Below are positions 1-64,000 of a DNA stretch of 64,000 nt, piece by piece (positions within the stretch are counted from its first letter, which is position 1; each line of letters opens with the position of its first letter). Below the pieces are notes generated by a model. That model saw nothing but the letters and a program-made list of their open reading frames with translations. It searched no databases and was not told the DNA's origin. The position numbers and the translations under genes are program-made. The stretch covers positions 124,001 to 188,000 of the forward strand of contig JAUVXV010000001.1 in NCBI GenBank assembly GCA_030603365.1. Reading direction: 5' to 3'. The DNA is from Candidatus Heimdallarchaeota archaeon (GTDB lineage Archaea > Asgardarchaeota > Heimdallarchaeia > Heimdallarchaeales > Heimdallarchaeaceae).

Positions 1-118
1 ATAATAGTTGGAAAGCACTGGGCGAAGCTCTACGGGAAAAAACCCATTTCTGACAGAGTTCAGAAACAGGAGCACCACAACTGCGGGTTGTGGAATACAA
101 AACAAACAAAGTGATAAC
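1..118 (+). other. Leader or 3' end of an upstream RNA, with hairpin
   Basis: No convincing protein is seen here. An in-frame extension of uS13 from position 8 is open, but it does not resemble the family. Positions 75-93 form a perfect 7-bp stem (CCACAAC / GTTGTGG) with a 5-base TGCGG loop, in a patch clearly richer in G+C than the rest of the window. It may be the end of a structured RNA that starts outside the window, or the leader of the ribosomal operon. I could not match it to tRNA, RNase P or SRP RNA. Confidence 0.3.
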
Positions 119-562
119 ATGTCATTTCGCCATTTAGTTAGGATAAAGTCTACTGATCTTGAAGGATATCTTACTGTTACTTTGGGACTATCAAAAATCT
201 CTGGAGTAAATAGAAGATTAGCTGAAGCAATTGTGCGAACTTTAAAGATACCTATGTCTGAACGCGTAGGTTTTCTTACCGATGCTACTATAAAGGAAAT
301 AGAGCGCATTATTAGTGACCCTACTTCAGCTGGAATCCCAGCTTGGTTAGTAAATAGAAGGAAAGATCGTCAAACCGGTGACGATTTACACATTACTGAA
401 GCACAACTTATCTTGCAAACTAAGCAAGATGTTGAAAGATACATACGTATTCGTAGTCGTAGAGGAATTAGACACCAATTCAAACTCAAAGTTAGAGGTC
501 AAAGAACCAGAACTCATGGTCAGCGAGGAACTACTGTGGGTGTCTCAAAGAAGAAAAGATAA
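119..562 (+). CDS. rps13: Small subunit ribosomal protein uS13
   Basis: uS13 sits in the head of the 30S subunit and contacts the P-site tRNA and the bridge to the large subunit. The ATG at 119 is chosen because the product then begins MSFRHLVRI, the expected archaeal start, and has the usual length of about 147 residues. The N-terminal part carries the helix-two-turn-helix region. The C-terminal basic tail has RRGIRHQ and GQRTRTHGQRG, the conserved rRNA-binding segment of this family. It is followed after ten bases by uS4 and then uS11, the usual archaeal operon order. Confidence 0.95.
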   Translation: MSFRHLVRIKSTDLEGYLTVTLGLSKISGVNRRLAEAIVRTLKIPMSERVGFLTDATIKEIERIISDPTSAGIPAWLVNRRKDRQTGDDLHITEAQLILQTKQDVERYIRIRSRRGIRHQFKLKVRGQRTRTHGQRGTTVGVSKKKR

Positions 563-572
563 GGTGGATTGA

Positions 573-1658
573 ATGGGTGGAATACGAAGACAAAGAAAGA
601 AAATTATGACTCCTGGTCATCCTTATGATAAAATTCGTATTGATCAGGAATTACCTTTAGTTGGAGAATACGGTTTAAGAAACAAAAAAGAACTGTGGAA
701 AGCAAGAACTGTTCTATCTAAGGCTAGACAACAAGCTCGTGCTTTACTTGCACTTCCAGCAGATGTGAGAAAGCAACGAGAAAACGAATTACTATTTCGT
801 TTAGCTAATCTTGGTGTGCTTCCTCCAGGTAGCGACCTTGACTCTGTTCTAGCGCTAGAGGTTCGTACTGTGTTGAATAGACGACTGCAAACCATAGTGT
901 TTAGAAAAGGGCTCGCAAGTTCGCCTTATCAAGCAAGACAGTTTATTGCGCATAGACATATTGCTATTGAAAGAGCTGTTGTTACCTCTCCAGGACGTCT
1001 TATTAAAATCAATGAAGAAGAAAATATTGACTATGCTCCCCTATCTCCTATGCTAGAGAAATCACATCCTGCTAGACCTCAAGCACCTCCTGTTAGTGAT
1101 GAAGTGCCTCTTGAGAAGAAGGAAGTTCCTAAGAAGGAAGCTCCTAAACCCGAAGTTAAACCAGCTAAACCTGTTCCTAAGAAGGAAGTTGAAGCTCCTA
1201 AACCCGAAGTTAAACCAGCTAAACCTGTTCCTAAGAAAGAAGCTCCTAAACCTGAAGTTAAACCAGGCAAACCTGTTCCTAAGAAAGAAGCTCCTAAACC
1301 TGAAGTTAAACCAGGCAAACCTGTTCCTAAGAAGGAAGTTGAAGCTCCTAAACCTGAAGTTAAACCAGCTAAACCTGTTCCTAAGAAGGAAGTTGAAGCT
1401 CCTAAACCCGAAGTTAAAGCTGAACCTAAACCTCCAGCTAAACCTAAGGTTTCCAAAGTGGATGTTTCTGAAATAAAAGGCGTTGGAGCTAAAACTGCTA
1501 TGCTTTTGAAAGAGAATGGTTTTGATACTGTTAATAAAATTGCTTCTTCTTCTGACGAAGCTTTATCTAAAGTTCCAGGCATCGGTCCTGCTACTGCTAA
1601 AGCTATGATTAGTGAAGCAAAGAACATTCTGACCAAAGCTAAGGAGAAATCCAAGTAG
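573..1658 (+). CDS. rps4: Ribosomal protein uS4 fused to a repeat linker and a C-terminal HhH domain
   Basis: Residues 1 to about 165 are a complete archaeal uS4, a primary 16S-binding protein, including the S4 RNA-binding domain at roughly 103-155. Archaeal uS4 normally ends near 180 residues, but this one has 361. Residues about 170-292 are a Pro/Lys/Glu linker of repeated [15 protein letters not shown] units. Residues about 293-352 form a helix-hairpin-helix pair with two hairpin signatures, IKGVGAKTA and [11 protein letters not shown], as in DNA- or RNA-binding HhH2 domains. A GGTGG ribosome-binding site precedes the ATG. The frame is open throughout, so this is a real fusion in the sequence as given. 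The role of the extra domain on the ribosome is unknown. Confidence 0.93.
1128..1418 (+). repeat. Coding tandem repeats in the uS4 linker
   Basis: About six near-identical direct repeats of 42 or 54 bases encode [15 protein letters not shown] with or without the insert VEA. The copies differ mostly at single bases (PAK/PGK), which suggests recent expansion by slippage or unequal recombination. All units keep the frame. Confidence 0.9.
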
Positions 1659-1666
1659 GTGATTGT

Positions 1667-2341
1667 ATGAGTGAAGAAAAAGCTAAAACTAAACAAGAAG
1701 AAAAGAAGGAAGCAAAGCCGGATAAGAAGTCAGATAAGAAGTCAGATAAGAAAGCTGACGCTAAAGAAGACAAGAAAACTGACGCTAAAGAAGACAAGAA
1801 AACTGACGCTAAAGAAGACAAGAAAACTGATACTAAAGAAGACAAGAAAACTGACGCTAAAGAAGACAAGAAAACTGAAGCTAAAGAGGAAACAAAGCCA
1901 GAAACAACAAGAGAAGATTCTAGAAGATCAGAAGCAAGATCTCGAACCTCTAGAAGAGACTCTAAATATGGTGTCGCTCACATCTTTTCCAGTTACAACG
2001 ATACAATCGTTCATATCACCGATATCTCAGGCGCAGAAACATTCAGCCGTAAAAGCGGAGGAATGTTTGTGAAAGCTGACAGAAATGAGTCCAGCCCATA
2101 CGCAGCAATGAAAGCAGCAAACGCAGCAGCAATGGAAGCACAAAGTAAAGGAGTGTACCAACTGTATGTGAGATATAGGGCACCAGGAGGACATAAAAAT
2201 AGAACTCCAGGACCAGGAACACAAGCAGCACTAAGAGCACTGAAAAGATCAGGAATGAGAATACTAAGACTAGAAGACGTGACCCCACTTCCTCATGATG
2301 GGTGTAGGAGGAAGGGGGGCAGACGTGGTCGTCGAATGTAA
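1667..2341 (+). CDS. rps11: Ribosomal protein uS11 with a lysine-rich repeat N-terminus
   Basis: The core from about residue 100 to the end is a full uS11, the 30S platform protein. It has [15 protein letters not shown] near its start and [11 protein letters not shown] and [13 protein letters not shown] near the end. The first ~95 residues are a charged low-complexity extension with DAKEDKKT octapeptides in tandem, which archaeal uS11 normally lacks. It begins eight bases after the uS4 stop and is the last gene of the operon. The RNA polymerase subunit gene that often follows uS11 in archaea is absent here. Confidence 0.95.
1757..1876 (+). repeat. 24-bp tandem repeat inside the uS11 gene
   Basis: Five almost perfect 24-base units encode DAKEDKKT, and a diverged sixth follows. 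The period is a multiple of three, so copy-number change would keep the reading frame. Confidence 0.9.
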
Positions 2342-2342
2342 T

Positions 2343-2384
2343 CTCTCCTTTTTTATTTCTTTTTTCATTTTCATTTTTGTATTA
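2343..2384 (+). terminator. Oligo-T terminator after the ribosomal operon
   Basis: Several T-tracts in a row directly follow the uS11 stop without an obvious hairpin, as expected for archaeal intrinsic termination. A TATA-like box (TTTATAAT, 2391-2398) for the next gene follows. Confidence 0.5.
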
Positions 2385-2429
2385 TTTGAGTTTATAATCT
2401 AATTTCTGTATTGAATGAATGAATATTAG

Positions 2430-2816
2430 ATGAATAGTGATTCAGAAACCATATTACATGTCTGTGACATTTGTCAGAAATCTTTCAAGCGGAGATATTA
2501 CTTGAATAGGCACATTGATGCTGTACATGAAAATCAAAAGGTTTTTAGATGCTCATATTGTAATTTTCAGACTTCAAGGAAAGATGCTTTGGATAGACAT
2601 GTTAATCAAATCCATATAACAAGCAGAGTTCATAAATGCAAAAAATGCGGGGAAACATTCAAGCAAATAGGAAATCTCTATAGACACACCAATACTGTGC
2701 ATACAACTGAAAAGAGATTTCAATGTAAAGACTGTTTTTCTTCTTTCTCAAGAAAAGATAATCTAGAGAGACACATAAAGAAATTTCACACATCAACCAT
2801 ATCAGAGGAATATTGA
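2430..2816 (+). CDS. C2H2 zinc-finger protein with four fingers
   Basis: The protein has 128 residues and is almost entirely four tandem C2H2 fingers, each C-x2-C-x12-H-x4-H. The finger starts read CDIC, CSYC, CKKC and CKDC. Linkers are 6-7 residues, and the one before the fourth finger (TTEKRFQ) resembles the eukaryotic TGEKPF linker. By family knowledge such arrays bind DNA sequence-specifically. Multi-finger C2H2 arrays of this eukaryotic style are unusual in archaea. It lies just upstream of and is coupled to a larger finger protein, but has no effector domain itself. It could be a regulator of the pair or a cofactor in targeting. Confidence 0.85.
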   Translation: MNSDSETILHVCDICQKSFKRRYYLNRHIDAVHENQKVFRCSYCNFQTSRKDALDRHVNQIHITSRVHKCKKCGETFKQIGNLYRHTNTVHTTEKRFQCKDCFSSFSRKDNLERHIKKFHTSTISEEY

Positions 2817-2818
2817 GT

Positions 2819-3988
2819 ATGAGCTCCTCTACGAAATCTAGTTTTGAATGTGAAATTTGTGGAAAAATACTCTCGAGAAAAGATTTACTTACACGTCATA
2901 TTAAGTCTGTACATCAAAAAATTAAATATCCATGTCCTGAATGCTCCTATGTTGCTAACAGACAAGATTATCTAAAACGTCATATGAATGAAGTGCATCT
3001 TAACCTTCGTTCTTATGTTTGTGAGTTCTGTGGGATGAAGTTTAATCAATCTGGAACTATGAACAGACATATAACAACAGTTCATAAGAAAGAGAGAAAT
3101 TATAACTGCCCTGAATGTGAACCTGTTTTTTCTCGTAAGGATCAGCTTCAAAGACACATAAGAGCTGTCCATCTAAATCTTCGACCTTATATCTGTAAAG
3201 AGTGCGGTGCCTCCTTTAAGTTACCCAACCATTTGAAGCAACATCACATATCTATCCACACTAACCAACGTAAATATGTCTGTGAGGAATGTGGTTTTGC
3301 ATTTAAGTTATCACAGCATCTTAACGATCATATCAAGGTTGTTCATCAAAATCATCGTCCTTACGTGTGTGAAGAATGTGATGCTTCTTTTCCCCATGCT
3401 CGTAATCTTAAGTTACACATCATTGCTGTGCATACTGATGAGAAACCTTACGTTTGTGAAGATTGTGGTAGAGGTTTTGCTGATCCTAGTCATTTATATA
3501 AGCATAAACAAGCTGAAGCTTGTTGGTTTACAACTACTACTGCTTACAAATGGGAGGAACTCTGTAAAGAGATAGCAGAGGTTTTACTAGCTGATGAAGA
3601 TTGGAAGTGGAAACCTAAGATAGACACTCCTGAGCTAAAGAAACAGAGCTGGATTCAGCCTGAAATAATTGTATACTACGAAAATAATACGAAAAGAATC
3701 ATTGATGCTAAGAGATCTACTCAAGCGATATTCAAGGAGAAGGATCTGGTAGTATATCCAAAAGTGGCTGAGAAAGTGGAGTTCTGGTGCCTCTATGGTA
3801 AAACTGAGGGAATGTTTGATGAAAAGGAGGAGATGGAGGCTAAGGGTAGTGAGGAGATTATTGCAGAGTTGAAGAAAAGGAAGAATAAAAGGAATAAGAA
3901 TTTGATTGGCAATCTGATAATGAAGGTTGAGATGCTAAAGAAAGGATTAGAATTCAAAGGACAGAGATTACTTATTGATTCTTCCTAA
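2819..3988 (+). CDS. Eight-finger C2H2 protein with a C-terminal PD-(D/E)XK nuclease-like domain
   Basis: I chose the ATG at 2819, three bases after the upstream stop; a TTG at 2813 would overlap that gene. Residues about 10-235 hold eight C2H2 fingers. Seven are C-x2-C-x12-H-x4-H and the last ends in Cys (C2HC). Several linkers read PYVCEEC or PYVCEDC. Residues about 240-389 are different. A helix with WEEL leads into a strand with PE (residues 281-282) and, 13 residues on, a strand with IDAK (D296, K298), then a helix and a WCLYGK strand. This is the layout of PD-(D/E)XK restriction-like nucleases. A basic region follows. The inferred role is sequence-targeted DNA cleavage. The nuclease call rests on the motif only. 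Confidence 0.75.
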   Translation: MSSSTKSSFECEICGKILSRKDLLTRHIKSVHQKIKYPCPECSYVANRQDYLKRHMNEVHLNLRSYVCEFCGMKFNQSGTMNRHITTVHKKERNYNCPECEPVFSRKDQLQRHIRAVHLNLRPYICKECGASFKLPNHLKQHHISIHTNQRKYVCEECGFAFKLSQHLNDHIKVVHQNHRPYVCEECDASFPHARNLKLHIIAVHTDEKPYVCEDCGRGFADPSHLYKHKQAEACWFTTTTAYKWEELCKEIAEVLLADEDWKWKPKIDTPELKKQSWIQPEIIVYYENNTKRIIDAKRSTQAIFKEKDLVVYPKVAEKVEFWCLYGKTEGMFDEKEEMEAKGSEEIIAELKKRKNKRNKNLIGNLIMKVEMLKKGLEFKGQRLLIDSS

Positions 3989-4025
3989 TAGTAATAATCA
4001 AAATATATGTAAATGATGAATCTTG

Positions 4026-6503
4026 TTATTCGTTGGATCTTCTTTCTTCTTCATATTTTTGTAGAAGCTGCCCAGCTTCATCAATTGTGCTTTTTATTTC
4101 ATCTGGATAAAAGGAGTAGAACTGTTCAGCTAACTTGAACCATTTTCTCAATTCACTGAAAGGAATTTCAGTTTGATGAATTAGTAATTTAATTACGAAA
4201 TATGGCATTTCACCGCCTTTTTGTGGTAGTTGCTCTCTCAAAGACCAAGCAGTTGTATAATCTTTTAGAGCATATTCAACATTCTCTAATTCTGCATGAA
4301 ACTGTGCTCGATTATAATGCACTAATGCATTTTTATCATTTAAAACTAGTATTTTATTAAGCTCGTCAAATGCTTTTTCCTTTTCATCTAAACCCCAAAG
4401 TGTAAGTCCCCTATTTAGAATTGCCTCTTCATTCTCTGGTTCTAATTCTATGACTTTTGTAAGTAAATCATGGGATTCTTTAAGTCTTCCCAGCCTTAAT
4501 AATAGGGTTCCTTTGTTATTATAAGCTGTTGCATAGTTTGGATTTACTCTTATTGCACTATCATAATCTCTAAGTGCTCTGTTTGAATCTCCGCGTCTAG
4601 TATATTCTAGTGCTCTATTATTATAAGGATCCACATATTCAGAATCTAGTTCAATTGCTTTATTGTAGTCTTCCAATGCTCTTTCATACTGTTCTAAATG
4701 ATATAACACTCTACCTCTATTGTTGTATGCTATGGGGTCATTTTCATTAAGCTTAATTGCTTTATTATAATCATTTAAAGATTCAGCATGCTTTCCTGTA
4801 TCATCTAATACTTTACCACGATTAATATAGGCTTTTGTGAAATTGGGGTCTATTTCTAACGCCTTATTGAAATCATTAAATGCATCATCGTATCTTTTTA
4901 GATTTGAATAAACAATGCCTCTGTTGTTGTATGTGCTTGCGTTATTTGGATTTAGTGCAATTGCATTATCACACAATCGTAAAGCTGTTTCCCAATCACC
5001 AGTTCTTATATAAATAACTGATTTATTATTGTAAGGATCAGAGTTACTTGCATCGAGTTCTATAGCTTTATCATAATCTTCAATTGCTGAAGAAATGTTT
5101 CCAGTTTTTTGGTTTGCATTTCCTCTATTGTTGTAAATCCCTGAATTATTAGGATCTAAATCTATTCCTAAATTGTAATCTTCTATTGCTTTGTCAAAAT
5201 CCCCAAGCTTTTCGTATACATATCCTCTGTTGGAATAATAGTATGGAATACCGTCCTCTAAACCTATAGCTTTAGAAAGAACCTCAAGTGCCTTTTCATC
5301 AAAATTCAGTTTTAAGTAAGTAGCTGCCAATGAATTCAAATAATTTGATGATTCTTCTTTCTCAAAAAAAGACACCATAAAATTGAGATCCTCTATTAGA
5401 ACTTGTTTTTCTTCAGGATAATCCCATATTACTCTTTGCAAATAGATTTCAGGTATGATGATTTTTTCATCTTTAACTCTGTAGAAATCAGCAAGTTTTA
5501 GGTCAGTATAAATCTCTCTCCATTGATTTCCAACGGAAAAATGCTCTCTTGCAACTGTAGATAACAAAAGAACTGGAGGATTAAATATATTGGATATAAC
5601 AAAAATCTTTATTGCTTTAAGGAAATTTTTCTGTTTAGAATTCAAATTGTTATATTTCTTCTTTTTTGATACAGTGTCAAATACCAAATCACCAGGTTCT
5701 CCACTGTAATTGTCAATTTCAGTTTTTATTTCTAATAAGTCAGCTAGAATTCTCCATTCTGTTTTTGTTAATTCTGGTATCTCTACTCTATAAGGAAATA
5801 GTTTTTCGATATCGTCTCTTTCATCTAGAAATGCGTCTCTTCTAGCAATTGTTTTACCAGCAAGAAACCACTCTTCTGATTGGCAAGTACATATTAATTG
5901 GATATGACTAGAAATTTTCCTGTATTTCTGAATTACAGCATTTAAACTTGTACCTTCATTCAGAAGTTTTACCGTTATTTTATCTATATCATCAAATAAA
6001 AGAATGATGAAATTCCATTTCTTCATGAAGAAGTTGCGATAGGTTTTTTGATTGAAATCACTATCTTTATTCAATAAAATCAGTTTCGCTTTTTGAAAGC
6101 ATTTTGTTGTATTATCAACTTTCGCTTTATCTATTACTAATTTGCGAATAACTTCAATAGATGTTCTTGTTTTACCTCTAGCAATTGGAGCAACTACTCT
6201 AACATCATTTCCTCTTTTAAGTCTAGAGTATAATTCTCTCTCTCTTTTGTCAATAGAGACATATCTGGAATCCCATTTATCGAAAAACAAGCTAGACAGT
6301 TTTCTTCTGATTCTTTTCTTCTTATCTATTTTCTTCTTGAGATATTTTGTTTTCAAAAAAATACCATTGTTTTTAAATTTAATATAGTTTAAAATGCTTT
6401 TAGTAGGTATTGCTAATAATGGTGTAAAAATAGCACCTAAAATCGATCCTATTATGGTTGATGTCCAGTCTCCCATTCTTGTATCCCTGATTTTGTTATT
6501 CAT
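4026..6503 (-). CDS. Membrane-anchored P-loop NTPase with TPR array (STAND-like)
   Basis: 825 residues. The N-terminus has a hydrophobic stretch (about 14-40) that probably anchors it in the membrane, then a basic segment. A P-loop NTPase domain follows with a Walker A-like APIARGKT (105-112; the first Gly is Ala) and a Walker B-like strand ending LLFDDID (about 168-174). From about residue 385 to 790 there are roughly eleven tetratricopeptide repeats with the YNNRG...A...DYNKAIELD pattern. NTPase followed by TPRs is the layout of STAND-type signalling and defence ATPases. It converges with the zinc-finger genes, ending 37 bases from the nuclease-like gene. No function is proven, and a signalling or defence sensor is inference. 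Confidence 0.75.
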   Translation of the reverse strand: MNNKIRDTRMGDWTSTIIGSILGAIFTPLLAIPTKSILNYIKFKNNGIFLKTKYLKKKIDKKKRIRRKLSSLFFDKWDSRYVSIDKRERELYSRLKRGNDVRVVAPIARGKTRTSIEVIRKLVIDKAKVDNTTKCFQKAKLILLNKDSDFNQKTYRNFFMKKWNFIILLFDDIDKITVKLLNEGTSLNAVIQKYRKISSHIQLICTCQSEEWFLAGKTIARRDAFLDERDDIEKLFPYRVEIPELTKTEWRILADLLEIKTEIDNYSGEPGDLVFDTVSKKKKYNNLNSKQKNFLKAIKIFVISNIFNPPVLLLSTVAREHFSVGNQWREIYTDLKLADFYRVKDEKIIIPEIYLQRVIWDYPEEKQVLIEDLNFMVSFFEKEESSNYLNSLAATYLKLNFDEKALEVLSKAIGLEDGIPYYYSNRGYVYEKLGDFDKAIEDYNLGIDLDPNNSGIYNNRGNANQKTGNISSAIEDYDKAIELDASNSDPYNNKSVIYIRTGDWETALRLCDNAIALNPNNASTYNNRGIVYSNLKRYDDAFNDFNKALEIDPNFTKAYINRGKVLDDTGKHAESLNDYNKAIKLNENDPIAYNNRGRVLYHLEQYERALEDYNKAIELDSEYVDPYNNRALEYTRRGDSNRALRDYDSAIRVNPNYATAYNNKGTLLLRLGRLKESHDLLTKVIELEPENEEAILNRGLTLWGLDEKEKAFDELNKILVLNDKNALVHYNRAQFHAELENVEYALKDYTTAWSLREQLPQKGGEMPYFVIKLLIHQTEIPFSELRKWFKLAEQFYSFYPDEIKSTIDEAGQLLQKYEEERRSNE

Positions 6504-6761
6504 ATAATGTTATGGTTTTTTCTTTTAAATATATAGCTTTCAATTCTGCTTTTAGGTTGTCTAAGTATCAATAGAACTTAGTTTGTTTCTATCATAACGA
6601 GAAAAAACTGATTTAAAACAGCACCCTCTATCCTTTCTATACGTATAAGGTGGCCGTAGAGGCCGCAAAATGTAAAATCTACATTTTTCACTTTTTTTAT
6701 TTTTTATAGAGTATTATAGGTATCAGTTTTACTTAAAAGCAATGGAAGTGTATACTTCTAT
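6504..6761. promoter_or_regulatory. Divergent intergenic region with hairpins
   Basis: This region separates the divergent TPR-NTPase and YaaC-like genes, so it should hold both promoters. It also holds a short GC-rich patch: GTGGCC (6650-6655) pairs with GGCCGC (6661-6666, one G-T pair) around the loop GTAGA. Directly after it, AAAATGTA (6667-6674) and TACATTTT (6680-6687) form a perfect 8-bp stem followed by a T-tract. A similar patch recurs near 9710-9765 and more weakly near 9160-9205. It may be a small RNA, an attenuator or a terminator. Confidence 0.4.
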
Positions 6762-7685
6762 ATGTTTGATCAACCAACAAGATTGGATGTTCTAAAAAAA
6801 CTACAAGATTTACAATACCCTTATACTATAGAAAAGATGCTCCAAGAACGTAATGAAAGAATTCAATATTCAAAAAAATATAAGGGACCTTCCGCTAGGC
6901 ATCATTGTTATGAGAGAATAGAAAAATACGAAAAAAATATTGAACTACTAAAAAATATTAGAAACAAGTTCAAAGGAAAAGAAATGCTTTCAATAGCTTT
7001 CTCAGCAAATGAGACCGAAGAGGAGATTTTAAAGAAAGTAAAAAAAATCAAAAAAAGCAGCGGTTCAGAGGAGTCAACGGTTAAAGCAAACGTTTTTCTT
7101 GATAAAAAGAAGAAGACAATTATAAAAAGAGCCTTTGAAATTTCTCTCTATTTCTCCCAAGGGTATGAGATGTACAAAACATCAATTGATATGAATATCA
7201 GTTCTAGTCCGATTATCGAGTATTATGCAATTTTACAAATTATTAAAGCAATTATTCTTCTTGAACTTGATGTAGATTCACACGAATTTTTCGGTGCTCA
7301 TGGATTGGAAAGAAAGAAAAGCAAAGATGGCGGTTCTATATTGCAAGTGAAAACAAAAACCTTTGGAGTTTTTGCATCTTTACTGCTTCGGACTTGTGGT
7401 TTCTCATTTAAAAAAGATGGATCAAAAGAATACGAGCTAGATAAATATTATAATAATTATTATCCTAAATTTGAGGACTTAATTGATAAAGAATCGCTAT
7501 ATCTTAGCACACCTGAAGCATTTATCTTTATATGGATTTTATCAGAAATAGCCAGATACCAACCTGAGAAGTGGAAGGAAATTTGCTCTGGTAGAGACAA
7601 TGACTGGATTAAAACTATAAACAATTTCAGAGAAGAAGGTATTCCCAAATTTTTCTTTGATTTGTTAAACTTTTATTGTAATTAG
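6762..7685 (+). CDS. YaaC-like protein of unknown function
   Basis: 307 residues, mostly alpha-helical, with basic residues up to about 125. The centre has SSPIIEYYAILQIIKA followed some 20 residues on by GAHGLERKK, then KTFGVFASLL. This order (YY-A-hydrophobic helix, HGL, then GVF) resembles the YaaC-like family, whose role is unknown and which is often found near defence genes. I recognise it from motif pattern only. It stands alone on the plus strand between two minus-strand island genes. No signal peptide or membrane segment is seen. Confidence 0.5.
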   Translation: MFDQPTRLDVLKKLQDLQYPYTIEKMLQERNERIQYSKKYKGPSARHHCYERIEKYEKNIELLKNIRNKFKGKEMLSIAFSANETEEEILKKVKKIKKSSGSEESTVKANVFLDKKKKTIIKRAFEISLYFSQGYEMYKTSIDMNISSSPIIEYYAILQIIKAIILLELDVDSHEFFGAHGLERKKSKDGGSILQVKTKTFGVFASLLLRTCGFSFKKDGSKEYELDKYYNNYYPKFEDLIDKESLYLSTPEAFIFIWILSEIARYQPEKWKEICSGRDNDWIKTINNFREEGIPKFFFDLLNFYCN

Positions 7686-7760
7686 ATGAATATGTAATTT
7701 GCTTTGATCATATCCATTAGTAAAGGAATCCAAATTTAATTTCTAAATTTCTTAGATTTG

Positions 7761-8966
7761 TTAATTGTGCTTTCCTTCCACAATGTTGCTTAAATAATCT
7801 GAAATTTGCAATTTATCTTCAGAAGTGAAACTATAGTCTGTGATTTCTAAAAAGAAGTTACACATGTTCTCACTGAAATCTAATGGCTTTGAAAATGGAT
7901 AATCAGAGAGAATATATTTAACCATTTGAGGAGTAATATCAGCGAATCTCTTATCTTTCAAACAAGCAATGATAAAATCCTCAATATTCTTTGCAATTGA
8001 ATTATGGACTTTTTTAACTTTTATCAATTCAATTAGTGCATTATAGAGTCTAACAAATATGCTCAACTCTTCTGATACAATGTAAGGTTTAATTGGAAGA
8101 AATTTTTTCGTTTTATTTTCCTTCTTACCCTTTCCCTCATTCAACAATAAATTCACAATATCTGCTTCTATTTTTAAAGTTGTTTCGTACATTGGTGCAA
8201 ATTGCTTAACTAAGTTATAGAGAAATGAGATCGCTGTCCAATATTTGGCGATAAACTCACCAATTGAAAGTTTTAGCTTATAATTTCTTGACTTGAAGAA
8301 TATTGTACTTTTTGTATAATTTATGTCTAATTCATCATGTTCCAAATCATGATCTATTGCATTTCTTATAACAGGTTTCAAGTATCTCAGATACTCAGGT
8401 ATTGGAGACTGTTTCCAAGCTTCTTTGAAAAATTCAATTAACTTAAAATTACTAATATCCTTGGCTTTTGGATTTTCTTTTATTATCTTATCTAGAACTG
8501 GATTTGTACCAGTAGAGTATCTTTTGATATATTTAGCATAAAGGTTTCTAAGCATCTTATTTACTAGAAATTCAAAATAATCTTTGTAGAAATTGAGGAA
8601 TATTCTTAGCGCCTTGGGTTCAATATCAGTAAAGAGTTTCTTGAAAGGAACAGTCTTTTTTTTATTTTTCTCCTTTTTGTATGAAGGTAAGGACATAATG
8701 TATAATAAATCCCTCATTTTCTCTACATTGCTTTCAATATCTCCTGTTAAATCTCTTGGATCAATATTCTCAACTCCAGAACCCAGTATTTTTTCTATAT
8801 TTCTTTGGAAAAGAGGGGGTGGTGTATAATTCAATCTTTTAAACTCATCAATTATGAATGCAACACTATGAAAGAATTTTTCCAATTCCTCGTCTCGCCA
8901 AATGTCAATTTGCTCAGCTGGAACTCCCTCAAACCTTGAAAATGAAATTTCATATTGTGTTTCCAA
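7761..8966 (-). CDS. HEPN-like protein, candidate ribonuclease; 5' end possibly frameshifted
   Basis: The intact frame gives 401 helical residues from a TTG at 8966. Residues 201-206 read RNAIDH, an R-x4-H motif in a helix after KPVI and followed by an acidic stretch. This is the catalytic signature of HEPN ribonucleases, which act as toxins and abortive-infection effectors. No ATG lies upstream in this frame. In another frame an ATG at 9064, about 26 bases after a TATA-like TTTTAAATAAAT, opens a reading frame that joins this one if one A is added to a three-base A-run (8960-8962). The true gene may therefore span 7761-9064. It is divergent from a nucleotidyltransferase, the usual partner of HEPN toxins. 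Confidence 0.55.
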   Translation of the reverse strand: METQYEISFSRFEGVPAEQIDIWRDEELEKFFHSVAFIIDEFKRLNYTPPPLFQRNIEKILGSGVENIDPRDLTGDIESNVEKMRDLLYIMSLPSYKKEKNKKKTVPFKKLFTDIEPKALRIFLNFYKDYFEFLVNKMLRNLYAKYIKRYSTGTNPVLDKIIKENPKAKDISNFKLIEFFKEAWKQSPIPEYLRYLKPVIRNAIDHDLEHDELDINYTKSTIFFKSRNYKLKLSIGEFIAKYWTAISFLYNLVKQFAPMYETTLKIEADIVNLLLNEGKGKKENKTKKFLPIKPYIVSEELSIFVRLYNALIELIKVKKVHNSIAKNIEDFIIACLKDKRFADITPQMVKYILSDYPFSKPLDFSENMCNFFLEITDYSFTSEDKLQISDYLSNIVEGKHN

Positions 8967-9256
8967 GCTGAATCTATCTTTATCGATTCTACGTAAGTTT
9001 CCAGGAGTGCATACTGTGAGGGAATAGAGATAATCCTAGTCTGTTTGTTTACTTTTTGTTGCATTTTTAGTGACACTAACTATTTATTTAAAATTAAAAC
9101 TAAATAAACAATTTGTAGAATTTAATAATATTCCATTATACTATACATTAAGTGAATAGAACGTAGAACGCAATTTTACATTTTACATTTTTCATTTTTC
9201 ATTTTTCTTTTGATTTGGTATTATTCTTATATATTGAAATAATCTACCATTTCTCA
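8967..9256. promoter_or_regulatory. Divergent region between HEPN-like and nucleotidyltransferase genes
   Basis: Part of this stretch probably encodes the N-terminus of the HEPN-like protein (8967-9064, minus). Upstream of that lies an inverted repeat, TTTATTTA (9083-9090) and TAAATAAA (9101-9108) with a 10-base spacer, overlapping the likely TATA box. It could be an operator, but it is made only of A and T. At 9158-9205 a stretch begins GTAGAACGCAA and continues with ACATTTT/CATTTTTC repeats, resembling the element near 6656-6700. Confidence 0.4.
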
Positions 9257-9706
9257 ATGAATCTTGAAATCGATCTTTCTAAGCTCAATTACACATTCCA
9301 TCACAAACCTTTGCTTATAGGTGGAAAAGCTATGGAGTATTATGAACTCCGTAAAGCTGGTAGTGACATTGACTTAGTTTTAGCTCTTGAAGACTATGAA
9401 GGATTAAAAGAGATTTACCCAGAACCAGAGTATCATAGAGATTTATTTGGTGATCTTGGAGTTATAGTTCATGAATTCGAGCTTTGGAAATGTATATGTC
9501 TATTCAATTATGAATTTTTATCCGAGAAAGCAATAGAGAAGGAAGAATATTTAATCGTTTCACTGGAGAAATTACTCTTCTTGAAAGCTTTAGCAATGAA
9601 AGAAGAAAAATATCATAAGGATTTAGAACTTATAGTACAGAAAATCTTGAAAATTCAATATGAAACGGAACTGGATGAGAAATATAAGAAAGACTTGAAA
9701 ATGTAA
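9257..9706 (+). CDS. Small nucleotidyltransferase-fold protein (candidate antitoxin)
   Basis: 149 residues from the ATG at 9257; the frame extends upstream, but the ATG gives a compact protein. Near the N-terminus LLIGGKAMEYYELRKAGSDIDLVL shows the nucleotidyltransferase pattern: Gly-Gly, a helix, then D-I-D, the two metal-binding aspartates. It lacks the C-terminal domains of tRNA- or DNA-type polymerases, so it fits minimal nucleotidyltransferases. These often pair with HEPN proteins as an antitoxin that modifies the toxin. The HEPN-like gene lies divergently just to the left. The pairing is inference. Confidence 0.6.
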   Translation: MNLEIDLSKLNYTFHHKPLLIGGKAMEYYELRKAGSDIDLVLALEDYEGLKEIYPEPEYHRDLFGDLGVIVHEFELWKCICLFNYEFLSEKAIEKEEYLIVSLEKLLFLKALAMKEEKYHKDLELIVQKILKIQYETELDEKYKKDLKM

Positions 9707-9708
9707 AT

Positions 9709-9775
9709 GCATAAGACAAGCGGTTGTAAATGCCGTAGGATGTAGGTTTTCTACAATTTCACTCTTTTTTTACTA
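9709..9775 (+). other. Hairpin element similar to the one near 6650
   Basis: Just after the nucleotidyltransferase gene, ATGCCGTAGGATGTAGG leads into a 5-bp stem, TGTAG and CTACA with a GTTTT loop, then ATTTCACTC and a T-run. The order GCCGTAG, ATGTA, TCTACA, TTTCACT, T-run is shared with 6652-6700. It may act as a terminator or be part of a small RNA. Confidence 0.35.
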
Positions 9776-9831
9776 TTAATCATCCCAAAGTTTTTTCTAA
9801 TAGCACTCTTTTCACCTTTTAGGTACCTTCA

Positions 9832-10668
9832 ATGTCTATTGAGAAAATCAAAGAGAATATTTATGCTATAACTGATGGTAGCACTCGAGGCAATGTTGTT
9901 GCATATGTTCTACCTAGTCAGATAGTTTTTGTTGATTCCGGTATGCATATCCCTCTAATAAAGAAATTTAGAGAGCATATTGAGCGAGAAACAGGAAAGA
10001 AAGCTTCTGTTCTCTTTATAACTCACGCTCACGGAGATCATGTTTTCGGTAATCAGATCTTTGAAGATTGTGAAATCATCACTTCTGAGTTAACCCATGA
10101 AGCAATGGTTGATTCACAGAAGAATAATTGGACTCCAGAAGCTTTAGAAGATTGGAAAAAGAATTCAGAAGACCCTTTAGCTTTGGATGGATTAAAGATC
10201 GTTCTTTCTAACAAAACATTTGCAGATGAATATGAGTTAGTAGATGGAGATGTAAAAATTATCGCAAAGAGAACAGGAGGACATACAGAGGGATCTAGTT
10301 ATGTTTACTGTCCCAATTACAAAGTATTATTTGCGGGAGATAACTTATTTAACAAACAGTTTCCTTGGGGTGGGCCACCTTCTGCTAACCCAATTAAGTG
10401 GATAGCTGCACTAAAGGAATATCTCTCTCTTGATGTGGAACATTATATCCCTGGTCACGGTCAAATTTCTGATGAAGAACCGATAGAGGAATTTCTAGAT
10501 TATCTTGAAGAAGTCACATCACTTATGAAAGAGCAAATAGCGACCGGAAAAACAGAAGATGAAATTCTCAAATATGCTGAAAAGATTGAATATTATCCCC
10601 CTCGAGAAGGAAGAGAACAGTGGAAAATTGCTACTTTAAAGAAATGGTATGAAGTCATTGTTAATTAG
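9832..10668 (+). CDS. Metallo-beta-lactamase-fold hydrolase
   Basis: 278 residues. The metal site THAHGDH (H65, H67, D69, H70) is intact, followed by GGHTEGSS (third His ligand), FAGDN (bridging Asp) and a C-terminal PGHG. These are the ligands of the two-zinc hydrolase fold, as in glyoxalase II and related thioesterases and lactonases. The substrate cannot be told from sequence. It stands alone with its own promoter region and a T-rich end. Confidence 0.85.
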   Translation: MSIEKIKENIYAITDGSTRGNVVAYVLPSQIVFVDSGMHIPLIKKFREHIERETGKKASVLFITHAHGDHVFGNQIFEDCEIITSELTHEAMVDSQKNNWTPEALEDWKKNSEDPLALDGLKIVLSNKTFADEYELVDGDVKIIAKRTGGHTEGSSYVYCPNYKVLFAGDNLFNKQFPWGGPPSANPIKWIAALKEYLSLDVEHYIPGHGQISDEEPIEEFLDYLEEVTSLMKEQIATGKTEDEILKYAEKIEYYPPREGREQWKIATLKKWYEVIVN

Positions 10669-10702
10669 TTTCTTTTTCCTTTGTTTTTCTTCTTCATTTT
10701 TT
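10669..10702 (+). terminator. Oligo-T terminator
   Basis: Runs of T separated by single C or G bases follow the hydrolase stop, as in archaeal intrinsic termination. Confidence 0.4.
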
Positions 10703-10740
10703 AAGATTAATTTATTAATAAAAAAAATTATGTTCAGACA

Positions 10741-11763
10741 ATGAGTAGAGAAAATAAAAGATTCGATTTAGTTGGTTTAGGTTCTTGTACCATGGATATG
10801 ATTTTTTCAGTAGAAGACGTAAGAGAAGTGGAACTTAATGGTAAAAATCATGATGAAAAGAAGTTTATCGCAATCGAATATTCTTCAAAATTAAATGTAA
10901 AAACAGTGAAATTCTTCCCAGGAGGTTCAGCAGCGAATGTAGCTTGTAATTTGTCACATATTGGGTTAAAAACAGCATTCATAGGAGGAGTTGGAGATGA
11001 TATGAATGGAAGAGCTTGTTTGGATGATATGGAGAATCACGGCGTAGATGTTTCTGGAGTAAAGATCTTTAATGATGATACTACAGCGATATCCGTTATT
11101 CTTCTGACACCCTGGGGAAAAGATAGATCTATTTTAGCCTACAAAGGAGCAAATAACCTTTATTCGAAAGAACATATACCTGAACAGATGTTACTCTCCT
11201 CAAAGTGCTTCATCTGGACTTCTTTGACCTCTGATAACGGTTTAGAAGCAATTGAAAGGTGTATCAATCTCTCAAAATCAGTAGATGGACTAATAGCGGG
11301 AGCTCCATCTATTTCCATAATCAAAAATCGATTGGATGAAACTATTGAGCTCATGAAACTCTGTGATATAACAAGTATGAATGAAGAAGAACTCGTAGCT
11401 CTTACTGGAGAAAAAGATATCATCAAAGGAATGAAGTTTCTATTCGGTTGGGGTCTTAAAATTGTGAATATAACTTTTGGTAAAGAGGGTCAATGGCTGA
11501 GTAATGGTAAAATCATTATCAAAACAACCCCTCCTAGAACTTTCCTTGAAGATACTACTGGAGCTGGAGACGCAACAATGAGTGGAATAATCTTTGGAAT
11601 GCTCCTGGAAAAATCGTTACAAGAAACCTCTCAAATCGCAGCCGCATTAAGTGCTATGGAAATTGAAGCTACAGGTGTAAGAGTAGGAACACCAATTCAA
11701 CTCTCTGAACTTGAGGATTTTATGAAGAACCATGAAATTATACAAGAAACTGTTGATTTCTAG
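10741..11763 (+). CDS. PfkB-family carbohydrate or nucleoside kinase
   Basis: 340 residues of the ribokinase/PfkB family. The N-terminal signature FFPGGSAANVACNLSHIG and the C-terminal DTTGAGDATMSG (catalytic Asp in GAGD, around residues 273-280) are both intact. The enzyme transfers phosphate from ATP to a sugar, nucleoside or vitamin-like substrate; members with this GGSAANVA motif include ribokinase, adenosine kinase and ketohexokinase-like enzymes. Neighbours do not reveal the substrate. Confidence 0.85.
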   Translation: MSRENKRFDLVGLGSCTMDMIFSVEDVREVELNGKNHDEKKFIAIEYSSKLNVKTVKFFPGGSAANVACNLSHIGLKTAFIGGVGDDMNGRACLDDMENHGVDVSGVKIFNDDTTAISVILLTPWGKDRSILAYKGANNLYSKEHIPEQMLLSSKCFIWTSLTSDNGLEAIERCINLSKSVDGLIAGAPSISIIKNRLDETIELMKLCDITSMNEEELVALTGEKDIIKGMKFLFGWGLKIVNITFGKEGQWLSNGKIIIKTTPPRTFLEDTTGAGDATMSGIIFGMLLEKSLQETSQIAAALSAMEIEATGVRVGTPIQLSELEDFMKNHEIIQETVDF

Positions 11764-11801
11764 AAAAAACTTAAAGTGATAATTTTACCTTTTGTATTTA
11801 T

Positions 11802-12497
11802 ATGAATACTTCAGATCTTCCTCTAAATGATTTACCAAAGAACTGTATCGCTGATAAAGATTCAAATTGTGTTGAATGTGAGATTGATGGAGAACTGATT
11901 TGTTTTGTAGATAAGAAATTTGCAAATAGATTTACAATAGGTAATATTATCTATCGTGTATTGGCAATTGCAATTTTCATATTCTCAGGTCTTATGATAG
12001 GACATTGGTGGATGCTAATCTTATATGTAGTGGTTGTTATACTAACCTTTACAGTTATAGAACCACGTTTATTGTGTAGTCATTGTCCATTTTATGAAAA
12101 GGAAGGAAAATGTCTCAAATGTTGGGCACTTAGGGGAATGCCAAAATTATGGAAGTATAGACCAGAGCCAATAAGTAAATCGGAGAAAATTCTTATGTTG
12201 ATTTTTGGTAGTTTCATCGATCTATTCCCTTTTGTGGGAGCAGTATGGGGTATAATCTTTTTTGGCTTAAACTATAATGACTACCTATTTGCTGGGATAG
12301 CGATTGTGATTAGTACTTTTCTTTTTATGGTGGTGGCAGGATATTTCTCAAGAATTCTTCTTGGTAATGCGTGTAAAAAGTGTGCTAATTTCTCTTGTTC
12401 AATGAACAAAGTTCCAAAAGAATTAGTTGACAAATTCTTAGAAAAAAATCCTAAAATGAAAGAAGCTTGGATTGCTTGTGGGTGGCAAATAGACTAG
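11802..12497 (+). CDS. Cys-rich polytopic membrane protein
   Basis: 231 residues with about four transmembrane segments: two near residues 48-85 and two near 132-190. Cysteines cluster in the soluble parts: near the N-terminus (NCVECEIDGELIC), after the second segment (CSHCPFYEKEGKCLKC) and near the C-terminus (NACKKCANFSC). These could bind metal or form redox centres. I do not recognise a named family. It is a single gene between the PfkB kinase and TyrRS. Confidence 0.75.
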   Translation: MNTSDLPLNDLPKNCIADKDSNCVECEIDGELICFVDKKFANRFTIGNIIYRVLAIAIFIFSGLMIGHWWMLILYVVVVILTFTVIEPRLLCSHCPFYEKEGKCLKCWALRGMPKLWKYRPEPISKSEKILMLIFGSFIDLFPFVGAVWGIIFFGLNYNDYLFAGIAIVISTFLFMVVAGYFSRILLGNACKKCANFSCSMNKVPKELVDKFLEKNPKMKEAWIACGWQID

Positions 12498-12592
12498 ATT
12501 CAATCTTTTAATCGCTTTTCTCAATCTTTTTAAGGAAATATAAAAATCTCATTTTAGTATTAACATCTACTTTCAATAATCAGTTGATTCAT

Positions 12593-13567
12593 ATGGATTC
12601 CCAAGCAAAATTTGATTTAATTCAGCGCAATACAGAAGAGATTGTTACAGAAGAAGAAATGAAAACAATATTGGAAACAAAAACCAAACCTAATGTCTAT
12701 ACTGGTTACGAACCCAGCGGTCCTGTGCATATTGGACATGCCGTTACAGTAATGAAACTCAAAGATATGGAGACAGCAGGATTTCATGTTAAGATTCTGT
12801 TAGCAGATGTTCATGCTCTTCTAAATAAGAAAGGAACAGAGGAAGAGATTGCACAACAATGCGTTCTATGGGAAAAAGCTATGGTTGCCTTAGGATTAAA
12901 GAATCCAGAGATTGTTTTGGGAAGCGATTTTCAATATACAAAGGAGTATATCAGAGAATTGCACAAACTTGCTTTAAGAACATCAATAAAACGGGGGCTT
13001 CGTTCCATGCAAGAGGTTGCTAGAGATATTGAAAATGCTACAGTATCCCAAATGATATACCCTTTAATGCAAACTTTAGATATCAAATATCTTGAGTTAG
13101 ATGCTGCACAAGGTGGAATGGAACAAAGGAAAATCCACATGCTAGCTAGAGAACTATTCCCCTTGGAACTAGAACTTGCATCACCAACCTGTGTTCATAC
13201 ACCTCTAATTTCTGCATTGACAGGCCCAGGTTCGAAGATGTCTTCCTCAGTTCCTGAATCGATGATTTCTGTTACAGATTCTGAACAAGAAATCATGGGA
13301 AAGATGAAGGAAGCTTACTGTCCAGCAAAAATAGTAGAGGATAATCCTGTTCTACAAATTGCTAGATTGATTGTCTTTCCTAACATTCAATCTTTGAAGA
13401 TTGAAAGACCGGAGAAATTTGGTGGAGACATTCAATTCAGTGATTATCAAGAAGTTGAAAGAATTTATGGAGACGGTGGTTTGCATCCACTTGATTTAAA
13501 GAAAGCTGTAGCAAGAGAACTTTCAAATATTTTTGCTCCTGTGAAAACAGTATTTGAGGATCTATAG
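12593..13567 (+). CDS. tyrS: Tyrosyl-tRNA synthetase, archaeal/eukaryotic type
   Basis: Class I synthetase of 324 residues that charges tRNA-Tyr. YEPSGPVHIGHA is the HIGH region, and GSKMSSS is the KMSKS loop in its archaeal TyrRS form. ADVHALLN and the tyrosine-pocket helix (YPLMQTLDIKYLELDAAQGG) fit TyrRS rather than TrpRS. I chose the ATG at 12593 over an upstream TTG at 12584 because it gives the usual N-terminus and length. Confidence 0.92.
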   Translation: MDSQAKFDLIQRNTEEIVTEEEMKTILETKTKPNVYTGYEPSGPVHIGHAVTVMKLKDMETAGFHVKILLADVHALLNKKGTEEEIAQQCVLWEKAMVALGLKNPEIVLGSDFQYTKEYIRELHKLALRTSIKRGLRSMQEVARDIENATVSQMIYPLMQTLDIKYLELDAAQGGMEQRKIHMLARELFPLELELASPTCVHTPLISALTGPGSKMSSSVPESMISVTDSEQEIMGKMKEAYCPAKIVEDNPVLQIARLIVFPNIQSLKIERPEKFGGDIQFSDYQEVERIYGDGGLHPLDLKKAVARELSNIFAPVKTVFEDL

Positions 13568-13650
13568 AAACTTTCTACTCTTGTTTATTTATTCAGTTTC
13601 AAACATGCCCCCAAAGTGTTTTTAAGTTGTAATTCTTCTTCTCTCTTAGT

Positions 13651-14466
13651 ATGACAAAATCAGTAGATGAAGTTCTGGGTTCATTGCGAAATCTTTGTGA
13701 TAAGGAAGTAAGAAATTCAGAAAATTTTGGTATTGAATTTGGGACATTCTCAGTTCACAAGTTAAAAGCTACAAACGTTAAATGTATTGTTACATCTCCA
13801 CTAATGAATCTCAAACTTGTGCATTTCATGAAAGAAAATAGTGCTGCACTTGCCATAACTCTCCTTCCTCTCTCAATTACTAAAACAAATTTTCCTCTGT
13901 CTGAAAGAGATTTTGAGTTACTTAAAGCATTAATTACCAATAACATCAAAACCATAAGGTTACCAGCTGAATGGTTATATTCACTAAAAGGTAGTTTTGC
14001 CTATTTCTTACAAACTCTCGGCCTTACAAATGCAAATAACTCAGAAATGACAGGGATTGTTGATGTACCTCTTATAAACTGGATAATTCAATCAATGAAC
14101 TTCAATGATTTTCTAACTAATTTGGGTCACTTGAATAAGAAATGGCTAGCGTATTCATTTGCTGCTGAAAATCTAGATGTATCTTTTGTCTTGGAAAAAG
14201 GTGATTTTTCATCTAAGGAATTAGAACTTCTTCATAAAGAGGGGGTAAACACTATTGTGAGTTTTAAAGTAGATTCGGAGAAAATCCCCTTATATCAACG
14301 AAATAAGATGAATCTTATCTATCTTCCTTATATCGACTACTGTAACATAGCTCTACGAAAATTCGCTCAAGTTTTACAACTTGAAGTAGGTGAACAGGTC
14401 TTATTCCAACCCTTTGAGACCAAAGAAGGGATAAACTATAATGATCATCAAGGTAAAACATCATAA
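13651..14466 (+). CDS. Conserved hypothetical protein, possibly NIF3-like
   Basis: 271 residues, mixed alpha/beta and soluble. The alternation of strands (KCIVTSPLM, TIRLPAEW, NTIVSFKVD, NLIYLPYIDYC) and helices faintly recalls the NIF3/DUF34 metal-binding fold. The usual His-His metal motif is not seen, so I would not assign function. It is followed 43 bases later by the RNA methyltransferase gene, probably in the same transcript. Confidence 0.55.
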   Translation: MTKSVDEVLGSLRNLCDKEVRNSENFGIEFGTFSVHKLKATNVKCIVTSPLMNLKLVHFMKENSAALAITLLPLSITKTNFPLSERDFELLKALITNNIKTIRLPAEWLYSLKGSFAYFLQTLGLTNANNSEMTGIVDVPLINWIIQSMNFNDFLTNLGHLNKKWLAYSFAAENLDVSFVLEKGDFSSKELELLHKEGVNTIVSFKVDSEKIPLYQRNKMNLIYLPYIDYCNIALRKFAQVLQLEVGEQVLFQPFETKEGINYNDHQGKTS

Positions 14467-14509
14467 CGTATAAAATCGTTATTCAAACTAGAAAATAAGG
14501 GGCTCCTAT

Positions 14510-15841
14510 ATGCATAATCTGGTTCCATTAGTTCTTAGTGCTCTAAAGAGAATTGAAGAAGGAAAATCAATAAGAGTCACACTTAGATTGATCGTTGAGA
14601 ATAATAATATAACAAAAGAAGAGGAATCTATTCTCTATTACTATGTTTTTGAAATTTATCGTAAACTAAATCTAATTGATTTATACATCAAAACTAGCTC
14701 TTCTTCTTATTCTCTAAAAAAAATTAGTTGTGTAAATAGGGGACTGCTCAGATTAGCTACTCATCTGCTGAAAATTGAAAATAAACCTTTTGGTGATGTT
14801 TTTCAACTTTTGGAACAGTACTACACAGGAATTGATGATTTAGAATTATCTTTTCTTCTGCTCGCAATTAAGGCTGTATCAGAAGAACAACTATATGAAA
14901 ATCGAGATGATCACCCCTCAAAACTCTCTTTACAATTCTATCTTCCTACATGGATTGTTAGGAAATTCATAGATCAATGGGGAGAAGATTTTACTGAAGC
15001 TCTTTTACCCTCGCTTCTTACGAATCCTCCTACTTACATTAGAGTTAACACTCTCATATCAAATATTAAGGAAATTAAGAAATCTTTCGTAGATCAAAAT
15101 ATCGTATATTCAGAGGTTAAAGAAATTAAAAACCTTCTTAAGATTCAGGATACTCCAATTCCTATACCTCGTACAAAGGAATATCTTGAAGGTAAAATTG
15201 TTATTCAACAAAAAGCATCAGCTGCTGTTTCTCTTATTCTAAATCCTCAAAAAAATGAAAAAATACTAGATATGTGTGCATCTCCTGGGGGTAAAACATC
15301 TCACATTGCTGCTCTTATTGGAGATGGTAAAGGAATAACAGCAGTAGATATTAACGATGAAAGAACTAAAATTCTGAGACAAAGGTTAAAGTTATTGGAT
15401 GTTCAGAATATTGAGATTATACAAACTGATGCAAGAGAACTCCATAAGAAGTTTGATTTCATGTTTGATAAAATACTTGTTGATCCACCTTGCTCTGGCT
15501 CAGGTACATATTCATCAAGACCTGAAAATAGGTGGAGACTAAAACCAAGAGATCTCCGTTGGTACGTAAATTTACAGAAGGATTTACTCTATGAAGCTTC
15601 ATTATTAACCAAAAAAAATGGTAGTATAATCTACTCAACTTGCTCTCTATTTTATGATGAAAATATTAACATGATTGATTCTTTTTTAGCAGAAAATACT
15701 GATTTCTATTTAGAGAAAACCTCTCCAAATGTTGGTATTCAAACTACAACTAATAACGGTATCGTGCAAGAAGTTTTTCCACATATTCATGAAACTGAGG
15801 GATTTTTCATTGTAAAAATAAGAAGAAAAAATAGAGATTGA
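14510..15841 (+). CDS. RNA 5-methylcytosine methyltransferase (NOL1/NOP2/Sun, RsmB-like)
   Basis: 443 residues. The N-terminal ~150 residues are all-helical and NusB-like, as in RsmB. A PUA-like/ferredoxin part with SIRVNTL-type sequence (PPTYIRVNTL) follows, then the Rossmann methyltransferase. Motif I is DMCASPGGKTSH (around residue 255), motif IV DPPCSGSG (around 325) and motif VI STCSLF (around 377). The two catalytic cysteines of the m5C family, in PPCSG and TCS, are both present. The target is rRNA or tRNA cytosine; which one is not determinable. It converges with the gelsolin-like gene. Confidence 0.88.
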   Translation: MHNLVPLVLSALKRIEEGKSIRVTLRLIVENNNITKEEESILYYYVFEIYRKLNLIDLYIKTSSSSYSLKKISCVNRGLLRLATHLLKIENKPFGDVFQLLEQYYTGIDDLELSFLLLAIKAVSEEQLYENRDDHPSKLSLQFYLPTWIVRKFIDQWGEDFTEALLPSLLTNPPTYIRVNTLISNIKEIKKSFVDQNIVYSEVKEIKNLLKIQDTPIPIPRTKEYLEGKIVIQQKASAAVSLILNPQKNEKILDMCASPGGKTSHIAALIGDGKGITAVDINDERTKILRQRLKLLDVQNIEIIQTDARELHKKFDFMFDKILVDPPCSGSGTYSSRPENRWRLKPRDLRWYVNLQKDLLYEASLLTKKNGSIIYSTCSLFYDENINMIDSFLAENTDFYLEKTSPNVGIQTTTNNGIVQEVFPHIHETEGFFIVKIRRKNRD

Positions 15842-15878
15842 TTCTTTTTCAATGTGCTTTCTTTGGTATGGTTTCTTA

Positions 15879-16508
15879 TTACTCATACATTCTGTCCAGA
15901 AAATCATCAATTTTCTTTATTAATTCGCTCTTTAGTGTATGTCTAGGAGGTTTGCTCACATTTTTTAGATTCTCAATTTTGGTATCAAAAAGAATTTTTG
16001 ATGCAAAAGCTTTCACTACCTCCTCTACATCATATGACATGGAATTAATACTGTTCTCTATTTGATTTATTTCTTTTTTAATTTCGTTTATTTTTCTAGG
16101 CTCTTCAATAAAATCAGTTTTTGCCTCAATTGGCCTTGATCTTGGGATAGTTTTTTCACCATAAACATAAGCTTGTGTTGGTAAATAATCCCTTGATGAT
16201 GTTGAAATCTCCTCATATGATTCTGATTCCATTTTTCTTAATAGTTCAGGCAAAACCCTATCTCTTTCCTCATGTTCTATATTGACAACACTATATTTCG
16301 ATCCCTTACTTGTTCTCAGATTAGTAGCAGCTCTACCTGCCGAATAGGAAAGAATACTTGAAATCCCATCTTTTCTATAAACATAAATTCTTTTTTCAAA
16401 CCTATCAATTATTAGATAAGCTCCATTTCCGTCAAGAAAACTTTCTTTTATTGCTGGTACTTCACTATAGCTTCCATCGTTTCTTACTGAAAAAACACGT
16501 AGTCCCAT
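15879..16508 (-). CDS. Gelsolin-domain protein with a C-terminal helical extension
   Basis: 209 residues. Residues 1 to about 85 fit a single gelsolin repeat: GLRVFSV, then SFLDGNGAYLIIDRFEKRIYVYRK, then an A-rich helix (AGRAATNL) and KYSVVNIEHEERD. Gelsolin-domain proteins sever, cap or nucleate actin filaments. Single- and multi-domain members are known Asgard eukaryotic-signature proteins acting on Asgard actin. The remaining ~120 residues have a disordered middle (PRSRPIEAK) and a coiled-coil-like tail (KINEIKKEINQIENSINSM) that I do not recognise. Cytoplasmic, no signal peptide. Confidence 0.7.
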   Translation of the reverse strand: MGLRVFSVRNDGSYSEVPAIKESFLDGNGAYLIIDRFEKRIYVYRKDGISSILSYSAGRAATNLRTSKGSKYSVVNIEHEERDRVLPELLRKMESESYEEISTSSRDYLPTQAYVYGEKTIPRSRPIEAKTDFIEEPRKINEIKKEINQIENSINSMSYDVEEVVKAFASKILFDTKIENLKNVSKPPRHTLKSELIKKIDDFLDRMYE

Positions 16509-16560
16509 GTTAACACCCCAGTGTTAACGTTATGTCCTTTCACACATAAAAGTATTCTTT

Positions 16561-17280
16561 TCAGTTTTGATATTTAGTGGGGTCTGTTTTTTTAGCTATT
16601 TTGAAAGCTCTTTTTCTTCTTTGACAGGATTCACATGAACCACAATGAATAGGGTAACCTTCATCTGACCACTGTTTTACTTGATAACATGACGAAGAAA
16701 ATTCTATTTTTGCTTCCTTCTCATCAAGATATTCAACAATATCCTTTTTTTGATAATCATGAAATGGTGCAACTACCTTAATTTTATTCATACATCCAAG
16801 TTTTATTGCATCATTCATTCGGTTTACAAATTCTAAAGTATTATCCGGAAAAGTGTTACCTTCCTCCTCATTGGCTCCAAAGAGAATATCGACGGGGGCA
16901 TCAAAACTATCAGCAAAAGACGCAGCGATAGAAATGAACAATATATTTCTCCCTGGAACCCAAACTGCTTTTGCAGAATGTTTTGTTAATTCTTCAGAAT
17001 CAAGTTCTTCAATTTTATTTATCTTAGGAGGATTTTTTCCTAATTGAGAAAGACTAGAACCTGATTTTTGAGCAAAATTACCTAAAAATGGCAATTCAAT
17101 AATTTCGCTTTCTATTCCAAGAAAAGATGAAAATCGTTTATTGATTTTAGTGATGGTTGTATCTTCTTTACTCTCATAAAGAAAACTTAGCAAAATAATC
17201 TTCTCATATTTCTCTAAAGCCCAATAAAGACATGCTGTCGAATCTAACCCTCCTGAGAATAGGACTATTGCGGTCTTCAT
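16561..17280 (-). CDS. queC: 7-cyano-7-deazaguanine synthase QueC
   Basis: 239 residues of the PP-loop ATP pyrophosphatase superfamily. SGGLDSTACL near the N-terminus is the ATP-binding PP-loop. The C-terminal SSSCYQ...HCGSCESCQRR supplies the zinc-binding cysteines typical of QueC. The enzyme turns 7-carboxy-7-deazaguanine into preQ0 with ATP and ammonia. It is the last gene of the minus-strand preQ0 operon. In archaea preQ0 is inserted into tRNA position 15 as the precursor of archaeosine. Confidence 0.93.
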   Translation of the reverse strand: MKTAIVLFSGGLDSTACLYWALEKYEKIILLSFLYESKEDTTITKINKRFSSFLGIESEIIELPFLGNFAQKSGSSLSQLGKNPPKINKIEELDSEELTKHSAKAVWVPGRNILFISIAASFADSFDAPVDILFGANEEEGNTFPDNTLEFVNRMNDAIKLGCMNKIKVVAPFHDYQKKDIVEYLDEKEAKIEFSSSCYQVKQWSDEGYPIHCGSCESCQRRKRAFKIAKKTDPTKYQN

Positions 17281-17341
17281 TTTGATTCTTCTCTATTTAA
17301 AGTGTAATTTCACGTATTATCTGTGTATTATTTTCTTTTTC

Positions 17342-17794
17342 TTATTCGGTATATGAAACAATACTTGTGGGTGTTTCTGCCATTGTAACTGTAATTTTGA
17401 ATTGGGGATATTTCTTTTTTAGTTTATCATGTAAGAATTTTGAGAGCAGTTCAACTGTAGTTGCTTCTAATGGAACAAGTACAACATCTTCCTTGGGGAA
17501 ACGATAAAACTTTCCATCACAAGTTGAGATTTTGTATTGTTTTTGATCCAATTCTATGTCAAGATTTGGATTATTTTCAGGAAGTAAGATTCTATGATCC
17601 AGCTCTTTTACTATCTTACCAACACTTGTTTTGAATGGTCCAAAATCAATTAACATGTTATTTTCGTCAAGATCGCCTTCAATCTCTACTTCTATTTCAT
17701 AATTGTGTCCATGAAGACGGGCACATTTATCGTGTTTGATTAGCATATGTGCTGAGGCTAATGTCAATTTATCTCCAGAGATTTTTAATTTCAT
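17342..17794 (-). CDS. queD: 6-carboxy-tetrahydropterin synthase QueD (PTPS family)
   Basis: 150 residues from the ATG at 17794; a GTG at 17803 overlaps the upstream stop and is less likely. Family residues are intact: the zinc histidines in LASAHML and LHGHNY, FGPFK, ELDHRILLP, and a C-terminal AETPTSIVSY carrying the catalytic Glu. QueD converts dihydroneopterin triphosphate to 6-carboxy-tetrahydropterin in preQ0 synthesis. It lies between the DUF366 gene and queC. Confidence 0.92.
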   Translation of the reverse strand: MKLKISGDKLTLASAHMLIKHDKCARLHGHNYEIEVEIEGDLDENNMLIDFGPFKTSVGKIVKELDHRILLPENNPNLDIELDQKQYKISTCDGKFYRFPKEDVVLVPLEATTVELLSKFLHDKLKKKYPQFKITVTMAETPTSIVSYTE

Positions 17795-17803
17795 CTTTAT
17801 CAC

Positions 17804-18436
17804 TCAAATTGGTCTTGTTTTTGAAACATCCTCTTTTATTTTTGTTATCTCATGTGAATAATGCTGCGCTATAACCATAGCAATTTTTTCTAGCTCTTCT
17901 TCTTTTATTCCTAACTCAAGAAGCCCTATTGCTTCTACATGAGAAGGAAAACCTGTACTAGCAATATTTATGCCCAAATGAATTTTGCTGCTTGACACAC
18001 TTATTGTAGCAATTGCAACATTCAATTTTCTGTTGTTTACGTACATGTCTGTTCCTTTTCTTATAATATCTATCCCCTTGTCTTTTAGAACCTCTATTAC
18101 TATCTGAGTTAAAACTTGCAGTCTATAATACTCCATTTCCATGTTTGGAGGTTGGGTGTCAAATTCTTCGATTATAAAATGTAATGAATCATCTGAGCTT
18201 ATCAGAATCTTGTTTAGATGTGCTTCTCGAATTATATCTTTTATATCTACCATTTCTTCAGGAGATAATTTCATCCCACCTCGAAAAATAAGTATTGTCT
18301 CCCCAAAAATACCATACTTCTCTGTAGTATAATGATTTGCTATTTGGGAACCATCATATATCTCAGAATTTGAGAAATCTTTTACGATTATGTTATAATG
18401 ATGTTTTTTAAAATTCTTCATCATTTTCAAGACCAT
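17804..18436 (-). CDS. DUF366-family protein of the preQ0 cluster
   Basis: 210 residues. IYDGSQIANHYTTEKYGIFG, ILIFRGG, MVDIKDI and LHFIIEEFD in this order match DUF366, an archaeal family that recurs in preQ0/archaeosine gene clusters but has no settled biochemical role. The start is uncertain: ATGs at 18436, 18424 and 18421 all overlap the end of the GTP cyclohydrolase gene by 14-29 bases, which indicates tight translational coupling. Confidence 0.75.
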   Translation of the reverse strand: MVLKMMKNFKKHHYNIIVKDFSNSEIYDGSQIANHYTTEKYGIFGETILIFRGGMKLSPEEMVDIKDIIREAHLNKILISSDDSLHFIIEEFDTQPPNMEMEYYRLQVLTQIVIEVLKDKGIDIIRKGTDMYVNNRKLNVAIATISVSSSKIHLGINIASTGFPSHVEAIGLLELGIKEEELEKIAMVIAQHYSHEITKIKEDVSKTRPI

Positions 18437-19376
18437 TTAATTGTTCTTTTAATTTTAGTAAAGTTGTTTTCACTTCCGCAACAGCATTATGTTGATGAAT
18501 GCTCTCGTAATTAATTTGTTTAACACATATATGTGTCTCAGGGGGTTGATTATTATATTTAAGCGCTACCTGCTTAAGAATGGTACGAACCACGTCTTCT
18601 ACAAAAACTGGGTTTTGATGTGCATATATGACTACTGCCTGTTCATCTTTTCTTTTGAGCACTTCGTGTGTAGGAGCACTCATAGAATTTTCAAGTATTA
18701 CAATTACATCCTCTAATTCGATTCTTTCAGCGTTTCTAGGTTGTTCAAACACTAGTATAGACTTAGATCTTTGATTGTGAGATGCTAAAGGCATATCTTC
18801 TAGAACTAAATCAATCTGTTCTTTTGTAAATCCCTTTTCAGCAAGTTTCTCTTGTGCAAAATCTCTAGATAATTCCTGAGAACAAGGGCAGACTGTGGTT
18901 CCTTCTACTTCTGCTCCTATGATTTTTGTGACTACTATTTTTTCGCCGTTTTTCTTTGCACGAGCACCTGCGATTAGTTTATGAACTCCTGATTTTTCAC
19001 TTTTTATAGCTTCGGAATAAGTTTTCAACTCGTAATCAGCAGTTAGATTAACTTCCGAATTTGTAGCACCAGGTTGAGCTAAAAGAACCTTTTCTGCTAT
19101 TTGTGAACATAATTCTTCACAATCTGAAATTACTTCACCAGTAAGAGTTGCTATTACTTCATTTATTGCTTCTATATTACGTGACATATGAATGCCTCGT
19201 TTTGAAGGAAGTAAATCAACATACACATCTATTTTGGCTGAAAGTTCATTAAACTCACCAAATCTTTTACGTTTAATGATTTTGGGAATATCACACACTC
19301 CTACTCTTCGAATACCAATTTGAATTTTAGAATCATCAGACTGAACATCCGATAGTGCTTTACTGTTTAGTTTCAT
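18408..19376 (-). CDS. GTP cyclohydrolase FolE2/MptA type
   Basis: 322 residues of the FolE2/MptA (GTP cyclohydrolase I type B / IV) family. Typical segments are IGIRRVGVCDIPK, VYVDLLPSKRGIHMSR, the metal Cys in TTVCPCSQELS and PTHEVLKRKDEQAVV. It opens GTP to give the pterin precursor used by QueD, and in archaea may also feed pterin cofactors. In the same operon, queE precedes it by ten bases. Confidence 0.92.
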   Translation of the reverse strand: MKLNSKALSDVQSDDSKIQIGIRRVGVCDIPKIIKRKRFGEFNELSAKIDVYVDLLPSKRGIHMSRNIEAINEVIATLTGEVISDCEELCSQIAEKVLLAQPGATNSEVNLTADYELKTYSEAIKSEKSGVHKLIAGARAKKNGEKIVVTKIIGAEVEGTTVCPCSQELSRDFAQEKLAEKGFTKEQIDLVLEDMPLASHNQRSKSILVFEQPRNAERIELEDVIVILENSMSAPTHEVLKRKDEQAVVIYAHQNPVFVEDVVRTILKQVALKYNNQPPETHICVKQINYESIHQHNAVAEVKTTLLKLKEQLNGLENDEEF

Positions 19377-19386
19377 GTTTTGTCAC

Positions 19387-20196
19387 CTATAGGATTTCTA
19401 CGGCTTTGTGCATTTGAATTGAGATTCCAATTTTGTTAGCGGGAAGATATTTACCGGCAATTTGAGTAAATTTGTTAACTTGATTCCAAGTAGGTTTTTC
19501 AACTTTTGATTCTTTAGTTGGAGTAACAAATTGAATTACTATCGGAATATCAATTTTTCCACATTTCCTTGCTATTATCTCAAAATCTTCGTCTTTTGAG
19601 GATTTAGTTATTACAGTTTTTGCGAAAACCTTAGTACCTGATTTTTGAAGAATTTTACTCATTAATATTTCTTGTTCTATTAATTCATCCCAATCTAATG
19701 CGGCTTCAGAACTCCTGTCTTTGATGTCCACACAAGCATAATCTATGTCTTTAGCTATTTTTTCAAGAAACTCAAAGTTGTCTGTAAAGGCAGTTTCTAG
19801 ATATATTTTGTAACCATTTGACTTGAGAAGCTTAATTGATTCTTCAAGAAATGATTCTTGAAATAAAGGTTCCCCTCCTGTAAAACTTACTGAGTGTAAA
19901 TCATTCGTTGTAAGTTTTTTGATAATTGCTAACACATCTTCAGAAGTTAAAGGATTTTCATATTCCTTAAATTCTTGACTCCCCGGTTTAGTTTCAATAA
20001 TGCACTTCTCTGGTGTTGCACTCCAAGATTTAGGGGAATCACACCAAATACAACCTTTTGTTCCATGAACACCTAAAGCTAAAGGACAACCAGAGAATCT
20101 AATGAAAATCTGCCTTAATCCGTAACAACTTCCATTGACGGCAGCTCCTTCTCCTTGGAAACTAGAGAAAATTTCTTGGATATATCCCTGAGACAT
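19387..20196 (-). CDS. queE: 7-carboxy-7-deazaguanine synthase QueE (radical SAM)
   Basis: 269 residues. The [4Fe-4S] cysteines are C37, C49 and C52 (C-x11-C-x2-C), a longer first gap than the standard CxxxCxxC, as seen in several QueE proteins. FTGGEPLFQ is the SAM-binding GGE motif, and SSFQGEGAAVNG the substrate loop at the N-terminus. It rearranges 6-carboxy-tetrahydropterin to 7-carboxy-7-deazaguanine. It is the first gene of the preQ0 operon, transcribed leftward through folE2, DUF366, queD and queC. Confidence 0.92.
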   Translation of the reverse strand: MSQGYIQEIFSSFQGEGAAVNGSCYGLRQIFIRFSGCPLALGVHGTKGCIWCDSPKSWSATPEKCIIETKPGSQEFKEYENPLTSEDVLAIIKKLTTNDLHSVSFTGGEPLFQESFLEESIKLLKSNGYKIYLETAFTDNFEFLEKIAKDIDYACVDIKDRSSEAALDWDELIEQEILMSKILQKSGTKVFAKTVITKSSKDEDFEIIARKCGKIDIPIVIQFVTPTKESKVEKPTWNQVNKFTQIAGKYLPANKIGISIQMHKAVEIL

Positions 20197-20263
20197 CGAA
20201 ATACGATTTTCCTAATTCTAAATAAGAATTGCTTATGTTGTTAAAAAAATATAAAAAGAAAAA

Positions 20264-20731
20264 CTAGAGACCATATCTACCTATCTGTTCGAAAGTTGCG
20301 AATTTTTCTACATATTCTTTAACTTTGCGAGCATATTCTTTTGGATCTCTCTTCATTAGATTGGCAGCAGTTGAATTTAAAGGGTCATCTGGATTTGGAT
20401 TACATAAAATAAATCTGATTGATTCAATAATATCAACTAGGTTATTTGCTGGTGTCCAATCAACGCCTAGAACTCCCACGCATATTCGAGTGTCAAAGAC
20501 ATTAGCATGAAATACTTTTGTTAACATTTTTACTTTTGGAGGTTTAAATGGATATTCTCTCGGAATTTCTATATCCAATACGAAAACACCTCCTTCATAT
20601 AATCCTGCACCAAAGATGAATCCTCGCCATGATAGAGTATTTCCGTCAATTGGTTTGAAAGTAGGTAATTCCTTTTTCAACTCATTTGCTTCTATCGCAA
20701 TTCTAGGCCAGAATTCTTCTTCAGATAACAT
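20264..20731 (-). CDS. E2 ubiquitin-conjugating enzyme-like protein
   Basis: 155 residues covering one UBC fold. YPFKPPKVKML, VFHANVF (residues 75-77 replace the canonical HPN by HAN), the active-site C84 in RICVGVLG followed by DWTP, and a C-terminal FILCNPNPDDPLN..AA all match E2 enzymes. E2s carry ubiquitin-like proteins as a thioester from E1 to substrate or E3. No E1, ubiquitin-like or RING gene lies nearby, unlike the compact ubiquitin clusters of some Asgards. A 54-residue ORF directly upstream is probably co-transcribed. Confidence 0.9.
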   Translation of the reverse strand: MLSEEEFWPRIAIEANELKKELPTFKPIDGNTLSWRGFIFGAGLYEGGVFVLDIEIPREYPFKPPKVKMLTKVFHANVFDTRICVGVLGVDWTPANNLVDIIESIRFILCNPNPDDPLNSTAANLMKRDPKEYARKVKEYVEKFATFEQIGRYGL

Positions 20732-20769
20732 TTCATATCCCTTGCATTTTTGATTTTTGAATTTATTTG

Positions 20770-20934
20770 CTAATATCCTCCAGTGCTCTTGTTCTGCATT
20801 TCAAGTAATATCATAAGTACTGCAGCAATTAATCCCTTTTGATCTCCTGCAATTCTTTTAAATTCTTCCCTCTCTAACATCATCGATATAGAACGCCATC
20901 TAACAAGTAATTCTACTATATCTCTTTCACTCAT
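20770..20934 (-). CDS. Small helical protein upstream of the E2 gene
   Basis: An ATG-to-stop frame of 54 residues, MSERDIVELL to STGGY, lies 38 bases upstream of the E2 gene on the same strand. It is predicted as two helices with amphipathic character (VELLVRWRSISMML, GLIAAVLMILLEM) and has no cysteines, so it is not a RING protein. Nothing else fills this interval. It may be a small E2 partner or a chance ORF. Confidence 0.4.
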   Translation of the reverse strand: MSERDIVELLVRWRSISMMLEREEFKRIAGDQKGLIAAVLMILLEMQNKSTGGY

Positions 20935-21047
20935 TAGCCTTCATTTAAGAAAAGTTGGCTTAGCTTTATTAAGATTATGTCTCTCCTAATGAGATTGAAA
21001 GTTTTTGATAAATTTTGAGCTATTTTATAATACGCCTAAGCCACAAA

Positions 21048-21065
21048 TTTTTTTAAATTTAAATT
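21048..21065 (+). promoter_or_regulatory. TATA-like promoter box
   Basis: A run TTTTTTTAAATTTAAATT is centred about 29 bases before the ATG at 21088, the distance expected for a nearly leaderless archaeal transcript. Confidence 0.4.
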
Positions 21066-21087
21066 ATTATTATATTTGTGAATATTA

Positions 21088-21753
21088 ATGAGTAACCCAG
21101 AGGAAATGTTAGTGCAATTAATTAATTCGATTAACAAACTATCTACATTAGTTCAAAACGTTAATGATTCAATTGCTAAATTATCTACCCAAATATCTCA
21201 ATTAGAAACTAAGATGGCTAGTTTTTCAAATGTTGAAACTCAAGTATCAGAAGTTGGTCTTAAACTTGGAGAAATCCCTGGAATAAAAGACATGATTTCT
21301 AATTTAAATGCAAAAATTGATGGGTTAGGAACTGTCGTGAGCGCTTCTACAGCTCAAGCTTCTGAGGCTAAGTCTAAGCCAGTAAAGAAGAAAAAGCAAG
21401 AAGAGTATGTTTCTCCTGCTTTGGTTGAAGAAGAACCCACTATTGGTGCATCTTCTGAAGCAGATTCTGCATTTACTGCTGTTTCAGCAAAATTTAATCA
21501 TATAACACAAATGGTTAGTCCCAACTCGAGTTGTGGAAATATCGAAAAAATGCTTGTTGAACTTAGAGATGAAGTTGAAACTCAAGTTGGGATGTCTCCA
21601 ATGCTGTATGAACTAAACTCTTGGGTACAACGAGTTTCTAAAATGCCAGAATCAGATGTTCTTCTTCCAGAAATTCATAGCGAGCTTCTTGAAAAATTAG
21701 ATGATTGGCTTACCCGGGTAACAAAAGCTATCCACTTAAAGTATCAAGAGTGA
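21088..21753 (+). CDS. Coiled-coil protein of unknown function
   Basis: 221 residues. Residues about 5-90 are a heptad-rich coiled coil (LINSINKLSTLVQNVNDSIAKL onward). A Lys-rich hinge (SKPVKKKKQEE) and a low-complexity stretch follow, then a helical C-terminal domain of about 85 residues with ELNSWVQRVSKMPE and LDDWLTRV. No membrane segment or catalytic motif is visible, and I do not recognise the family. A structural or adaptor role is a guess. Confidence 0.7.
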   Translation: MSNPEEMLVQLINSINKLSTLVQNVNDSIAKLSTQISQLETKMASFSNVETQVSEVGLKLGEIPGIKDMISNLNAKIDGLGTVVSASTAQASEAKSKPVKKKKQEEYVSPALVEEEPTIGASSEADSAFTAVSAKFNHITQMVSPNSSCGNIEKMLVELRDEVETQVGMSPMLYELNSWVQRVSKMPESDVLLPEIHSELLEKLDDWLTRVTKAIHLKYQE

Positions 21754-21757
21754 TAGA

Positions 21758-21776
21758 TTTACTCTTTTTTTTTCTT
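21758..21776 (+). terminator. Oligo-T terminator
   Basis: A nine-base T-run (21765-21773) lies just after the coiled-coil gene. Confidence 0.4.
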
Positions 21777-21850
21777 AAGGTAATACCCACGTCCATACTG
21801 ATATAATACTAATTTTTTAACCTAATGAGTTACATGATTAACATGTTATG

Positions 21851-22483
21851 ATGAATCTTAGTGATGTAAAGGGCGTTATAGAGATAAATGGCACATCTTA
21901 TGATCCAAAAAACGTAATTAAAGCTCTCCTTGAACAGGGGTTGAAGATTCATCCACTTAATGGTTCATTATTAATTGGACGAACATTTGTTGATCCCACA
22001 CCAAATCTACAATATAGTACAACTTCCTGTCCTATTTCAGATCATTGTAAGATTTTTGATAAGCTGTATCTACAAAAACCAGGGGAAGTAAATTCATCTT
22101 CAGATGACCAAAATCAAACCTCTCCTTCAGTTGATTTTTATTCCAATCCCTTTAAGACACCTTCTGATCGATTTTACACTGACCCTATTCAGATTGATAT
22201 AGATGATCTCGATATTACAAATCTTTTCTCTGATTCAACAAAAAGAACTCCCTCAATTGATGAACATGAAAGCACTAGTCCCCTAGATTCAGATTTTAGA
22301 AGAGATTTAGATTCTGATCCTTCTGAAATGATGGGTTTATCACCTGTAACACGTTATGGGTTAACATCAAACATTAAGGAATCAATTGTCCCTGCGGAAT
22401 ATAGGGGAAGGTGCACTTACTGTAATTCAACAGTCAATATAAGATGGAAATATTGTGGAAGTTGTGGGACTTCCATAAACTAA
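21851..22483 (+). CDS. Zinc-ribbon protein with a disordered middle
   Basis: 210 residues from the second ATG (21851); an ATG at 21848 is equally possible. The N-terminal ~75 residues are globular, with INGTSYDPKNVIKALLEQG. Residues about 80-185 are Ser/Asp-rich and probably disordered. The last 25 residues are a zinc ribbon: RCTYCNSTVNIRWKYCGSCG, four cysteines as two CxxC pairs. Such ribbons bind nucleic acid or proteins. It converges with radA eight bases downstream. Confidence 0.65.
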   Translation: MNLSDVKGVIEINGTSYDPKNVIKALLEQGLKIHPLNGSLLIGRTFVDPTPNLQYSTTSCPISDHCKIFDKLYLQKPGEVNSSSDDQNQTSPSVDFYSNPFKTPSDRFYTDPIQIDIDDLDITNLFSDSTKRTPSIDEHESTSPLDSDFRRDLDSDPSEMMGLSPVTRYGLTSNIKESIVPAEYRGRCTYCNSTVNIRWKYCGSCGTSIN

Positions 22484-22491
22484 AATAATTT

Positions 22492-23808
22492 TTATACTGT
22501 TCCTTCCACATCAACACAGCCTTCTGGAGTAATAGCAAAAACTGCTTCTGTTTCAGGTAAGTAAGGTGAGTCATAAATTCTTATGATTCTTTTTTCTCCT
22601 TTAGATTTTCTTAAGTAGAAACGGGTTATTGCCCAATGTCCTAGAATATTACCACCTATAGCTTGTGTTGGATCTCCAAAAAATGCTGCAGGATTTGATT
22701 GAACTTGATTTGTTATTGCTACTGCAACATCATATGTATCAGCTAACCGTCCTAATATGCCTAAATGATGATTTATTGTTTGTTGCCGTTCAGCAAGAGT
22801 ACCTCTTCCTGCATATTCTGATCTAAAGTGTGCTGTTGCTGAATCAAGTGCTACCAAACCATATTCATCTTTGCGGTTATAGAATAATTCCAGAAGTTTT
22901 TCAACTAAGGTCATTTGATGATCTGAATTATATGCTCTTGCATAAGTGATGTCTCTAAGAACATCCTCAAAACTCTTCTCCCAACCTAGGTCTTTCTGTA
23001 ATTTAGTATGGACAGCTTTTATTCTACTTGGTGAGAATGTCCCTTCTGTATCAATGAAAACAGCTTTTTTACCGACACCACCTAGTTCTGGAGGAAGTTG
23101 GACAGTTACACATAATTGGTGACATATTTGAGATTTTCCAGATCGAAATGGGCCAAAGAGCTCTATTGTTTCTCCAAGTCTAACACCCGAGACACCTAGT
23201 TCATCAATAGTTGTTAGAGCATCTAAAGCTTTTATACCATAAGTAAAAGCAGGCGAACCCTTTTGTTTTTCCATTATATCAAATGCATTGATAAACTCTA
23301 TTCCCCCTCTTATCTCTCTAAGAGCTTCCTTGTATTTCTTAGCTGCACTAGCTGTTATTCCGTATTTTTCTTCTAATTCCCTGATGGGTGTTGTTCCAAG
23401 TAGGTAGACATTTAATCCTTTTTCTCTCAGCATATCAGCTGTAGCTTTTCCAACTCCAGGAAGATCTTCTAAGCCTATTTCTTCTTTGAAGAATTTATAC
23501 TTAGCAATTGAACTTGAAATTTCTTCACGAATTTTTTTTGCTGTTGCTCTTTGAATTCCCAATGCTTGGAGTTTAATAAGACGTGTAGTCATCAATTCTT
23601 CAATTTGAGTAATGTTATTTTCATTCAAAATATCCAACGTTTTTTTTCCTAAACCAGGTACGTCTTCTAATTTTTGATACGCCGATTTTTTAGCTTTTTT
23701 TGAGGTTTCCTTCTCGGCAAGTTCTATAAGGTGTTCTTCATATTGTTCCTCTATTTTTTTTGTATCGGTTTCAGTAGCTTCTTCCTGTATCTCGGTCTCT
23801 TTACTCAT
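22492..23808 (-). CDS. radA: RadA recombinase with an additional N-terminal HhH domain
   Basis: RecA-family strand-exchange protein for homologous recombination. The ATPase has Walker A GPFRSGKS (219-226; Arg where Gly is usual) and VFIDTEGTFSPSRI. The DNA-binding part includes LGHWAITRFYLRKSKG. Archaeal RadA is about 320-350 residues with one N-terminal HhH domain. This one is 438, with the normal HhH at about 112-165 (LEDLPGVGKATADML) and a second HhH-like unit before it at about 48-100 (LEDVPGLGKKTLDIL), after a charged tail. The two units look like an internal duplication. Confidence 0.93.
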   Translation of the reverse strand: MSKETEIQEEATETDTKKIEEQYEEHLIELAEKETSKKAKKSAYQKLEDVPGLGKKTLDILNENNITQIEELMTTRLIKLQALGIQRATAKKIREEISSSIAKYKFFKEEIGLEDLPGVGKATADMLREKGLNVYLLGTTPIRELEEKYGITASAAKKYKEALREIRGGIEFINAFDIMEKQKGSPAFTYGIKALDALTTIDELGVSGVRLGETIELFGPFRSGKSQICHQLCVTVQLPPELGGVGKKAVFIDTEGTFSPSRIKAVHTKLQKDLGWEKSFEDVLRDITYARAYNSDHQMTLVEKLLELFYNRKDEYGLVALDSATAHFRSEYAGRGTLAERQQTINHHLGILGRLADTYDVAVAITNQVQSNPAAFFGDPTQAIGGNILGHWAITRFYLRKSKGEKRIIRIYDSPYLPETEAVFAITPEGCVDVEGTV

Positions 23809-23967
23809 TACTTTACACCACTACTATTAGTTCGAAGAGGTTAGAGTATTTAAAGGTAATACTTAATCAGACAGTAGTCTTACCTTAATTTAACTTCTTC
23901 GGAGGGAGACTCTACTTCAAAAGTAAAAAACTAATTTTCTGAGATTCTAGTAAACTATAACTCATCC

Positions 23968-24477
23968 CTAATAATCAATTCCTCTTCTAGCTGTAATTCC
24001 CCTACTAAAGGGATGTTTAATCTCATCAATATTGATTATTTTATCAGCTTTATCTTTTATTTCTTCAGGAATCTTTCTCCCTGTTATGATAACTTCCTCT
24101 TTTACTCTATTTATAATAACACTAAGATCTTCCCATTTTACTAAATCATAAGCTAAAGCTAAACCTAACTCATCTAGTAATAAGATGTCTGTTTTGGATT
24201 TCATTAGTTCACTTTTGAGCTCTTCTACTCCTTCGTTTAAGATATCTCTGTACTCTTCTTGTTGTTTTTCTGAGTGGTAGAATTCCTCTTTGCCAAAGCA
24301 AAACCATCGTATTTTATTGTCCTTTTCTAAAAACTTACATTCACCACAATTTTTACCAGTTTTTAAGAATTGAGCAACTAAAATCTCTTTTTCCTTTTGA
24401 CGTTCCAAATAAATGTGTCCTAGAGCTGTGGAAGTTTTACCCCTTCCCTCACCTGTAATAAGAGTAAGTTTTACCAT
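23968..24477 (-). CDS. cobA: Corrinoid (cobalamin) adenosyltransferase, CobA/BtuR type
   Basis: 169 residues. The P-loop TGEGRGKTS (8-16) is the modified Walker A of this family, and ILLLDELG is Walker B. A C-terminal VIITGRKIPEEIKDKADKI matches the conserved LTGR...AD segment. The enzyme transfers the adenosyl group of ATP to cob(I)alamin to make the B12 coenzyme. It is slightly short but complete. A degenerate relative is encoded at 34210. Confidence 0.9.
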   Translation of the reverse strand: MVKLTLITGEGRGKTSTALGHIYLERQKEKEILVAQFLKTGKNCGECKFLEKDNKIRWFCFGKEEFYHSEKQQEEYRDILNEGVEELKSELMKSKTDILLLDELGLALAYDLVKWEDLSVIINRVKEEVIITGRKIPEEIKDKADKIINIDEIKHPFSRGITARRGIDY

Positions 24478-24566
24478 TGTAAACTTTGTGCATTTAATCT
24501 TTTTAAATCTTAATGATTAAGAAGGAATAATTATATTTGGAATATAGGTAGTTTTACCATTGTGAT

Positions 24567-25034
24567 TTAGGTGTCCTGCTCTGTTTTGATCTCATCAGAA
24601 ATTGTTTGTTCTGTGTTTTCGTTTTCTTTTGTTTCTACTTGTTTTTTCTTCTCTTCTTCCCAAATTTTTTCTCCCTTATTGTACATTTTTCCTGTCCCCT
24701 TACATACTGAACATACCTCTTTTCTCGCATCTTGTTTTAAACCAGCATCAACATATCCAGTACCATAACATAATGGACAATTTGTTCCAATAACCCTAGC
24801 ACCTGTTCTTGCATAGATATACGAAAAAACTACAAAAATTAGTCCTAATGATAATAAAATGAATCCTGCTATTTCTAATCCTCTAGCATCAGGTAAAGAT
24901 GGATCCTCTGAAACACTTGCTCCATAATCATACATGTAGATACCTGCAATGAAAAGAACCCCACCAAGTAGAAAAATAGCATACTGAGTTACGTATATTC
25001 GTATATTTGAAACTCTTCGTATTTTTTTGCTCAT
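24567..25034 (-). CDS. Two-TM membrane protein with a DnaJ-like zinc motif
   Basis: 155 residues. Two hydrophobic segments (about 13-32 and 50-72) form a hairpin. After them, CPLCYGTGY and CSVCKGTGK are two CxxCxGxG units, the zinc-binding pattern of the DnaJ cysteine-rich domain. A charged Lys/Glu tail follows. The zinc part probably faces the cytoplasm. It may be a membrane-bound chaperone-like or protein-interaction module. The family is not recognised. Confidence 0.7.
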   Translation of the reverse strand: MSKKIRRVSNIRIYVTQYAIFLLGGVLFIAGIYMYDYGASVSEDPSLPDARGLEIAGFILLSLGLIFVVFSYIYARTGARVIGTNCPLCYGTGYVDAGLKQDARKEVCSVCKGTGKMYNKGEKIWEEEKKKQVETKENENTEQTISDEIKTEQDT

Positions 25035-25125
25035 TATTCATTTCAACACTTAAACGCTGAAAAATCTTGTGTTAAATGTTTAGCATCATTACTAAAAGTA
25101 AATTACCATCCTAAGATATTCTGAC

Positions 25126-25683
25126 TTATCTACCTGCAAGTTTGTATCTGTTATTCTGGTCTTGTATTGCACTTACAATAAGTGCTTTTAAAAGGTCAGT
25201 TACACCATCACCTGTTAAAGCGGATGTTTCGAGATATCTACAGCCTAATCGTCGAGCTATTCTTTCGGCATCGTTTCGTTGAACTTCTCTTGCTACATCT
25301 GTTTTGTTACCAACTATAGTTATGTCCAGTTCAATATTTTCATGTCGCAATTCTCTGATCCAATCTGCACATTTTTTGAAAGAAGCTCTATCAGAAACAT
25401 CGTAAATTATAGCAGCAGCATTCGTACCAGGATAAAGGAGTTTTCTAACAACTCCAAATCTTTTCTGACCTGCCATATCATAAAAAAGAGCAACAGCTTT
25501 TCCTTTTTTTGTATTGAATGAGTAAGTATGAAATTCTGCTCCAACAGTTGGTTTGTATTTTTTCAAGAATATATTTTCACTAATTCTTTTACAAATTGTT
25601 GTCTTTCCAGACCTACCTGGACCACATATGGCTAGCTTATAAATATCATAATCGCGAAATTTAACCTCAACTATAGAGCCCAT
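25126..25683 (-). CDS. Ras-superfamily small GTPase
   Basis: 185 residues. G1 is GPGRSGKTT (21-29), the switch I Thr lies in YKPTVGAEF, G3 is DMAGQ (69-73) with the catalytic Gln, G4 is NKTD (126-129) and G5 ETSAL (152-156). All nucleotide-binding motifs are intact, so it should be an active GTP switch. There is no CAAX prenylation box at the C-terminus and no N-terminal myristoylation signal of Arf type. Asgard genomes encode many such Rab/Ras/Rag-like GTPases. The specific role is unknown. Confidence 0.9.
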   Translation of the reverse strand: MGSIVEVKFRDYDIYKLAICGPGRSGKTTICKRISENIFLKKYKPTVGAEFHTYSFNTKKGKAVALFYDMAGQKRFGVVRKLLYPGTNAAAIIYDVSDRASFKKCADWIRELRHENIELDITIVGNKTDVAREVQRNDAERIARRLGCRYLETSALTGDGVTDLLKALIVSAIQDQNNRYKLAGR

Positions 25684-25795
25684 ATCTGAGGAGCACCAAT
25701 TAAAAACTCAGAAAAATCAATAAAAGGCGATGTAATACCTAACAGTTACGAGAACCCATATGTGTTGATTGTTGGAATTCACACACACTGCTGAA

Positions 25796-25807
25796 TTTTT
25801 AAATATC
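25796..25807 (+). promoter_or_regulatory. TATA-like promoter box
   Basis: TTTTTAAATATC is centred about 29 bases upstream of the ATG at 25830, which suggests a leaderless transcript for the dehydrogenase gene. Confidence 0.45.
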
Positions 25808-25829
25808 ACCAAGCTTAAATTTGATTAGG

Positions 25830-26684
25830 ATGAGTTCTGAATTCGAAAGAGTAGCTGTTATTGGTTCAGGAATAATGGGTAGTGGTATTGCTCTTGTTTT
25901 AGCTAAAGCTGGAATAGCTGTAAATATAGTAGATGTTGACCAAAAATATCTTGATTCTGGTTCGCAAAATATTGAGGACTTTCTGAATAACAGCATAAAA
26001 AAAGGAAAAATAACTGATAAAGAAGTGAACAGTCTGAAGAATAATATTCATCCATTACTAAGTTTAAATGAAGCAACCAAGGACATACAACTTGTTATAG
26101 AAGCTATCACTGAGGATGAGAATGCAAAGAAACAGTTATTCGAAGAACTAGATCCTATGTGTGAAAGTAGCGTTATTTTTGCAACTAACACTTCTGCTAT
26201 CAATATTTCAGAACTTGCAATGGCTACAAAGCGTTCTGATAAATTTTTAGGGATGCATTTCTTCAACCCTCCAGCTTTGATGAATCTAGTAGAAGTTATA
26301 GAAGGTGAAAAAACAAGTACAGAAACCATTGAGAAAATAATTTCTCTGTGCACGTTCCTTGGGAAAACTCCTGTTCCTTCGAAAGAAGCTCCAGGTTTTA
26401 TTGTTAATAGATTGTTATGGATGTTCTTGAATGAAGCATACAAGCTGTTAGAAAATGAAATTGCAGCAAAAGAACATATAGATAAAGCAATCAAATTGGG
26501 TTTAAATCATCCTATGGGACCTTTTGAGCTTTCTGATTATATTGGTCTAGATGTTGTATTGGATATAGGTAAGTATATTGAAAATCAGCTGGGTGGAGAA
26601 TATAAACCTGCTAATTTGCTCCGAAAGATGGTTAAAGAGGGTAAATTGGGTAGAAAAACTAGTAAGGGTTTTTACGATTACTGA
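25830..26684 (+). CDS. 3-hydroxyacyl-CoA dehydrogenase
   Basis: 284 residues from the ATG at 25830, nine bases after an alternative TTG. GSGIMGSGIALVLAKAG is the NAD-binding Rossmann loop. NTSAINISEL, GMHFFNPP (catalytic His) and the C-terminal NHPMGPFELSDYIGLD with GFYDY are typical of the single-domain HBD/PaaH type, which oxidises 3-hydroxybutyryl-CoA or longer acyl-CoAs with NAD+. It functions in fatty-acid or butyrate-type metabolism. No other beta-oxidation genes are adjacent. Confidence 0.92.
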   Translation: MSSEFERVAVIGSGIMGSGIALVLAKAGIAVNIVDVDQKYLDSGSQNIEDFLNNSIKKGKITDKEVNSLKNNIHPLLSLNEATKDIQLVIEAITEDENAKKQLFEELDPMCESSVIFATNTSAINISELAMATKRSDKFLGMHFFNPPALMNLVEVIEGEKTSTETIEKIISLCTFLGKTPVPSKEAPGFIVNRLLWMFLNEAYKLLENEIAAKEHIDKAIKLGLNHPMGPFELSDYIGLDVVLDIGKYIENQLGGEYKPANLLRKMVKEGKLGRKTSKGFYDY

Positions 26685-26718
26685 AAATAGATAAATTGAG
26701 AAGATGTTGTAAAAAAAC

Positions 26719-27408
26719 TTACCTTCTTCTGAAGTATAATACGAGACCTGCTAACATTGCGATTACAGCAGGTACAATTCCATAAATTACCCAAGCCCAA
26801 CCTTCTGATAATACATTTCCTATATCCCATTGTGGTAGATTAGTATCAATCACAGGTATTCCAGAAACAAAACTAAGTATGAACCTATTTTGACTTCTTA
26901 CACTCTCTTGTAAGTCGGTCCAGTTATCATAAAATGACATATAAACCCAAGGTACCTGAGAATCACTTATTGTATCAGATGTAACATTATATTTGAAAAT
27001 CATTTTTTCATTTGGTTTAATTTCTGTTATATTGTACTCTAAATAACTTTCAGTCAGTAATAAATCTGATATATTTACTGGGGTAAATTCGTTTATAACA
27101 GGCGATGTCATTGTCTCGTTGAGTGTAATATTATCTCCACTTAAAACTCCAAATGAACATCCTGTAAGTCTGAGTTGGTTTATGTCAGTAAGATTCAGTG
27201 AAACTGTAATATTTGTTATTGTATAATTTAGGAAGTTTTTAATAAAAATACCCACAGTTATATTGTCACCAACAACTGTTTCTCTGTCAAATGCTACTTG
27301 ATCAAATATTAATGATTCTTCTTCTGGAATAAAACTTACAGTTGAGTAAGTATAACCTAGCATAGTTATTAGCAAAGTTATGAAGAGTATTTGACTAAGT
27401 TTTCTCAT
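26719..27408 (-). CDS. Secreted, C-terminally anchored surface protein
   Basis: 229 residues. It has an N-terminal signal peptide (about 5-22, FITLLITMLGYTYS). The extracellular part is rich in Asn and beta-strand-like, with many N-x-S/T sequons (NYT, NIT, NLT), consistent with glycosylated archaeal envelope proteins. A C-terminal transmembrane helix (about 205-225) ends in RRR. The topology is outside domain with the tail inside. No named domain is recognised. Confidence 0.75.
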   Translation of the reverse strand: MRKLSQILFITLLITMLGYTYSTVSFIPEEESLIFDQVAFDRETVVGDNITVGIFIKNFLNYTITNITVSLNLTDINQLRLTGCSFGVLSGDNITLNETMTSPVINEFTPVNISDLLLTESYLEYNITEIKPNEKMIFKYNVTSDTISDSQVPWVYMSFYDNWTDLQESVRSQNRFILSFVSGIPVIDTNLPQWDIGNVLSEGWAWVIYGIVPAVIAMLAGLVLYFRRR

Positions 27409-27489
27409 AGTGTTGTCTCCTTCAGACCATAAAAAGTGATAATGTTTTTAACTTTAACTCTTTGTGAGCCATTTAATATCCTAAGTTGT

Positions 27490-28203
27490 TCATATTAAAT
27501 CTAGCGTATTTTGATATGCTCTTACAATATCAATATTTTCTATTACAGAAGATTTAGCAACAATTTCGGGTAGTTGTTGATTTACCCAATTCATTGCATC
27601 CTCCATTTTTTTACGCATAGTTGGATCTGTTTTTCTAAATATATCTACTAAATTATCAAAATCGATACTTTGTTCGTTTTCCAATAACTCAAGCCATGCT
27701 TTAAGAGTTGCAATTCTTTGAGAAGGCAGTATAAATTCTACTGTTTTTGCAATTTTATTTGCTACAACAACTCCTTTAATCTTTACAGGCATTAATGCTA
27801 GAAACTGTCCACCGAGTTGAGATCTAAAAAACATAGACAGTATCTTTGTTTTATCTGTAATTCTTAATCTATTATAGAGTAAATCGTAGTTTACCAGTGT
27901 TGTACCAAAAAAGATTCTTGTATCTCCATGTTCAATATTCAGAGCTGAATTAGATTCTAGTTTTGCATTCAAATCTGTAGTTCTGAATTTTATCCCTATT
28001 ACTATTGGAAGATCTTCAGAAAGTTTTGCTAGAACCTTATCTATTTCCCCCTCAATTACTAGGTCATCTCCTGAATGTGAAAAACGTGGATCAAATATTC
28101 TTTTAATGGTTACCTCTTCCTCTTCAAGGGCTGAATATAAATCATTTAAGCTTTCAATGTTCAGAGATTTTTGTGAAATTCTTATCATAACAGTTTCAGG
28201 CAT
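27490..28203 (-). CDS. Conserved hypothetical protein next to PolB
   Basis: 237 residues, soluble alpha/beta, with no membrane segment. The first half is strand-rich (VTIKRIFDPRFSHSGDDLVIEG, LNIEHGDTRIFFGTTLVNYD). The C-terminal ~70 residues are helical (MRKKMEDAMNWVNQQLPEI). It starts 16 bases after the PolB stop on the same strand, so the two are probably co-transcribed. I do not recognise the family. A link to replication is only suggested by position. Confidence 0.65.
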   Translation of the reverse strand: MPETVMIRISQKSLNIESLNDLYSALEEEEVTIKRIFDPRFSHSGDDLVIEGEIDKVLAKLSEDLPIVIGIKFRTTDLNAKLESNSALNIEHGDTRIFFGTTLVNYDLLYNRLRITDKTKILSMFFRSQLGGQFLALMPVKIKGVVVANKIAKTVEFILPSQRIATLKAWLELLENEQSIDFDNLVDIFRKTDPTMRKKMEDAMNWVNQQLPEIVAKSSVIENIDIVRAYQNTLDLI

Positions 28204-28219
28204 CTAGCACACCTCATGT

Positions 28220-31003
28220 CTACTTAAACCAATTATCAAGTGATTTCTGACCCTCAATTGATTCATCCCATGAGATACCAATTGTGTCCAGTAATTGTAT
28301 CAAAGTAGATTTTAGTAGTTCTTTAACTTTCGGTATATCTACGTCAGTTTTCTTAGCTAATTGAAGTGGTTTGACAGAACACTCACTACTACCAGTAATT
28401 TTGTCAGATAGTTTAATTGAATGTGATATTCTAAACGGTTTGGTTTTGATAAAACTAATAAAACTTCCAATGGTGGGTTTTTCGCCATCAGGAGAATTGA
28501 TTATTAGTTGAATTGCTGCCTGAAGTGGTTGAGTCCAACTCTCGTATTGATCTATTTTCTTAGATAATGTAACAGTAATAGCTAGGTCCTCTAATTCAAA
28601 CTCTTTCTTTGAAATCTTCTGAACAACTCTCTGAATTGTTTTGATAATACCAGATTTTGCGTTTTCAAGTTCTTTTGGAGTTTGAACGTCTGTTAAAATC
28701 TCCAGAGCTTTCTCAAAAGGTTTTTTAGCTAATTCAGGCGTATTCTTCTTTTTACCCATCAACCCTTTAACTATAGGAATACCCTTTGTTGTTATTCCAA
28801 AATAGTTTTTCTTTCTGTCTGAAAGGCAACAATATCTGAAAATATAGTCAGTACCAAGTTCAATTTGAAAGGTGTCCATGCTCCATTGCTCTAGTTCTTT
28901 AATGTTCTCGGGTGTTGGTTTATGAACAAATATACTGTCAGTATCACCATAAAGAACATTTAAACCTAATTTCTCTTCAGTATATTGCTTGGTTTTTGAT
29001 ATTGCTTCTCGTGCAAAAGCTGCAGTTGATTCTGCTACAGGAGGACAATACAACGCAAAATTATCTGAACCAAATACACCATAGGAAGCGTTTAGTAAAA
29101 CTTTTAGTGAGGATTGGATTACATCACTCAAATTTCTCTCTTCTTTACTTAAAGTTGAATCTTTCACTCTATCTTTGAACCAATAGACCCTAATATCTCG
29201 AATAAATCCAACAAGCATAGAACTTATTCCAACCTGTTTTTCACAAATCCAATGGTTTGTCTCTGGGATTTTGTTTTTCTTACACTCAGGGTGTTTACAA
29301 TTAATAGTTTCATAAGATAGATTTCTTGTTTTTATAATTGACGGATAAAGACTTGCAAAATCGAGAGTATAAACATTCCACCATATTCCTGCTTTAGGTT
29401 CTATAACTATTGCACCTTGATACTTCTTCCCTTTTATAATCGCTTCTGTAGAAGTATCTCCTTTAAGTAGCAAAATATCTTCTCTTCTAGGGATTAAATT
29501 ATTTCTGATTCTGTGCTCATAATACATCCAATTCTGAATCCATATACTAATGCTTGCTCTGGTAAAGTCATCAATTGGCATTTTTGTGATTCTTGAAAGC
29601 ATAATGATGAGTTCTATTACTTGATTGTTGTTGAAACTTGTTAATTCAAATGTTATTTCAGCATCACGGGCATTATATTCTATAAGTTCTTCAAGTTCTA
29701 AATCCCAAATTTCCTTTTCATGTTTTAGCTTTTCTTTTCCTAGCAATGTTCTTCCTAGCTCATCGAGAGTGTTGCGGTCATATGCACCTCCAAACGCGTA
29801 AATGCGAATTGCTGGTTGTCTGAAGAATCTATACAAATCAAGATGGATTCCATTTACTAGATAAACATCTTGTGTTCTTGTTCTAATAAATGGAATTAAG
29901 CTTTCTTTTATTTCCAATCTTTTTGCACGGCTGTCTAAATATAGAAAATCAAAGCTATCTCCATTAAATGTAGCAACAATCGGATATTTGCTTATTTCTT
30001 TGAAAACCGCAATTAACAAATCCGCTTCATTATCGAATTCCTTTATCTTCTTAGTTATTAAATTTCTATCAATCTGCTTCTTTTTCTCATTTAAAACATA
30101 TACACAAGTTTCTCCTTTCTCCTTAGTTATACCGATAGAAATGACTTTTTGCTTTGCTACATGAGGATCAGGTATTTTGTTCTTTTCACTTTCCACTTCT
30201 ATGTCTACAGAACATCGTTTTAATGAAGGAATAGGTGCAAAAAATATTGGTAGGTATTGTTCTACAAGTTCTAAAATTTCTGAAGATTGTCCCTTGAAAA
30301 TCTCAAGTATGTTATTCTTAACAGTGTCTTCTATTTTGGGTTCTTTTCTAACAAGTTTATTGTCTTTAATTTCATAGAAAAGTCCAGGAACTAGAGCATT
30401 GTCATAAATATAATTCAAATGATATCTTATATTTGCTTCAAAAGCGGGAGTTATTTTTTCTCTAAAACTGTTATCTCTTCCTCCAACTGCTAGAGGATTT
30501 GTTGCTAAGACTTTTGTTAATGACAACTCTTTTTCATTCAACCGACTATATTTCTTTACAACTTCACATCCAACAAATTCCTTTTGATTCTTTAGTGTAT
30601 TTTCTACATCTGTTTTTTTCATAGTTGTTAATAAATAAGGAAGATGATTTGTTGAATCATACCATCTATAGACTTTTTCATCATCAGGATTATACAATTT
30701 AACATAAGCCTTCTCGCTTTTTCCATGATATTTAACATCAATTAAGTAAGAAGCAGAAAGATTTTCAGGAGCCAGAATAACAAAATCACTACCTTTCTCT
30801 TCTAAAATCTGTTCAGTTTTATCAAAAACCTCCTCCTTCTCAAACCCATTACTTTCATTATTCTGCTGATTTTTACTTTCTACTTTTTTGTTTAAATCCG
30901 TATTTTCAGATTTGCTAGACTGTGAATTTTTGTTTTGAGGATTTTTAATAAAACTCATTAAATCTCTATCATTTTGATTGTCTTTTTTGTTATTTTGGCT
31001 CAA
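28220..31003 (-). CDS. polB: Family B DNA polymerase with proofreading exonuclease
   Basis: 927 residues. Exonuclease motifs are seen as VDIEVES (about 265), NGDSFDF (about 345) and YNARDAEIT (about 445). Polymerase motifs are DFASLYPSI (about 548) and YGDTDSIFV (about 685). All catalytic acidic residues are present, so both activities are expected. The first ~60 residues are Asn/Lys/Ser-rich and probably disordered. The start is a TTG preceded by AGAGGT at a suitable distance; an ATG at 30958 would shorten the protein by 15 residues. This is a replicative or repair polymerase. Confidence 0.93.
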   Translation of the reverse strand: MSQNNKKDNQNDRDLMSFIKNPQNKNSQSSKSENTDLNKKVESKNQQNNESNGFEKEEVFDKTEQILEEKGSDFVILAPENLSASYLIDVKYHGKSEKAYVKLYNPDDEKVYRWYDSTNHLPYLLTTMKKTDVENTLKNQKEFVGCEVVKKYSRLNEKELSLTKVLATNPLAVGGRDNSFREKITPAFEANIRYHLNYIYDNALVPGLFYEIKDNKLVRKEPKIEDTVKNNILEIFKGQSSEILELVEQYLPIFFAPIPSLKRCSVDIEVESEKNKIPDPHVAKQKVISIGITKEKGETCVYVLNEKKKQIDRNLITKKIKEFDNEADLLIAVFKEISKYPIVATFNGDSFDFLYLDSRAKRLEIKESLIPFIRTRTQDVYLVNGIHLDLYRFFRQPAIRIYAFGGAYDRNTLDELGRTLLGKEKLKHEKEIWDLELEELIEYNARDAEITFELTSFNNNQVIELIIMLSRITKMPIDDFTRASISIWIQNWMYYEHRIRNNLIPRREDILLLKGDTSTEAIIKGKKYQGAIVIEPKAGIWWNVYTLDFASLYPSIIKTRNLSYETINCKHPECKKNKIPETNHWICEKQVGISSMLVGFIRDIRVYWFKDRVKDSTLSKEERNLSDVIQSSLKVLLNASYGVFGSDNFALYCPPVAESTAAFAREAISKTKQYTEEKLGLNVLYGDTDSIFVHKPTPENIKELEQWSMDTFQIELGTDYIFRYCCLSDRKKNYFGITTKGIPIVKGLMGKKKNTPELAKKPFEKALEILTDVQTPKELENAKSGIIKTIQRVVQKISKKEFELEDLAITVTLSKKIDQYESWTQPLQAAIQLIINSPDGEKPTIGSFISFIKTKPFRISHSIKLSDKITGSSECSVKPLQLAKKTDVDIPKVKELLKSTLIQLLDTIGISWDESIEGQKSLDNWFK

Positions 31004-31219
31004 AATTGTTATACCTCTTTAGACTTATGCAACCTTAATTGATATTCCTGTTCTAGCTTAATTTTTATCAAGTCTTCATACATATCAATATATCGCTTTC
31101 CTATTAAATTTCACTGAATGGTTACCTATTCTAAATACTAACTGATTTTTTTATTAATAAATCCATCAAATTTTTCTTTTCCCGCTAATTTTATTTATGA
31201 TGACATATTGGAATTATAT

Positions 31220-31654
31220 ATGAAATCAAAGACTGATCAATTGGTTAAAGTACACTACCTAAGATTGATGAAGGGAGAAGATTTACTAGCAAGTATAATT
31301 ACCTATTGTAAAGACAAAGACATTTCTTCTGGTTCAGTGCATGGTATTGGTGCCATAGGTAATCCCTCACTTGGATATTTTGATTTAGAAACTCAAACTT
31401 ATCAGACAAATAATTATGATTTCAATGCAGAACTAGTTAACTGCACCGGGAACATTGCAAAAAATAGAGAAACAGGGGAAATAATTGCCCATTTGCACAT
31501 GGTTGTAGGTGATTCTAAAGGTAAAACATATGGGGGGCATGTTATGCCCAATAACAAGATAAGTGTAACAGGAGAATTTGTTATCTTTGAAACAGCAATT
31601 GGTAATTACCGTACTCTTGATGAAGATTTCCAATTACTTCTACTAGATTTGTGA
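31220..31654 (+). CDS. PPC/DUF296-domain DNA-binding protein
   Basis: 144 residues from the ATG at 31220; a TTG at 31208 also fits the frame. The whole protein is one PPC domain: GEDLLASIITYCKDKDI, then GSVHGIGAIGNPSLGYFD, then AHLHMVVGD and GGHVM. In plants this domain follows AT-hooks. Stand-alone prokaryotic members form trimers, and the His residues may bind metal. It is usually annotated as a DNA-binding protein, but direct DNA binding by stand-alone members is not certain. Confidence 0.85.
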   Translation: MKSKTDQLVKVHYLRLMKGEDLLASIITYCKDKDISSGSVHGIGAIGNPSLGYFDLETQTYQTNNYDFNAELVNCTGNIAKNRETGEIIAHLHMVVGDSKGKTYGGHVMPNNKISVTGEFVIFETAIGNYRTLDEDFQLLLLDL

Positions 31655-31797
31655 TTAGACTAATGGATCTCATTTCTATTTCTTCTTCCCGTTAATTGTA
31701 ATTATCAATTCAACAGAAGCTTTTCTTCTAATAAATTAAAATCCTCTAACAAACTTTTAATAAGGTAAAAAGTGTTTATCATATCAAAAGCAACATC

Positions 31798-32811
31798 GTG
31801 GTCATAGTGACAGATATACTACAAACTATCCTTGAAAGTGGAGCAATTCTAGTGATTGATCCAACAGTTATTCAAACAAACCCTGATGATTTTCTAGATC
31901 ATTATGGACATATTTTAGATGTGATTGCACTCGTTGCAAAAGGTAAATCTGGATTTACTTTCTATCAAAGCAACAGTGCTCCACGAGATAAGACAAATGG
32001 AGTATTTTTCCATTCCTTCTGTACAATAGCAGATAATATGGGAATAAAAGTAGATGCGATTGTTAATTCTTATAGCGATAATTTTCTATCACAAAATGCT
32101 GATTTTCAAGTAGTAAGCAGTGATGGAGCTACTATTTCTTCATTTGCATGCCCAAGTCAAGAGAGTTTCAGCCGGTATTTGGCTTCCATTTCCTATGAAG
32201 TAGCTCACTATCCAATAGACGGATTAATTCTTGATGATTTAATGCTCCCTAATAAAAAAACATGTTTCTGTGATAGGTGTCGTCGATTGTTTGCTAGTAA
32301 ATGGAACATTGAACGTGATTTCAGTTTTGAATATCTAGAATCTAAGGATTTATTGACAAATTGGAATGATGAACGATCTACTTACATAAATCAAACTCTA
32401 AAAGAAGTTACTGATACAGTTAAAGGGTTGAAAAACATCGATATTTCCATAATAATGAAAACAGATAAAGAAACTGAATCTTTAATCGGTTCTCATGATC
32501 ATTTCGGTCAGAATATTGTTGAATTAGCGAAAATTACAAGTAATTTGATATTACATGTAAACCCTTGGAGCGAGATTTCTCCCTCTAAGACTGATCCTGG
32601 ATATCAACAATTACTAACTTCTTTATCAGTACTGAGTGAATACTCAGGAACAGGAATTAAACCCTCACTTTATTTCTGGAATATCACAACACCTGAGAAA
32701 GTCGAAACCGCAATACAACTAAAAGATGATTTAAAAGCAGAAAAATTGTATATCGATTCATCTTTACCACATGATTTTACAAAAAGAAGGACTATCAATC
32801 TAGGGTTTTAA
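31798..32811 (+). CDS. TIM-barrel, glycoside-hydrolase-like protein
   Basis: 337 residues with a GTG start. PIDGLILDDLMLP followed by CFCDRCRRLF in the middle resembles uncharacterised glycoside-hydrolase-like barrels. There a DG-x-LDD strand carries acidic residues and a C-x-C-x2-C cluster follows. Other barrel strands (ILVIDP, KVDAIVNSY, NLILHVNPW, KPSLYFWNI) are visible. There is no signal peptide, so it acts in the cytoplasm. The substrate is unknown. It is the first of three or four closely spaced genes. Confidence 0.55.
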   Translation: MVIVTDILQTILESGAILVIDPTVIQTNPDDFLDHYGHILDVIALVAKGKSGFTFYQSNSAPRDKTNGVFFHSFCTIADNMGIKVDAIVNSYSDNFLSQNADFQVVSSDGATISSFACPSQESFSRYLASISYEVAHYPIDGLILDDLMLPNKKTCFCDRCRRLFASKWNIERDFSFEYLESKDLLTNWNDERSTYINQTLKEVTDTVKGLKNIDISIIMKTDKETESLIGSHDHFGQNIVELAKITSNLILHVNPWSEISPSKTDPGYQQLLTSLSVLSEYSGTGIKPSLYFWNITTPEKVETAIQLKDDLKAEKLYIDSSLPHDFTKRRTINLGF

Positions 32812-32813
32812 CA

Positions 32814-34205
32814 ATGTCTCTTGAAAAAGCTATAGAAGAAATTAAGAAAATGTTTTGGGGAGTATTAAAGGGTCAATTTAATCCTGAAGAAGAAGAAGAT
32901 GTTAAAACTCATCTTATAACAAATTTGGCTACTTTAACTTCTTATGCCAAAACTTGTTTACCTCCAGATCAAAAGAAAGAATATGAAAAACACTTCTCTA
33001 AGGCGAAAAATATTCTCCTGAAATTCGATAGTGCAGGTCCATGGTTTAGAGAACTTCCTGAAATGATTGATACTGTTTATAATGTCATAACATATGCAAA
33101 TATGCTCCAAATCGAATATCACCGCTTTAATGGTACAGAAAATGATACTATACAGTATATTTATACAAAATTAGAAACTTTGGAAATGCAAGTTAATTCA
33201 CTTATTGAAGATTTAAAGAAAATTAAGAGTCTAAAGTCAACCTCAATTCCAGCTGATCAACCCATATCTATTGATGAACCTCTAAAGGAAACCGTCGAGA
33301 TAGAAGAACAATTAGAACTTGAACCTGAAGAAGTTCAAGTGTTTGACGAACCTATAGAAGAAACCCCTATCGAAATAAAGGAAATTGAGAAAGAAACAAA
33401 AGTTGTATCGCAAATTGATTCTGAAATAATTGAGGATGTTGAAATTCCTGAAGAAGAAGAAGTTCTAGAAGAGCCTGAAGTAATGGAAGATGATGCACAG
33501 GATTTGATAGAAGGTATAGAACTCGCATCTCAATATGAATTTGAACAAGAACCCTTTATGCAAACTATAGAATCTGAACAGGAAGCCTTGAAACAACTAG
33601 CTAATTTACTTTCAGCTCTTGATCCTGGTGACGACATCGTAATTTCTCCACTTACAGAGAAATTGATGACTATAGGTGAGGATGCTGCAGAAGATGTGGA
33701 AGAGATTCCATCGATTGAAGGTAGTGTCATTGTTGAAGAGGGTTTAAGTGACGAAGAAATAGCTGAAGTACATGAATTCCGTTCTTCCGTATCACGTTTA
33801 ACTCATGTTCTGACAACTCCACAGGAAACTGAAGATGCTGCTGAATTTGTTTCTTCAATTAAGAAAACTATCGCAGATGTTTCAAAGGATAAAGATCTTG
33901 AAGATGGTGAAAAATCCCCACTTACTAAATTGATCGAGGCCGAAACAGGAGAAGTAGGAGAAATAGAAACACCTCCAGTTCAATCAGAGGACATTGAAAA
34001 TGTCGTTAAACATCTTGAAACTCGAAGACAAAAAGCACTAGAAAGAATACAACAATTGGAAGAAGCTCTTAATTCTGAAAAAATCGATGAAGAAGAATGG
34101 CAAGAACTTCGAATAAAAGCTGAGAAACATATGCTAAGAGTCGAGGACACATTAGATGGATACAGGAGATATTTAGCTAAGTTACAGACTAAATCTACGG
34201 ACTAA
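32814..34205 (+). CDS. Acidic helical protein with a coiled-coil C-terminus
   Basis: 463 residues. The N-terminal ~140 residues are a helical domain (FWGVLKGQFNPEEEED, HFSKAKNILLKFDSAGPWF). A long Glu-rich, probably disordered stretch with many EEPIEE-like segments spans about 150-380. Residues about 395-455 form a coiled coil (VKHLETRRQKALERIQQLEEAL). It begins two bases after the previous stop. I do not recognise a family; a scaffold role is a guess. Confidence 0.65.
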   Translation: MSLEKAIEEIKKMFWGVLKGQFNPEEEEDVKTHLITNLATLTSYAKTCLPPDQKKEYEKHFSKAKNILLKFDSAGPWFRELPEMIDTVYNVITYANMLQIEYHRFNGTENDTIQYIYTKLETLEMQVNSLIEDLKKIKSLKSTSIPADQPISIDEPLKETVEIEEQLELEPEEVQVFDEPIEETPIEIKEIEKETKVVSQIDSEIIEDVEIPEEEEVLEEPEVMEDDAQDLIEGIELASQYEFEQEPFMQTIESEQEALKQLANLLSALDPGDDIVISPLTEKLMTIGEDAAEDVEEIPSIEGSVIVEEGLSDEEIAEVHEFRSSVSRLTHVLTTPQETEDAAEFVSSIKKTIADVSKDKDLEDGEKSPLTKLIEAETGEVGEIETPPVQSEDIENVVKHLETRRQKALERIQQLEEALNSEKIDEEEWQELRIKAEKHMLRVEDTLDGYRRYLAKLQTKSTD

Positions 34206-34209
34206 GACG

Positions 34210-34647
34210 ATGATCATGAAAGAAGTCTTCCTTACTCATTACTACTACGGTGATAGATTAACAACTTTCAAGACTGGTTTAGGTACTGTAATTCGAACTA
34301 AAGGTCATTCAATGAATGTCAAAACAGTCATAGTGAATGACTCATTTCACTGGTTAGAAAATCAAAATCAATTTGAAGCTTTTAATCCCATTTTACTAGA
34401 TGTTAACAAAAATAAAGAGATATTAGTTGTTCTTCGAGAGTTAGTTGGTTCTCTAGAAGAAACTGTTTTTCTAATTGCTAATTTTGATTTAATAATCGAG
34501 AAAGGAATTATTAGTTTGGAAAATTTTATTGATCTTCTAAAAGAAAAAAATGAATCTACTGAAATTCTCTTGACTGGCGAAATTGATTACCCTGAATTAA
34601 GAACAATAGCAGATTATGTAAGTTGTATTCAATCAGTTGAAAACTAA
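34210..34647 (+). CDS. CobA/BtuR-like protein with a degenerate P-loop
   Basis: 145 residues. Along its length it follows corrinoid adenosyltransferases. An N-terminal segment with GDRLTTF (14-20) stands where GNGKGKT is expected, then LGTVIRTKGHS matches LG..LR..GHG, VFLIANFDL stands where the Walker B LLDEL is expected, and a C-terminal EILLTGEIDYPELRTIADYV matches the LTGR...AD motif. The P-loop Lys and the Walker B Asp-Glu are lost, so ATP use is unlikely. It may be a regulator, a corrinoid carrier or a decayed copy of the gene at 23968. It follows the acidic protein by four bases. Confidence 0.55.
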   Translation: MIMKEVFLTHYYYGDRLTTFKTGLGTVIRTKGHSMNVKTVIVNDSFHWLENQNQFEAFNPILLDVNKNKEILVVLRELVGSLEETVFLIANFDLIIEKGIISLENFIDLLKEKNESTEILLTGEIDYPELRTIADYVSCIQSVEN

Positions 34648-35427
34648 ATCAATTGCTCTATGTGCTACTCTTGGTGCTAGCCATCTAATTAATCTTGATG
34701 ATTCTATCTGAAAGTTGGATGAAATTTGACTTCTATTCAGAATCTCGTCAACTCTATTTTCAAATGTTTGATTATTTATTTCCTTATTTGATGTTTTTTC
34801 AGTTATTTGCCAGTGGATATTACCCTTACCATTTTTCAATGCTTTGTATGCAATCGGAAGTGATTTTTCTGCTTCAAGCGGTAAGGGAAGTAAGATTCTG
34901 TCCATCTTGTTGTTGAATAATTTAGGAACAACATTGAACGCGTCCCCTAGATAAGCTTCTACTCTACCAACGCACTTGTTTAACTCAATATTTCTTACAA
35001 GATACTGATATGCGTTTGTATTTAATTCAATACTGTACACAATACAATCATTACAGTTCGTAGCAATTGCTATACTAAAGGGACCTACACCAGAAAAGAA
35101 ATTTAATATTTTTTCTCCTTTTGTCACCAATTTTGCGATTCTTTGTCTTTCAAAACTTAACCTTGGAGAGAAGAATGAAGTTGAAATATCAACTAGGTAA
35201 CTATTTCCATATTCCTTGTAAACTGTTTCGAATGTCTTATTTCCCATGAAATGCTCAAGTTTTCTAGTTCTCTCGAATCCCCCAACTTTAGATGTTTGAA
35301 GAGTTACTGTGCTAATACTAGGGTACTTTTGCATCATTCTATTTGAGAATTCTGTTAGTTTTGATTCATCAGTTTGCTCTCTTATGATAAGTATGCTTCC
35401 TATGATTTCATACACTATATCTTTCAT
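34633..35427 (-). CDS. tRNA (guanine-37-N1) methyltransferase, Trm5-like
   Basis: 264 residues from the ATG at 35427, which has a GGAG site six bases upstream. A TTG at 35502 would overlap the lyase gene and is rejected. NFFSGVGPFSIAIA is the SAM-binding motif I of class I enzymes in its Trm5 form, preceded by the D2-like region FFSPRLSFERQRIAKLV. RILLPLPLEA stands where NLP/NPP is common in motif IV. Trm5 makes m1G37 in tRNA, and archaeal paralogues act in wyosine synthesis. The 3' ends of this gene and the neighbouring plus-strand gene overlap by 15 bases. Confidence 0.8.
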   Translation of the reverse strand: MKDIVYEIIGSILIIREQTDESKLTEFSNRMMQKYPSISTVTLQTSKVGGFERTRKLEHFMGNKTFETVYKEYGNSYLVDISTSFFSPRLSFERQRIAKLVTKGEKILNFFSGVGPFSIAIATNCNDCIVYSIELNTNAYQYLVRNIELNKCVGRVEAYLGDAFNVVPKLFNNKMDRILLPLPLEAEKSLPIAYKALKNGKGNIHWQITEKTSNKEINNQTFENRVDEILNRSQISSNFQIESSRLIRWLAPRVAHRAIDLVFN

Positions 35428-35452
35428 ACTTATCTCCAAAGGAAATTTTAGC

Positions 35453-37606
35453 TTATTCTGTAATTTCTCGGATTGCTGGCCCCTTATATATTGCTTTGTC
35501 AAAAGCGATTCTTCTCATCTGAGGTTGAGTACTAATCTCTTCATAATAGTGAGCAGTTAATCCTGCAGTTCTTCCGAAGACAAAAACAGCTTTAGCCAAC
35601 TTGGGATCTATTTCCATGTCTGCAATAATAGCTCCAATTACACCATCTACATTGATTGGAAGATTCATCCCTCTAACTCTATAGAAAGAATCGCTTATAA
35701 TTCTTGAAACTTCTACACATTCTTTTGCGTATCCTGCTTTTTTCGCAAAATCCCAAAGGACATCTCTTCTAGGATCTTGTGTATGGATTCTATGACCTAA
35801 TCCTTCAATACGTTTCCCAGCTTTAATAGTTTCTTTGATTAATTCGAACGTTGTTTCTTGAAGATCTGTTGCTGTTTCTTTTGATTTCTTCACTACCGAG
35901 AGCATGAATTCTGCAGCTTTTTGACCTGCTCCTCCATGTACGTCCGTTATAGCTTGGATACCAGCTGAAATTGCTACTTCATAGTTAGCTCGGGTCGATG
36001 CTAAAATAAGTGTAGCTTGTGTTGATGGTGGTGTAACACCGTGGTCAACACAGGCAGTTATAATTGCTTCTAGTAGTTTTATTTTCATTTTATCTTCTGG
36101 TAATTCACCTACCAGACATAAGTAAATTAAATCTGAAAAAGAAAGCTGGTCTTGATTATGATTATCAAGTTTTTGCGAGTTTCCAAAATAAATAGAAAGG
36201 TATCTTAGAACTCTTCCCAAAGAATATGCTGCAACTCTAGACGGATCTTTCTCTGAGTTAGCGAAATTTGATAATTTTTTATCAAGCAAAAGGAACGTTC
36301 CTATGATTTTCGAAACATCAGATTCTTCAGGATTTTTATCGAGATGAAGAAATTCTTCCTTAGCTGCATTAATAGCAATTTTCTCGAGCCCTAACAGTTC
36401 ATTCTTGGGAAACTCACCTTTTGTAAGTAGGTATGTTGTTTCTAATAACCCCTTTTTTGCAATGATATCCTGTAGGCTGTATCCTTTGATTACAAGATTA
36501 TTAGGTAAAACTTTAGTTATGAGTGTACCCCAAGTGGGTTCCGGAGATTTAGCATCCCATTTCTTCTTCATCCTTTCATAATAATCTTCCACTCTGAAGT
36601 ATGTTTGATTAAGTTTAGATTTTACAGCTTTAATCAGATCATGTTGGTGGTTTACAACAATAGCTCCTGCTTTTTCTAGAAGTTCTTTCTTAGAATTAAA
36701 GGTACCGTATTTCTGGCCTGGAGTTATTACTGCTCCTGCATGTCCCATAGTTTTTCCTTCAGGTGCATTAGCTCCTGAAATAAGTGCAACTAAAGGTTTG
36801 GAATATTTTTTGGGGTGTTCAATCATATCTTGAGCCAATAATTCTTCTTGCATTCCTCCTATTTCTCCGGCAACAACCACCAAGTCAGTATTTTCGTAAT
36901 TCATTACTAAGGAGACAAGGTCAACAAATCTTGAACCTATGGCACCATCTCCTCCAACTCCTAATACACCATTTTGAGCTATCCCTGCACTAGCTAGAGC
37001 ATCGGACATATGATATAGAATTGCACCGCTTCTTGATAGAATAGTGACTCCTTTTGGTCCAATTCCTCCTTCGTCAGTAATCTGTGCTTGGAAAATATCT
37101 GGGAGCATTCCAATTTTTATTCCTTCGGGCGGAAAGATTATTCCTGGTGTATTTCCTCCAAATAAGATGGTTTTATGTTTTCGTGCTTCCACCAAAATAT
37201 CTCTGACATCTTTTAATGGAATGAACTCAGAGATTAGGACGATTATAGGAACTCCTGATCTTATTACTTCAATTGTTGCATCCTTAGCTGTTGAATAATG
37301 TCTCCAGATACTAGCAACTGCAATATTAGGGTGGTTCATGACAGCTTCTTCTGCTGAGGCATATACTGGAATTGTTTCATGTACCTTTGTTCCACTTCTA
37401 CCTGGTGCAACTCCGCAAGTTACATTTGTACCATATTCCATCATCAGCTGAGCGTGTCTTGTACCTTGTCTTCCTAGTCCTACAATCATCGTTTCTATTG
37501 ATTTTGACTGATCTATTTTTTCTGCTAGTTCTGGTCTTACATGTTTTATAAGATAATCGAGCAATCCTTGATTTGCTTCTAGCTTCTCCTTCTTCATTTC
37601 ACTCAT
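35453..37606 (-). CDS. aclA: ATP-citrate lyase, SucD-citryl-CoA lyase fusion subunit
   Basis: 717 residues. Residues about 40-340 are succinyl-CoA synthetase alpha-like: CoA-binding NPGIIFPPE region and GHAGAVI with the phospho-His. Residues about 400-715 are a citrate-synthase-like lyase domain with DHGVTPPSTQAT, VHGGAGQKAAE, EGLGHRIHTQDPR and INVDGVIGA, the catalytic His/Asp set. This is the large subunit of two-subunit ATP-citrate lyase, which cleaves citrate with ATP and CoA to acetyl-CoA and oxaloacetate. It overlaps the SucC-like subunit gene by four bases (ATGA), so the two are coupled. Confidence 0.85.
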   Translation of the reverse strand: MSEMKKEKLEANQGLLDYLIKHVRPELAEKIDQSKSIETMIVGLGRQGTRHAQLMMEYGTNVTCGVAPGRSGTKVHETIPVYASAEEAVMNHPNIAVASIWRHYSTAKDATIEVIRSGVPIIVLISEFIPLKDVRDILVEARKHKTILFGGNTPGIIFPPEGIKIGMLPDIFQAQITDEGGIGPKGVTILSRSGAILYHMSDALASAGIAQNGVLGVGGDGAIGSRFVDLVSLVMNYENTDLVVVAGEIGGMQEELLAQDMIEHPKKYSKPLVALISGANAPEGKTMGHAGAVITPGQKYGTFNSKKELLEKAGAIVVNHQHDLIKAVKSKLNQTYFRVEDYYERMKKKWDAKSPEPTWGTLITKVLPNNLVIKGYSLQDIIAKKGLLETTYLLTKGEFPKNELLGLEKIAINAAKEEFLHLDKNPEESDVSKIIGTFLLLDKKLSNFANSEKDPSRVAAYSLGRVLRYLSIYFGNSQKLDNHNQDQLSFSDLIYLCLVGELPEDKMKIKLLEAIITACVDHGVTPPSTQATLILASTRANYEVAISAGIQAITDVHGGAGQKAAEFMLSVVKKSKETATDLQETTFELIKETIKAGKRIEGLGHRIHTQDPRRDVLWDFAKKAGYAKECVEVSRIISDSFYRVRGMNLPINVDGVIGAIIADMEIDPKLAKAVFVFGRTAGLTAHYYEEISTQPQMRRIAFDKAIYKGPAIREITE

Positions 37607-38910
37607 CCCCGTATCTCCTGTTGTTTCTTAATTTTGAAGCCGTATTCAATTCCATCTCTAATTACATCAGCCATTATTTTTTGATTTCCTACAACTATAT
37701 GCAAGTCTTCTAATGGGTCTGGAGTTTCCTTTTTTGCCTTTTCAAGATACTCTCTTGCAGCTGCTAAATCAGTTCCAACCATCCTACCAAACACAGGAAT
37801 CATTCTTCTTTTTTGCAAATGCCTATCTCTCAGAGCCATAATTAGACCACGGATGAAAATATCACAACTTGAAATTCCACCAAATCTACTAGTTATGATT
37901 AGACCAGTTGTTGGATGATCCATGAGCAGATGAAACATATCAGCTACTTTGCTTAGAGAAGGGCCTCCTCCACTATCCATGAAGTTTATGGGTACTACTT
38001 TTCCTTCGAAATATCTATCACCGACATTCACAACCTCATCAATTGAAAAGATCCCATACCCCGCTCCTCCTGGTACTAAAGCAACATATAGCTTATCCTT
38101 TTCTTTAACAAAATTCTCTGGGTTTTCTAATAAGTCAAGATATGGGAATCCAATTTTATATGCTTTCGCTTCAAAAATCGTTTGTTCTGATACATCGTGT
38201 CTTTTGCTTTGGGGATCAATACCTATAGATTTCAACAAAGGTTCTTGTCTGTATAAACTATTATCATCCAGTACTATTTTAGCATCGGCAGCAATTATTT
38301 GATTATTAGAAGTAAGAATTAATGGATTTATTTCACATATTTTAGCTTCTATATTTTGAAACGCGGAATAAAGTGATTTTATTGCGTTTTTCAACTGATT
38401 TTTAATTTCTGGTTTATCTGAAAAATTCTTTGATAAGAAATCAACAGCTTCTTCTGCAACAGTATCTTCTAACTCTTTTGCATTATCAAAAATTGTTTTT
38501 TTCCAGATTAATTCAGGATTAGTTTTAGCCACTTCTTCTATATCTATACCACCACTAGCAGAGGCTACTACAACTATATCAAATGTAGCAGGATCTGTTG
38601 TTACTGCTAGGTATATCTCATTGGAAATATCTACAGCTTCTTCTAGCAAAATTTTCTCAATCGGATATCCACGGATTGAGGATTGAAGCATCTTTCTAAT
38701 AATCTCTTTTGCTTCATCTATGCTATTTGGTTTTTTGATGCCTCCGGCCTTTCCTCTTCCTCCAATTAGAACCATTGCTTTAACCATTAGAGGAAACGAT
38801 AATGACATCTTTTCAATTTCCTCTAGTTTTTCAATTACTCCTAATTGCTTGGGAATTTTCAATCCAAATTTGTCAAAAATTTGTTTAGCTTCATACTCAT
38901 ATAATTTCAT
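37603..38910 (-). CDS. aclB: ATP-citrate lyase, SucC-like ATP-grasp subunit
   Basis: 435 residues. It starts MKLYEYEAKQIFDKFG, the standard SucC/AclB opening. The ATP-grasp part has KAMVLIGGRGKAGGI and CEINPLI. The flavodoxin-like C-terminal part has NFMDSGGGPS and VFGRMVGTD. On its own it could be succinyl-CoA synthetase beta. Coupling to the lyase-fused subunit makes the ATP-citrate lyase assignment preferable. Confidence 0.82.
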   Translation of the reverse strand: MKLYEYEAKQIFDKFGLKIPKQLGVIEKLEEIEKMSLSFPLMVKAMVLIGGRGKAGGIKKPNSIDEAKEIIRKMLQSSIRGYPIEKILLEEAVDISNEIYLAVTTDPATFDIVVVASASGGIDIEEVAKTNPELIWKKTIFDNAKELEDTVAEEAVDFLSKNFSDKPEIKNQLKNAIKSLYSAFQNIEAKICEINPLILTSNNQIIAADAKIVLDDNSLYRQEPLLKSIGIDPQSKRHDVSEQTIFEAKAYKIGFPYLDLLENPENFVKEKDKLYVALVPGGAGYGIFSIDEVVNVGDRYFEGKVVPINFMDSGGGPSLSKVADMFHLLMDHPTTGLIITSRFGGISSCDIFIRGLIMALRDRHLQKRRMIPVFGRMVGTDLAAAREYLEKAKKETPDPLEDLHIVVGNQKIMADVIRDGIEYGFKIKKQQEIRG

Positions 38911-38921
38911 TCTTTCACGCT

Positions 38922-40775
38922 CTAAGATGAATACAGTTGTTGATAATAGTTGATTAATCCCCCGGCATTAAAGATTTTTAATAATTCTTCTGGTAGCTTG
39001 GGAAATGTGTAATCTTGATCTCCATTCGAAATTGTACCAGTTTCTAGATTAATATCGACAGGATTTTCTGAATTGAAGTTATTGACAAACTCAGAATGAA
39101 CAATGATTGGTAATCCTTGATTAATCGCTGATCTGTAAAATATTCTAGCTACAGATTTTACAATGACAGCTTTTACACCTGCAGAAGCAAGCCCTACTGC
39201 AGGATGTTCTCTAGATGATCCACATCCAAAGTTCTCTCCACCTACGATTACATCCCCTTCTTTAACTCTAGCTGCAAAAGATTCATCTAAGCCTTTGAAT
39301 AAATGTGGTACAATCTTCTCTCCCTCTGATGACTTGATATCATAAGTTAATCCACCTGCAAACATTTGATCTGTATTAAAATCATTGACATCTTTATAGT
39401 CCCATACATTATGTTTGCGTCTATTATCATCTGGTGTAATTGTAAGAATTTTTGTTTCAATATCTCTTTTTCTTAACTCTATAGGGTTTTTCCCTTCTAT
39501 AACTTCAAGTGACAGGTACTTTCTTGGATCTACTATTCTTCCTTCTATTACAGAAGCAGCAACAGTAGCTGGAGATGATAAATAAACTGAGGATTTCTTA
39601 TTTCCCATTCTTCCTAAGAAATTTCTATTTGCAGTGGATATGACATTCCACCCGTCAGCAGGAATGCCTTGACCTTTGCCCAAACATGGACCACAACTAC
39701 ACGAAAGAATTGTTGCTCCTGCACTAACAAGAGTTTCAATTATACCTTTTTCTAGTGCTTTTTGATATATTTCTGTGGAAGCTGGAGCAACTAGAAATAC
39801 TACTCCTTGTTTAATTTTTTTACCTTTCAAGATTGAAGCGGCTATTTCTAAATCGTCCAATCGTGCATTTGTACATGTTCCAAGAAATGCCTGATGTATT
39901 TCAATTTCATCAAGATTTTTAGCATATTCTTCATTATCCACTTGGTGAGGTACTGCAACTAAAGGTTCCAAATCATTCAGTTGTAGCGTTACTTCAGAAC
40001 TAAAACTTGCATCCTTATCTGACCAGAACATTTCTTCTTTGTTCAAGAGTTTTTTATTGCCATGTTTTTCTTTCAACCACTCTATAAGAATCTCGTCTGG
40101 AGGGAAAATAGCTGTTTTTGCCCCCATTTCAGAAGCTAGATTGGCAAGTGTCATTCTTTCTGAGACAGAAAGTGTCTTAACTCCATTTCCATGGAATTCA
40201 ATCGCTTGGTATGTTGCACCTGATGCTCCAACTCTGTTCATTAACCATAGAGCTATATCTTTAGCATAGATTCCTGGAGATAATTTTCCATGCAAAATTA
40301 CCTTAATTGTTTCCGGAATTCTGAACCAGGTTTTACCTGTTAACCATAAACCAGCTGTTTCTGTTCTATCAATACCTGCTGCAAATGTAGCAAACGCACC
40401 ACTTGTACAAGTGTGGGAATCAGAACCGACGACCAACATATTTGGAAGTGCATGATTTGACATTAACTGATGGCATATTCCTCTTCCTTCGTCATAGAAA
40501 TTTGTAACATTATGCCGTATCACTAATTCTCTAATGCTCTTGTGATCATTGGCAATCTGTACACTTGTGGGGGGTGAATCATGATCAAGAACAATAACTA
40601 AACGATTAGGATATTTAATTTCTGTTCCACCCATTTTTTGGAATGTTTTTACAATAGATGCTGAATTATCGTGTGAAAGGATCAAATCAGGTTCTGCATA
40701 AACAATCGTTCCTGCTTTGACATCCATTCCTGATTTAAATGAAAAGAGTTTTTCTGAAAATGTTTTTCCTCCCAT
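38922..40775 (-). CDS. Fused aconitase-family hydratase (LeuC + LeuD type)
   Basis: 617 residues. The large-subunit-like part (to about 430) has GSDSHTCTSGAFATFAAGIDRTE and the [4Fe-4S] cysteines in GTCTNARLDDLE and CSCGPCLG. The swivel domain follows with GENFGCGSSREHPAVG. Fusion of the two halves in one chain with this spacing occurs in archaeal/bacterial aconitases of the homoaconitase-IPMI group. The substrate is citrate/isocitrate, homocitrate or isopropylmalate. Neighbours argue for citrate. A very strong AAGGAGG site lies 7 bases before the start. Confidence 0.8.
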   Translation of the reverse strand: MGGKTFSEKLFSFKSGMDVKAGTIVYAEPDLILSHDNSASIVKTFQKMGGTEIKYPNRLVIVLDHDSPPTSVQIANDHKSIRELVIRHNVTNFYDEGRGICHQLMSNHALPNMLVVGSDSHTCTSGAFATFAAGIDRTETAGLWLTGKTWFRIPETIKVILHGKLSPGIYAKDIALWLMNRVGASGATYQAIEFHGNGVKTLSVSERMTLANLASEMGAKTAIFPPDEILIEWLKEKHGNKKLLNKEEMFWSDKDASFSSEVTLQLNDLEPLVAVPHQVDNEEYAKNLDEIEIHQAFLGTCTNARLDDLEIAASILKGKKIKQGVVFLVAPASTEIYQKALEKGIIETLVSAGATILSCSCGPCLGKGQGIPADGWNVISTANRNFLGRMGNKKSSVYLSSPATVAASVIEGRIVDPRKYLSLEVIEGKNPIELRKRDIETKILTITPDDNRRKHNVWDYKDVNDFNTDQMFAGGLTYDIKSSEGEKIVPHLFKGLDESFAARVKEGDVIVGGENFGCGSSREHPAVGLASAGVKAVIVKSVARIFYRSAINQGLPIIVHSEFVNNFNSENPVDINLETGTISNGDQDYTFPKLPEELLKIFNAGGLINYYQQLYSS

Positions 40776-40787
40776 AGTTTAACCTCC

Positions 40788-41294
40788 TTAAAATCTTCCA
40801 CCCAATTTTAATAATCCCCCAGCATTCATTATATCTAATACTGGCTGAGGAATCTTCTTGCATTTCATTTGTGCATTTTTAGTTTTGTTTAACAATACAG
40901 ATTGAGAGATATCTATTTCTAACTCGTCATCTACATCTATCACAAAATCTGCAATATCAGGAACCTCAACAAGAAGTAATCCTGCATTTACGGCATTACT
41001 ATAATATATGGGACCAAATGATTCACCAATTATAGCTTTAATTTTATGCGCTAGAAATCCTGTTACTGCCTGCTGTCGAGTAGAACCTTTGCCGAAATTC
41101 TTACCTACCACTAGAATTTTATTTGAATTGTCCTCTTTACCAAAATTCTCAAACCCTTCTAGATTGCCAAAAATATGCGGTTTGATTTCTTCTGGATTGT
41201 GGATTGTTAACAATGATTGATGGAAGATTTGATCTGTATCGATATCATCAACTCGAACTAATGTCACGTCTCCACTAATGTTTTCTTTGCTCAT
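40788..41294 (-). CDS. Aconitase-family small subunit (LeuD-like swivel)
   Basis: 168 residues. VVGKNFGKGSTRQQAVTGFLAHK is the substrate-loop region (normally GxNFGCGSSRE), here with Lys-Gly-Ser-Thr-Arg. DTDQIFHQSLL is the N-terminal substrate-binding element. It is the partner of the large subunit at 41291, overlapping it by four bases. Its divergence from the standard motif matches that of the large subunit and suggests an unusual substrate. Confidence 0.8.
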   Translation of the reverse strand: MSKENISGDVTLVRVDDIDTDQIFHQSLLTIHNPEEIKPHIFGNLEGFENFGKEDNSNKILVVGKNFGKGSTRQQAVTGFLAHKIKAIIGESFGPIYYSNAVNAGLLLVEVPDIADFVIDVDDELEIDISQSVLLNKTKNAQMKCKKIPQPVLDIMNAGGLLKLGGRF

Positions 41295-42559
41295 TTTTCT
41301 TCACTAACCTTGGGGATTGCTATTTTACCTTCTATTGCCGTCGCAGCAGCTATCGCAGGACTTGCTAAATAAACGTCTGCTGGTCCAATTTTACCTTGAG
41401 TATTACGATTGCCTGTAGTCAATGTAACAGCTGTTTTTCCACCAGTTAAACCATATTGTCCCTTTGCACAAGTGGAACAACCAGTACCAAAGAAATTACC
41501 TCCTGCCTCTAAGATTACAGACATATCCCCCTCAGAATTTATTGTGACAAAATCTTCTCTAGTTGCAGGAACGATACCAAAACGGACATTTGGGTCAACC
41601 TTTCTACCTTTTAGAACTCTTGCTACTTCATGAATGTCTGTATAACTTCCGTTTGTACATGAACCCACAACAATTGAACTTATTGGAGTGTCCACGACTT
41701 CTTCAATGGGTTTAACATTGTGCGGATGAGGAGGACATGCTATATACATTCCTAGATCTTCAATATCTATTGTTAATTCTGATGAATAATTTGCATTATC
41801 ATCTGCAGTAATAGTTTCAATCTCTATTCCGAGTTTCTTATAATAATCAGCTGTAATTGAATCTTGAGGAACAAAGCCTATCATACCTGAAGCTTCTGTT
41901 ATGAGAGAGCAAAGAGTTACTCTGTCTTCTATTGATAACTTAGAAATGATGTTACCATAAAACTCAACTGACTTTCCTGTTATCCCATATTCATGTAGTT
42001 GTTTGAGAACATAAAGAGCTAAATCTTTAGATGATGTTGGCCAACTATAATCTCCTTCCAAGTAAATTTTAACTGTTTCTGGAATTTTGATCCATGCTTT
42101 CCCAGTCTTCATTGCAAAAGCAAGCATAACATCACCTGCCCCCAGACCTAAAATGCCTAAAGCTCCAAGTATATTATAATGGCTATCTGCACCAAAAGCA
42201 ATATCTCCTGGTTTCGAAAATCCTCTTCGGAATAATAGATGAGAACCTATCCCAGAACCTAAATCAGTAACCTTAATATTATGTTCTTTTGCAAAAACCC
42301 TTATTTTTTCTTGATCTACGGCGTGTTTTGGGTCATTGCCATAGGGATAACAATCGGGTGTGAAAATTATTTTATTACTGTTAAAAACCTTGGAATCAGG
42401 ATAATTTTTTTGAAATAAATCAACAACTTGAGGACCTGCATAATCTCTTGCGGTAACTAAATCTAGATTTATCCATACAATATTTCCAGGAAAGATTTCC
42501 TCTTCTGATGCTGTAGTATGTGATTTGATGATTTTTTCTACAAGCGTAAACCCTTTCAT
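41291..42559 (-). CDS. Aconitase-family large subunit (LeuC-like), divergent
   Basis: 422 residues. The iron-sulfur ligands are present: VGSCTNGSYTD and GTGCSTCAKGQYG. The usual DSHT-C-T motif reads FGADSHYNILGALGILGLGAGD, so the helix that shapes the active site differs from common aconitases and isopropylmalate isomerases. With the small subunit at 40788 it should form a heteromeric hydratase of citrate, homocitrate, isopropylmalate or another hydroxy-acid. It lies between the fused aconitase and the dehydrogenase. Confidence 0.8.
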   Translation of the reverse strand: MKGFTLVEKIIKSHTTASEEEIFPGNIVWINLDLVTARDYAGPQVVDLFQKNYPDSKVFNSNKIIFTPDCYPYGNDPKHAVDQEKIRVFAKEHNIKVTDLGSGIGSHLLFRRGFSKPGDIAFGADSHYNILGALGILGLGAGDVMLAFAMKTGKAWIKIPETVKIYLEGDYSWPTSSKDLALYVLKQLHEYGITGKSVEFYGNIISKLSIEDRVTLCSLITEASGMIGFVPQDSITADYYKKLGIEIETITADDNANYSSELTIDIEDLGMYIACPPHPHNVKPIEEVVDTPISSIVVGSCTNGSYTDIHEVARVLKGRKVDPNVRFGIVPATREDFVTINSEGDMSVILEAGGNFFGTGCSTCAKGQYGLTGGKTAVTLTTGNRNTQGKIGPADVYLASPAIAAATAIEGKIAIPKVSEEK

Positions 42560-42633
42560 TTATGTCAATTTCATCGATTAAAAGGGAAGTAATAAGGATA
42601 TCTCTATGTATTGTTAAATAGAGACTCACTTCA

Positions 42634-43767
42634 TTACAACATCTTTATTTTATCACAAATACCTCTTGCCATTTCAGAAGTAGTAGTGCTTCCACCCATG
42701 TCATATGTGCGATATTTTCCTTCTGCAATTACAGCAGCTACAGCTTCCTCTATTTTTTGTGCCATTTCTTTTTCTCCCAACCAATCTAACATCATTTTAG
42801 CTGCTAATATTTGTGCTATAGGATTGACTTTATTCATGCCTACATACTTTGGTGCAGATCCATGAGTAGGTTCGAAAACAGCAAATTTCTCCCCAATATT
42901 ACCTGAACATGCGAATCCTAATCCACCAATTAACTGAGCAGCTAAATCAGAAACAATGTCACCAAACATGTTGGAAGAGACTAAAATACCATAATTCTGA
43001 GGGTTCTTAACAAGCCACATAGCCATCGCATCTATGTTTGCTTCCCATAATTCTATTCCTTCATATTCCTGTATTAGTTTGCGAGCTTCTCTCACCATCA
43101 AACCACTTGTTTCTCTGATAACATTTGGTTTTTCAACAACTGTAACTGTAGGATAATCAAATTCTTTGGCGTAATTCATGCTTGCTTTAAGAATGCGTCG
43201 TACCCCTTTTCTAGTAAATATTCGAGTGGATATAGCAATGTCTTCAAGGTTGGTATCAGCAAACTTTTTCGCTTTAGGATGATGTTTAATAAAAGTTTCC
43301 ATTACCTCATCTGGAACGGGATGCCATTCAATTCCTACATAAAGCCCCTCAGTATTTTCTCTAAATACTACTAAATCAATATCATCTCTGTAGTTAAGAG
43401 AATTGCCTGGATAAGCTTTACAAGGGCGTAAGTTAACATATAAATCAAATAATTGTCTTAATCTAACAATTGGACTGAAGTAAATCAGTCCCTTTCCTTG
43501 TAATTCAGGTACAAGTTCTTTCTCAGCTTCTTCTTTAGGTTTAGATGTAATTGCTGAAAATAAACAACAATCTGAATTCTTCAATAATTCTATCGTTCTG
43601 TCTGGAAGGGGATTTCCTTCTTTGCACCAGAATTCCCAACCTATATCTCCGTGTGTGTATTCTGCTATTTCACTGAATCCAACAGCATCTAAAACATTCA
43701 TTGCTGCTTCAGTGACATCTATACCCACGCCATCTCCTGGTAAAACTGCTATTTTGTATTTCTTCAT
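42634..43767 (-). CDS. Isocitrate / 3-isopropylmalate dehydrogenase family, NADP-type
   Basis: 377 residues. LPGDGVGIDV opens the protein, YSPIVRLRQLFDLYVNLRP is the substrate loop, and EPTHGSAPKYVGMNKVNP (around residue 300) matches the HGTAPKYAGQDKVNP segment of NADP-dependent isocitrate dehydrogenase, whose Lys-Tyr pair binds the NADP phosphate. NAD-dependent relatives usually have Asp-Ile there. I therefore favour isocitrate dehydrogenase, with homoisocitrate or isopropylmalate dehydrogenase as alternatives. It heads the ATP-citrate lyase/aconitase cluster. Confidence 0.8.
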   Translation of the reverse strand: MKKYKIAVLPGDGVGIDVTEAAMNVLDAVGFSEIAEYTHGDIGWEFWCKEGNPLPDRTIELLKNSDCCLFSAITSKPKEEAEKELVPELQGKGLIYFSPIVRLRQLFDLYVNLRPCKAYPGNSLNYRDDIDLVVFRENTEGLYVGIEWHPVPDEVMETFIKHHPKAKKFADTNLEDIAISTRIFTRKGVRRILKASMNYAKEFDYPTVTVVEKPNVIRETSGLMVREARKLIQEYEGIELWEANIDAMAMWLVKNPQNYGILVSSNMFGDIVSDLAAQLIGGLGFACSGNIGEKFAVFEPTHGSAPKYVGMNKVNPIAQILAAKMMLDWLGEKEMAQKIEEAVAAVIAEGKYRTYDMGGSTTTSEMARGICDKIKML

Positions 43768-43794
43768 TGTTTTATGCCTCTTGTATATTTTTTG

Positions 43795-44358
43795 TCAGTT
43801 TTTTTCGAATATTTTCTTTATTGGGGAGAAACAGAGGAAATCAACACGGTGAATTATATCAACTTCAGGTAAACGGTTAATTTTATCTCCTTCTTTGCTG
43901 TGAAAAACTATGGCCTGTCTTACAACGATTGGAAGGTTAAATTCACTTACTATTTCTAAACCCATTGCTGGATGACGAATACGATTGCCTTCCTCAGTCT
44001 GTATTATTTTTCCCGATGAATCTCTTTCATATTCTGTGAATTTTCCAACATCGTGAAGTAAGGCCCCCGCTATTAATTCATCTCTGTTTAATTTGTCCCC
44101 TAAACCTAATTTAACATATGTATCGTAAGTAGAAATGCACATCTGTGTGACAGCTCTTATATGATCTACTAGACTTATCTGTGCGACTTGGTCATCCGAA
44201 ATCAGCTCAGGAATTAACAATGTAGCTGGAATGTACTTAAAATCATCTTCAGTCCATTCACCAAGAGTAATCGCTTTCTCAAGCGATTTTTCCACTTTAT
44301 TACGTAGATCTTCACTATTAATTTCATCAAGTTCTGGAAATAGGTTCCTAATCTCCAT
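43795..44358 (-). CDS. HD-domain phosphohydrolase-like protein
   Basis: 187 residues. H in VDHIRAV, HD in ALLHDVGKF, H in IRHPAMGLE, H in VFHSKEG and D in HRVDFL give the metal-ligand order of HD/HDIG phosphohydrolases. Substrates of such stand-alone proteins include nucleotides and cyclic nucleotides. It is 27 bases downstream of nothing else on this strand except the dehydrogenase that follows it, and may share its transcript. Confidence 0.8.
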   Translation of the reverse strand: MEIRNLFPELDEINSEDLRNKVEKSLEKAITLGEWTEDDFKYIPATLLIPELISDDQVAQISLVDHIRAVTQMCISTYDTYVKLGLGDKLNRDELIAGALLHDVGKFTEYERDSSGKIIQTEEGNRIRHPAMGLEIVSEFNLPIVVRQAIVFHSKEGDKINRLPEVDIIHRVDFLCFSPIKKIFEKN

Positions 44359-44465
44359 TTTTTATGCCCCATTATATTTTTAATTCTGATTCAATTGAGA
44401 TTGTTAACAGTACCTCAAAGAACAATCAATATATTATTTTCTGTATGTATTGAGTCTTTTTGTGA

Positions 44466-44852
44466 CTATACATAACCAAAAAGTGATAATCTATTTTTTC
44501 CGTGGAGAGAGATAACAGAGATTCCCCTTCCCCTTAACTTTAGTCTAAGTTCTTTATCATTGGTTGCTACAATTGCATTATGTTCCAATGCTAATCTAAG
44601 GATTTCTTCATCAGTATGAATTTCATCTCGTGATTCTAGAATAGTAAAGGTCTTAGCTAAATCTAAAGCAAAACTCGCTTTTCTAGTAGTTACACTGCTA
44701 GCACTTCCAAGAAGTACAGTAAGTTCATTTATTACAATTTTTGGAACTACAATTTCATAAGATCTTGGAATAATTCGTTCAATTTCCGAGGAAAGATTGA
44801 TTCTCTTCTCTAACGGGAGTATCAACATACTTGAATCGAGAATGATAAACAT
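44466..44852 (-). CDS. PIN-domain protein, Fcf1/Utp24-like
   Basis: 128 residues, one PIN domain. Acidic residues are in ILDSSML, INELTVLL, DEIHTDEEIL and VATNDKELR, the four-acid metal site of PIN nucleases. The ending RGISVISLHGKNRL resembles the archaeal relatives of the rRNA-processing nuclease Fcf1/Utp24, which usually lie next to aIF2 gamma, as here. A role in 16S rRNA maturation is likely, but inferred. Confidence 0.8.
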   Translation of the reverse strand: MFIILDSSMLILPLEKRINLSSEIERIIPRSYEIVVPKIVINELTVLLGSASSVTTRKASFALDLAKTFTILESRDEIHTDEEILRLALEHNAIVATNDKELRLKLRGRGISVISLHGKNRLSLFGYV

Positions 44853-44870
44853 TCGATCCTCTCTCTTAAT

Positions 44871-46142
44871 TTATTCTTTAATAGTACCAACACCAATCAA
44901 ACGAAATCGTCCTGATACTCTTCTTGAGATAGCCACTTTACTACTTGTGCTTGTTGCTACATCTCTACTAAGCTTAATTTTCACATCTTCTCCTTTGATC
45001 TCTATAATTGTTCCAGCTGTTTTAGCGGTTCCAACATTTAACATCAAGGTTTCTCCTTGAGCCAGAGGTTGTACTTTTGTTATTTCTTCAGAACCTACTA
45101 CAAATTCCATGAGATGAACAATAAGTGACAACTCTGCACGAACTGGTGGCGCATTATCAGGTGATGTGACAATATTACCCGCCATTTTATCTGCTTTAAC
45201 AAAAGCGGGGTCTAACTCTGTTCCTAAGGCAACTAATCCTCCAGAATGAGCTTTATCCACGAGACCTTGTTCCCCAATAGAAATACTCACTACTTTTGTT
45301 TTAATTGGGGTATAAACAGTTTTATTTCCCTTTTTGATTGCAATGCCTGGTACAATCTCTATTTCTTCTCCCTTAGTGATTTGTCCTTTAATTATCGTTC
45401 CCCCCAGTGTTCCTCCTTTGAGTTTTTCAGGAACAGTTCCTGGTCGATTAATATCAAATGAACGAGCTACATGCATCTCTAAAGGACTTTCTACATCTAA
45501 ATCAGGAGTTGGAATGTTTTTTTCAATTTCACAAATTAAAATGTCTAGATTTGCTTTATGCATAGCACTAATTGGAATAATAGGTGCATTTTCTGCTATT
45601 GTTCCTTTAACAAAATCCTGTATCTCTTTGTAGTTTCTCTTAGCCTCTTCCTCAGAAACTAATTCAATCTTATTTTGGGCAATAACAATGTTTGGAATTT
45701 GAAGAATTTCCATTGCTGCAAGATGTTCTCGAGTTTGTGGTTGAGGGCACTTAGAATTTGCTGCAACCAATAATATTGCACCATTCATAAGTGTAGCACC
45801 AGAGAGTAATGTTGCCATAAGTACTTCATGCCCTGGACAGTCTACAAAAGAAACTCTTCGAAGTAATTCAGAAGGTGATCCACATTTTGGACATGTTTTT
45901 TCTATAGTATACGCCTCAGGTTCTGGACATTTTGGACATTTGCGGAACTCTGTGTCTGCATAACCCAATCTTATAGAAATCCCTCTTTTTAATTCCTCAG
46001 AATGATCATCTGGGAATTTACCAGTAAGAGCTTGCACAAGTGTAGATTTACCATTATCTACATGACCTATTGTACCTATATTGACAACTGGTTGTATGAT
46101 TTCTTTTTTTTCCTTTTTTTCGGGAGAATCTGTTTGACTCAT
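44871..46142 (-). CDS. eif2g: Translation initiation factor aIF2 gamma subunit
   Basis: 423 residues. G1 is GHVDNGKST (25-33; Asn where His is usual), G3 FVDCPGHE, G4 AQNKIE. A zinc knuckle with CPKC...CPKC lies between G2 and G3, specific to eIF2 gamma. Domains II and III follow with GTEL and a C-terminal SRRVSGRFRLIGVGTIKE ending. The subunit binds GTP and initiator tRNA in the ternary complex. It is divergent from rpoE1 across 272 bases, with the PIN gene 18 bases downstream. Confidence 0.95.
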   Translation of the reverse strand: MSQTDSPEKKEKKEIIQPVVNIGTIGHVDNGKSTLVQALTGKFPDDHSEELKRGISIRLGYADTEFRKCPKCPEPEAYTIEKTCPKCGSPSELLRRVSFVDCPGHEVLMATLLSGATLMNGAILLVAANSKCPQPQTREHLAAMEILQIPNIVIAQNKIELVSEEEAKRNYKEIQDFVKGTIAENAPIIPISAMHKANLDILICEIEKNIPTPDLDVESPLEMHVARSFDINRPGTVPEKLKGGTLGGTIIKGQITKGEEIEIVPGIAIKKGNKTVYTPIKTKVVSISIGEQGLVDKAHSGGLVALGTELDPAFVKADKMAGNIVTSPDNAPPVRAELSLIVHLMEFVVGSEEITKVQPLAQGETLMLNVGTAKTAGTIIEIKGEDVKIKLSRDVATSTSSKVAISRRVSGRFRLIGVGTIKE

Positions 46143-46414
46143 TAATTTTTCCTCTATAATGATACTTTCGTTTTATAGTCTACTTTTTAGGAGGTATTAA
46201 TGATTATTCATTAAATACTGTTTTTGTGCTATATACATACATCAAAAACTTTACGTTTAGTTGATTTTGGTTTAAATCAAATGATGTTTTTTATTCGAAT
46301 TATATTGAAAGGGTTTTGGGAGAAGAAATTAGAGGAAAAAAATATTTGATATAAGTATCTTTAAAAATAATGGGAAAGAACCAGCAATGAAGAAGAAAGA
46401 GAGATGACATTATC
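46143..46414. promoter_or_regulatory. Divergent promoter region aif2g / rpoE1
   Basis: Both flanking genes read outward. On the plus strand TCTTTAAAAATA (46358-46369) is a good TATA box for rpoE1, with transcription expected near 46390 and a short leader before the GTG at 46415. The leader contains a six-codon ORF from the ATG at 46387. The minus-strand promoter is not resolved in the A/T-rich part near 46200. Confidence 0.45.
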
Positions 46415-46990
46415 GTGTATTATGGTGTTAATGTAAAAGATACACTGCGTGTTCCTCCAAATAGGTTCGATGAAGATCTTACCCAAGTTCTAGCAGAGAT
46501 TGCTAGAGAAAGCTTTGAGGGTAAAATTGATCCAGATTTGGGTTTCATAGTTGCTGTAACTGATATTGCAAAAATATATCAAGGAAAACTAATCTCAGGT
46601 GATGGAGGGGCATATTATGAAACAGATTTCGGGCTACTGTGCTATCTACCGGAAATTGATGAGATAGTATCTGGGGAAGTTGTTGAATGTGTTGATTTTG
46701 GAGCTTTTATTAGAATCGGCACAATAGATGCACTTTGTCATGTTTCTCAAATCGCTGATGATTACTTTCGATACATACCTAAAAATGCTCTTCTAAGAGG
46801 GGATAAGTCTAAACTAGATTTATTAATTAATACTAAGGTTCGAGCCAGAGTAATCGCAGTAAGTATTGGTAAAACTGCAATTCGTGTTGGTTTAACCATG
46901 AGACAAGATGCGCTTGGTTCGCTTGATTGGGTGGAAGAGTGGAAGAAGGGATTAAAAACCCCAGCTAAAGCAACAGAGGAGGCTTCATAA
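46415..46990 (+). CDS. rpoE1: RNA polymerase subunit RpoE1 (Rpb7)
   Basis: 191 residues with a GTG start. The start is fixed by the family N-terminus MYYGVNVKDTLRVPPNRF. The first half is the RNP-like tip domain. The second is an S1/OB domain (GEVVECVDFGAFIRIGTIDALCHVSQI). With RpoF it forms the polymerase stalk that binds nascent RNA. It is followed after one base by spt4. Confidence 0.93.
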   Translation: MYYGVNVKDTLRVPPNRFDEDLTQVLAEIARESFEGKIDPDLGFIVAVTDIAKIYQGKLISGDGGAYYETDFGLLCYLPEIDEIVSGEVVECVDFGAFIRIGTIDALCHVSQIADDYFRYIPKNALLRGDKSKLDLLINTKVRARVIAVSIGKTAIRVGLTMRQDALGSLDWVEEWKKGLKTPAKATEEAS

Positions 46991-46991
46991 G

Positions 46992-47180
46992 ATGTCCAAA
47001 GCGTGTAGAGTGTGCCATATGATTCATGAAAAAACAGCAAATATGTGTACAAACTGTAAAACACAAGACCTTTCTTCAGAGTATACTGGTGAGATATTTA
47101 TAATTAACCCAGAAGATAGTGAAGTAGCAAAAAGAATGAAAATAAACAAGCAAGGACATTATGCATTAAGAGTCCGGTGA
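46992..47180 (+). CDS. spt4: Transcription elongation factor Spt4
   Basis: 62 residues. ACRVCHMI and MCTNCKTQD provide the four zinc cysteines, and YTGEIFIINPEDSEVAKRM is the conserved core that pairs with Spt5 NGN. Spt4/5 binds the polymerase clamp and promotes processive elongation. Start and stop are tightly packed between rpoE1 and the kinase gene. Confidence 0.93.
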   Translation: MSKACRVCHMIHEKTANMCTNCKTQDLSSEYTGEIFIINPEDSEVAKRMKINKQGHYALRVR

Positions 47181-47737
47181 AACTTGTGGATTCTTCTAAA
47201 ATCGGTTATTTTTTCCTTCCAGAAGAAGAAAGAAAACATTTCAAACAACCTTTAGATGTTTTATACAAATCTGAATCTGAAATTCTAGCTCTAATATCTC
47301 ATTTAAAAGAAGATAAATCTATTCCAAAGATTATTACAGTGGGGGATGTATGTACTCAAACCCTAATTGATCATTCTATTGTTCCTGATTTGGCAATAAT
47401 TGATAACTATGTTCAAAGAAAAAAATCCTCTTTGGTAGACCTATCACATTTTACAGTTTTACAAGCCTCAAATCCAGCCGGCACAATTACTCTTGAAGCT
47501 TGGGAAACGATTCGTCAAGCTGTGAAAATAGATGATAACAAAATAATTATAAAAATAACTGGGGAAGAGGACTTACTGGTGCTCCCAGTAATAAGTGAAA
47601 CACCTTACAATTCAAAAGTCTTATATGGACAACCAAATGAAGGATTAGTAAGCGTCACGGTTACACACAAAATAAAAACAAAAATCCAAAGTTTAATTCA
47701 AAAAATGGTGAAGATTAATGAAAATTACAATCGCTAA
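47177..47737 (+). CDS. GTP-dependent dephospho-CoA kinase (DUF359)
   Basis: 186 residues with a GTG start overlapping the spt4 stop (GTGA). TVGDVCTQTLI, DLAIIDNYVQRK, NPAGTITLEAWE and KITGEEDLLVLPVI are the conserved blocks of the archaeal DUF359 family, shown to phosphorylate dephospho-CoA with GTP as the last step of CoA synthesis. It overlaps eS24 by 20 bases. Confidence 0.88.
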   Translation: MKLVDSSKIGYFFLPEEERKHFKQPLDVLYKSESEILALISHLKEDKSIPKIITVGDVCTQTLIDHSIVPDLAIIDNYVQRKKSSLVDLSHFTVLQASNPAGTITLEAWETIRQAVKIDDNKIIIKITGEEDLLVLPVISETPYNSKVLYGQPNEGLVSVTVTHKIKTKIQSLIQKMVKINENYNR

Positions 47738-48014
47738 CAAAACTGAAAACAAACTTCTTGAAAGGATAGAAATCGAAGTAGAGATTGATCACCAAGGTGA
47801 GGCTGTTCCTACAAGAGATTCAGTTTTATCTAAAGTTGCTGCTCAGGTTAATAGAGATAGGAATCAAGTAGTATTAATTAAAATGGAAGCTAAATTTGGA
47901 ATAGGTATAAGTAATGCACTCATCCATGCTTATGAATCTCATGAAAGAGCTATACTAGTTGAAAAAGAACATCTTTTGAAAAGATCAGGACTTATTGAAG
48001 AGAAGAAGGAATAA
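47718..48014 (+). CDS. rps24e: Ribosomal protein eS24
   Basis: 98 residues of the archaeal/eukaryotic eS24 family: NKLLERIEIEVEIDHQGEAVPTR at the start and MEAKFGIGISNALIHAYES in the middle. A small-subunit protein. Its position between the dephospho-CoA kinase and eS31 is the standard archaeal order. Confidence 0.92.
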   Translation: MKITIANKTENKLLERIEIEVEIDHQGEAVPTRDSVLSKVAAQVNRDRNQVVLIKMEAKFGIGISNALIHAYESHERAILVEKEHLLKRSGLIEEKKE

Positions 48015-48027
48015 TAACGGTGAAAAA

Positions 48028-48198
48028 ATGAGCGAAACACACAAAAAATACAAGATTGAAGGTAACAAAGTTACTCGTGTAAAGAAAGTTTGTGAGAGAT
48101 GTGGGGATGCAGTTTATATGGCAGAGCATCCTGACCGACAAACTTGTGGAAAATGTGGATTTACTATTTATAAAAGAGGACGTAAAGCTTCTGTTTAA
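48028..48198 (+). CDS. rps27ae: Ribosomal protein eS31
   Basis: 56 residues from the ATG at 48028; the frame is open 33 bases upstream, but that part overlaps eS24 and does not fit. CERCGD and CGKCGF form the zinc site. In eukaryotes eS31 is made as a fusion with ubiquitin; here it stands alone, as in other archaea. Confidence 0.93.
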   Translation: MSETHKKYKIEGNKVTRVKKVCERCGDAVYMAEHPDRQTCGKCGFTIYKRGRKASV

Positions 48199-48248
48199 CA
48201 TTCTTTTCTTATAGAAAAATTTAAACCGTAGTATTTTCTAGTTACTAT

Positions 48249-48321
48249 TAGGCGAATGACTGATTGAGACGGCTTAGATGTGCCTTCACACACATGATAT
48301 AAAAACTCAAAGGACGCCCTA
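48249..48321 (+). ncRNA. Candidate structured RNA between eS31 and the next gene
   Basis: TAGGCG (48249-48254) can pair with CGCCCTA (48315-48321, one bulged C). Inside, TGTG-CCTT-CACA forms a 4-bp hairpin and GGC/GCC can also pair. The patch is richer in G+C than surrounding intergenic DNA. It lacks a T-loop and so is not a tRNA. Box C/D motifs are not convincing. Conservation would decide. Confidence 0.25.
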
Positions 48322-48368
48322 TTACATCTCCTTCTCAGATTTAATGTGTTCTCTAACCTAATAACAAA

Positions 48369-48380
48369 GATTTAAATCAT
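48369..48380 (+). promoter_or_regulatory. TATA-like promoter box
   Basis: GATTTAAATCAT lies about 48 bases before the next ATG. An AAAGGTG ribosome-binding site follows, so this transcript has a short leader. Confidence 0.35.
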
Positions 48381-48421
48381 AGTTGAAGAATTGACTCACG
48401 TAAATATTCGCTAAAGGTGTT

Positions 48422-48907
48422 ATGCAAATGAAATCTCTTGAAATGGAAATCTCAGAAAAACTATCTGAGTATATACAGAAGTTTGTAGATGAAGGGATTT
48501 TTGAATCAGTTGAAGCTTTTGCTAAACATTCTATTTATTGGTTAGCAGAACTTTATGGTTTTGGAGAACAATATGAAGGAAAAAGCCTGAGTTCATTAAT
48601 TGCAGAAATTATTGGTTCAAAAGTTAAAGTGCCTGCTAGCCAGGTTCAAGAAGTTAAAACAGAAGTAAAAACGGTCGTTAAAGACTTCAAAATACCAAAT
48701 AAAGACCTTATTCTTGAATCCTATAGTTCATCCAAGTTTATGTTTGAAGACGCGATTTTTGCTGCATGTCAATTTGCAGCTTTAAAACAAGGAAATCCTC
48801 CAATATCAAAAGAAGAATTCGCTAAATCATTGGATCAGATGGCAGAAGCTGGAATTCTTACCAGAATTCAGAAAGGCGAAAAGATAATGTGGAAAAGAAA
48901 TGAGTAA
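48422..48907 (+). CDS. Helical hypothetical protein
   Basis: 161 residues; ATGs at 48422 and 48428 are both possible. The N-terminal half (ISEKLSEYIQKFVDEGIFESVEAFAKHSIYWL) resembles dimerisation/ribbon-helix-helix-like helices. The C-terminal 65 residues (FEDAIFAACQFAAL, SKEEFAKSLDQMAEAGILTR, KGEKIMWKR) look like a winged helix. A small DNA-binding protein is possible. No named family. Confidence 0.6.
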   Translation: MQMKSLEMEISEKLSEYIQKFVDEGIFESVEAFAKHSIYWLAELYGFGEQYEGKSLSSLIAEIIGSKVKVPASQVQEVKTEVKTVVKDFKIPNKDLILESYSSSKFMFEDAIFAACQFAALKQGNPPISKEEFAKSLDQMAEAGILTRIQKGEKIMWKRNE

Positions 48908-48932
48908 ATTTTTTTTCTCTTCCTTTTATTTC
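48908..48932. terminator. T-rich end shared by convergent genes
   Basis: A run of eight or more T bases and further T-tracts follow the stop of the plus-strand gene and overlap the 3' end of the tpiA gene coming from the right. Confidence 0.4.
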
Positions 48933-49606
48933 TTTAAAGCATATGCCATCTGTTGAAGTACTTCTTTTGGATCTTTTGCTTTAACAAATCCTGAAGCAAG
49001 AAGAACTCCTTGGGCACCCATTTGAACAGCTTCAGCAACATCATTGGATGTTGTGACACCAGCTCCAACCAAAGGTTGAACAGCACTACTTATTTCTTTT
49101 ATTGCGGATAATGTTTGTATTACTAATTCTGGCTTTGTTGTTACAGAAACACCACTTCCAATTAACTCAGGTGGCTCCATAGCACATGCTGCAGGTTCTA
49201 AGGAAGCAATAGCTTTACTAGTTTGGATATTATTTGAACAAACACATGTATAGAAATCTAATTTTTTAGATTTTTGAATTACACTTTCAATATCTGCAAG
49301 TTTTAATCTGTGTTCTGAATGGTTTACTAAAGAGCCTATTGCCCCGGCTTCTTTTAATGTCTCTATAAGATTGTTCCCGGTATAACTACCTGTATTATTG
49401 GCATCAACATGTTGAGCTAAAACAGGTATGTCTACTTCTTGAGCAATTAAATAAATATCAGCAGTTTGTGGACAAACAGCTATTGAAATTCCAGATTCAA
49501 TAGCTACCTCTTCTGCAATCTTAGATAATGCTAATCCCCTTCTGCCTATGGTCTGCTCATAATTTTTGTAGTTTAAGATTATGACTGGATAACTGATTTT
49601 TGACAT
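48926..49606 (-). CDS. tpiA: Triosephosphate isomerase, archaeal type
   Basis: 226 residues, the short archaeal form. Catalytic residues are seen: Lys14 in LNYKNY, His96 in NHSEHR and Glu144 in MEPPELIGSG. The phosphate loop GAGVTTSND and LLASGFVKA follow. It interconverts glyceraldehyde-3-phosphate and dihydroxyacetone phosphate in glycolysis and gluconeogenesis. Confidence 0.95.
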   Translation of the reverse strand: MSKISYPVIILNYKNYEQTIGRRGLALSKIAEEVAIESGISIAVCPQTADIYLIAQEVDIPVLAQHVDANNTGSYTGNNLIETLKEAGAIGSLVNHSEHRLKLADIESVIQKSKKLDFYTCVCSNNIQTSKAIASLEPAACAMEPPELIGSGVSVTTKPELVIQTLSAIKEISSAVQPLVGAGVTTSNDVAEAVQMGAQGVLLASGFVKAKDPKEVLQQMAYALKK

Positions 49607-49677
49607 AAAGAAGAATTTTCACGACCTGTTTAAAAACGTTGCTCAATAATAACTAGTACGACTACAGCTGTTGAAAT

Positions 49678-49686
49678 CTTTAAATA
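49678..49686 (+). promoter_or_regulatory. TATA-like promoter box
   Basis: CTTTAAATA is centred about 32 bases before the ATG at 49714, which would give a near-leaderless message starting at that ATG rather than at the TTG/GTG used by the main Roadblock frame. Confidence 0.4.
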
Positions 49687-49726
49687 CATTAAACAATAAA
49701 TAATCAATAAGAGATGTCTAAAACAC

Positions 49727-50248
49727 TTGGTGATTTGCTTGTATGGTGCTGATCAAATAAATACAATTCTTCATGAGATTATAACAAGTGATGCTAATAT
49801 TAATCATGTAATATTAGCTGATAAAACAGGTTTAACACTAGCTTATTCCTCACGATTTGCCTTTGATGAGTTTGAAACAGAGGCGTTAGGTGCTATTGCT
49901 AGTGCAGTCTATTTAGCTAGTGAACAACAAGGAACAAATGTAGGTCTAGCGGAACTAGACATTATCATATCAGAATTTTCTGATGGTCTAATTTTAGTAG
50001 CGAGTTGTGGAAGTACTGTTTTGTGTCTGATTACAGACACTGGAGTAGCTTTAGGTATGGTTAGAAGAACCATGAAAATAGCAGCCGAGAAAATTAGAAA
50101 TATATTGGATGTTGAAGCTAAGCCAGTTACTACACCTGAAGCTCAACCTGTTGTAACACCGCAACCAGTTGTTGCAGAGGAAAAGAAAGTTCAAGATGAG
50201 TTCATCTCCGATTTAGAATTAGCTTTAAGGGAATTAGAACAATTTTAA
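49727..50248 (+). CDS. Roadblock/LC7-domain protein; start possibly split by a frameshift
   Basis: 173 residues from a TTG (GTG at 49730 also possible). INTILHEIITSDANINHVILADKTGLTLA through the strand-helix pattern to ITDTGVALGMVRRTMKIAAEKI is a Roadblock/LC7 domain, a platform that binds small GTPases. A Pro/Val-rich linker and short acidic helix end the protein. Upstream, an ATG at 49714 in another frame encodes MSKTLGDLL and then stops after three more codons. Removing one base near 49741 would join it to this frame. It heads an operon with a KaiC-like protein. Confidence 0.75.
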   Translation: MVICLYGADQINTILHEIITSDANINHVILADKTGLTLAYSSRFAFDEFETEALGAIASAVYLASEQQGTNVGLAELDIIISEFSDGLILVASCGSTVLCLITDTGVALGMVRRTMKIAAEKIRNILDVEAKPVTTPEAQPVVTPQPVVAEEKKVQDEFISDLELALRELEQF

Positions 50249-50274
50249 ACACACTAAAAGTGTAAGGATGTTTG

Positions 50275-51108
50275 ATGAATATGGCTGCTCCTACTGGAGG
50301 AATAGAGAAAATAGGAAAGAAAGACGAATCCAAAGATTCAAGGGGTGAATTGATTTTAACAGGAATTCGCTCTTTAGATCAGAAACTTGGTATGGAAATG
50401 GCAAAAAGAAGAGGTATACCTCAAGGATCTTTTATTCTTGTTAGTTACCCTTCTGATACAGTTATTCCCACTTTGTTCATCCAGAGAATTCTTCTAAACT
50501 GGGCTAAAAAATCTAGTGATAATGTGATTTTCTATGTTCATAGTGGTCGTCCCTATGATCATGTTCAAAGCTCATTTAAAGCATATAATTGGGATGTAAA
50601 ACCCTTTGAAGGAAAAAACTGGTACTTTGAAAATATGTTTGATTTATCTAGTACATCAATGACTTCTGCTTTAAAACTAGGAAGGATTGAAGTTAAGAGA
50701 AAGACCTATGTAAATAGAATTATTGACCGCATGTATCACGTAAAAGAATCTCAAAATAAACAGTGTTTCAGTGTTTTTGATGATTTACTCTGGATGAAAG
50801 AAGATCAATTGGATGAAGATTCGAATGCATTAATAACTTTCCTTAAAAGTACTTTAATGAGTCTTACTAAAATAGGTGGAGTACATTTCTTTTTACTTCC
50901 TCAGGGTGTTTTAGACCCAGTAGCTGAAAGAATAATCATGAATGCTGCTCAAGGAATATTCCACTTTACGAGAAATTCTGTGGGTAGTAGAATTAAAGAT
51001 ACTTTTGCGATAACTAAACTCATGGGAGTAGCTTTTGTTAGTGAAACCTTGGATATCACTCCATCAGAATCAGAAGGTTTCAAAATAGAATCAACAGCTA
51101 AAATATAG
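50275..51108 (+). CDS. KaiC/ArlH-like RecA-fold protein lacking a P-loop
   Basis: 277 residues from the ATG at 50275, preceded by AAGGATG. TGIRSLDQKLG, IPQGSFILVSYP, the strand VIFYVHSGRPYDHV and the late FSVFDDLLW follow the RecA/KaiC fold. Where Walker A should be, the sequence is SYPSDTVIPTLF, without GK-S/T, so ATP hydrolysis is unlikely. Such inactive relatives can act as scaffolds. It sits between the Roadblock gene and the coiled-coil gene, 26 bases after the former, and ends directly at the latter. Confidence 0.65.
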   Translation: MNMAAPTGGIEKIGKKDESKDSRGELILTGIRSLDQKLGMEMAKRRGIPQGSFILVSYPSDTVIPTLFIQRILLNWAKKSSDNVIFYVHSGRPYDHVQSSFKAYNWDVKPFEGKNWYFENMFDLSSTSMTSALKLGRIEVKRKTYVNRIIDRMYHVKESQNKQCFSVFDDLLWMKEDQLDEDSNALITFLKSTLMSLTKIGGVHFFLLPQGVLDPVAERIIMNAAQGIFHFTRNSVGSRIKDTFAITKLMGVAFVSETLDITPSESEGFKIESTAKI

Positions 51109-51903
51109 ATGATATTAATGGAAGGTTATGAGAAAAAAACAACTGAAGAAGAACCTGAACTTATAGATATAGCATCTGAAATTTCAAAGCTTTCTGATGA
51201 AGTCAATGAGTTAAAAGATAATATGAAATCTCCAAAAAGGAGGGGAAAAAGCGAAAAATCCTCTAGATTCAATGACACTTCCAAAATTGAACTATCTCCA
51301 GCAATTGAATATGTAAACGAGTTATTAGAAAATTCTTCAGAAGCCATTATTTCTGAAATGAAATCAGAATTTTTCAGATTATTTAATTTTATCTCAAGTA
51401 TGTTCTCTGTAACACCATATCAATCAATAAACAGAACTATTCAAAAAGAAGAAGATTCTGATGATGAATTAACAGCTGATGATGTCATATTAGTATCAGA
51501 ATTTCGAAAGGAAAAAGAGATGTTACAACTTCTTCTTGATGAACGTGAATCATTAATTTACGAACTATCAGATCAAATTGTTGCTATTGAAGCTGAAAAG
51601 AAAGTGTTAGAAGATAAAATAGAAGAGATTGACACAGATAAAACAAAATGGTTAAAACAAAAGAATGTCCTCGAAAGAATTGTAACTTCAGATCCAAGGT
51701 TTAATATTATAACACTTCTAAGAAGAATGGGTGTAATAGCGCCTATACAACTATCTTTCGTTCTTGGAGTTTCTCTCTCACAAACCAGACGTTATATCTC
51801 TGAATTGGAACAACTGAAAATCCTTCAAGTAAAAGAAGATGGAACAGTTTCTCTACATACTGATTTTGACGAAGATACTATGAATATTAAAATTCAAGAG
51901 TGA
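51109..51903 (+). CDS. Coiled-coil protein with a C-terminal winged helix
   Basis: 264 residues. Starts at 51109 or 51118 are both possible; the first ATG directly abuts the previous stop. N-terminal residues 1-60 are charged. A helical segment and then a coiled coil (about 125-185, FRKEKEMLQLLLDERESLIYEL) follow. The last ~65 residues (NIITLLRRMGVIAPIQLSFVLGVSLSQTRRYISELEQL) form a winged helix-turn-helix. It is probably a DNA-binding or adaptor protein working with the Roadblock and KaiC-like products. Confidence 0.7.
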   Translation: MILMEGYEKKTTEEEPELIDIASEISKLSDEVNELKDNMKSPKRRGKSEKSSRFNDTSKIELSPAIEYVNELLENSSEAIISEMKSEFFRLFNFISSMFSVTPYQSINRTIQKEEDSDDELTADDVILVSEFRKEKEMLQLLLDERESLIYELSDQIVAIEAEKKVLEDKIEEIDTDKTKWLKQKNVLERIVTSDPRFNIITLLRRMGVIAPIQLSFVLGVSLSQTRRYISELEQLKILQVKEDGTVSLHTDFDEDTMNIKIQE

Positions 51904-51939
51904 TAAAATAATAATAAAATAAAAAAAAGGATTTTGGGT

Positions 51940-52509
51940 TTATTGTTGAGCATAGAGTTTCTCATAGAAGAGAACGATATTTTTCAGTAAGGTTTTGAAA
52001 GCTTCATCAACATTCTCACCAGTCTTAGCAGAAGTTTCTATGTAAGGTACAGTAAATCCTGACCAGGCAGAAAGAGATCTAGCATATTCTTCTGATTGTT
52101 CTCTCATGATTGGATCTTTCGCAGTTGCTCGCAAATCAGATTTATTTCCAATCAAAACAATTGGAACAACTCTGTTACTATTATTTTTAAGAAGTTCAGC
52201 TATCCACGAAGGAATATTCTCAAAACTTGATCTTCTGGATATGTCAAAAACCAATAAACATCCAGAAGTACCGCGGTAATAAACTTCTCGAACAGCTGAA
52301 AATCTTTGCTGTCCTGCAAGATCCCAGATCTGTGCAACAAAATCTTGATCGTCTATACGTAATCGTTTAACAGCAAAATCTGCCCCTATAGTCATAGAGT
52401 ATCCGTCTTTAAAGCCCTCACCTAAATAGGTTTTACGAAGGCTTGTCTTACCTACGGCACCATCGCCTAGTAGGGTGATTTTGAAGATTTTCCGTTGTCC
52501 GGCGCCCAT
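51940..52509 (-). CDS. Ras/Rab-like small GTPase
   Basis: 189 residues from the ATG at 52509, with AAGGGG upstream. A TTG at 52530 is rejected. G1 is GDGAVGKTS (15-23), G3 DLAGQQRF (63-70), G4 GNKSD and G5 ETSAKTGENV, all canonical for Rab-like GTPases. The switch I Thr is in YSMTIGADF. No C-terminal cysteine for prenylation. It converges with the Roadblock operon, and Roadblock proteins are known partners of such GTPases. Confidence 0.92.
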   Translation of the reverse strand: MGAGQRKIFKITLLGDGAVGKTSLRKTYLGEGFKDGYSMTIGADFAVKRLRIDDQDFVAQIWDLAGQQRFSAVREVYYRGTSGCLLVFDISRRSSFENIPSWIAELLKNNSNRVVPIVLIGNKSDLRATAKDPIMREQSEEYARSLSAWSGFTVPYIETSAKTGENVDEAFKTLLKNIVLFYEKLYAQQ

Positions 52510-52700
52510 TTTATGTTCCCCTTTATACAATTTATTTATTCTCTCGGATACTATTTAAATTATTTGTTATTTCTCGTTTAGCAATGTTTACCCTTTTTTG
52601 GATAATAGAATCCTTACTTTGGTTTTTTGTCATATAATTTAATTGCTTCTTTTATCATCGGAAATATAAATTAAAAAATGGAAAAGAAGGTTTACTCTAC

Positions 52701-53261
52701 TTAGTGCTCGTGTAGATTAAAAACATCGATCCAAGGATCTACAAATGAGAACAATATAAATATGAAGATAGATATGATAATTATTCCAATTATAATGATT
52801 TTTACAGATAGATTGAATTCCAATTTTTCTGTATTCTTATCAACTATTGACACAACAACACCTGTGATTAATACAACTAGTAAAACCCATGTTAATTCCC
52901 ATCCAAAGGATAAAGGTAATCCAATAATAGCTGGAGCTAAGTACCAAACTAGGAATATAATCCATGGTACCAATAAACTTGATAGTAATCTAGAAAAAAC
53001 AAATGAGTTTTTGTTTTCTATCTTCTTTCTAACCACTAAATAATCAATTCCAATTAAAAACAGGTAACCGAAAAATCCCATTTTCAAGTGTTGGAAGACT
53101 GATTCATCTTTCCCAGAAATTGCTTGAAAGAACGGATTATTATTCCAATAATAAAGATAATGGAGAATCGCAAAGAGAGCAACGAAAATTAAGCTTTTTA
53201 AGGCTATATACCCTATTTCTTTCCATTGATCTTTAGTTAATGTTTCAGTGATTTTTTTCAT
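52701..53261 (-). CDS. Polytopic membrane protein, DUF6512-like
   Basis: 186 residues with about five transmembrane segments. The N-terminal segment ends in LHYLYYWNNNPFFQAISGKDES, followed by VFQHLKMGFFGYL. An aromatic-rich HYLY, a DES and an HLK in this order recall the DUF6512 membrane family. Function unknown. A single gene. Confidence 0.6.
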   Translation of the reverse strand: MKKITETLTKDQWKEIGYIALKSLIFVALFAILHYLYYWNNNPFFQAISGKDESVFQHLKMGFFGYLFLIGIDYLVVRKKIENKNSFVFSRLLSSLLVPWIIFLVWYLAPAIIGLPLSFGWELTWVLLVVLITGVVVSIVDKNTEKLEFNLSVKIIIIGIIIISIFIFILFSFVDPWIDVFNLHEH

Positions 53262-53387
53262 TTAATCATCTCAGAATTTTCATCCTAACTTACAACTTTG
53301 GATACTTAAAATTTCTCAAATTGCACAAAATATTTTCTTTCTTTACAGTTCAAAAAATATAAAATAGAGATATTATTCTTTTTCATA

Positions 53388-54038
53388 ATGAATCCACTTG
53401 ATGAGAAGAAGAATATGAAAATTCTTGATCTCTTAGAAGAACATTATACTAAATTTAGAGGAGGTTTAGCAAACTACTCCTCTCCTTTCCAATTGCTTAT
53501 TGCAACTATTCTAAGTGCACAGAGCACAGATAAACAAGTTAACTCAATTACTAAGAAACTTTTCTCAAATTATCCGGAACCAAGTTCTTTTGCGACAGCA
53601 ACACTAGAGGAAATAGAAAAAGCAATTTCAAAAGTTGGATTGTATAGAAATAAAGCAAAAACGATTTCCATCGTATCAAAAACGATTATCTCTGATTATA
53701 ACTCAGAGGTACCAACATCTCTAGGTGAACTGGTTAAATTGCCAGGAATAGGTCGAAAAACAGCTAATGTCCTTCTTAACGATTGGTTTGAAATCCATGA
53801 TGGGATTGCGGTCGATACACATGTAAAACGCATCTCATATCGATTGGGTTTTACAGAAAAGACTATTCCTGATAAAATCGAATTTGATCTTATGAAGATA
53901 ATCCCACAGGATAAATGGGGACGAATTACTCATCTTTTCATTTCACATGGTAGAGCAATATGTAAAGCTCAGAACCCTAAATGTCAAGAATGCTTTCTGT
54001 TGGAATATTGCCCTAGGGCCGGGGTTGATGTGGATTAA
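53388..54038 (+). CDS. nth: Endonuclease III, DNA glycosylase/AP lyase
   Basis: 216 residues. The HhH motif LPGIGRKTA carries the catalytic Lys124, and VDTHVKRIS has Asp143. The C-terminal [4Fe-4S] cysteines are C192, C199, C202 and C208 (C-x6-C-x2-C-x5-C). All residues needed to remove oxidised pyrimidines and cleave at AP sites are present. A base-excision repair enzyme. Confidence 0.95.
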   Translation: MNPLDEKKNMKILDLLEEHYTKFRGGLANYSSPFQLLIATILSAQSTDKQVNSITKKLFSNYPEPSSFATATLEEIEKAISKVGLYRNKAKTISIVSKTIISDYNSEVPTSLGELVKLPGIGRKTANVLLNDWFEIHDGIAVDTHVKRISYRLGFTEKTIPDKIEFDLMKIIPQDKWGRITHLFISHGRAICKAQNPKCQECFLLEYCPRAGVDVD

Positions 54039-54156
54039 TCTATAAAAATACTTCTTTGCCTTTTGTATATTCTTTTTAAGTTGATTTTCTTAACTCTTTA
54101 ATGTAACAAAATTTATGTAGTAAACAACTACCTAGTAAAATCAAGAAAAATAAAGA

Positions 54157-56463
54157 ATGATTAAAATGTCAAAAATTGATATTCTTCCGCCTTTGTTAAC
54201 TCGTATTGGTTTTAGTGAAACTGATATCAAAGTTTATTCAGCTACACTAGGTCTTGGAAAGGTTACAATTGGTGAATTACTTGTTGTAACTGGGATAGAT
54301 CCTTTAACTCTTATTCAATCAGTAAAAAATCTAGAAGAGTTAGGTTTTCTAAAGAAAATAGCGGGTAAAACACCACAATATTTCGGAATGTTACCGTTTC
54401 TTAAGGAATATATAATTATTGAAAAAGATGCTCTTTATTCTCTAGATAGCGTAATTAATGCTCTAAAAGGATCCAAAGAGGAATATAAGCAAAAGAAAAC
54501 AAAATTTGGGGGAACTTTGGAATTAACAGGAGAAGGAACTGTTTTCGATATACATGTGGTCAGTGGTTTAATAAAACAAGTCGTAGATGCATTATCTCAA
54601 AATTATATTGATTATAGTGATCAAGCTGAATCTACAGCTTCTGAATTTGTAGGAGAAAGCTGTGCAGAAATCGAAGGGTATCTGTCGAAAGTGATGGATC
54701 AGCCTTTTGTATTTTCCACACAACTTGAAACATTTGTTCAAGAATTAAATGCTTTTGTTAAGCAATTTCATTATACTGCTAAACAAAATAATGATGTGCT
54801 TATTAAAGCAACAGATGAGAAACTAAAGTCTGCTTTTAGTAACGTTTCACAGATTATTTCAAATGGTTTGGATGCTCACACAGAAAATCACAGTGAGTTT
54901 CTAGAAAAATTGGCACCTGAACTTGATAATGTTCTCAAAGAATTAGTAAATCAAGTGACAAAGACACAAGAGTCTTTTATTGATAATTACAACAACATTT
55001 GGCAAGAAGCTTACAATTCTTGGACTTCAGAATCTAAAAAGGTTATTGAAGAATTATCAAACGAGGTAAATAACCTGTTTTCTGAGCAAATAAAACAAAC
55101 ACAAGAGCTTCGAAGAAGTGTTGAGCAGATTGACAGACAAACAAACTTTCTCTCATCAAAAATCGCCGAGGCAATAAATTCTATTGATACATCAACAGTT
55201 CTAAAATTAGGTAAAGCTCGAAAACAAATTGAATCACCATTGACTGATGCACGTGATACTGTGAGAAATCTAGCAAATGATCTGAATGAAAGTGGATTAC
55301 AACTAATAGATCAGCATGTTCTTTCACTAAACGATGTTAGAGATGCAATTCGTTCAAAGTTGGATCGTTTCCAAATTGCTGGTGAAACTACAATAAGAAC
55401 AAAGAAAAACGAACTTACTGATACCACAATTGAAAAAATAGACTTATTACCAAGTGAATTGCTTGAATTAATCCAAACTCAAGTTGAGAAATATGCTTCT
55501 TCTTCATATGATTCATGTTTAGAAGTCACTGAACAACTCAAACAAACCACAAATGAACAAATTTCTTCTACAAAAGAACAAATCTTACAAGATTTCGGTT
55601 CTCATGATGTTGGAAAGACTCAGATAATTGATAAAATTCAGAATGACACAATAAAGGAGCTAGAAAAATCACAACAAGATGTTGAAAAAATGGGTCTTGA
55701 ATTGAAAGAGAAAATTCAAAACTCTTTAGACATGTTCAAACAACGAACTACAGATAAGCAAAACCAACTGGCAACGCAGTTAACTGATGCAAAACAACAT
55801 CTGAAGGATTACAAGGATGAACAAAAAGATCAGATTGTCAAACAGATAACTGACGGTGAAGAAATACAAATTAACACACTAGTATCCCAAGTTGCATCTG
55901 TAATTAAAGATGTAGATGAAATTCTGGTGTCACAACTCGATTCACTTATGGCAAAAGCTATGACCTTTTATCAAGTTATTAATACTCGAGAGGATGAACT
56001 TCGGCAAATAGATACTGCCGCATCATCCTATTCCTTGGAAGGGCAATATAATACATCAATTATTGTTGGCGAGGAAGCAATCAAAGCAAGTATAACTGAT
56101 ATCGCCATGCGATCCAAATATGAACTTCTTCTTGTTACACCTGATGTTGATGAAGATCTTCTTAAAGAAATGATGCAATATACAAAAGCACAAAGGATTA
56201 CATTAGTCTCTTATTTTGATAAAAGGCATCAGCCTCTTCTTAGACCTCTTGCAGAAAGGTTTACTGGATTGAAACTTAAGCATTATGAAAAGAAGGATGT
56301 ATATTGTGCAATATTAGATGGAAATCATGAAGCTATCTTTGCTTTCTTAACTTCTGAAGGTGTTCCCATTGCTATCAGAACCACAAATGATTTGCTTTTA
56401 GGTCTCTTCAAATCTGCAATAAACAGAGATGTATTATTCCATTCAAGCGATGTAGAAGTCTAA
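54157..56463 (+). CDS. TrmB-like winged-helix protein with a very long coiled coil
   Basis: 768 residues. Residues 1 to about 90 are a TrmB-type winged helix (LTRIGFSETDIKVYSATLGLGKVTIGELL). Residues about 110-620 are mostly coiled coil. The last ~140 residues (GEEAIKASITDIAMRSKYELLLVTPDVDED onward, ending DLLLGLFKSAINRDVLF) resemble the PLD-like sugar-binding half of TrmB regulators. Ordinary TrmB is about 250-350 residues, so the coiled coil is an insertion of roughly 500. No transmembrane segment. It may be a DNA-organising protein or an elongated regulator. Confidence 0.7.
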   Translation: MIKMSKIDILPPLLTRIGFSETDIKVYSATLGLGKVTIGELLVVTGIDPLTLIQSVKNLEELGFLKKIAGKTPQYFGMLPFLKEYIIIEKDALYSLDSVINALKGSKEEYKQKKTKFGGTLELTGEGTVFDIHVVSGLIKQVVDALSQNYIDYSDQAESTASEFVGESCAEIEGYLSKVMDQPFVFSTQLETFVQELNAFVKQFHYTAKQNNDVLIKATDEKLKSAFSNVSQIISNGLDAHTENHSEFLEKLAPELDNVLKELVNQVTKTQESFIDNYNNIWQEAYNSWTSESKKVIEELSNEVNNLFSEQIKQTQELRRSVEQIDRQTNFLSSKIAEAINSIDTSTVLKLGKARKQIESPLTDARDTVRNLANDLNESGLQLIDQHVLSLNDVRDAIRSKLDRFQIAGETTIRTKKNELTDTTIEKIDLLPSELLELIQTQVEKYASSSYDSCLEVTEQLKQTTNEQISSTKEQILQDFGSHDVGKTQIIDKIQNDTIKELEKSQQDVEKMGLELKEKIQNSLDMFKQRTTDKQNQLATQLTDAKQHLKDYKDEQKDQIVKQITDGEEIQINTLVSQVASVIKDVDEILVSQLDSLMAKAMTFYQVINTREDELRQIDTAASSYSLEGQYNTSIIVGEEAIKASITDIAMRSKYELLLVTPDVDEDLLKEMMQYTKAQRITLVSYFDKRHQPLLRPLAERFTGLKLKHYEKKDVYCAILDGNHEAIFAFLTSEGVPIAIRTTNDLLLGLFKSAINRDVLFHSSDVEV

Positions 56464-56490
56464 TTTAACTTCTCTTTTTTCTCTTTTTAT
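56464..56490 (+). terminator. Oligo-T terminator
   Basis: T-tracts (CTTCTCTTTTTTCTCTTTTT) follow the stop of the TrmB-like gene, between convergent genes. Confidence 0.4.
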
Positions 56491-56513
56491 CAAATAAAGA
56501 ATTGTTGATTTAT

Positions 56514-56759
56514 CTAATCAACATAAAATTTGCATGATCGCATATCAAGTAAATGAGGAAGTTTTTGTATTAATTCCGCACGTACTAAAAGTTTTAGTCC
56601 ATGACGAACAGTTCTTGGTGCTAAGCTGCACAAATCTACAATTTCACTGCTAGTGATAGGTCCTTTTCCAATGACTATCTTATAAATTGTCACAGCACTA
56701 GGTGGTAAACCAGTTAAAAGACCTTGATTTATAGTCGGATTTTCCAAAGCTACTGCCAC
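56514..56759 (-). CDS. Small winged-helix DNA-binding protein
   Basis: 81 residues, one winged helix: LPPSAVTIYKIVIGKGPITSSEIVDLCSLAPRTVRHGLKLLVRAELIQKL, then a short wing with RSCKFYVD. It resembles the helix-turn-helix of MarR/TrmB regulators without an effector domain. It converges with the long TrmB-like gene. A small transcription regulator is likely. Confidence 0.7.
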   Translation of the reverse strand: MAVALENPTINQGLLTGLPPSAVTIYKIVIGKGPITSSEIVDLCSLAPRTVRHGLKLLVRAELIQKLPHLLDMRSCKFYVD

Positions 56760-57285
56760 TTAAATCATTTCCTTGCTTGGTTAACAACAATCGACAAGTT
56801 CTCTTTTTAAACTTATTTAAAATTGGTTTCAAGTAAGACTCTTGATTTGTTGAATTTCAAGCCTTTTTCACTAATTTTTAAGCTCCCAAGACAAACATAC
56901 AAAAAAAACATAATCTTTTCGTGTGAGTTTATATTTTTGCACTTTATCTTTCTAATTTGCTTCTGAGATAATTCAGGGAATTGTGTCTCCTATACAATTC
57001 TTCTGATTTTTCTCAAATTCACTTTTTTTTAGCAATAACATGTATGATTTATATTTATTTTTTTATTAAAGAAACATGAGAATTCTTTAATTCTAACTAA
57101 TATACATCTGTTATTTAATATGAAATTCTATTACAAAAATATGAGTAACTAACGAAAAAATAACCGTGAAATTTAATTTGTTTAGTTTTTTGCCGAAACT
57201 AACAGATTATCTGGACGTAATATATCGAAATATTTGAAAATAGTTTGTGGTGAAAATATAATCTAATATGAATACAGATAATATT
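56760..57285. other. 526-base AT-rich gap without a gene
   Basis: No coding frame is convincing on either strand. The left side should hold the promoter of the winged-helix gene. At 57182-57202 TTAGTTT and AAACTAA form a 7-bp stem with loop TTTGCCG, a possible terminator or operator. The rest is A/T-rich with no repeats that I can see. Confidence 0.4.
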
Positions 57286-57945
57286 CTAAGTAGAGCTTTC
57301 CTTGAATTTAGCAGCTAATAAATGAGCATATTGTTGGGGTATAGGTAATTTAAAATTGTTTGAACGTAGCTCTTTGATAACATTATAAGAAGATTCAAAG
57401 GAGATCTTATTACCTGGAGAAATATAAATTGGATTCCACTTTTTTGTGAAACGTTGCCTGAATCCCACATGCTTTTGATAGAGATAAATTTTATCGAGAT
57501 TGCTCTGATTGGTATCTTTATAGGTAAATGATTTCAAAGGTTTTTTAGCTACACCAATAGTTGGCATATCTGTAATAACACCAAAAATCGTTGCTGACCC
57601 TGCTACCCTTGGATGTGCAATACCATGACCATCAATTATGATAACATCGGGTATAACTGATAGCTTATCGAATAAAGATAGAAAAGAGGGAACTTCTCTT
57701 AAGAAAAGGTATGTTGGTATATACGGGAATTTCACTGTTTCCTTAACAGTTGTCTCTTCAATAATTTTTCTTTCTCTAAAATCATAAATAATTCCCGCTG
57801 CAAAAGCGTTATTCTTTTTGTAAGCTATATCAAAAGCTCCAACTGTTTTTATCTCAGAAAAATCATCTGTGAGTAACACTTTCTCTGCTAAAATTTCCTG
57901 ATATTTTCTCGCTTCTTTAATATTTGTTGGAAATTTCCTTGTCAT
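57286..57945 (-). CDS. nfi: Endonuclease V (deoxyinosine-specific)
   Basis: 219 residues from the ATG at 57945, which has a GGAGG site nine bases upstream. The earlier ATG at 57990 overlaps the radical SAM gene and is rejected. VGAFDIAY (first metal Asp), YIPTYLFLREVP (Glu), VIIIDGHGIAHPR (second Asp) and IGVAKKPL are the conserved blocks. It nicks DNA (or RNA) next to deaminated adenine (inosine). Confidence 0.92.
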   Translation of the reverse strand: MTRKFPTNIKEARKYQEILAEKVLLTDDFSEIKTVGAFDIAYKKNNAFAAGIIYDFRERKIIEETTVKETVKFPYIPTYLFLREVPSFLSLFDKLSVIPDVIIIDGHGIAHPRVAGSATIFGVITDMPTIGVAKKPLKSFTYKDTNQSNLDKIYLYQKHVGFRQRFTKKWNPIYISPGNKISFESSYNVIKELRSNNFKLPIPQQYAHLLAAKFKESST

Positions 57946-57982
57946 TTTTTTATTCCTCCAAATATGAAAATGTGAATATTGA

Positions 57983-59599
57983 TTATTCATTACAATCTAT
58001 TTCTTGATTATATCTTTTATAAGCTGCAATTAAAGCATTTTTCTGAGGTACTTTGAGTATATTATCCCAAGGTAGAGAGTCTTCAGTCTTGTATTTCCAA
58101 ACAGCTTCTTGGTCCAAATTACTATCACTTTGTTTCAATACTTTTTTCCAATTTCCGATTGTATTTCCTAACTCTGATACTTTTTTTACTACTGGGAAAT
58201 ATTCCGAACCTCTCAGAGATAAGATTCTTTGTATAATTGCCCATTCAGGACCGTATAATGATACTTGTACATTCTTTATTTGATATAATTGGCTGCGATA
58301 CCATTTCTGTAGTAGTTTGGAATCTTTTACAGGAATCATTGGTGAAAACTGTAATGGAGTTTGTGCTTTTGTAATGAATTGATTCATAGATATGTTTATC
58401 TTGCCTGTTGGAAAATGATTTTTTCTGATTTGTGAGATAAAATCTTCTGTTAAATCCTTAGTTTCTAGAGGCTCACAGGGAAAACCATAGATCATATAGA
58501 GTTTTAGTTGTCTGAACCCTGCTTCCCAAGAGAGTTTTAGTGCTTCAAAAATTGATTCATCAGTCATCCTTTTGTTTAAAGCTAATCGTAGCCTCTCATC
58601 ACCAGTTTCAGGAGCCAAAGCTAGGGTTCTTTGCTTTCCCTTCTTTAATGCCTTAAGCAATCCTTCCGTTAAATAATCTGTTCTGATAGAAGAACATGAA
58701 ACTTGATAGTTTTTGGATACAATGTGTTCAATTAAATCTTCAAGATCATCAGACTGAGCAATTGCACTCCCATAAAGAACAACCTTATCGAAATCGTTAA
58801 CTTCACTTGCTTTATCTATAATCTTAATCAATGAATCTAAATCTCTAGAAGCTCTTGGAAAACGACAATGGCCCACAAAACAGAACATACATCTTTCGGA
58901 ACATCCCCTATCTGTTTCTAGATAAAATGATTTGCCAAAAATGGGTTCATTCTTTGTTCCTTTAACACCTTCTGGAATAATTTGTTTAATTGGGTAGAAC
59001 CCCTTTGAAAGATTTTTCAGTTTAACACTCTGTTTAGATTCTCCTATCCACTTTCCTTTATTATCATAATGGTGACCATATGCAATAATTCCTCGAACTG
59101 ATGCCAGTTCATCCCTCCTACCTTTCTTATTTTCATTTTGAAGCGCAATCATGAATTCATCAATAATTGGTTCAATATCTCCTAGAAAGAACGCATCTCC
59201 TAAAAACAAAACAGGAAAAGGATTGGCAGTTACAGAAGGACCCCCGCAAATGATGATTGGATCATCTTCTTTTCGTTTACGAATGTCGGGCTCAATTCCC
59301 CCTTTGATTAGTAATTCAATAGCTTGAATATAATCATGTTCAAATTGGCATGAAATTGCTAGAACATCAAAATCGGAAAGACTTTTCTGGTTCTCTAGAG
59401 AATAGGGTGCAATGTTTGGATTTAAAGGCTTGAAAATGCGTTCGCAAATGAAATTTTCCCAACTATTGAAAAGAAAATAAAGCAATTGAACTCCTAAACT
59501 GGTCATTGCTACTCTGTAAGTGTTTGGATACACTAATCCAATCTTTATCTTCTCTGGGGTCCAAGATTTTCTAATGGCATTCTGTTCTTTAATCTGCAT
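57983..59599 (-). CDS. Radical SAM protein with an N-terminal B12-binding-like domain
   Basis: 538 residues. The N-terminal ~200 residues (IGLVYPNTYRVAMTSLGVQLLYFLF, ICGGPSVTANPFPVLFLGD) follow the cobalamin-binding-domain pattern of this group. The radical SAM cluster is C233, C237 and C240 (GCSERCMFC), with AIAQSDDLEDLI and APETGDERLRLALNKRM later. These proteins are widespread in archaea and the substrate is unknown; methylthiolation or methylation is possible. It overlaps the upstream GlmU-like gene by 11 bases. Confidence 0.82.
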   Translation of the reverse strand: MQIKEQNAIRKSWTPEKIKIGLVYPNTYRVAMTSLGVQLLYFLFNSWENFICERIFKPLNPNIAPYSLENQKSLSDFDVLAISCQFEHDYIQAIELLIKGGIEPDIRKRKEDDPIIICGGPSVTANPFPVLFLGDAFFLGDIEPIIDEFMIALQNENKKGRRDELASVRGIIAYGHHYDNKGKWIGESKQSVKLKNLSKGFYPIKQIIPEGVKGTKNEPIFGKSFYLETDRGCSERCMFCFVGHCRFPRASRDLDSLIKIIDKASEVNDFDKVVLYGSAIAQSDDLEDLIEHIVSKNYQVSCSSIRTDYLTEGLLKALKKGKQRTLALAPETGDERLRLALNKRMTDESIFEALKLSWEAGFRQLKLYMIYGFPCEPLETKDLTEDFISQIRKNHFPTGKINISMNQFITKAQTPLQFSPMIPVKDSKLLQKWYRSQLYQIKNVQVSLYGPEWAIIQRILSLRGSEYFPVVKKVSELGNTIGNWKKVLKQSDSNLDQEAVWKYKTEDSLPWDNILKVPQKNALIAAYKRYNQEIDCNE

Positions 59600-60890
59600 C
59601 TTTTCTTTTCCTTCTCAAAGTATAATTTTGTGTTCCGAAATATATTGATTCAGCAGGTACATTTTCGTTTATTATTGTACCTGCCCCTATCCAGGAATTA
59701 TGACCTATTTTTATTCCTGGCATTATTAAAACACCAATACCTGTTTCAACACCTTCACCAACAATCGCACCCAGCTTTCTTTTACCACTATCTTCCCTTT
59801 TTTCTTTGATAATTACTGGTATGCTTTTCTTATCCAATCGTAGATTTGCTGTAATAGTTCCAGCACCAAAATTGCAGTTTTCATCAATTATTGAATCACC
59901 AATATAAGATAAGTGTGCAGCATGCGTATTGTCTCCTAGAATTGAATTCTTAATTTCACAACCGTTCCCTACTCTTGATTTCTTTCCGAAATAAGAGTAT
60001 TTTCTGATATAGCAGTTTGGACCTATATCTGATCCTTCATCAAAGAATGCTGGACCCTCAATGTATGTGCCACTTCGTAAAATAGCATTCTTTTTCAGGA
60101 TTATTTTACCTTTTATTTGAACATTGTTTTCAATTGTTCCTTCAATTTCTTCTTCGATTCGGGATAGAAGTGTCTTTGTTGCCTCTGATAGGGACCAAGG
60201 ACGACCAAGATCAAACCAATAGTCATCTTCTTCTAACTTTACCAAACGCTTCTTATACTGATTATCTTCCAGTAGAATATTTACTGCATCTGGTATCTCA
60301 TATTCTCCTCTAGGTGAGATTTCATTATTCTCCTCTTGTTCCATGAGAATTTTGAATATATCCTTGTTTAGTGAATAGATCCCTATGTTTGCAAAACCTT
60401 CTGATATTTCACCATTGCTTGGTTTTTCAATTATTCTTCTTGGTATTCCTTCCTTCTCTTCCAGTATTATACCAAAATTTTCAATATCTTTAGTGAGTTT
60501 TCCACCAACAGAAATAATACCTTCCTTAGCAGCTGCAACCGTTTGTGTAATTAGGGATTCTGAATACAAACAATCACCATTAACACCAATAAAGTAATTT
60601 TCTGATATATGGCTCTTGGCTAGAAGAAGCGCATTCCCAGTGCCTTTAATTTCTTCTTGATGAACATAAGAAATATCTGCAGTTGGAAAATGATTAGCTA
60701 AGAAGCTTTTGATTTTTTCTTCCAAATAATTTGTAACAATAACAAACGAATTTACATCACTTCTGAGAAAAGAATCAATTAATCTTTTCAAAATAGGTAC
60801 TCCTAAGACTTTCAGGAGAGGTTTTGGGACATTATCTGTTAAAGGTCGTAACCTTACTCCTTCTCCAGCAGCTAGTATGACAGCTTTCAT
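59589..60890 (-). CDS. Bifunctional sugar-phosphate nucleotidyltransferase / acyltransferase (GlmU-like)
   Basis: 433 residues. AVILAAGEGVRLRPLTDNVPKPLLKV is the nucleotidyltransferase signature, with GVNGDCLY as the metal-binding Asp region. From about residue 255 a left-handed beta-helix of hexapeptide repeats follows, ending in GVGVLIMPGIKIGHNSWIGAG-type turns. This two-domain order matches archaeal GlmU-like enzymes making UDP-GlcNAc or UDP-GalNAc from the amino-sugar phosphate. Activated sugars would serve glycan and glycoprotein synthesis. Confidence 0.85.
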   Translation of the reverse strand: MKAVILAAGEGVRLRPLTDNVPKPLLKVLGVPILKRLIDSFLRSDVNSFVIVTNYLEEKIKSFLANHFPTADISYVHQEEIKGTGNALLLAKSHISENYFIGVNGDCLYSESLITQTVAAAKEGIISVGGKLTKDIENFGIILEEKEGIPRRIIEKPSNGEISEGFANIGIYSLNKDIFKILMEQEENNEISPRGEYEIPDAVNILLEDNQYKKRLVKLEEDDYWFDLGRPWSLSEATKTLLSRIEEEIEGTIENNVQIKGKIILKKNAILRSGTYIEGPAFFDEGSDIGPNCYIRKYSYFGKKSRVGNGCEIKNSILGDNTHAAHLSYIGDSIIDENCNFGAGTITANLRLDKKSIPVIIKEKREDSGKRKLGAIVGEGVETGIGVLIMPGIKIGHNSWIGAGTIINENVPAESIYFGTQNYTLRRKRKDAD

Positions 60891-60917
60891 TCGTTATTGT
60901 CACCTTTGAAAAGTGGT

Positions 60918-61259
60918 TTACACTTCAAAAACTTCTTCATCAACAGTCTCTTCAACGGCAGATATTCTTGTTTTTCTTATATCATTTATACTCTTAATTA
61001 GATCATGAGCTTTTTCGTTATTGAAAATATCTTTGAATGCTACCCACTGTTCAAGAGAAGTGATGAATAGACCTTTACCTCTTCTTTTCAAAGGAATTCC
61101 TTCTTCATTTACTGGAATAATCTCTAGTCCAAAACTATCTTCATCACCTTTACTTGGTAATTTTACAATAGTTACACCTAATACGCTTGTTTTTTTCTTA
61201 TCCCAATCTTTCATTTCTTTACCAAAATCTTTCAATCGATCTACTAAACCTGATGTCAT
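60918..61259 (-). CDS. Small hypothetical protein
   Basis: 113 residues. The central part is strand-rich (SVLGVTIVKLPSKGDEDSFGLEIIPVNEEG, KGLFITSLEQW), followed by a helix (NNEKAHDLIKSINDIRK) and an acidic tail. It lies 27 bases upstream of the GlmU-like gene on the same strand and may be co-transcribed. No family recognised. Confidence 0.6.
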   Translation of the reverse strand: MTSGLVDRLKDFGKEMKDWDKKKTSVLGVTIVKLPSKGDEDSFGLEIIPVNEEGIPLKRRGKGLFITSLEQWVAFKDIFNNEKAHDLIKSINDIRKTRISAVEETVDEEVFEV

Positions 61260-61384
61260 AAGCTTTCACTGAAGATAAACAGTTAATTTAATTTTTAAAC
61301 CCTCCCCTCTTTGAGGTTCTAGTATAAAGAATACTCATCTAGCAAGGAATCCATTTAAAAAATACTATGAAAGAGATTAATTAG

Positions 61385-62602
61385 ATGAATTACGCGATTA
61401 AGAATGGGAAAATTTACACAGTAAATAAAAATGAAACTGTAATTGATAAAGGAACTATCCTGATTAAAGACGGGAAAATTGAAAATATAAATGAAGGAGA
61501 CTCCACAATACCTGAAGGTTATGAAGTAATTGAAGCAGAAGGAAAATATGTTTTTCCTGGTTTTATAGATACTCATACTCACCAAGGTCTTTTTGATGGT
61601 AGTATAGGTTGGGCTGGATTTGATGGAAATGAAATGACTGATCCAACAACTGCCTATGTAAGAGCACTAGATGCAATCAATCCTGAGGATCCTGGGCTTG
61701 AGGAAGCTAGAATGGGTGGTGTAACAACGATTCAAACAGGTCCTGGAAGTGGAAATGTCATCGGTGGAACTGATACAATAATTAAAACATTTAGTAAAAG
61801 CAAAATATTAGACGAAATGATTGTTAAAACACCTTCTTCAATGAAAGCTGCTCTGGGAGAAAATCCTAAGAGAGTGTATGGAACTGACAAAAAGCAACCC
61901 TCTACACGTATGGGTACTGCAGCAATATTTCGTAAAGCATTTGTTGATGCCCAGAACTACGAGAAGAAATGGAAAGATTATGAAAATAAAAAGAAATACG
62001 CAGAAGAAAAAAATGAATTAGATAAGATACCTTCTGAACCTGAAAGAGATATTGGTAAAGAAGTGTTAGTTAAAGTGCTAAACAAAGAAATTCCTTTGAA
62101 TTTCCATTGTCATCAAGCTAATGATATTCAAACCGCCATTCGTTTGTCAGAAGAATTTGATATTGATCTTATGCTTGTTCATGCTACTGAAGGACACAAG
62201 ATTGCTGATTACATAGCAAAGAAAGGTGTTCCTGTTTCTGTTGGTCCCTCTCTTGTAGGTTTCGAAAAAGTAGAGCTTCGCAATATATCTTTTGAGACAC
62301 CTGCAATTCTTTGGAAAGCTGGTGTTAAGATTTCAATTCAAAGTGATTCTTTTACTCGATTAAAGCATTTCCAAGTTTTACCTTGTATGGCAATAAAATA
62401 TGGTCTTCCTGTTAATGAGGCACTTAAGGCTATAACAATTAATGCTGCAGAGATGATAGGTGTTGGAGATCGTTTAGGTAGTATTGAAGTAGGTAAGGAT
62501 GCCGATATTGTAATTTGGTCAAAACACCCATTAGAAGACTTCTATGCTGAAAATCAAATCACTCTCATAAATGGTGAAATCGCACATAAGAAAGAAGAAT
62601 AG
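61385..62602 (+). CDS. Amidohydrolase (imidazolonepropionase/adenine-deaminase-like superfamily)
   Basis: 405 residues. FPGFIDTHTHQG supplies the first two metal histidines, FHCHQAND the third, LVHATEGHKI the fourth, and SIQSDSFTR the catalytic Asp. An N-terminal composite beta-sandwich (NGKIYTVNKNETVIDKGTILIKDGKI) and the C-terminal GSIEVGKDADIVIWSKHP complete the fold. The substrate cannot be assigned; it probably hydrolyses a C-N bond in a cyclic or amide compound. Confidence 0.85.
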   Translation: MNYAIKNGKIYTVNKNETVIDKGTILIKDGKIENINEGDSTIPEGYEVIEAEGKYVFPGFIDTHTHQGLFDGSIGWAGFDGNEMTDPTTAYVRALDAINPEDPGLEEARMGGVTTIQTGPGSGNVIGGTDTIIKTFSKSKILDEMIVKTPSSMKAALGENPKRVYGTDKKQPSTRMGTAAIFRKAFVDAQNYEKKWKDYENKKKYAEEKNELDKIPSEPERDIGKEVLVKVLNKEIPLNFHCHQANDIQTAIRLSEEFDIDLMLVHATEGHKIADYIAKKGVPVSVGPSLVGFEKVELRNISFETPAILWKAGVKISIQSDSFTRLKHFQVLPCMAIKYGLPVNEALKAITINAAEMIGVGDRLGSIEVGKDADIVIWSKHPLEDFYAENQITLINGEIAHKKEE

Positions 62603-62607
62603 GACTG

Positions 62608-62640
62608 TTTCTTCTTTCTCCAACTTTCTTTTTTTCCTTT
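62608..62640 (+). terminator. Oligo-T terminator
   Basis: Several T-tracts follow the amidohydrolase stop, including TTTCTTTTTTTCCTTT. Confidence 0.4.
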
Positions 62641-62684
62641 AAATTTAATGAAAAAACAGCAATTAAGTTTTATTACAGAACAAA

Positions 62685-63038
62685 TTAAAATCTTTCATAA
62701 TATCCGGGTTTTCTATGCTCACCAAAGGATTCCAGTCCTTCATCCTTAAGTTGTCTTTTTAGTTCTTTTGCATAATCTTCGGTAATATCTCCCTTGTTAA
62801 ACATATACTCAATTATTTCAAATGCCTCGTCTTCCGTAGAGCAACGGCAAATGAAATCTATTGCACTTGGAGTATGACCTTTAAATTTTCTCAATAATTT
62901 TGAACCAGTAGTAGTTCTTATTTCTTCTTCCTCTAGTATCTGTTCTCCTTCTGACAATTCTTTAATAATTGATGGAAAATGTTCTCGGAAGTTGTCTTCG
63001 TTATCTTCTGATTCTATAGGCTGTTTCTTTTTTCCCAT
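62685..63038 (-). CDS. DUF2095-like archaeal protein
   Basis: 117 residues. A charged N-terminus, then GHTPSAIDFICRCSTEDEAFEIIEYMFNKGDITEDYAKELKRQL and the ending FGEHRKPGYYERF. The order DFI-RC, EAFEII, YA-L and FG-x-G-YY fits my memory of archaeal DUF2095, a small protein of unknown role. Divergent from the OBG-type GTPase gene. Confidence 0.6.
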   Translation of the reverse strand: MGKKKQPIESEDNEDNFREHFPSIIKELSEGEQILEEEEIRTTTGSKLLRKFKGHTPSAIDFICRCSTEDEAFEIIEYMFNKGDITEDYAKELKRQLKDEGLESFGEHRKPGYYERF

Positions 63039-63151
63039 GAGGTTCTTCTGAATTATTCCCTAAAAAAGATTAGGTTTTCATAGCAATATAAGTAGTAAAG
63101 AATCAGTTTGTATCCAAAAAGTCTTTATTTCTGAACTCCACCTACGCACTG

Positions 63152-64000
63152 ATGTTAGTAGGAATAGTGGGTAAACCAAGTTGTGGCAAGAGTACTTTTC
63201 TTAATGCTTTGACAATGGTAAATGCAAAAGTTGGTGATTACCCTTTTACAACAACAAAACCAAATCGAGGTACAGCTTACGTTAGCAGTCCTTGTGTGTG
63301 TAAGAAATACGATGTTATAGATAATCCAAAGAACTCTCTATGTGAAGATGGAATACGTTATCTTCCAATTAGTTTTTTAGATGTCGCTGGACTAGTTCCA
63401 GGGGCTTCAGAAGGTAGAGGGATGGGGAATCAATTTCTCGATGATTTACGGCAAGCTGATGTTCTAATTCATGTCATAGACGCCAGTGGTTCTCTTGATG
63501 CAGAAGGTAATCAAATAGATAAAGGCAGTTGGGATCCTTTGAAAGATGTTAGTTTTCTAGAGGAAGAAATAGATGCTTGGATTAAATCTATAATCATGCG
63601 AGACTATGTAGCAATGATGAAAAAAGCAGCAGCAGAAAAACTTCGCTTTTCTGTTTTATTACATGACAAACTAACTGGGCTAGCAATTAAGAAACATCTG
63701 ATTGAAGCATCGATACGAGAAGTAGGAATTATTGATGATGATTTCAATACTTGGGATGAGAATATTGATGCTCTCATAACAACCATTCGAAGAAAATCTA
63801 AACCCATTGTTATTGTAGCGAATAAAATCGATCAACCTACTTCAGAAGAGCATTTTACAAAACTACAAGACAAACTCGATATCACTGTGTTTCCAGTCTC
63901 TGCTTTAGCAGAAGTTTTTCTGAGAACTGAACAAGAAGCTCACACAATCAAATACAAACAGGGTGATTCAGACTTCACTATAATTGATGATGATAATTTA
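63152..64000 (+). CDS. OBG-family (YchF-related) GTPase, 5' part
   Basis: The frame from the ATG at 63152 stays open to the window edge (283 codons), so the 3' end is missing. VGIVGKPSCGKSTFLNALT is G1, DYPFTTTKPN the G2 region, LDVAGLVPGASEGRGMGNQFLDDLRQAD is G3 with the OBG-specific glycine loop, and IVANKIDQP is G4. This is the archaeal OBG GTPase group, thought to act in ribosome function or stress signalling. An insert with Cys residues (PCVCKKYD...NSLCED) after G2 is typical of archaeal members. Confidence 0.9.
   Translation, partial: MLVGIVGKPSCGKSTFLNALTMVNAKVGDYPFTTTKPNRGTAYVSSPCVCKKYDVIDNPKNSLCEDGIRYLPISFLDVAGLVPGASEGRGMGNQFLDDLRQADVLIHVIDASGSLDAEGNQIDKGSWDPLKDVSFLEEEIDAWIKSIIMRDYVAMMKKAAAEKLRFSVLLHDKLTGLAIKKHLIEASIREVGIIDDDFNTWDENIDALITTIRRKSKPIVIVANKIDQPTSEEHFTKLQDKLDITVFPVSALAEVFLRTEQEAHTIKYKQGDSDFTIIDDDNL

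Follow-up and report, generated by a model that had tools for sequence, protein, structure and literature searches.

A natural zinc-finger nuclease beside rpS11 in Heimdallarchaeota as a probable homing endonuclease element

Introduction

The 64-kb stretch of Heimdallarchaeal DNA analyzed here (the window) starts with an S13-S4-S11 ribosomal operon (S13, S4 and S11 as judged by Pfam), and behind rpS11 lies a gene whose product joins eight zinc fingers to a nuclease-like C-terminal domain. Which DNA do these fingers read, and what would a nuclease be doing at this location? Zinc-finger nucleases are known mainly as human-made tools, which is why a natural version matters; in the engineered enzymes a C2H2 array is joined to the FokI domain, with about 5–6 bp from the array site to the cut. 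No natural “zinc-finger nuclease” was found in the open-access literature searched, and papers on Asgard defence and on Asgard ribosomal clusters make no mention of zinc fingers. We propose, at a probability of roughly 85%, that the locus is a homing endonuclease element in which a natural zinc-finger nuclease acts on rpS11. The main comparison covers about 20 genomes of one Heimdallarchaeal genus (Heimdallarchaeota genomes including AB_125), and the genome data are metagenome-assembled genomes throughout.

Results

Architecture and predicted fold of the nuclease

The nuclease gene (positions 2819–3988, + strand) encodes 389 amino acids from an ATG, with an alternative TTG start possible at 2813. 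Fingers 1–8 occupy residues 11–235 and the C-terminal domain about residues 240–385. Pfam zf-C2H2 matches the fingers in eight stretches (E=9.2e-45), in agreement with the number of C2H2 fingers counted in an earlier sequence-only reading of this DNA, except that the eighth ends in Cys and is a C2HC finger. The tandem C-x2-C-x12-H-x3-5-H/C units have the beta-beta-alpha layout of C2H2 arrays, and AlphaFold2 (AF2) models all eight with pLDDT values of about 80–88.

The last 155 residues of the window protein matched no Pfam family. Across all members of the domain Pfam gave at best weak matches to RmuC (E 0.0018) and the LlaJI restriction endonuclease (0.0047), and a sequence-profile search of the PDB found nothing. 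Since the full-length AF2 model has good fingers and, lacking distant homologues, a poor nuclease domain, we modelled the domain alone from a 21-sequence alignment (pLDDT 83, pTM 0.79). The modelled core runs helix-strand-strand-strand-helix-strand, which is the alpha-beta-beta-beta-alpha-beta order of the PD-(D/E)XK superfamily. In the PDB, almost all of the top Foldseek matches belong to PD-(D/E)XK nucleases or to repair enzymes of a restriction-like type (EcoO109I, McrC, Bax1, Card1, NucS, AvaII, EndoMS, VRR_NUC); the scores are individually weak (best E 1.6e-3, TM about 0.46), yet the list is uniform. Structure prediction and fold search thus both returned the restriction-like fold that the sequence-only reading had anticipated from motifs.

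The residues on which that reading relied, P281-E282 and D296/K298, are invariant in a 17-row full-length alignment, as is E246 in the preceding helix. In more distant paralogues E and D are swapped, PE becoming PD and DAK becoming EIK or EVK, as in PD-(D/E)XK enzymes; over 21 domains the pattern reads helix-1 E15, P50-E/D51 and D/E65-x-K67. The nuclease core is under purifying selection (median pairwise dN/dS 0.11), and because the domain also occurs in 19 of the 21 genomes of the genus searched, the motif pattern is not a product of chance. The idea of a natural zinc-finger nuclease in an archaeon is supported at the level of sequence and predicted fold, and the window protein would be expected to cleave DNA in a metal-dependent manner.

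A cassette behind rpS11, displaced 3′ ends and empty sites

In the window, rpS11 (uS11; 1667–2341, + strand; Pfam Ribosomal_S11 E=1.6e-42), the host and presumed target gene, is followed by a separate gene for a 4-finger C2H2 protein without a nuclease domain (2430–2816, + strand), a putative shield or regulator, and then by the nuclease gene. The operon has two further peculiarities: rpS4 (573–1658) carries long repeats and a C-terminal helix-hairpin-helix domain, and rpS11 has an N-terminal extension rich in Lys and Asp. The finger genes lie directly 3′ of rpS11 in every carrier that has both genes on one contig.

Downstream of the cassette, 10 of 17 carriers (G007, G010, G011, G008, G004, G001, G006, G014, G018 and the window's genome) hold displaced copies of the rpS11 3′ end, two each in G004 and the window's genome. 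These remnants are partial 3′ ends with a T-rich flank in the same orientation as rpS11, and score 22–60 bits in a profile search against a reverse-strand maximum of 2.1. None was found in the other seven carriers, two of which have little downstream sequence, nor by profile search in cassette-free G016, G002 and G021. The displaced remnants correspond to the rpS11 segment 2313–2341 (+ strand) of the window, which would place the cut or junction near 2307–2313. Remnant 1 of the window (6647–6675, + strand), which continues into a T-rich 3′ flank, is the sole match with at most three mismatches to the S11 3′-end consensus in the 64-kb window (shuffles expect 0.00) and across the 3.65-Mb genome. 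Remnant 2 (9722–9745, + strand) is more diverged; its profile score is 36.0, and the reverse strand of this 9.5-kb region reaches at most −8.8. A whole-genome scan with 23 bases of the S11 3′ end (≤3 mismatches) returned only rpS11 and one remnant in G007, G008, G010 and G011; in the window's genome it returned the remnant alone, rpS11 itself being unmatched because its tail is recoded, and the reversed-pattern control gave 0. There are no additional genome-wide S11 3′-end copies beyond the remnants in G000, G007, G008, G010 and G011.

Passenger genes lie between the copies. A TPR-repeat protein (4026–6503, − strand; Pfam TPR) with an N-terminal GKT, P-loop-like motif separates the nuclease gene from remnant 1, and a YaaC-like gene (6762–7685, + strand; Pfam YaaC E=2.9e-18), with homologous ORFs in L004, L005 and L028, follows that remnant; in G007 and G010 the YaaC-like gene sits directly 3′ of the nuclease. 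In G001 and G004 a remnant abuts the nuclease stop codon, which implies that the minimal unit is the finger gene or genes plus the nuclease.

As in homing elements, which adjoin their target and are missing from alleles of some close relatives, G016 and G002 have empty sites. G016 is a close relative of G010, G011 and G007 (6–11% third-position difference in the S11 body); its thioesterase gene starts about 90 bp after rpS11, and in G007, G010 and G011 the same gene comes only after the remnant. The empty site of G016 could also be a secondary loss through recombination between the repeats.

Duplications at other genes beside sister nucleases

The same type of duplication is seen at a second C2H2 nuclease (L020, in L026), which together with a membrane-protein gene is flanked on one side by an intact fixX-like ferredoxin gene and on the other by a duplicate of that gene's 3′ end (61 bp, 93% identical, E 5e-22; L026:2880-5863), and in G012 (L079) a decayed nuclease domain lies beside fixX. 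L024, a nuclease domain on a DUF4379 array with one internal stop, adjoins a gene called PIG-L-like here after its AHPDDE motif, and a second copy of the 5′ segment of that gene lies on the far side (57 bp, 88%). Flank repeats at L021, L023 and L025 did not rise above chance, and the finger code of L020 fits fixX at best at 10 of 14 bases, which is not significant for the region searched.

These arrangements bear on the view that another enzyme, an integrase or transposase, inserts the cassette at the rpS11 3′ end as its attachment site, the finger protein being cargo or a regulator of rpS11. Direct copies of a gene's 3′ end around a cassette are typical of integrase sites, and passengers are present. 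Yet the unit in G001 and G004 consists of finger gene(s) and nuclease without a recombinase, the duplication recurs with L020 at fixX, where G012 also has its decayed nuclease, the target read by the fingers adjoins the junction, and the rpS11 tails are mosaics of a gene-conversion type (both below). We consider this view improbable.

The finger array matches the rpS11 tail

In standard zinc-finger contacts, position −1 reads G by Arg, A by Gln and C by Asp, and position 6 reads G by Arg or Lys. The array prediction from the protein alone is 5′-GNC N9 GNG GNA GNG GNG-3′ (10 coded bases). The bottom strand of the Thr-Pro-Leu-Pro-His-Asp-Gly-Cys-Arg codons in the empty rpS11 of G016, GACATCCGTCATGTGGAAGGGGGG, matches it at 10 of 10 bases, a score reached at 0 of about 247,000 background positions. 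The carriers' own S11 genes mostly match at 8–10 of 10, or at 7 with arrays that code for fewer bases; in the window, the predicted 24-bp site of fingers 8–1 (2283–2306, − strand; same codons) matches at 9 of 10, and in G011 the rpS11 site is the sole exact match in a 3.5-Mb genome.

The register was first spotted by eye and the controls came afterwards. Permuted finger orders reach 10 of 10 anywhere in the 500-bp S11 region of G016 in 0.09% (0.0009) of cases. In a code-independent test over 24 contacts, residue variability among carriers tracks rpS11 base variability (Spearman 0.85, finger-permutation p 0.004), and the chosen register is the best of 272 by variability match. The code is poorly predictive for fingers 5–7, and the long conserved recognition sequence at the insertion site is a prediction of the code. 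Fingers 5, 6 and 8, opposite the two-fold-degenerate codons His, Asp/Asn and Cys, are the only ones with an invariant His at position 3; this position varies in fingers 1–4 and 7, whose codons are those for Thr, Pro, Leu, Pro and Gly. Homing endonucleases are known to tolerate changes at wobble positions (PMC3943268).

Finally, counting back from the last base of the S11 stop codon, finger 8 ends at 35 nt and the longest remnants start at 29–31 nt, so that a C-terminal nuclease would sit at the junction, 4–6 bp away from the array. Taken together, the fingers appear to read the tail of rpS11.

The match also bears on a restriction or defence nuclease, whose array would read a motif of invaders and whose rpS11-flanking locus would tend to collect defence cargo (TPR/NTPase, YaaC-like). 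Such an enzyme might well have a PD-(D/E)XK fold, which is typical of restriction enzymes, and the passengers between remnants do vary. The code, however, fits the host's own rpS11, the contact residues are conserved genus-wide rather than fast changing, a Pfam search of neighbours at distances of up to about 9 kb found no partner methylase, and PADLOC gave no match for the nuclease. Based on the code fit and the PADLOC result we rejected a defence system, which has, in our estimate, only a slight chance of being correct.

A nuclease-less finger gene and possible self-protection

The 4- or 5-finger proteins encoded upstream of the nuclease repeat the contact code of nuclease fingers 1–4 or 1–5, with its order unchanged. 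Of nine carriers with this gene, eight have a CTN Leu codon in rpS11, leaving the site intact; among eight carriers that lack it, seven have TTR, which breaks a finger-2 contact. The association has a Fisher p of 0.0034 with ancestry ignored, and the tree gives about three concordant changes, G006 and G011 being exceptions. With its matching code, the nuclease-less array may act as a shield of the host site, and from these codon patterns a shield-or-recode rule for host rpS11 is possible, at moderate to low confidence. Self-protection is not explained by it, since several carriers retain 9 of 10 bases of their own site and G011 has a complete site and no shield gene.

Mosaic rpS11 tails

The last ~24 rpS11 codons of carriers are mosaic, and the gene body resembles that of cassette-free relatives. 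Third-position diversity in 20 close pairs is 0.03–0.20 along S11 and rises abruptly over the final three blocks of eight codons (0.48, 0.37 and 0.28), a jump that is absent from twelve genomes of other genera. The S11 body of G005 is nearly identical to that of empty G002 (0–2 differences per 30 nt over most of the gene), yet the two genes are unlike at 21 of their final 60 nt, where G005 resembles G013. Likewise, G020 combines the S11 body of empty G016 with 17 differences in the last 60 nt and a nuclease closest to that of G008. As judged by the tails of G005 and G020, cassette and S11 tail move together horizontally. Such tails are the co-conversion signature of free-standing homing endonucleases, and WHO elements have been described with this pattern at yeast FBA1 (PMC7282813).

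This movement also counts against a domesticated regulator whose nuclease domain is dead and which serves to bind rpS11, as DNA or as mRNA. A stable place beside the ribosomal operon throughout the genus would suit a regulator, but the catalytic E, P(E/D) and (D/E)xK are invariant apart from E/D swaps and the dN/dS is as low as 0.11; of the alternatives weighed here, we find it the hardest to credit.

Distribution and partners of the nuclease domain

Among 38 relatives no other genus has the domain, a profile search of 228 Asgard-phylum genomes adds C2H2-nucleases in two other families of the class (L065 and L066) and one relative without fingers, and a GTDB contig scan found it in Heimdallarchaeota only. 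L065 (G046:C353), at a contig start, carries two additional zinc-ribbon-like CxxC motifs at its N terminus. An origin from a virus or plasmid was considered and rejected, as viral contigs, phages and plasmids gave no relatives.

Within the genus the domain is also joined to five to seven DUF4379 treble-clef repeats, to a second C2H2 array, whose linkers are of the TGEKP type, and to repeats associated with homing endonucleases (HNH_repeat); fusion to several array types marks it as a modular unit placed by nature on DNA-reading arrays of different kinds. Loci with DUF4379 arrays (2–7 copies seen) or homing-endonuclease-associated repeats are L021 (G000:C3), L022, L023, L024 and L025.

Discussion

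We suggest the following course of homing. The eight fingers would contact the rpS11 3′ end on its bottom strand, over the codons TPLPH(D/N)GCR, with an array-alone consensus expected to be 5′-GRCANCCRTCRTGNGGNAGNGGNG-like and synonymous positions tolerated. The PD-(D/E)XK domain, 4–6 bp past finger 8 and presumably acting as a dimer, would cut rpS11 alleles without a cassette. Repair from a cassette-bearing copy would then replace the rpS11 tail with that of the donor and place the nuclease gene, in many cases accompanied by the nuclease-less finger gene, after rpS11, displacing the old tail downstream as a remnant; successive rounds would give the array found in the window. The host's own rpS11 would be protected by the shield protein or by recoding.

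WHO elements (HO family) of Torulaspora and Lachancea yeasts combine a nuclease with zinc fingers and lie downstream of the housekeeping gene FBA1 (PMC7282813). As there, a stand-alone nuclease gene with zinc fingers lies directly 3′ of an essential housekeeping gene (PMC7282813), 3′ fragments of the target gene are interspersed downstream, the 3′ end of the target is mosaic and successive insertions form arrays. WHO nucleases are intein-derived, with CXXC/GATA-like fingers and FBA1 as target, in contrast to a C2H2 array with a PD-(D/E)XK-fold domain, rather than an intein-like (HINT/LAGLIDADG) nuclease, aimed at rpS11 in archaea. The remnants are also shorter (about 15–80 nt against about 400 bp), and the extra nuclease-less finger gene has no WHO counterpart. 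The rpS11 element works like a WHO element and is not a member of that family.

The same nuclease superfamily serves homing in I-Ssp6803I, a PD-(D/E)XK homing endonuclease of a bacterial group I intron that has no zinc fingers; the nuclease described here differs in being free-standing and in having a modular array. With engineered zinc-finger nucleases it shares an array followed by a C-terminal PD-(D/E)XK-type domain and a similar, here predicted, spacing from array to cut; it differs in being natural, in a nuclease domain without detectable sequence relation to known families and in an array that accepts synonymous variants of a coding target. R2 retrotransposons likewise unite C2H2 fingers and a restriction-like endonuclease in one natural chain and target a conserved gene, but their fingers flank a reverse transcriptase and they move through RNA, and the rpS11 element has neither a reverse transcriptase nor an RNA route. 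Already known, then, are the nuclease superfamily and the homing principle; the architecture and the target logic are new.

Our broader proposal, to which we give even odds, is a modular family of zinc-finger homing nucleases in Asgard archaea, in which one PD-(D/E)XK domain is carried on C2H2, DUF4379 treble-clef or HNH-associated arrays and retargeted to rpS11, fixX and PIG-L, the array reads a coding motif with tolerance of synonymous change, and a nuclease-less sister array shields the host site as the protein counterpart of a protective methylase. The compact nuclease domain is one that nature itself has swapped between DNA-reading modules. As the target can be read from the fingers and checked in genomes, the locus opens to direct test the DNA specificity of natural fingers, gene-drive-like homing in Asgard archaea and the way in which mobile DNA recruits C2H2 arrays.

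The element also gives tandem C2H2 arrays a use in relatives of eukaryotes: in 224 Asgard-phylum genomes searched, the majority of such arrays belong to this nuclease locus. Among genus mates of G000, about 860–880-aa ORFs correspond to a large conserved protein with a single C2H2 finger match (G000:C13:272073). In other Asgard genomes, TniQ, the target selector of Tn7-type transposons, is fused to 13 C2H2 fingers in L083 (G161:C669; Pfam TniQ E 6.6e-35) and to 6 in L075 (G028:C329; 3.1e-17), and C2H2 arrays seem to serve as target readers for transposons too.
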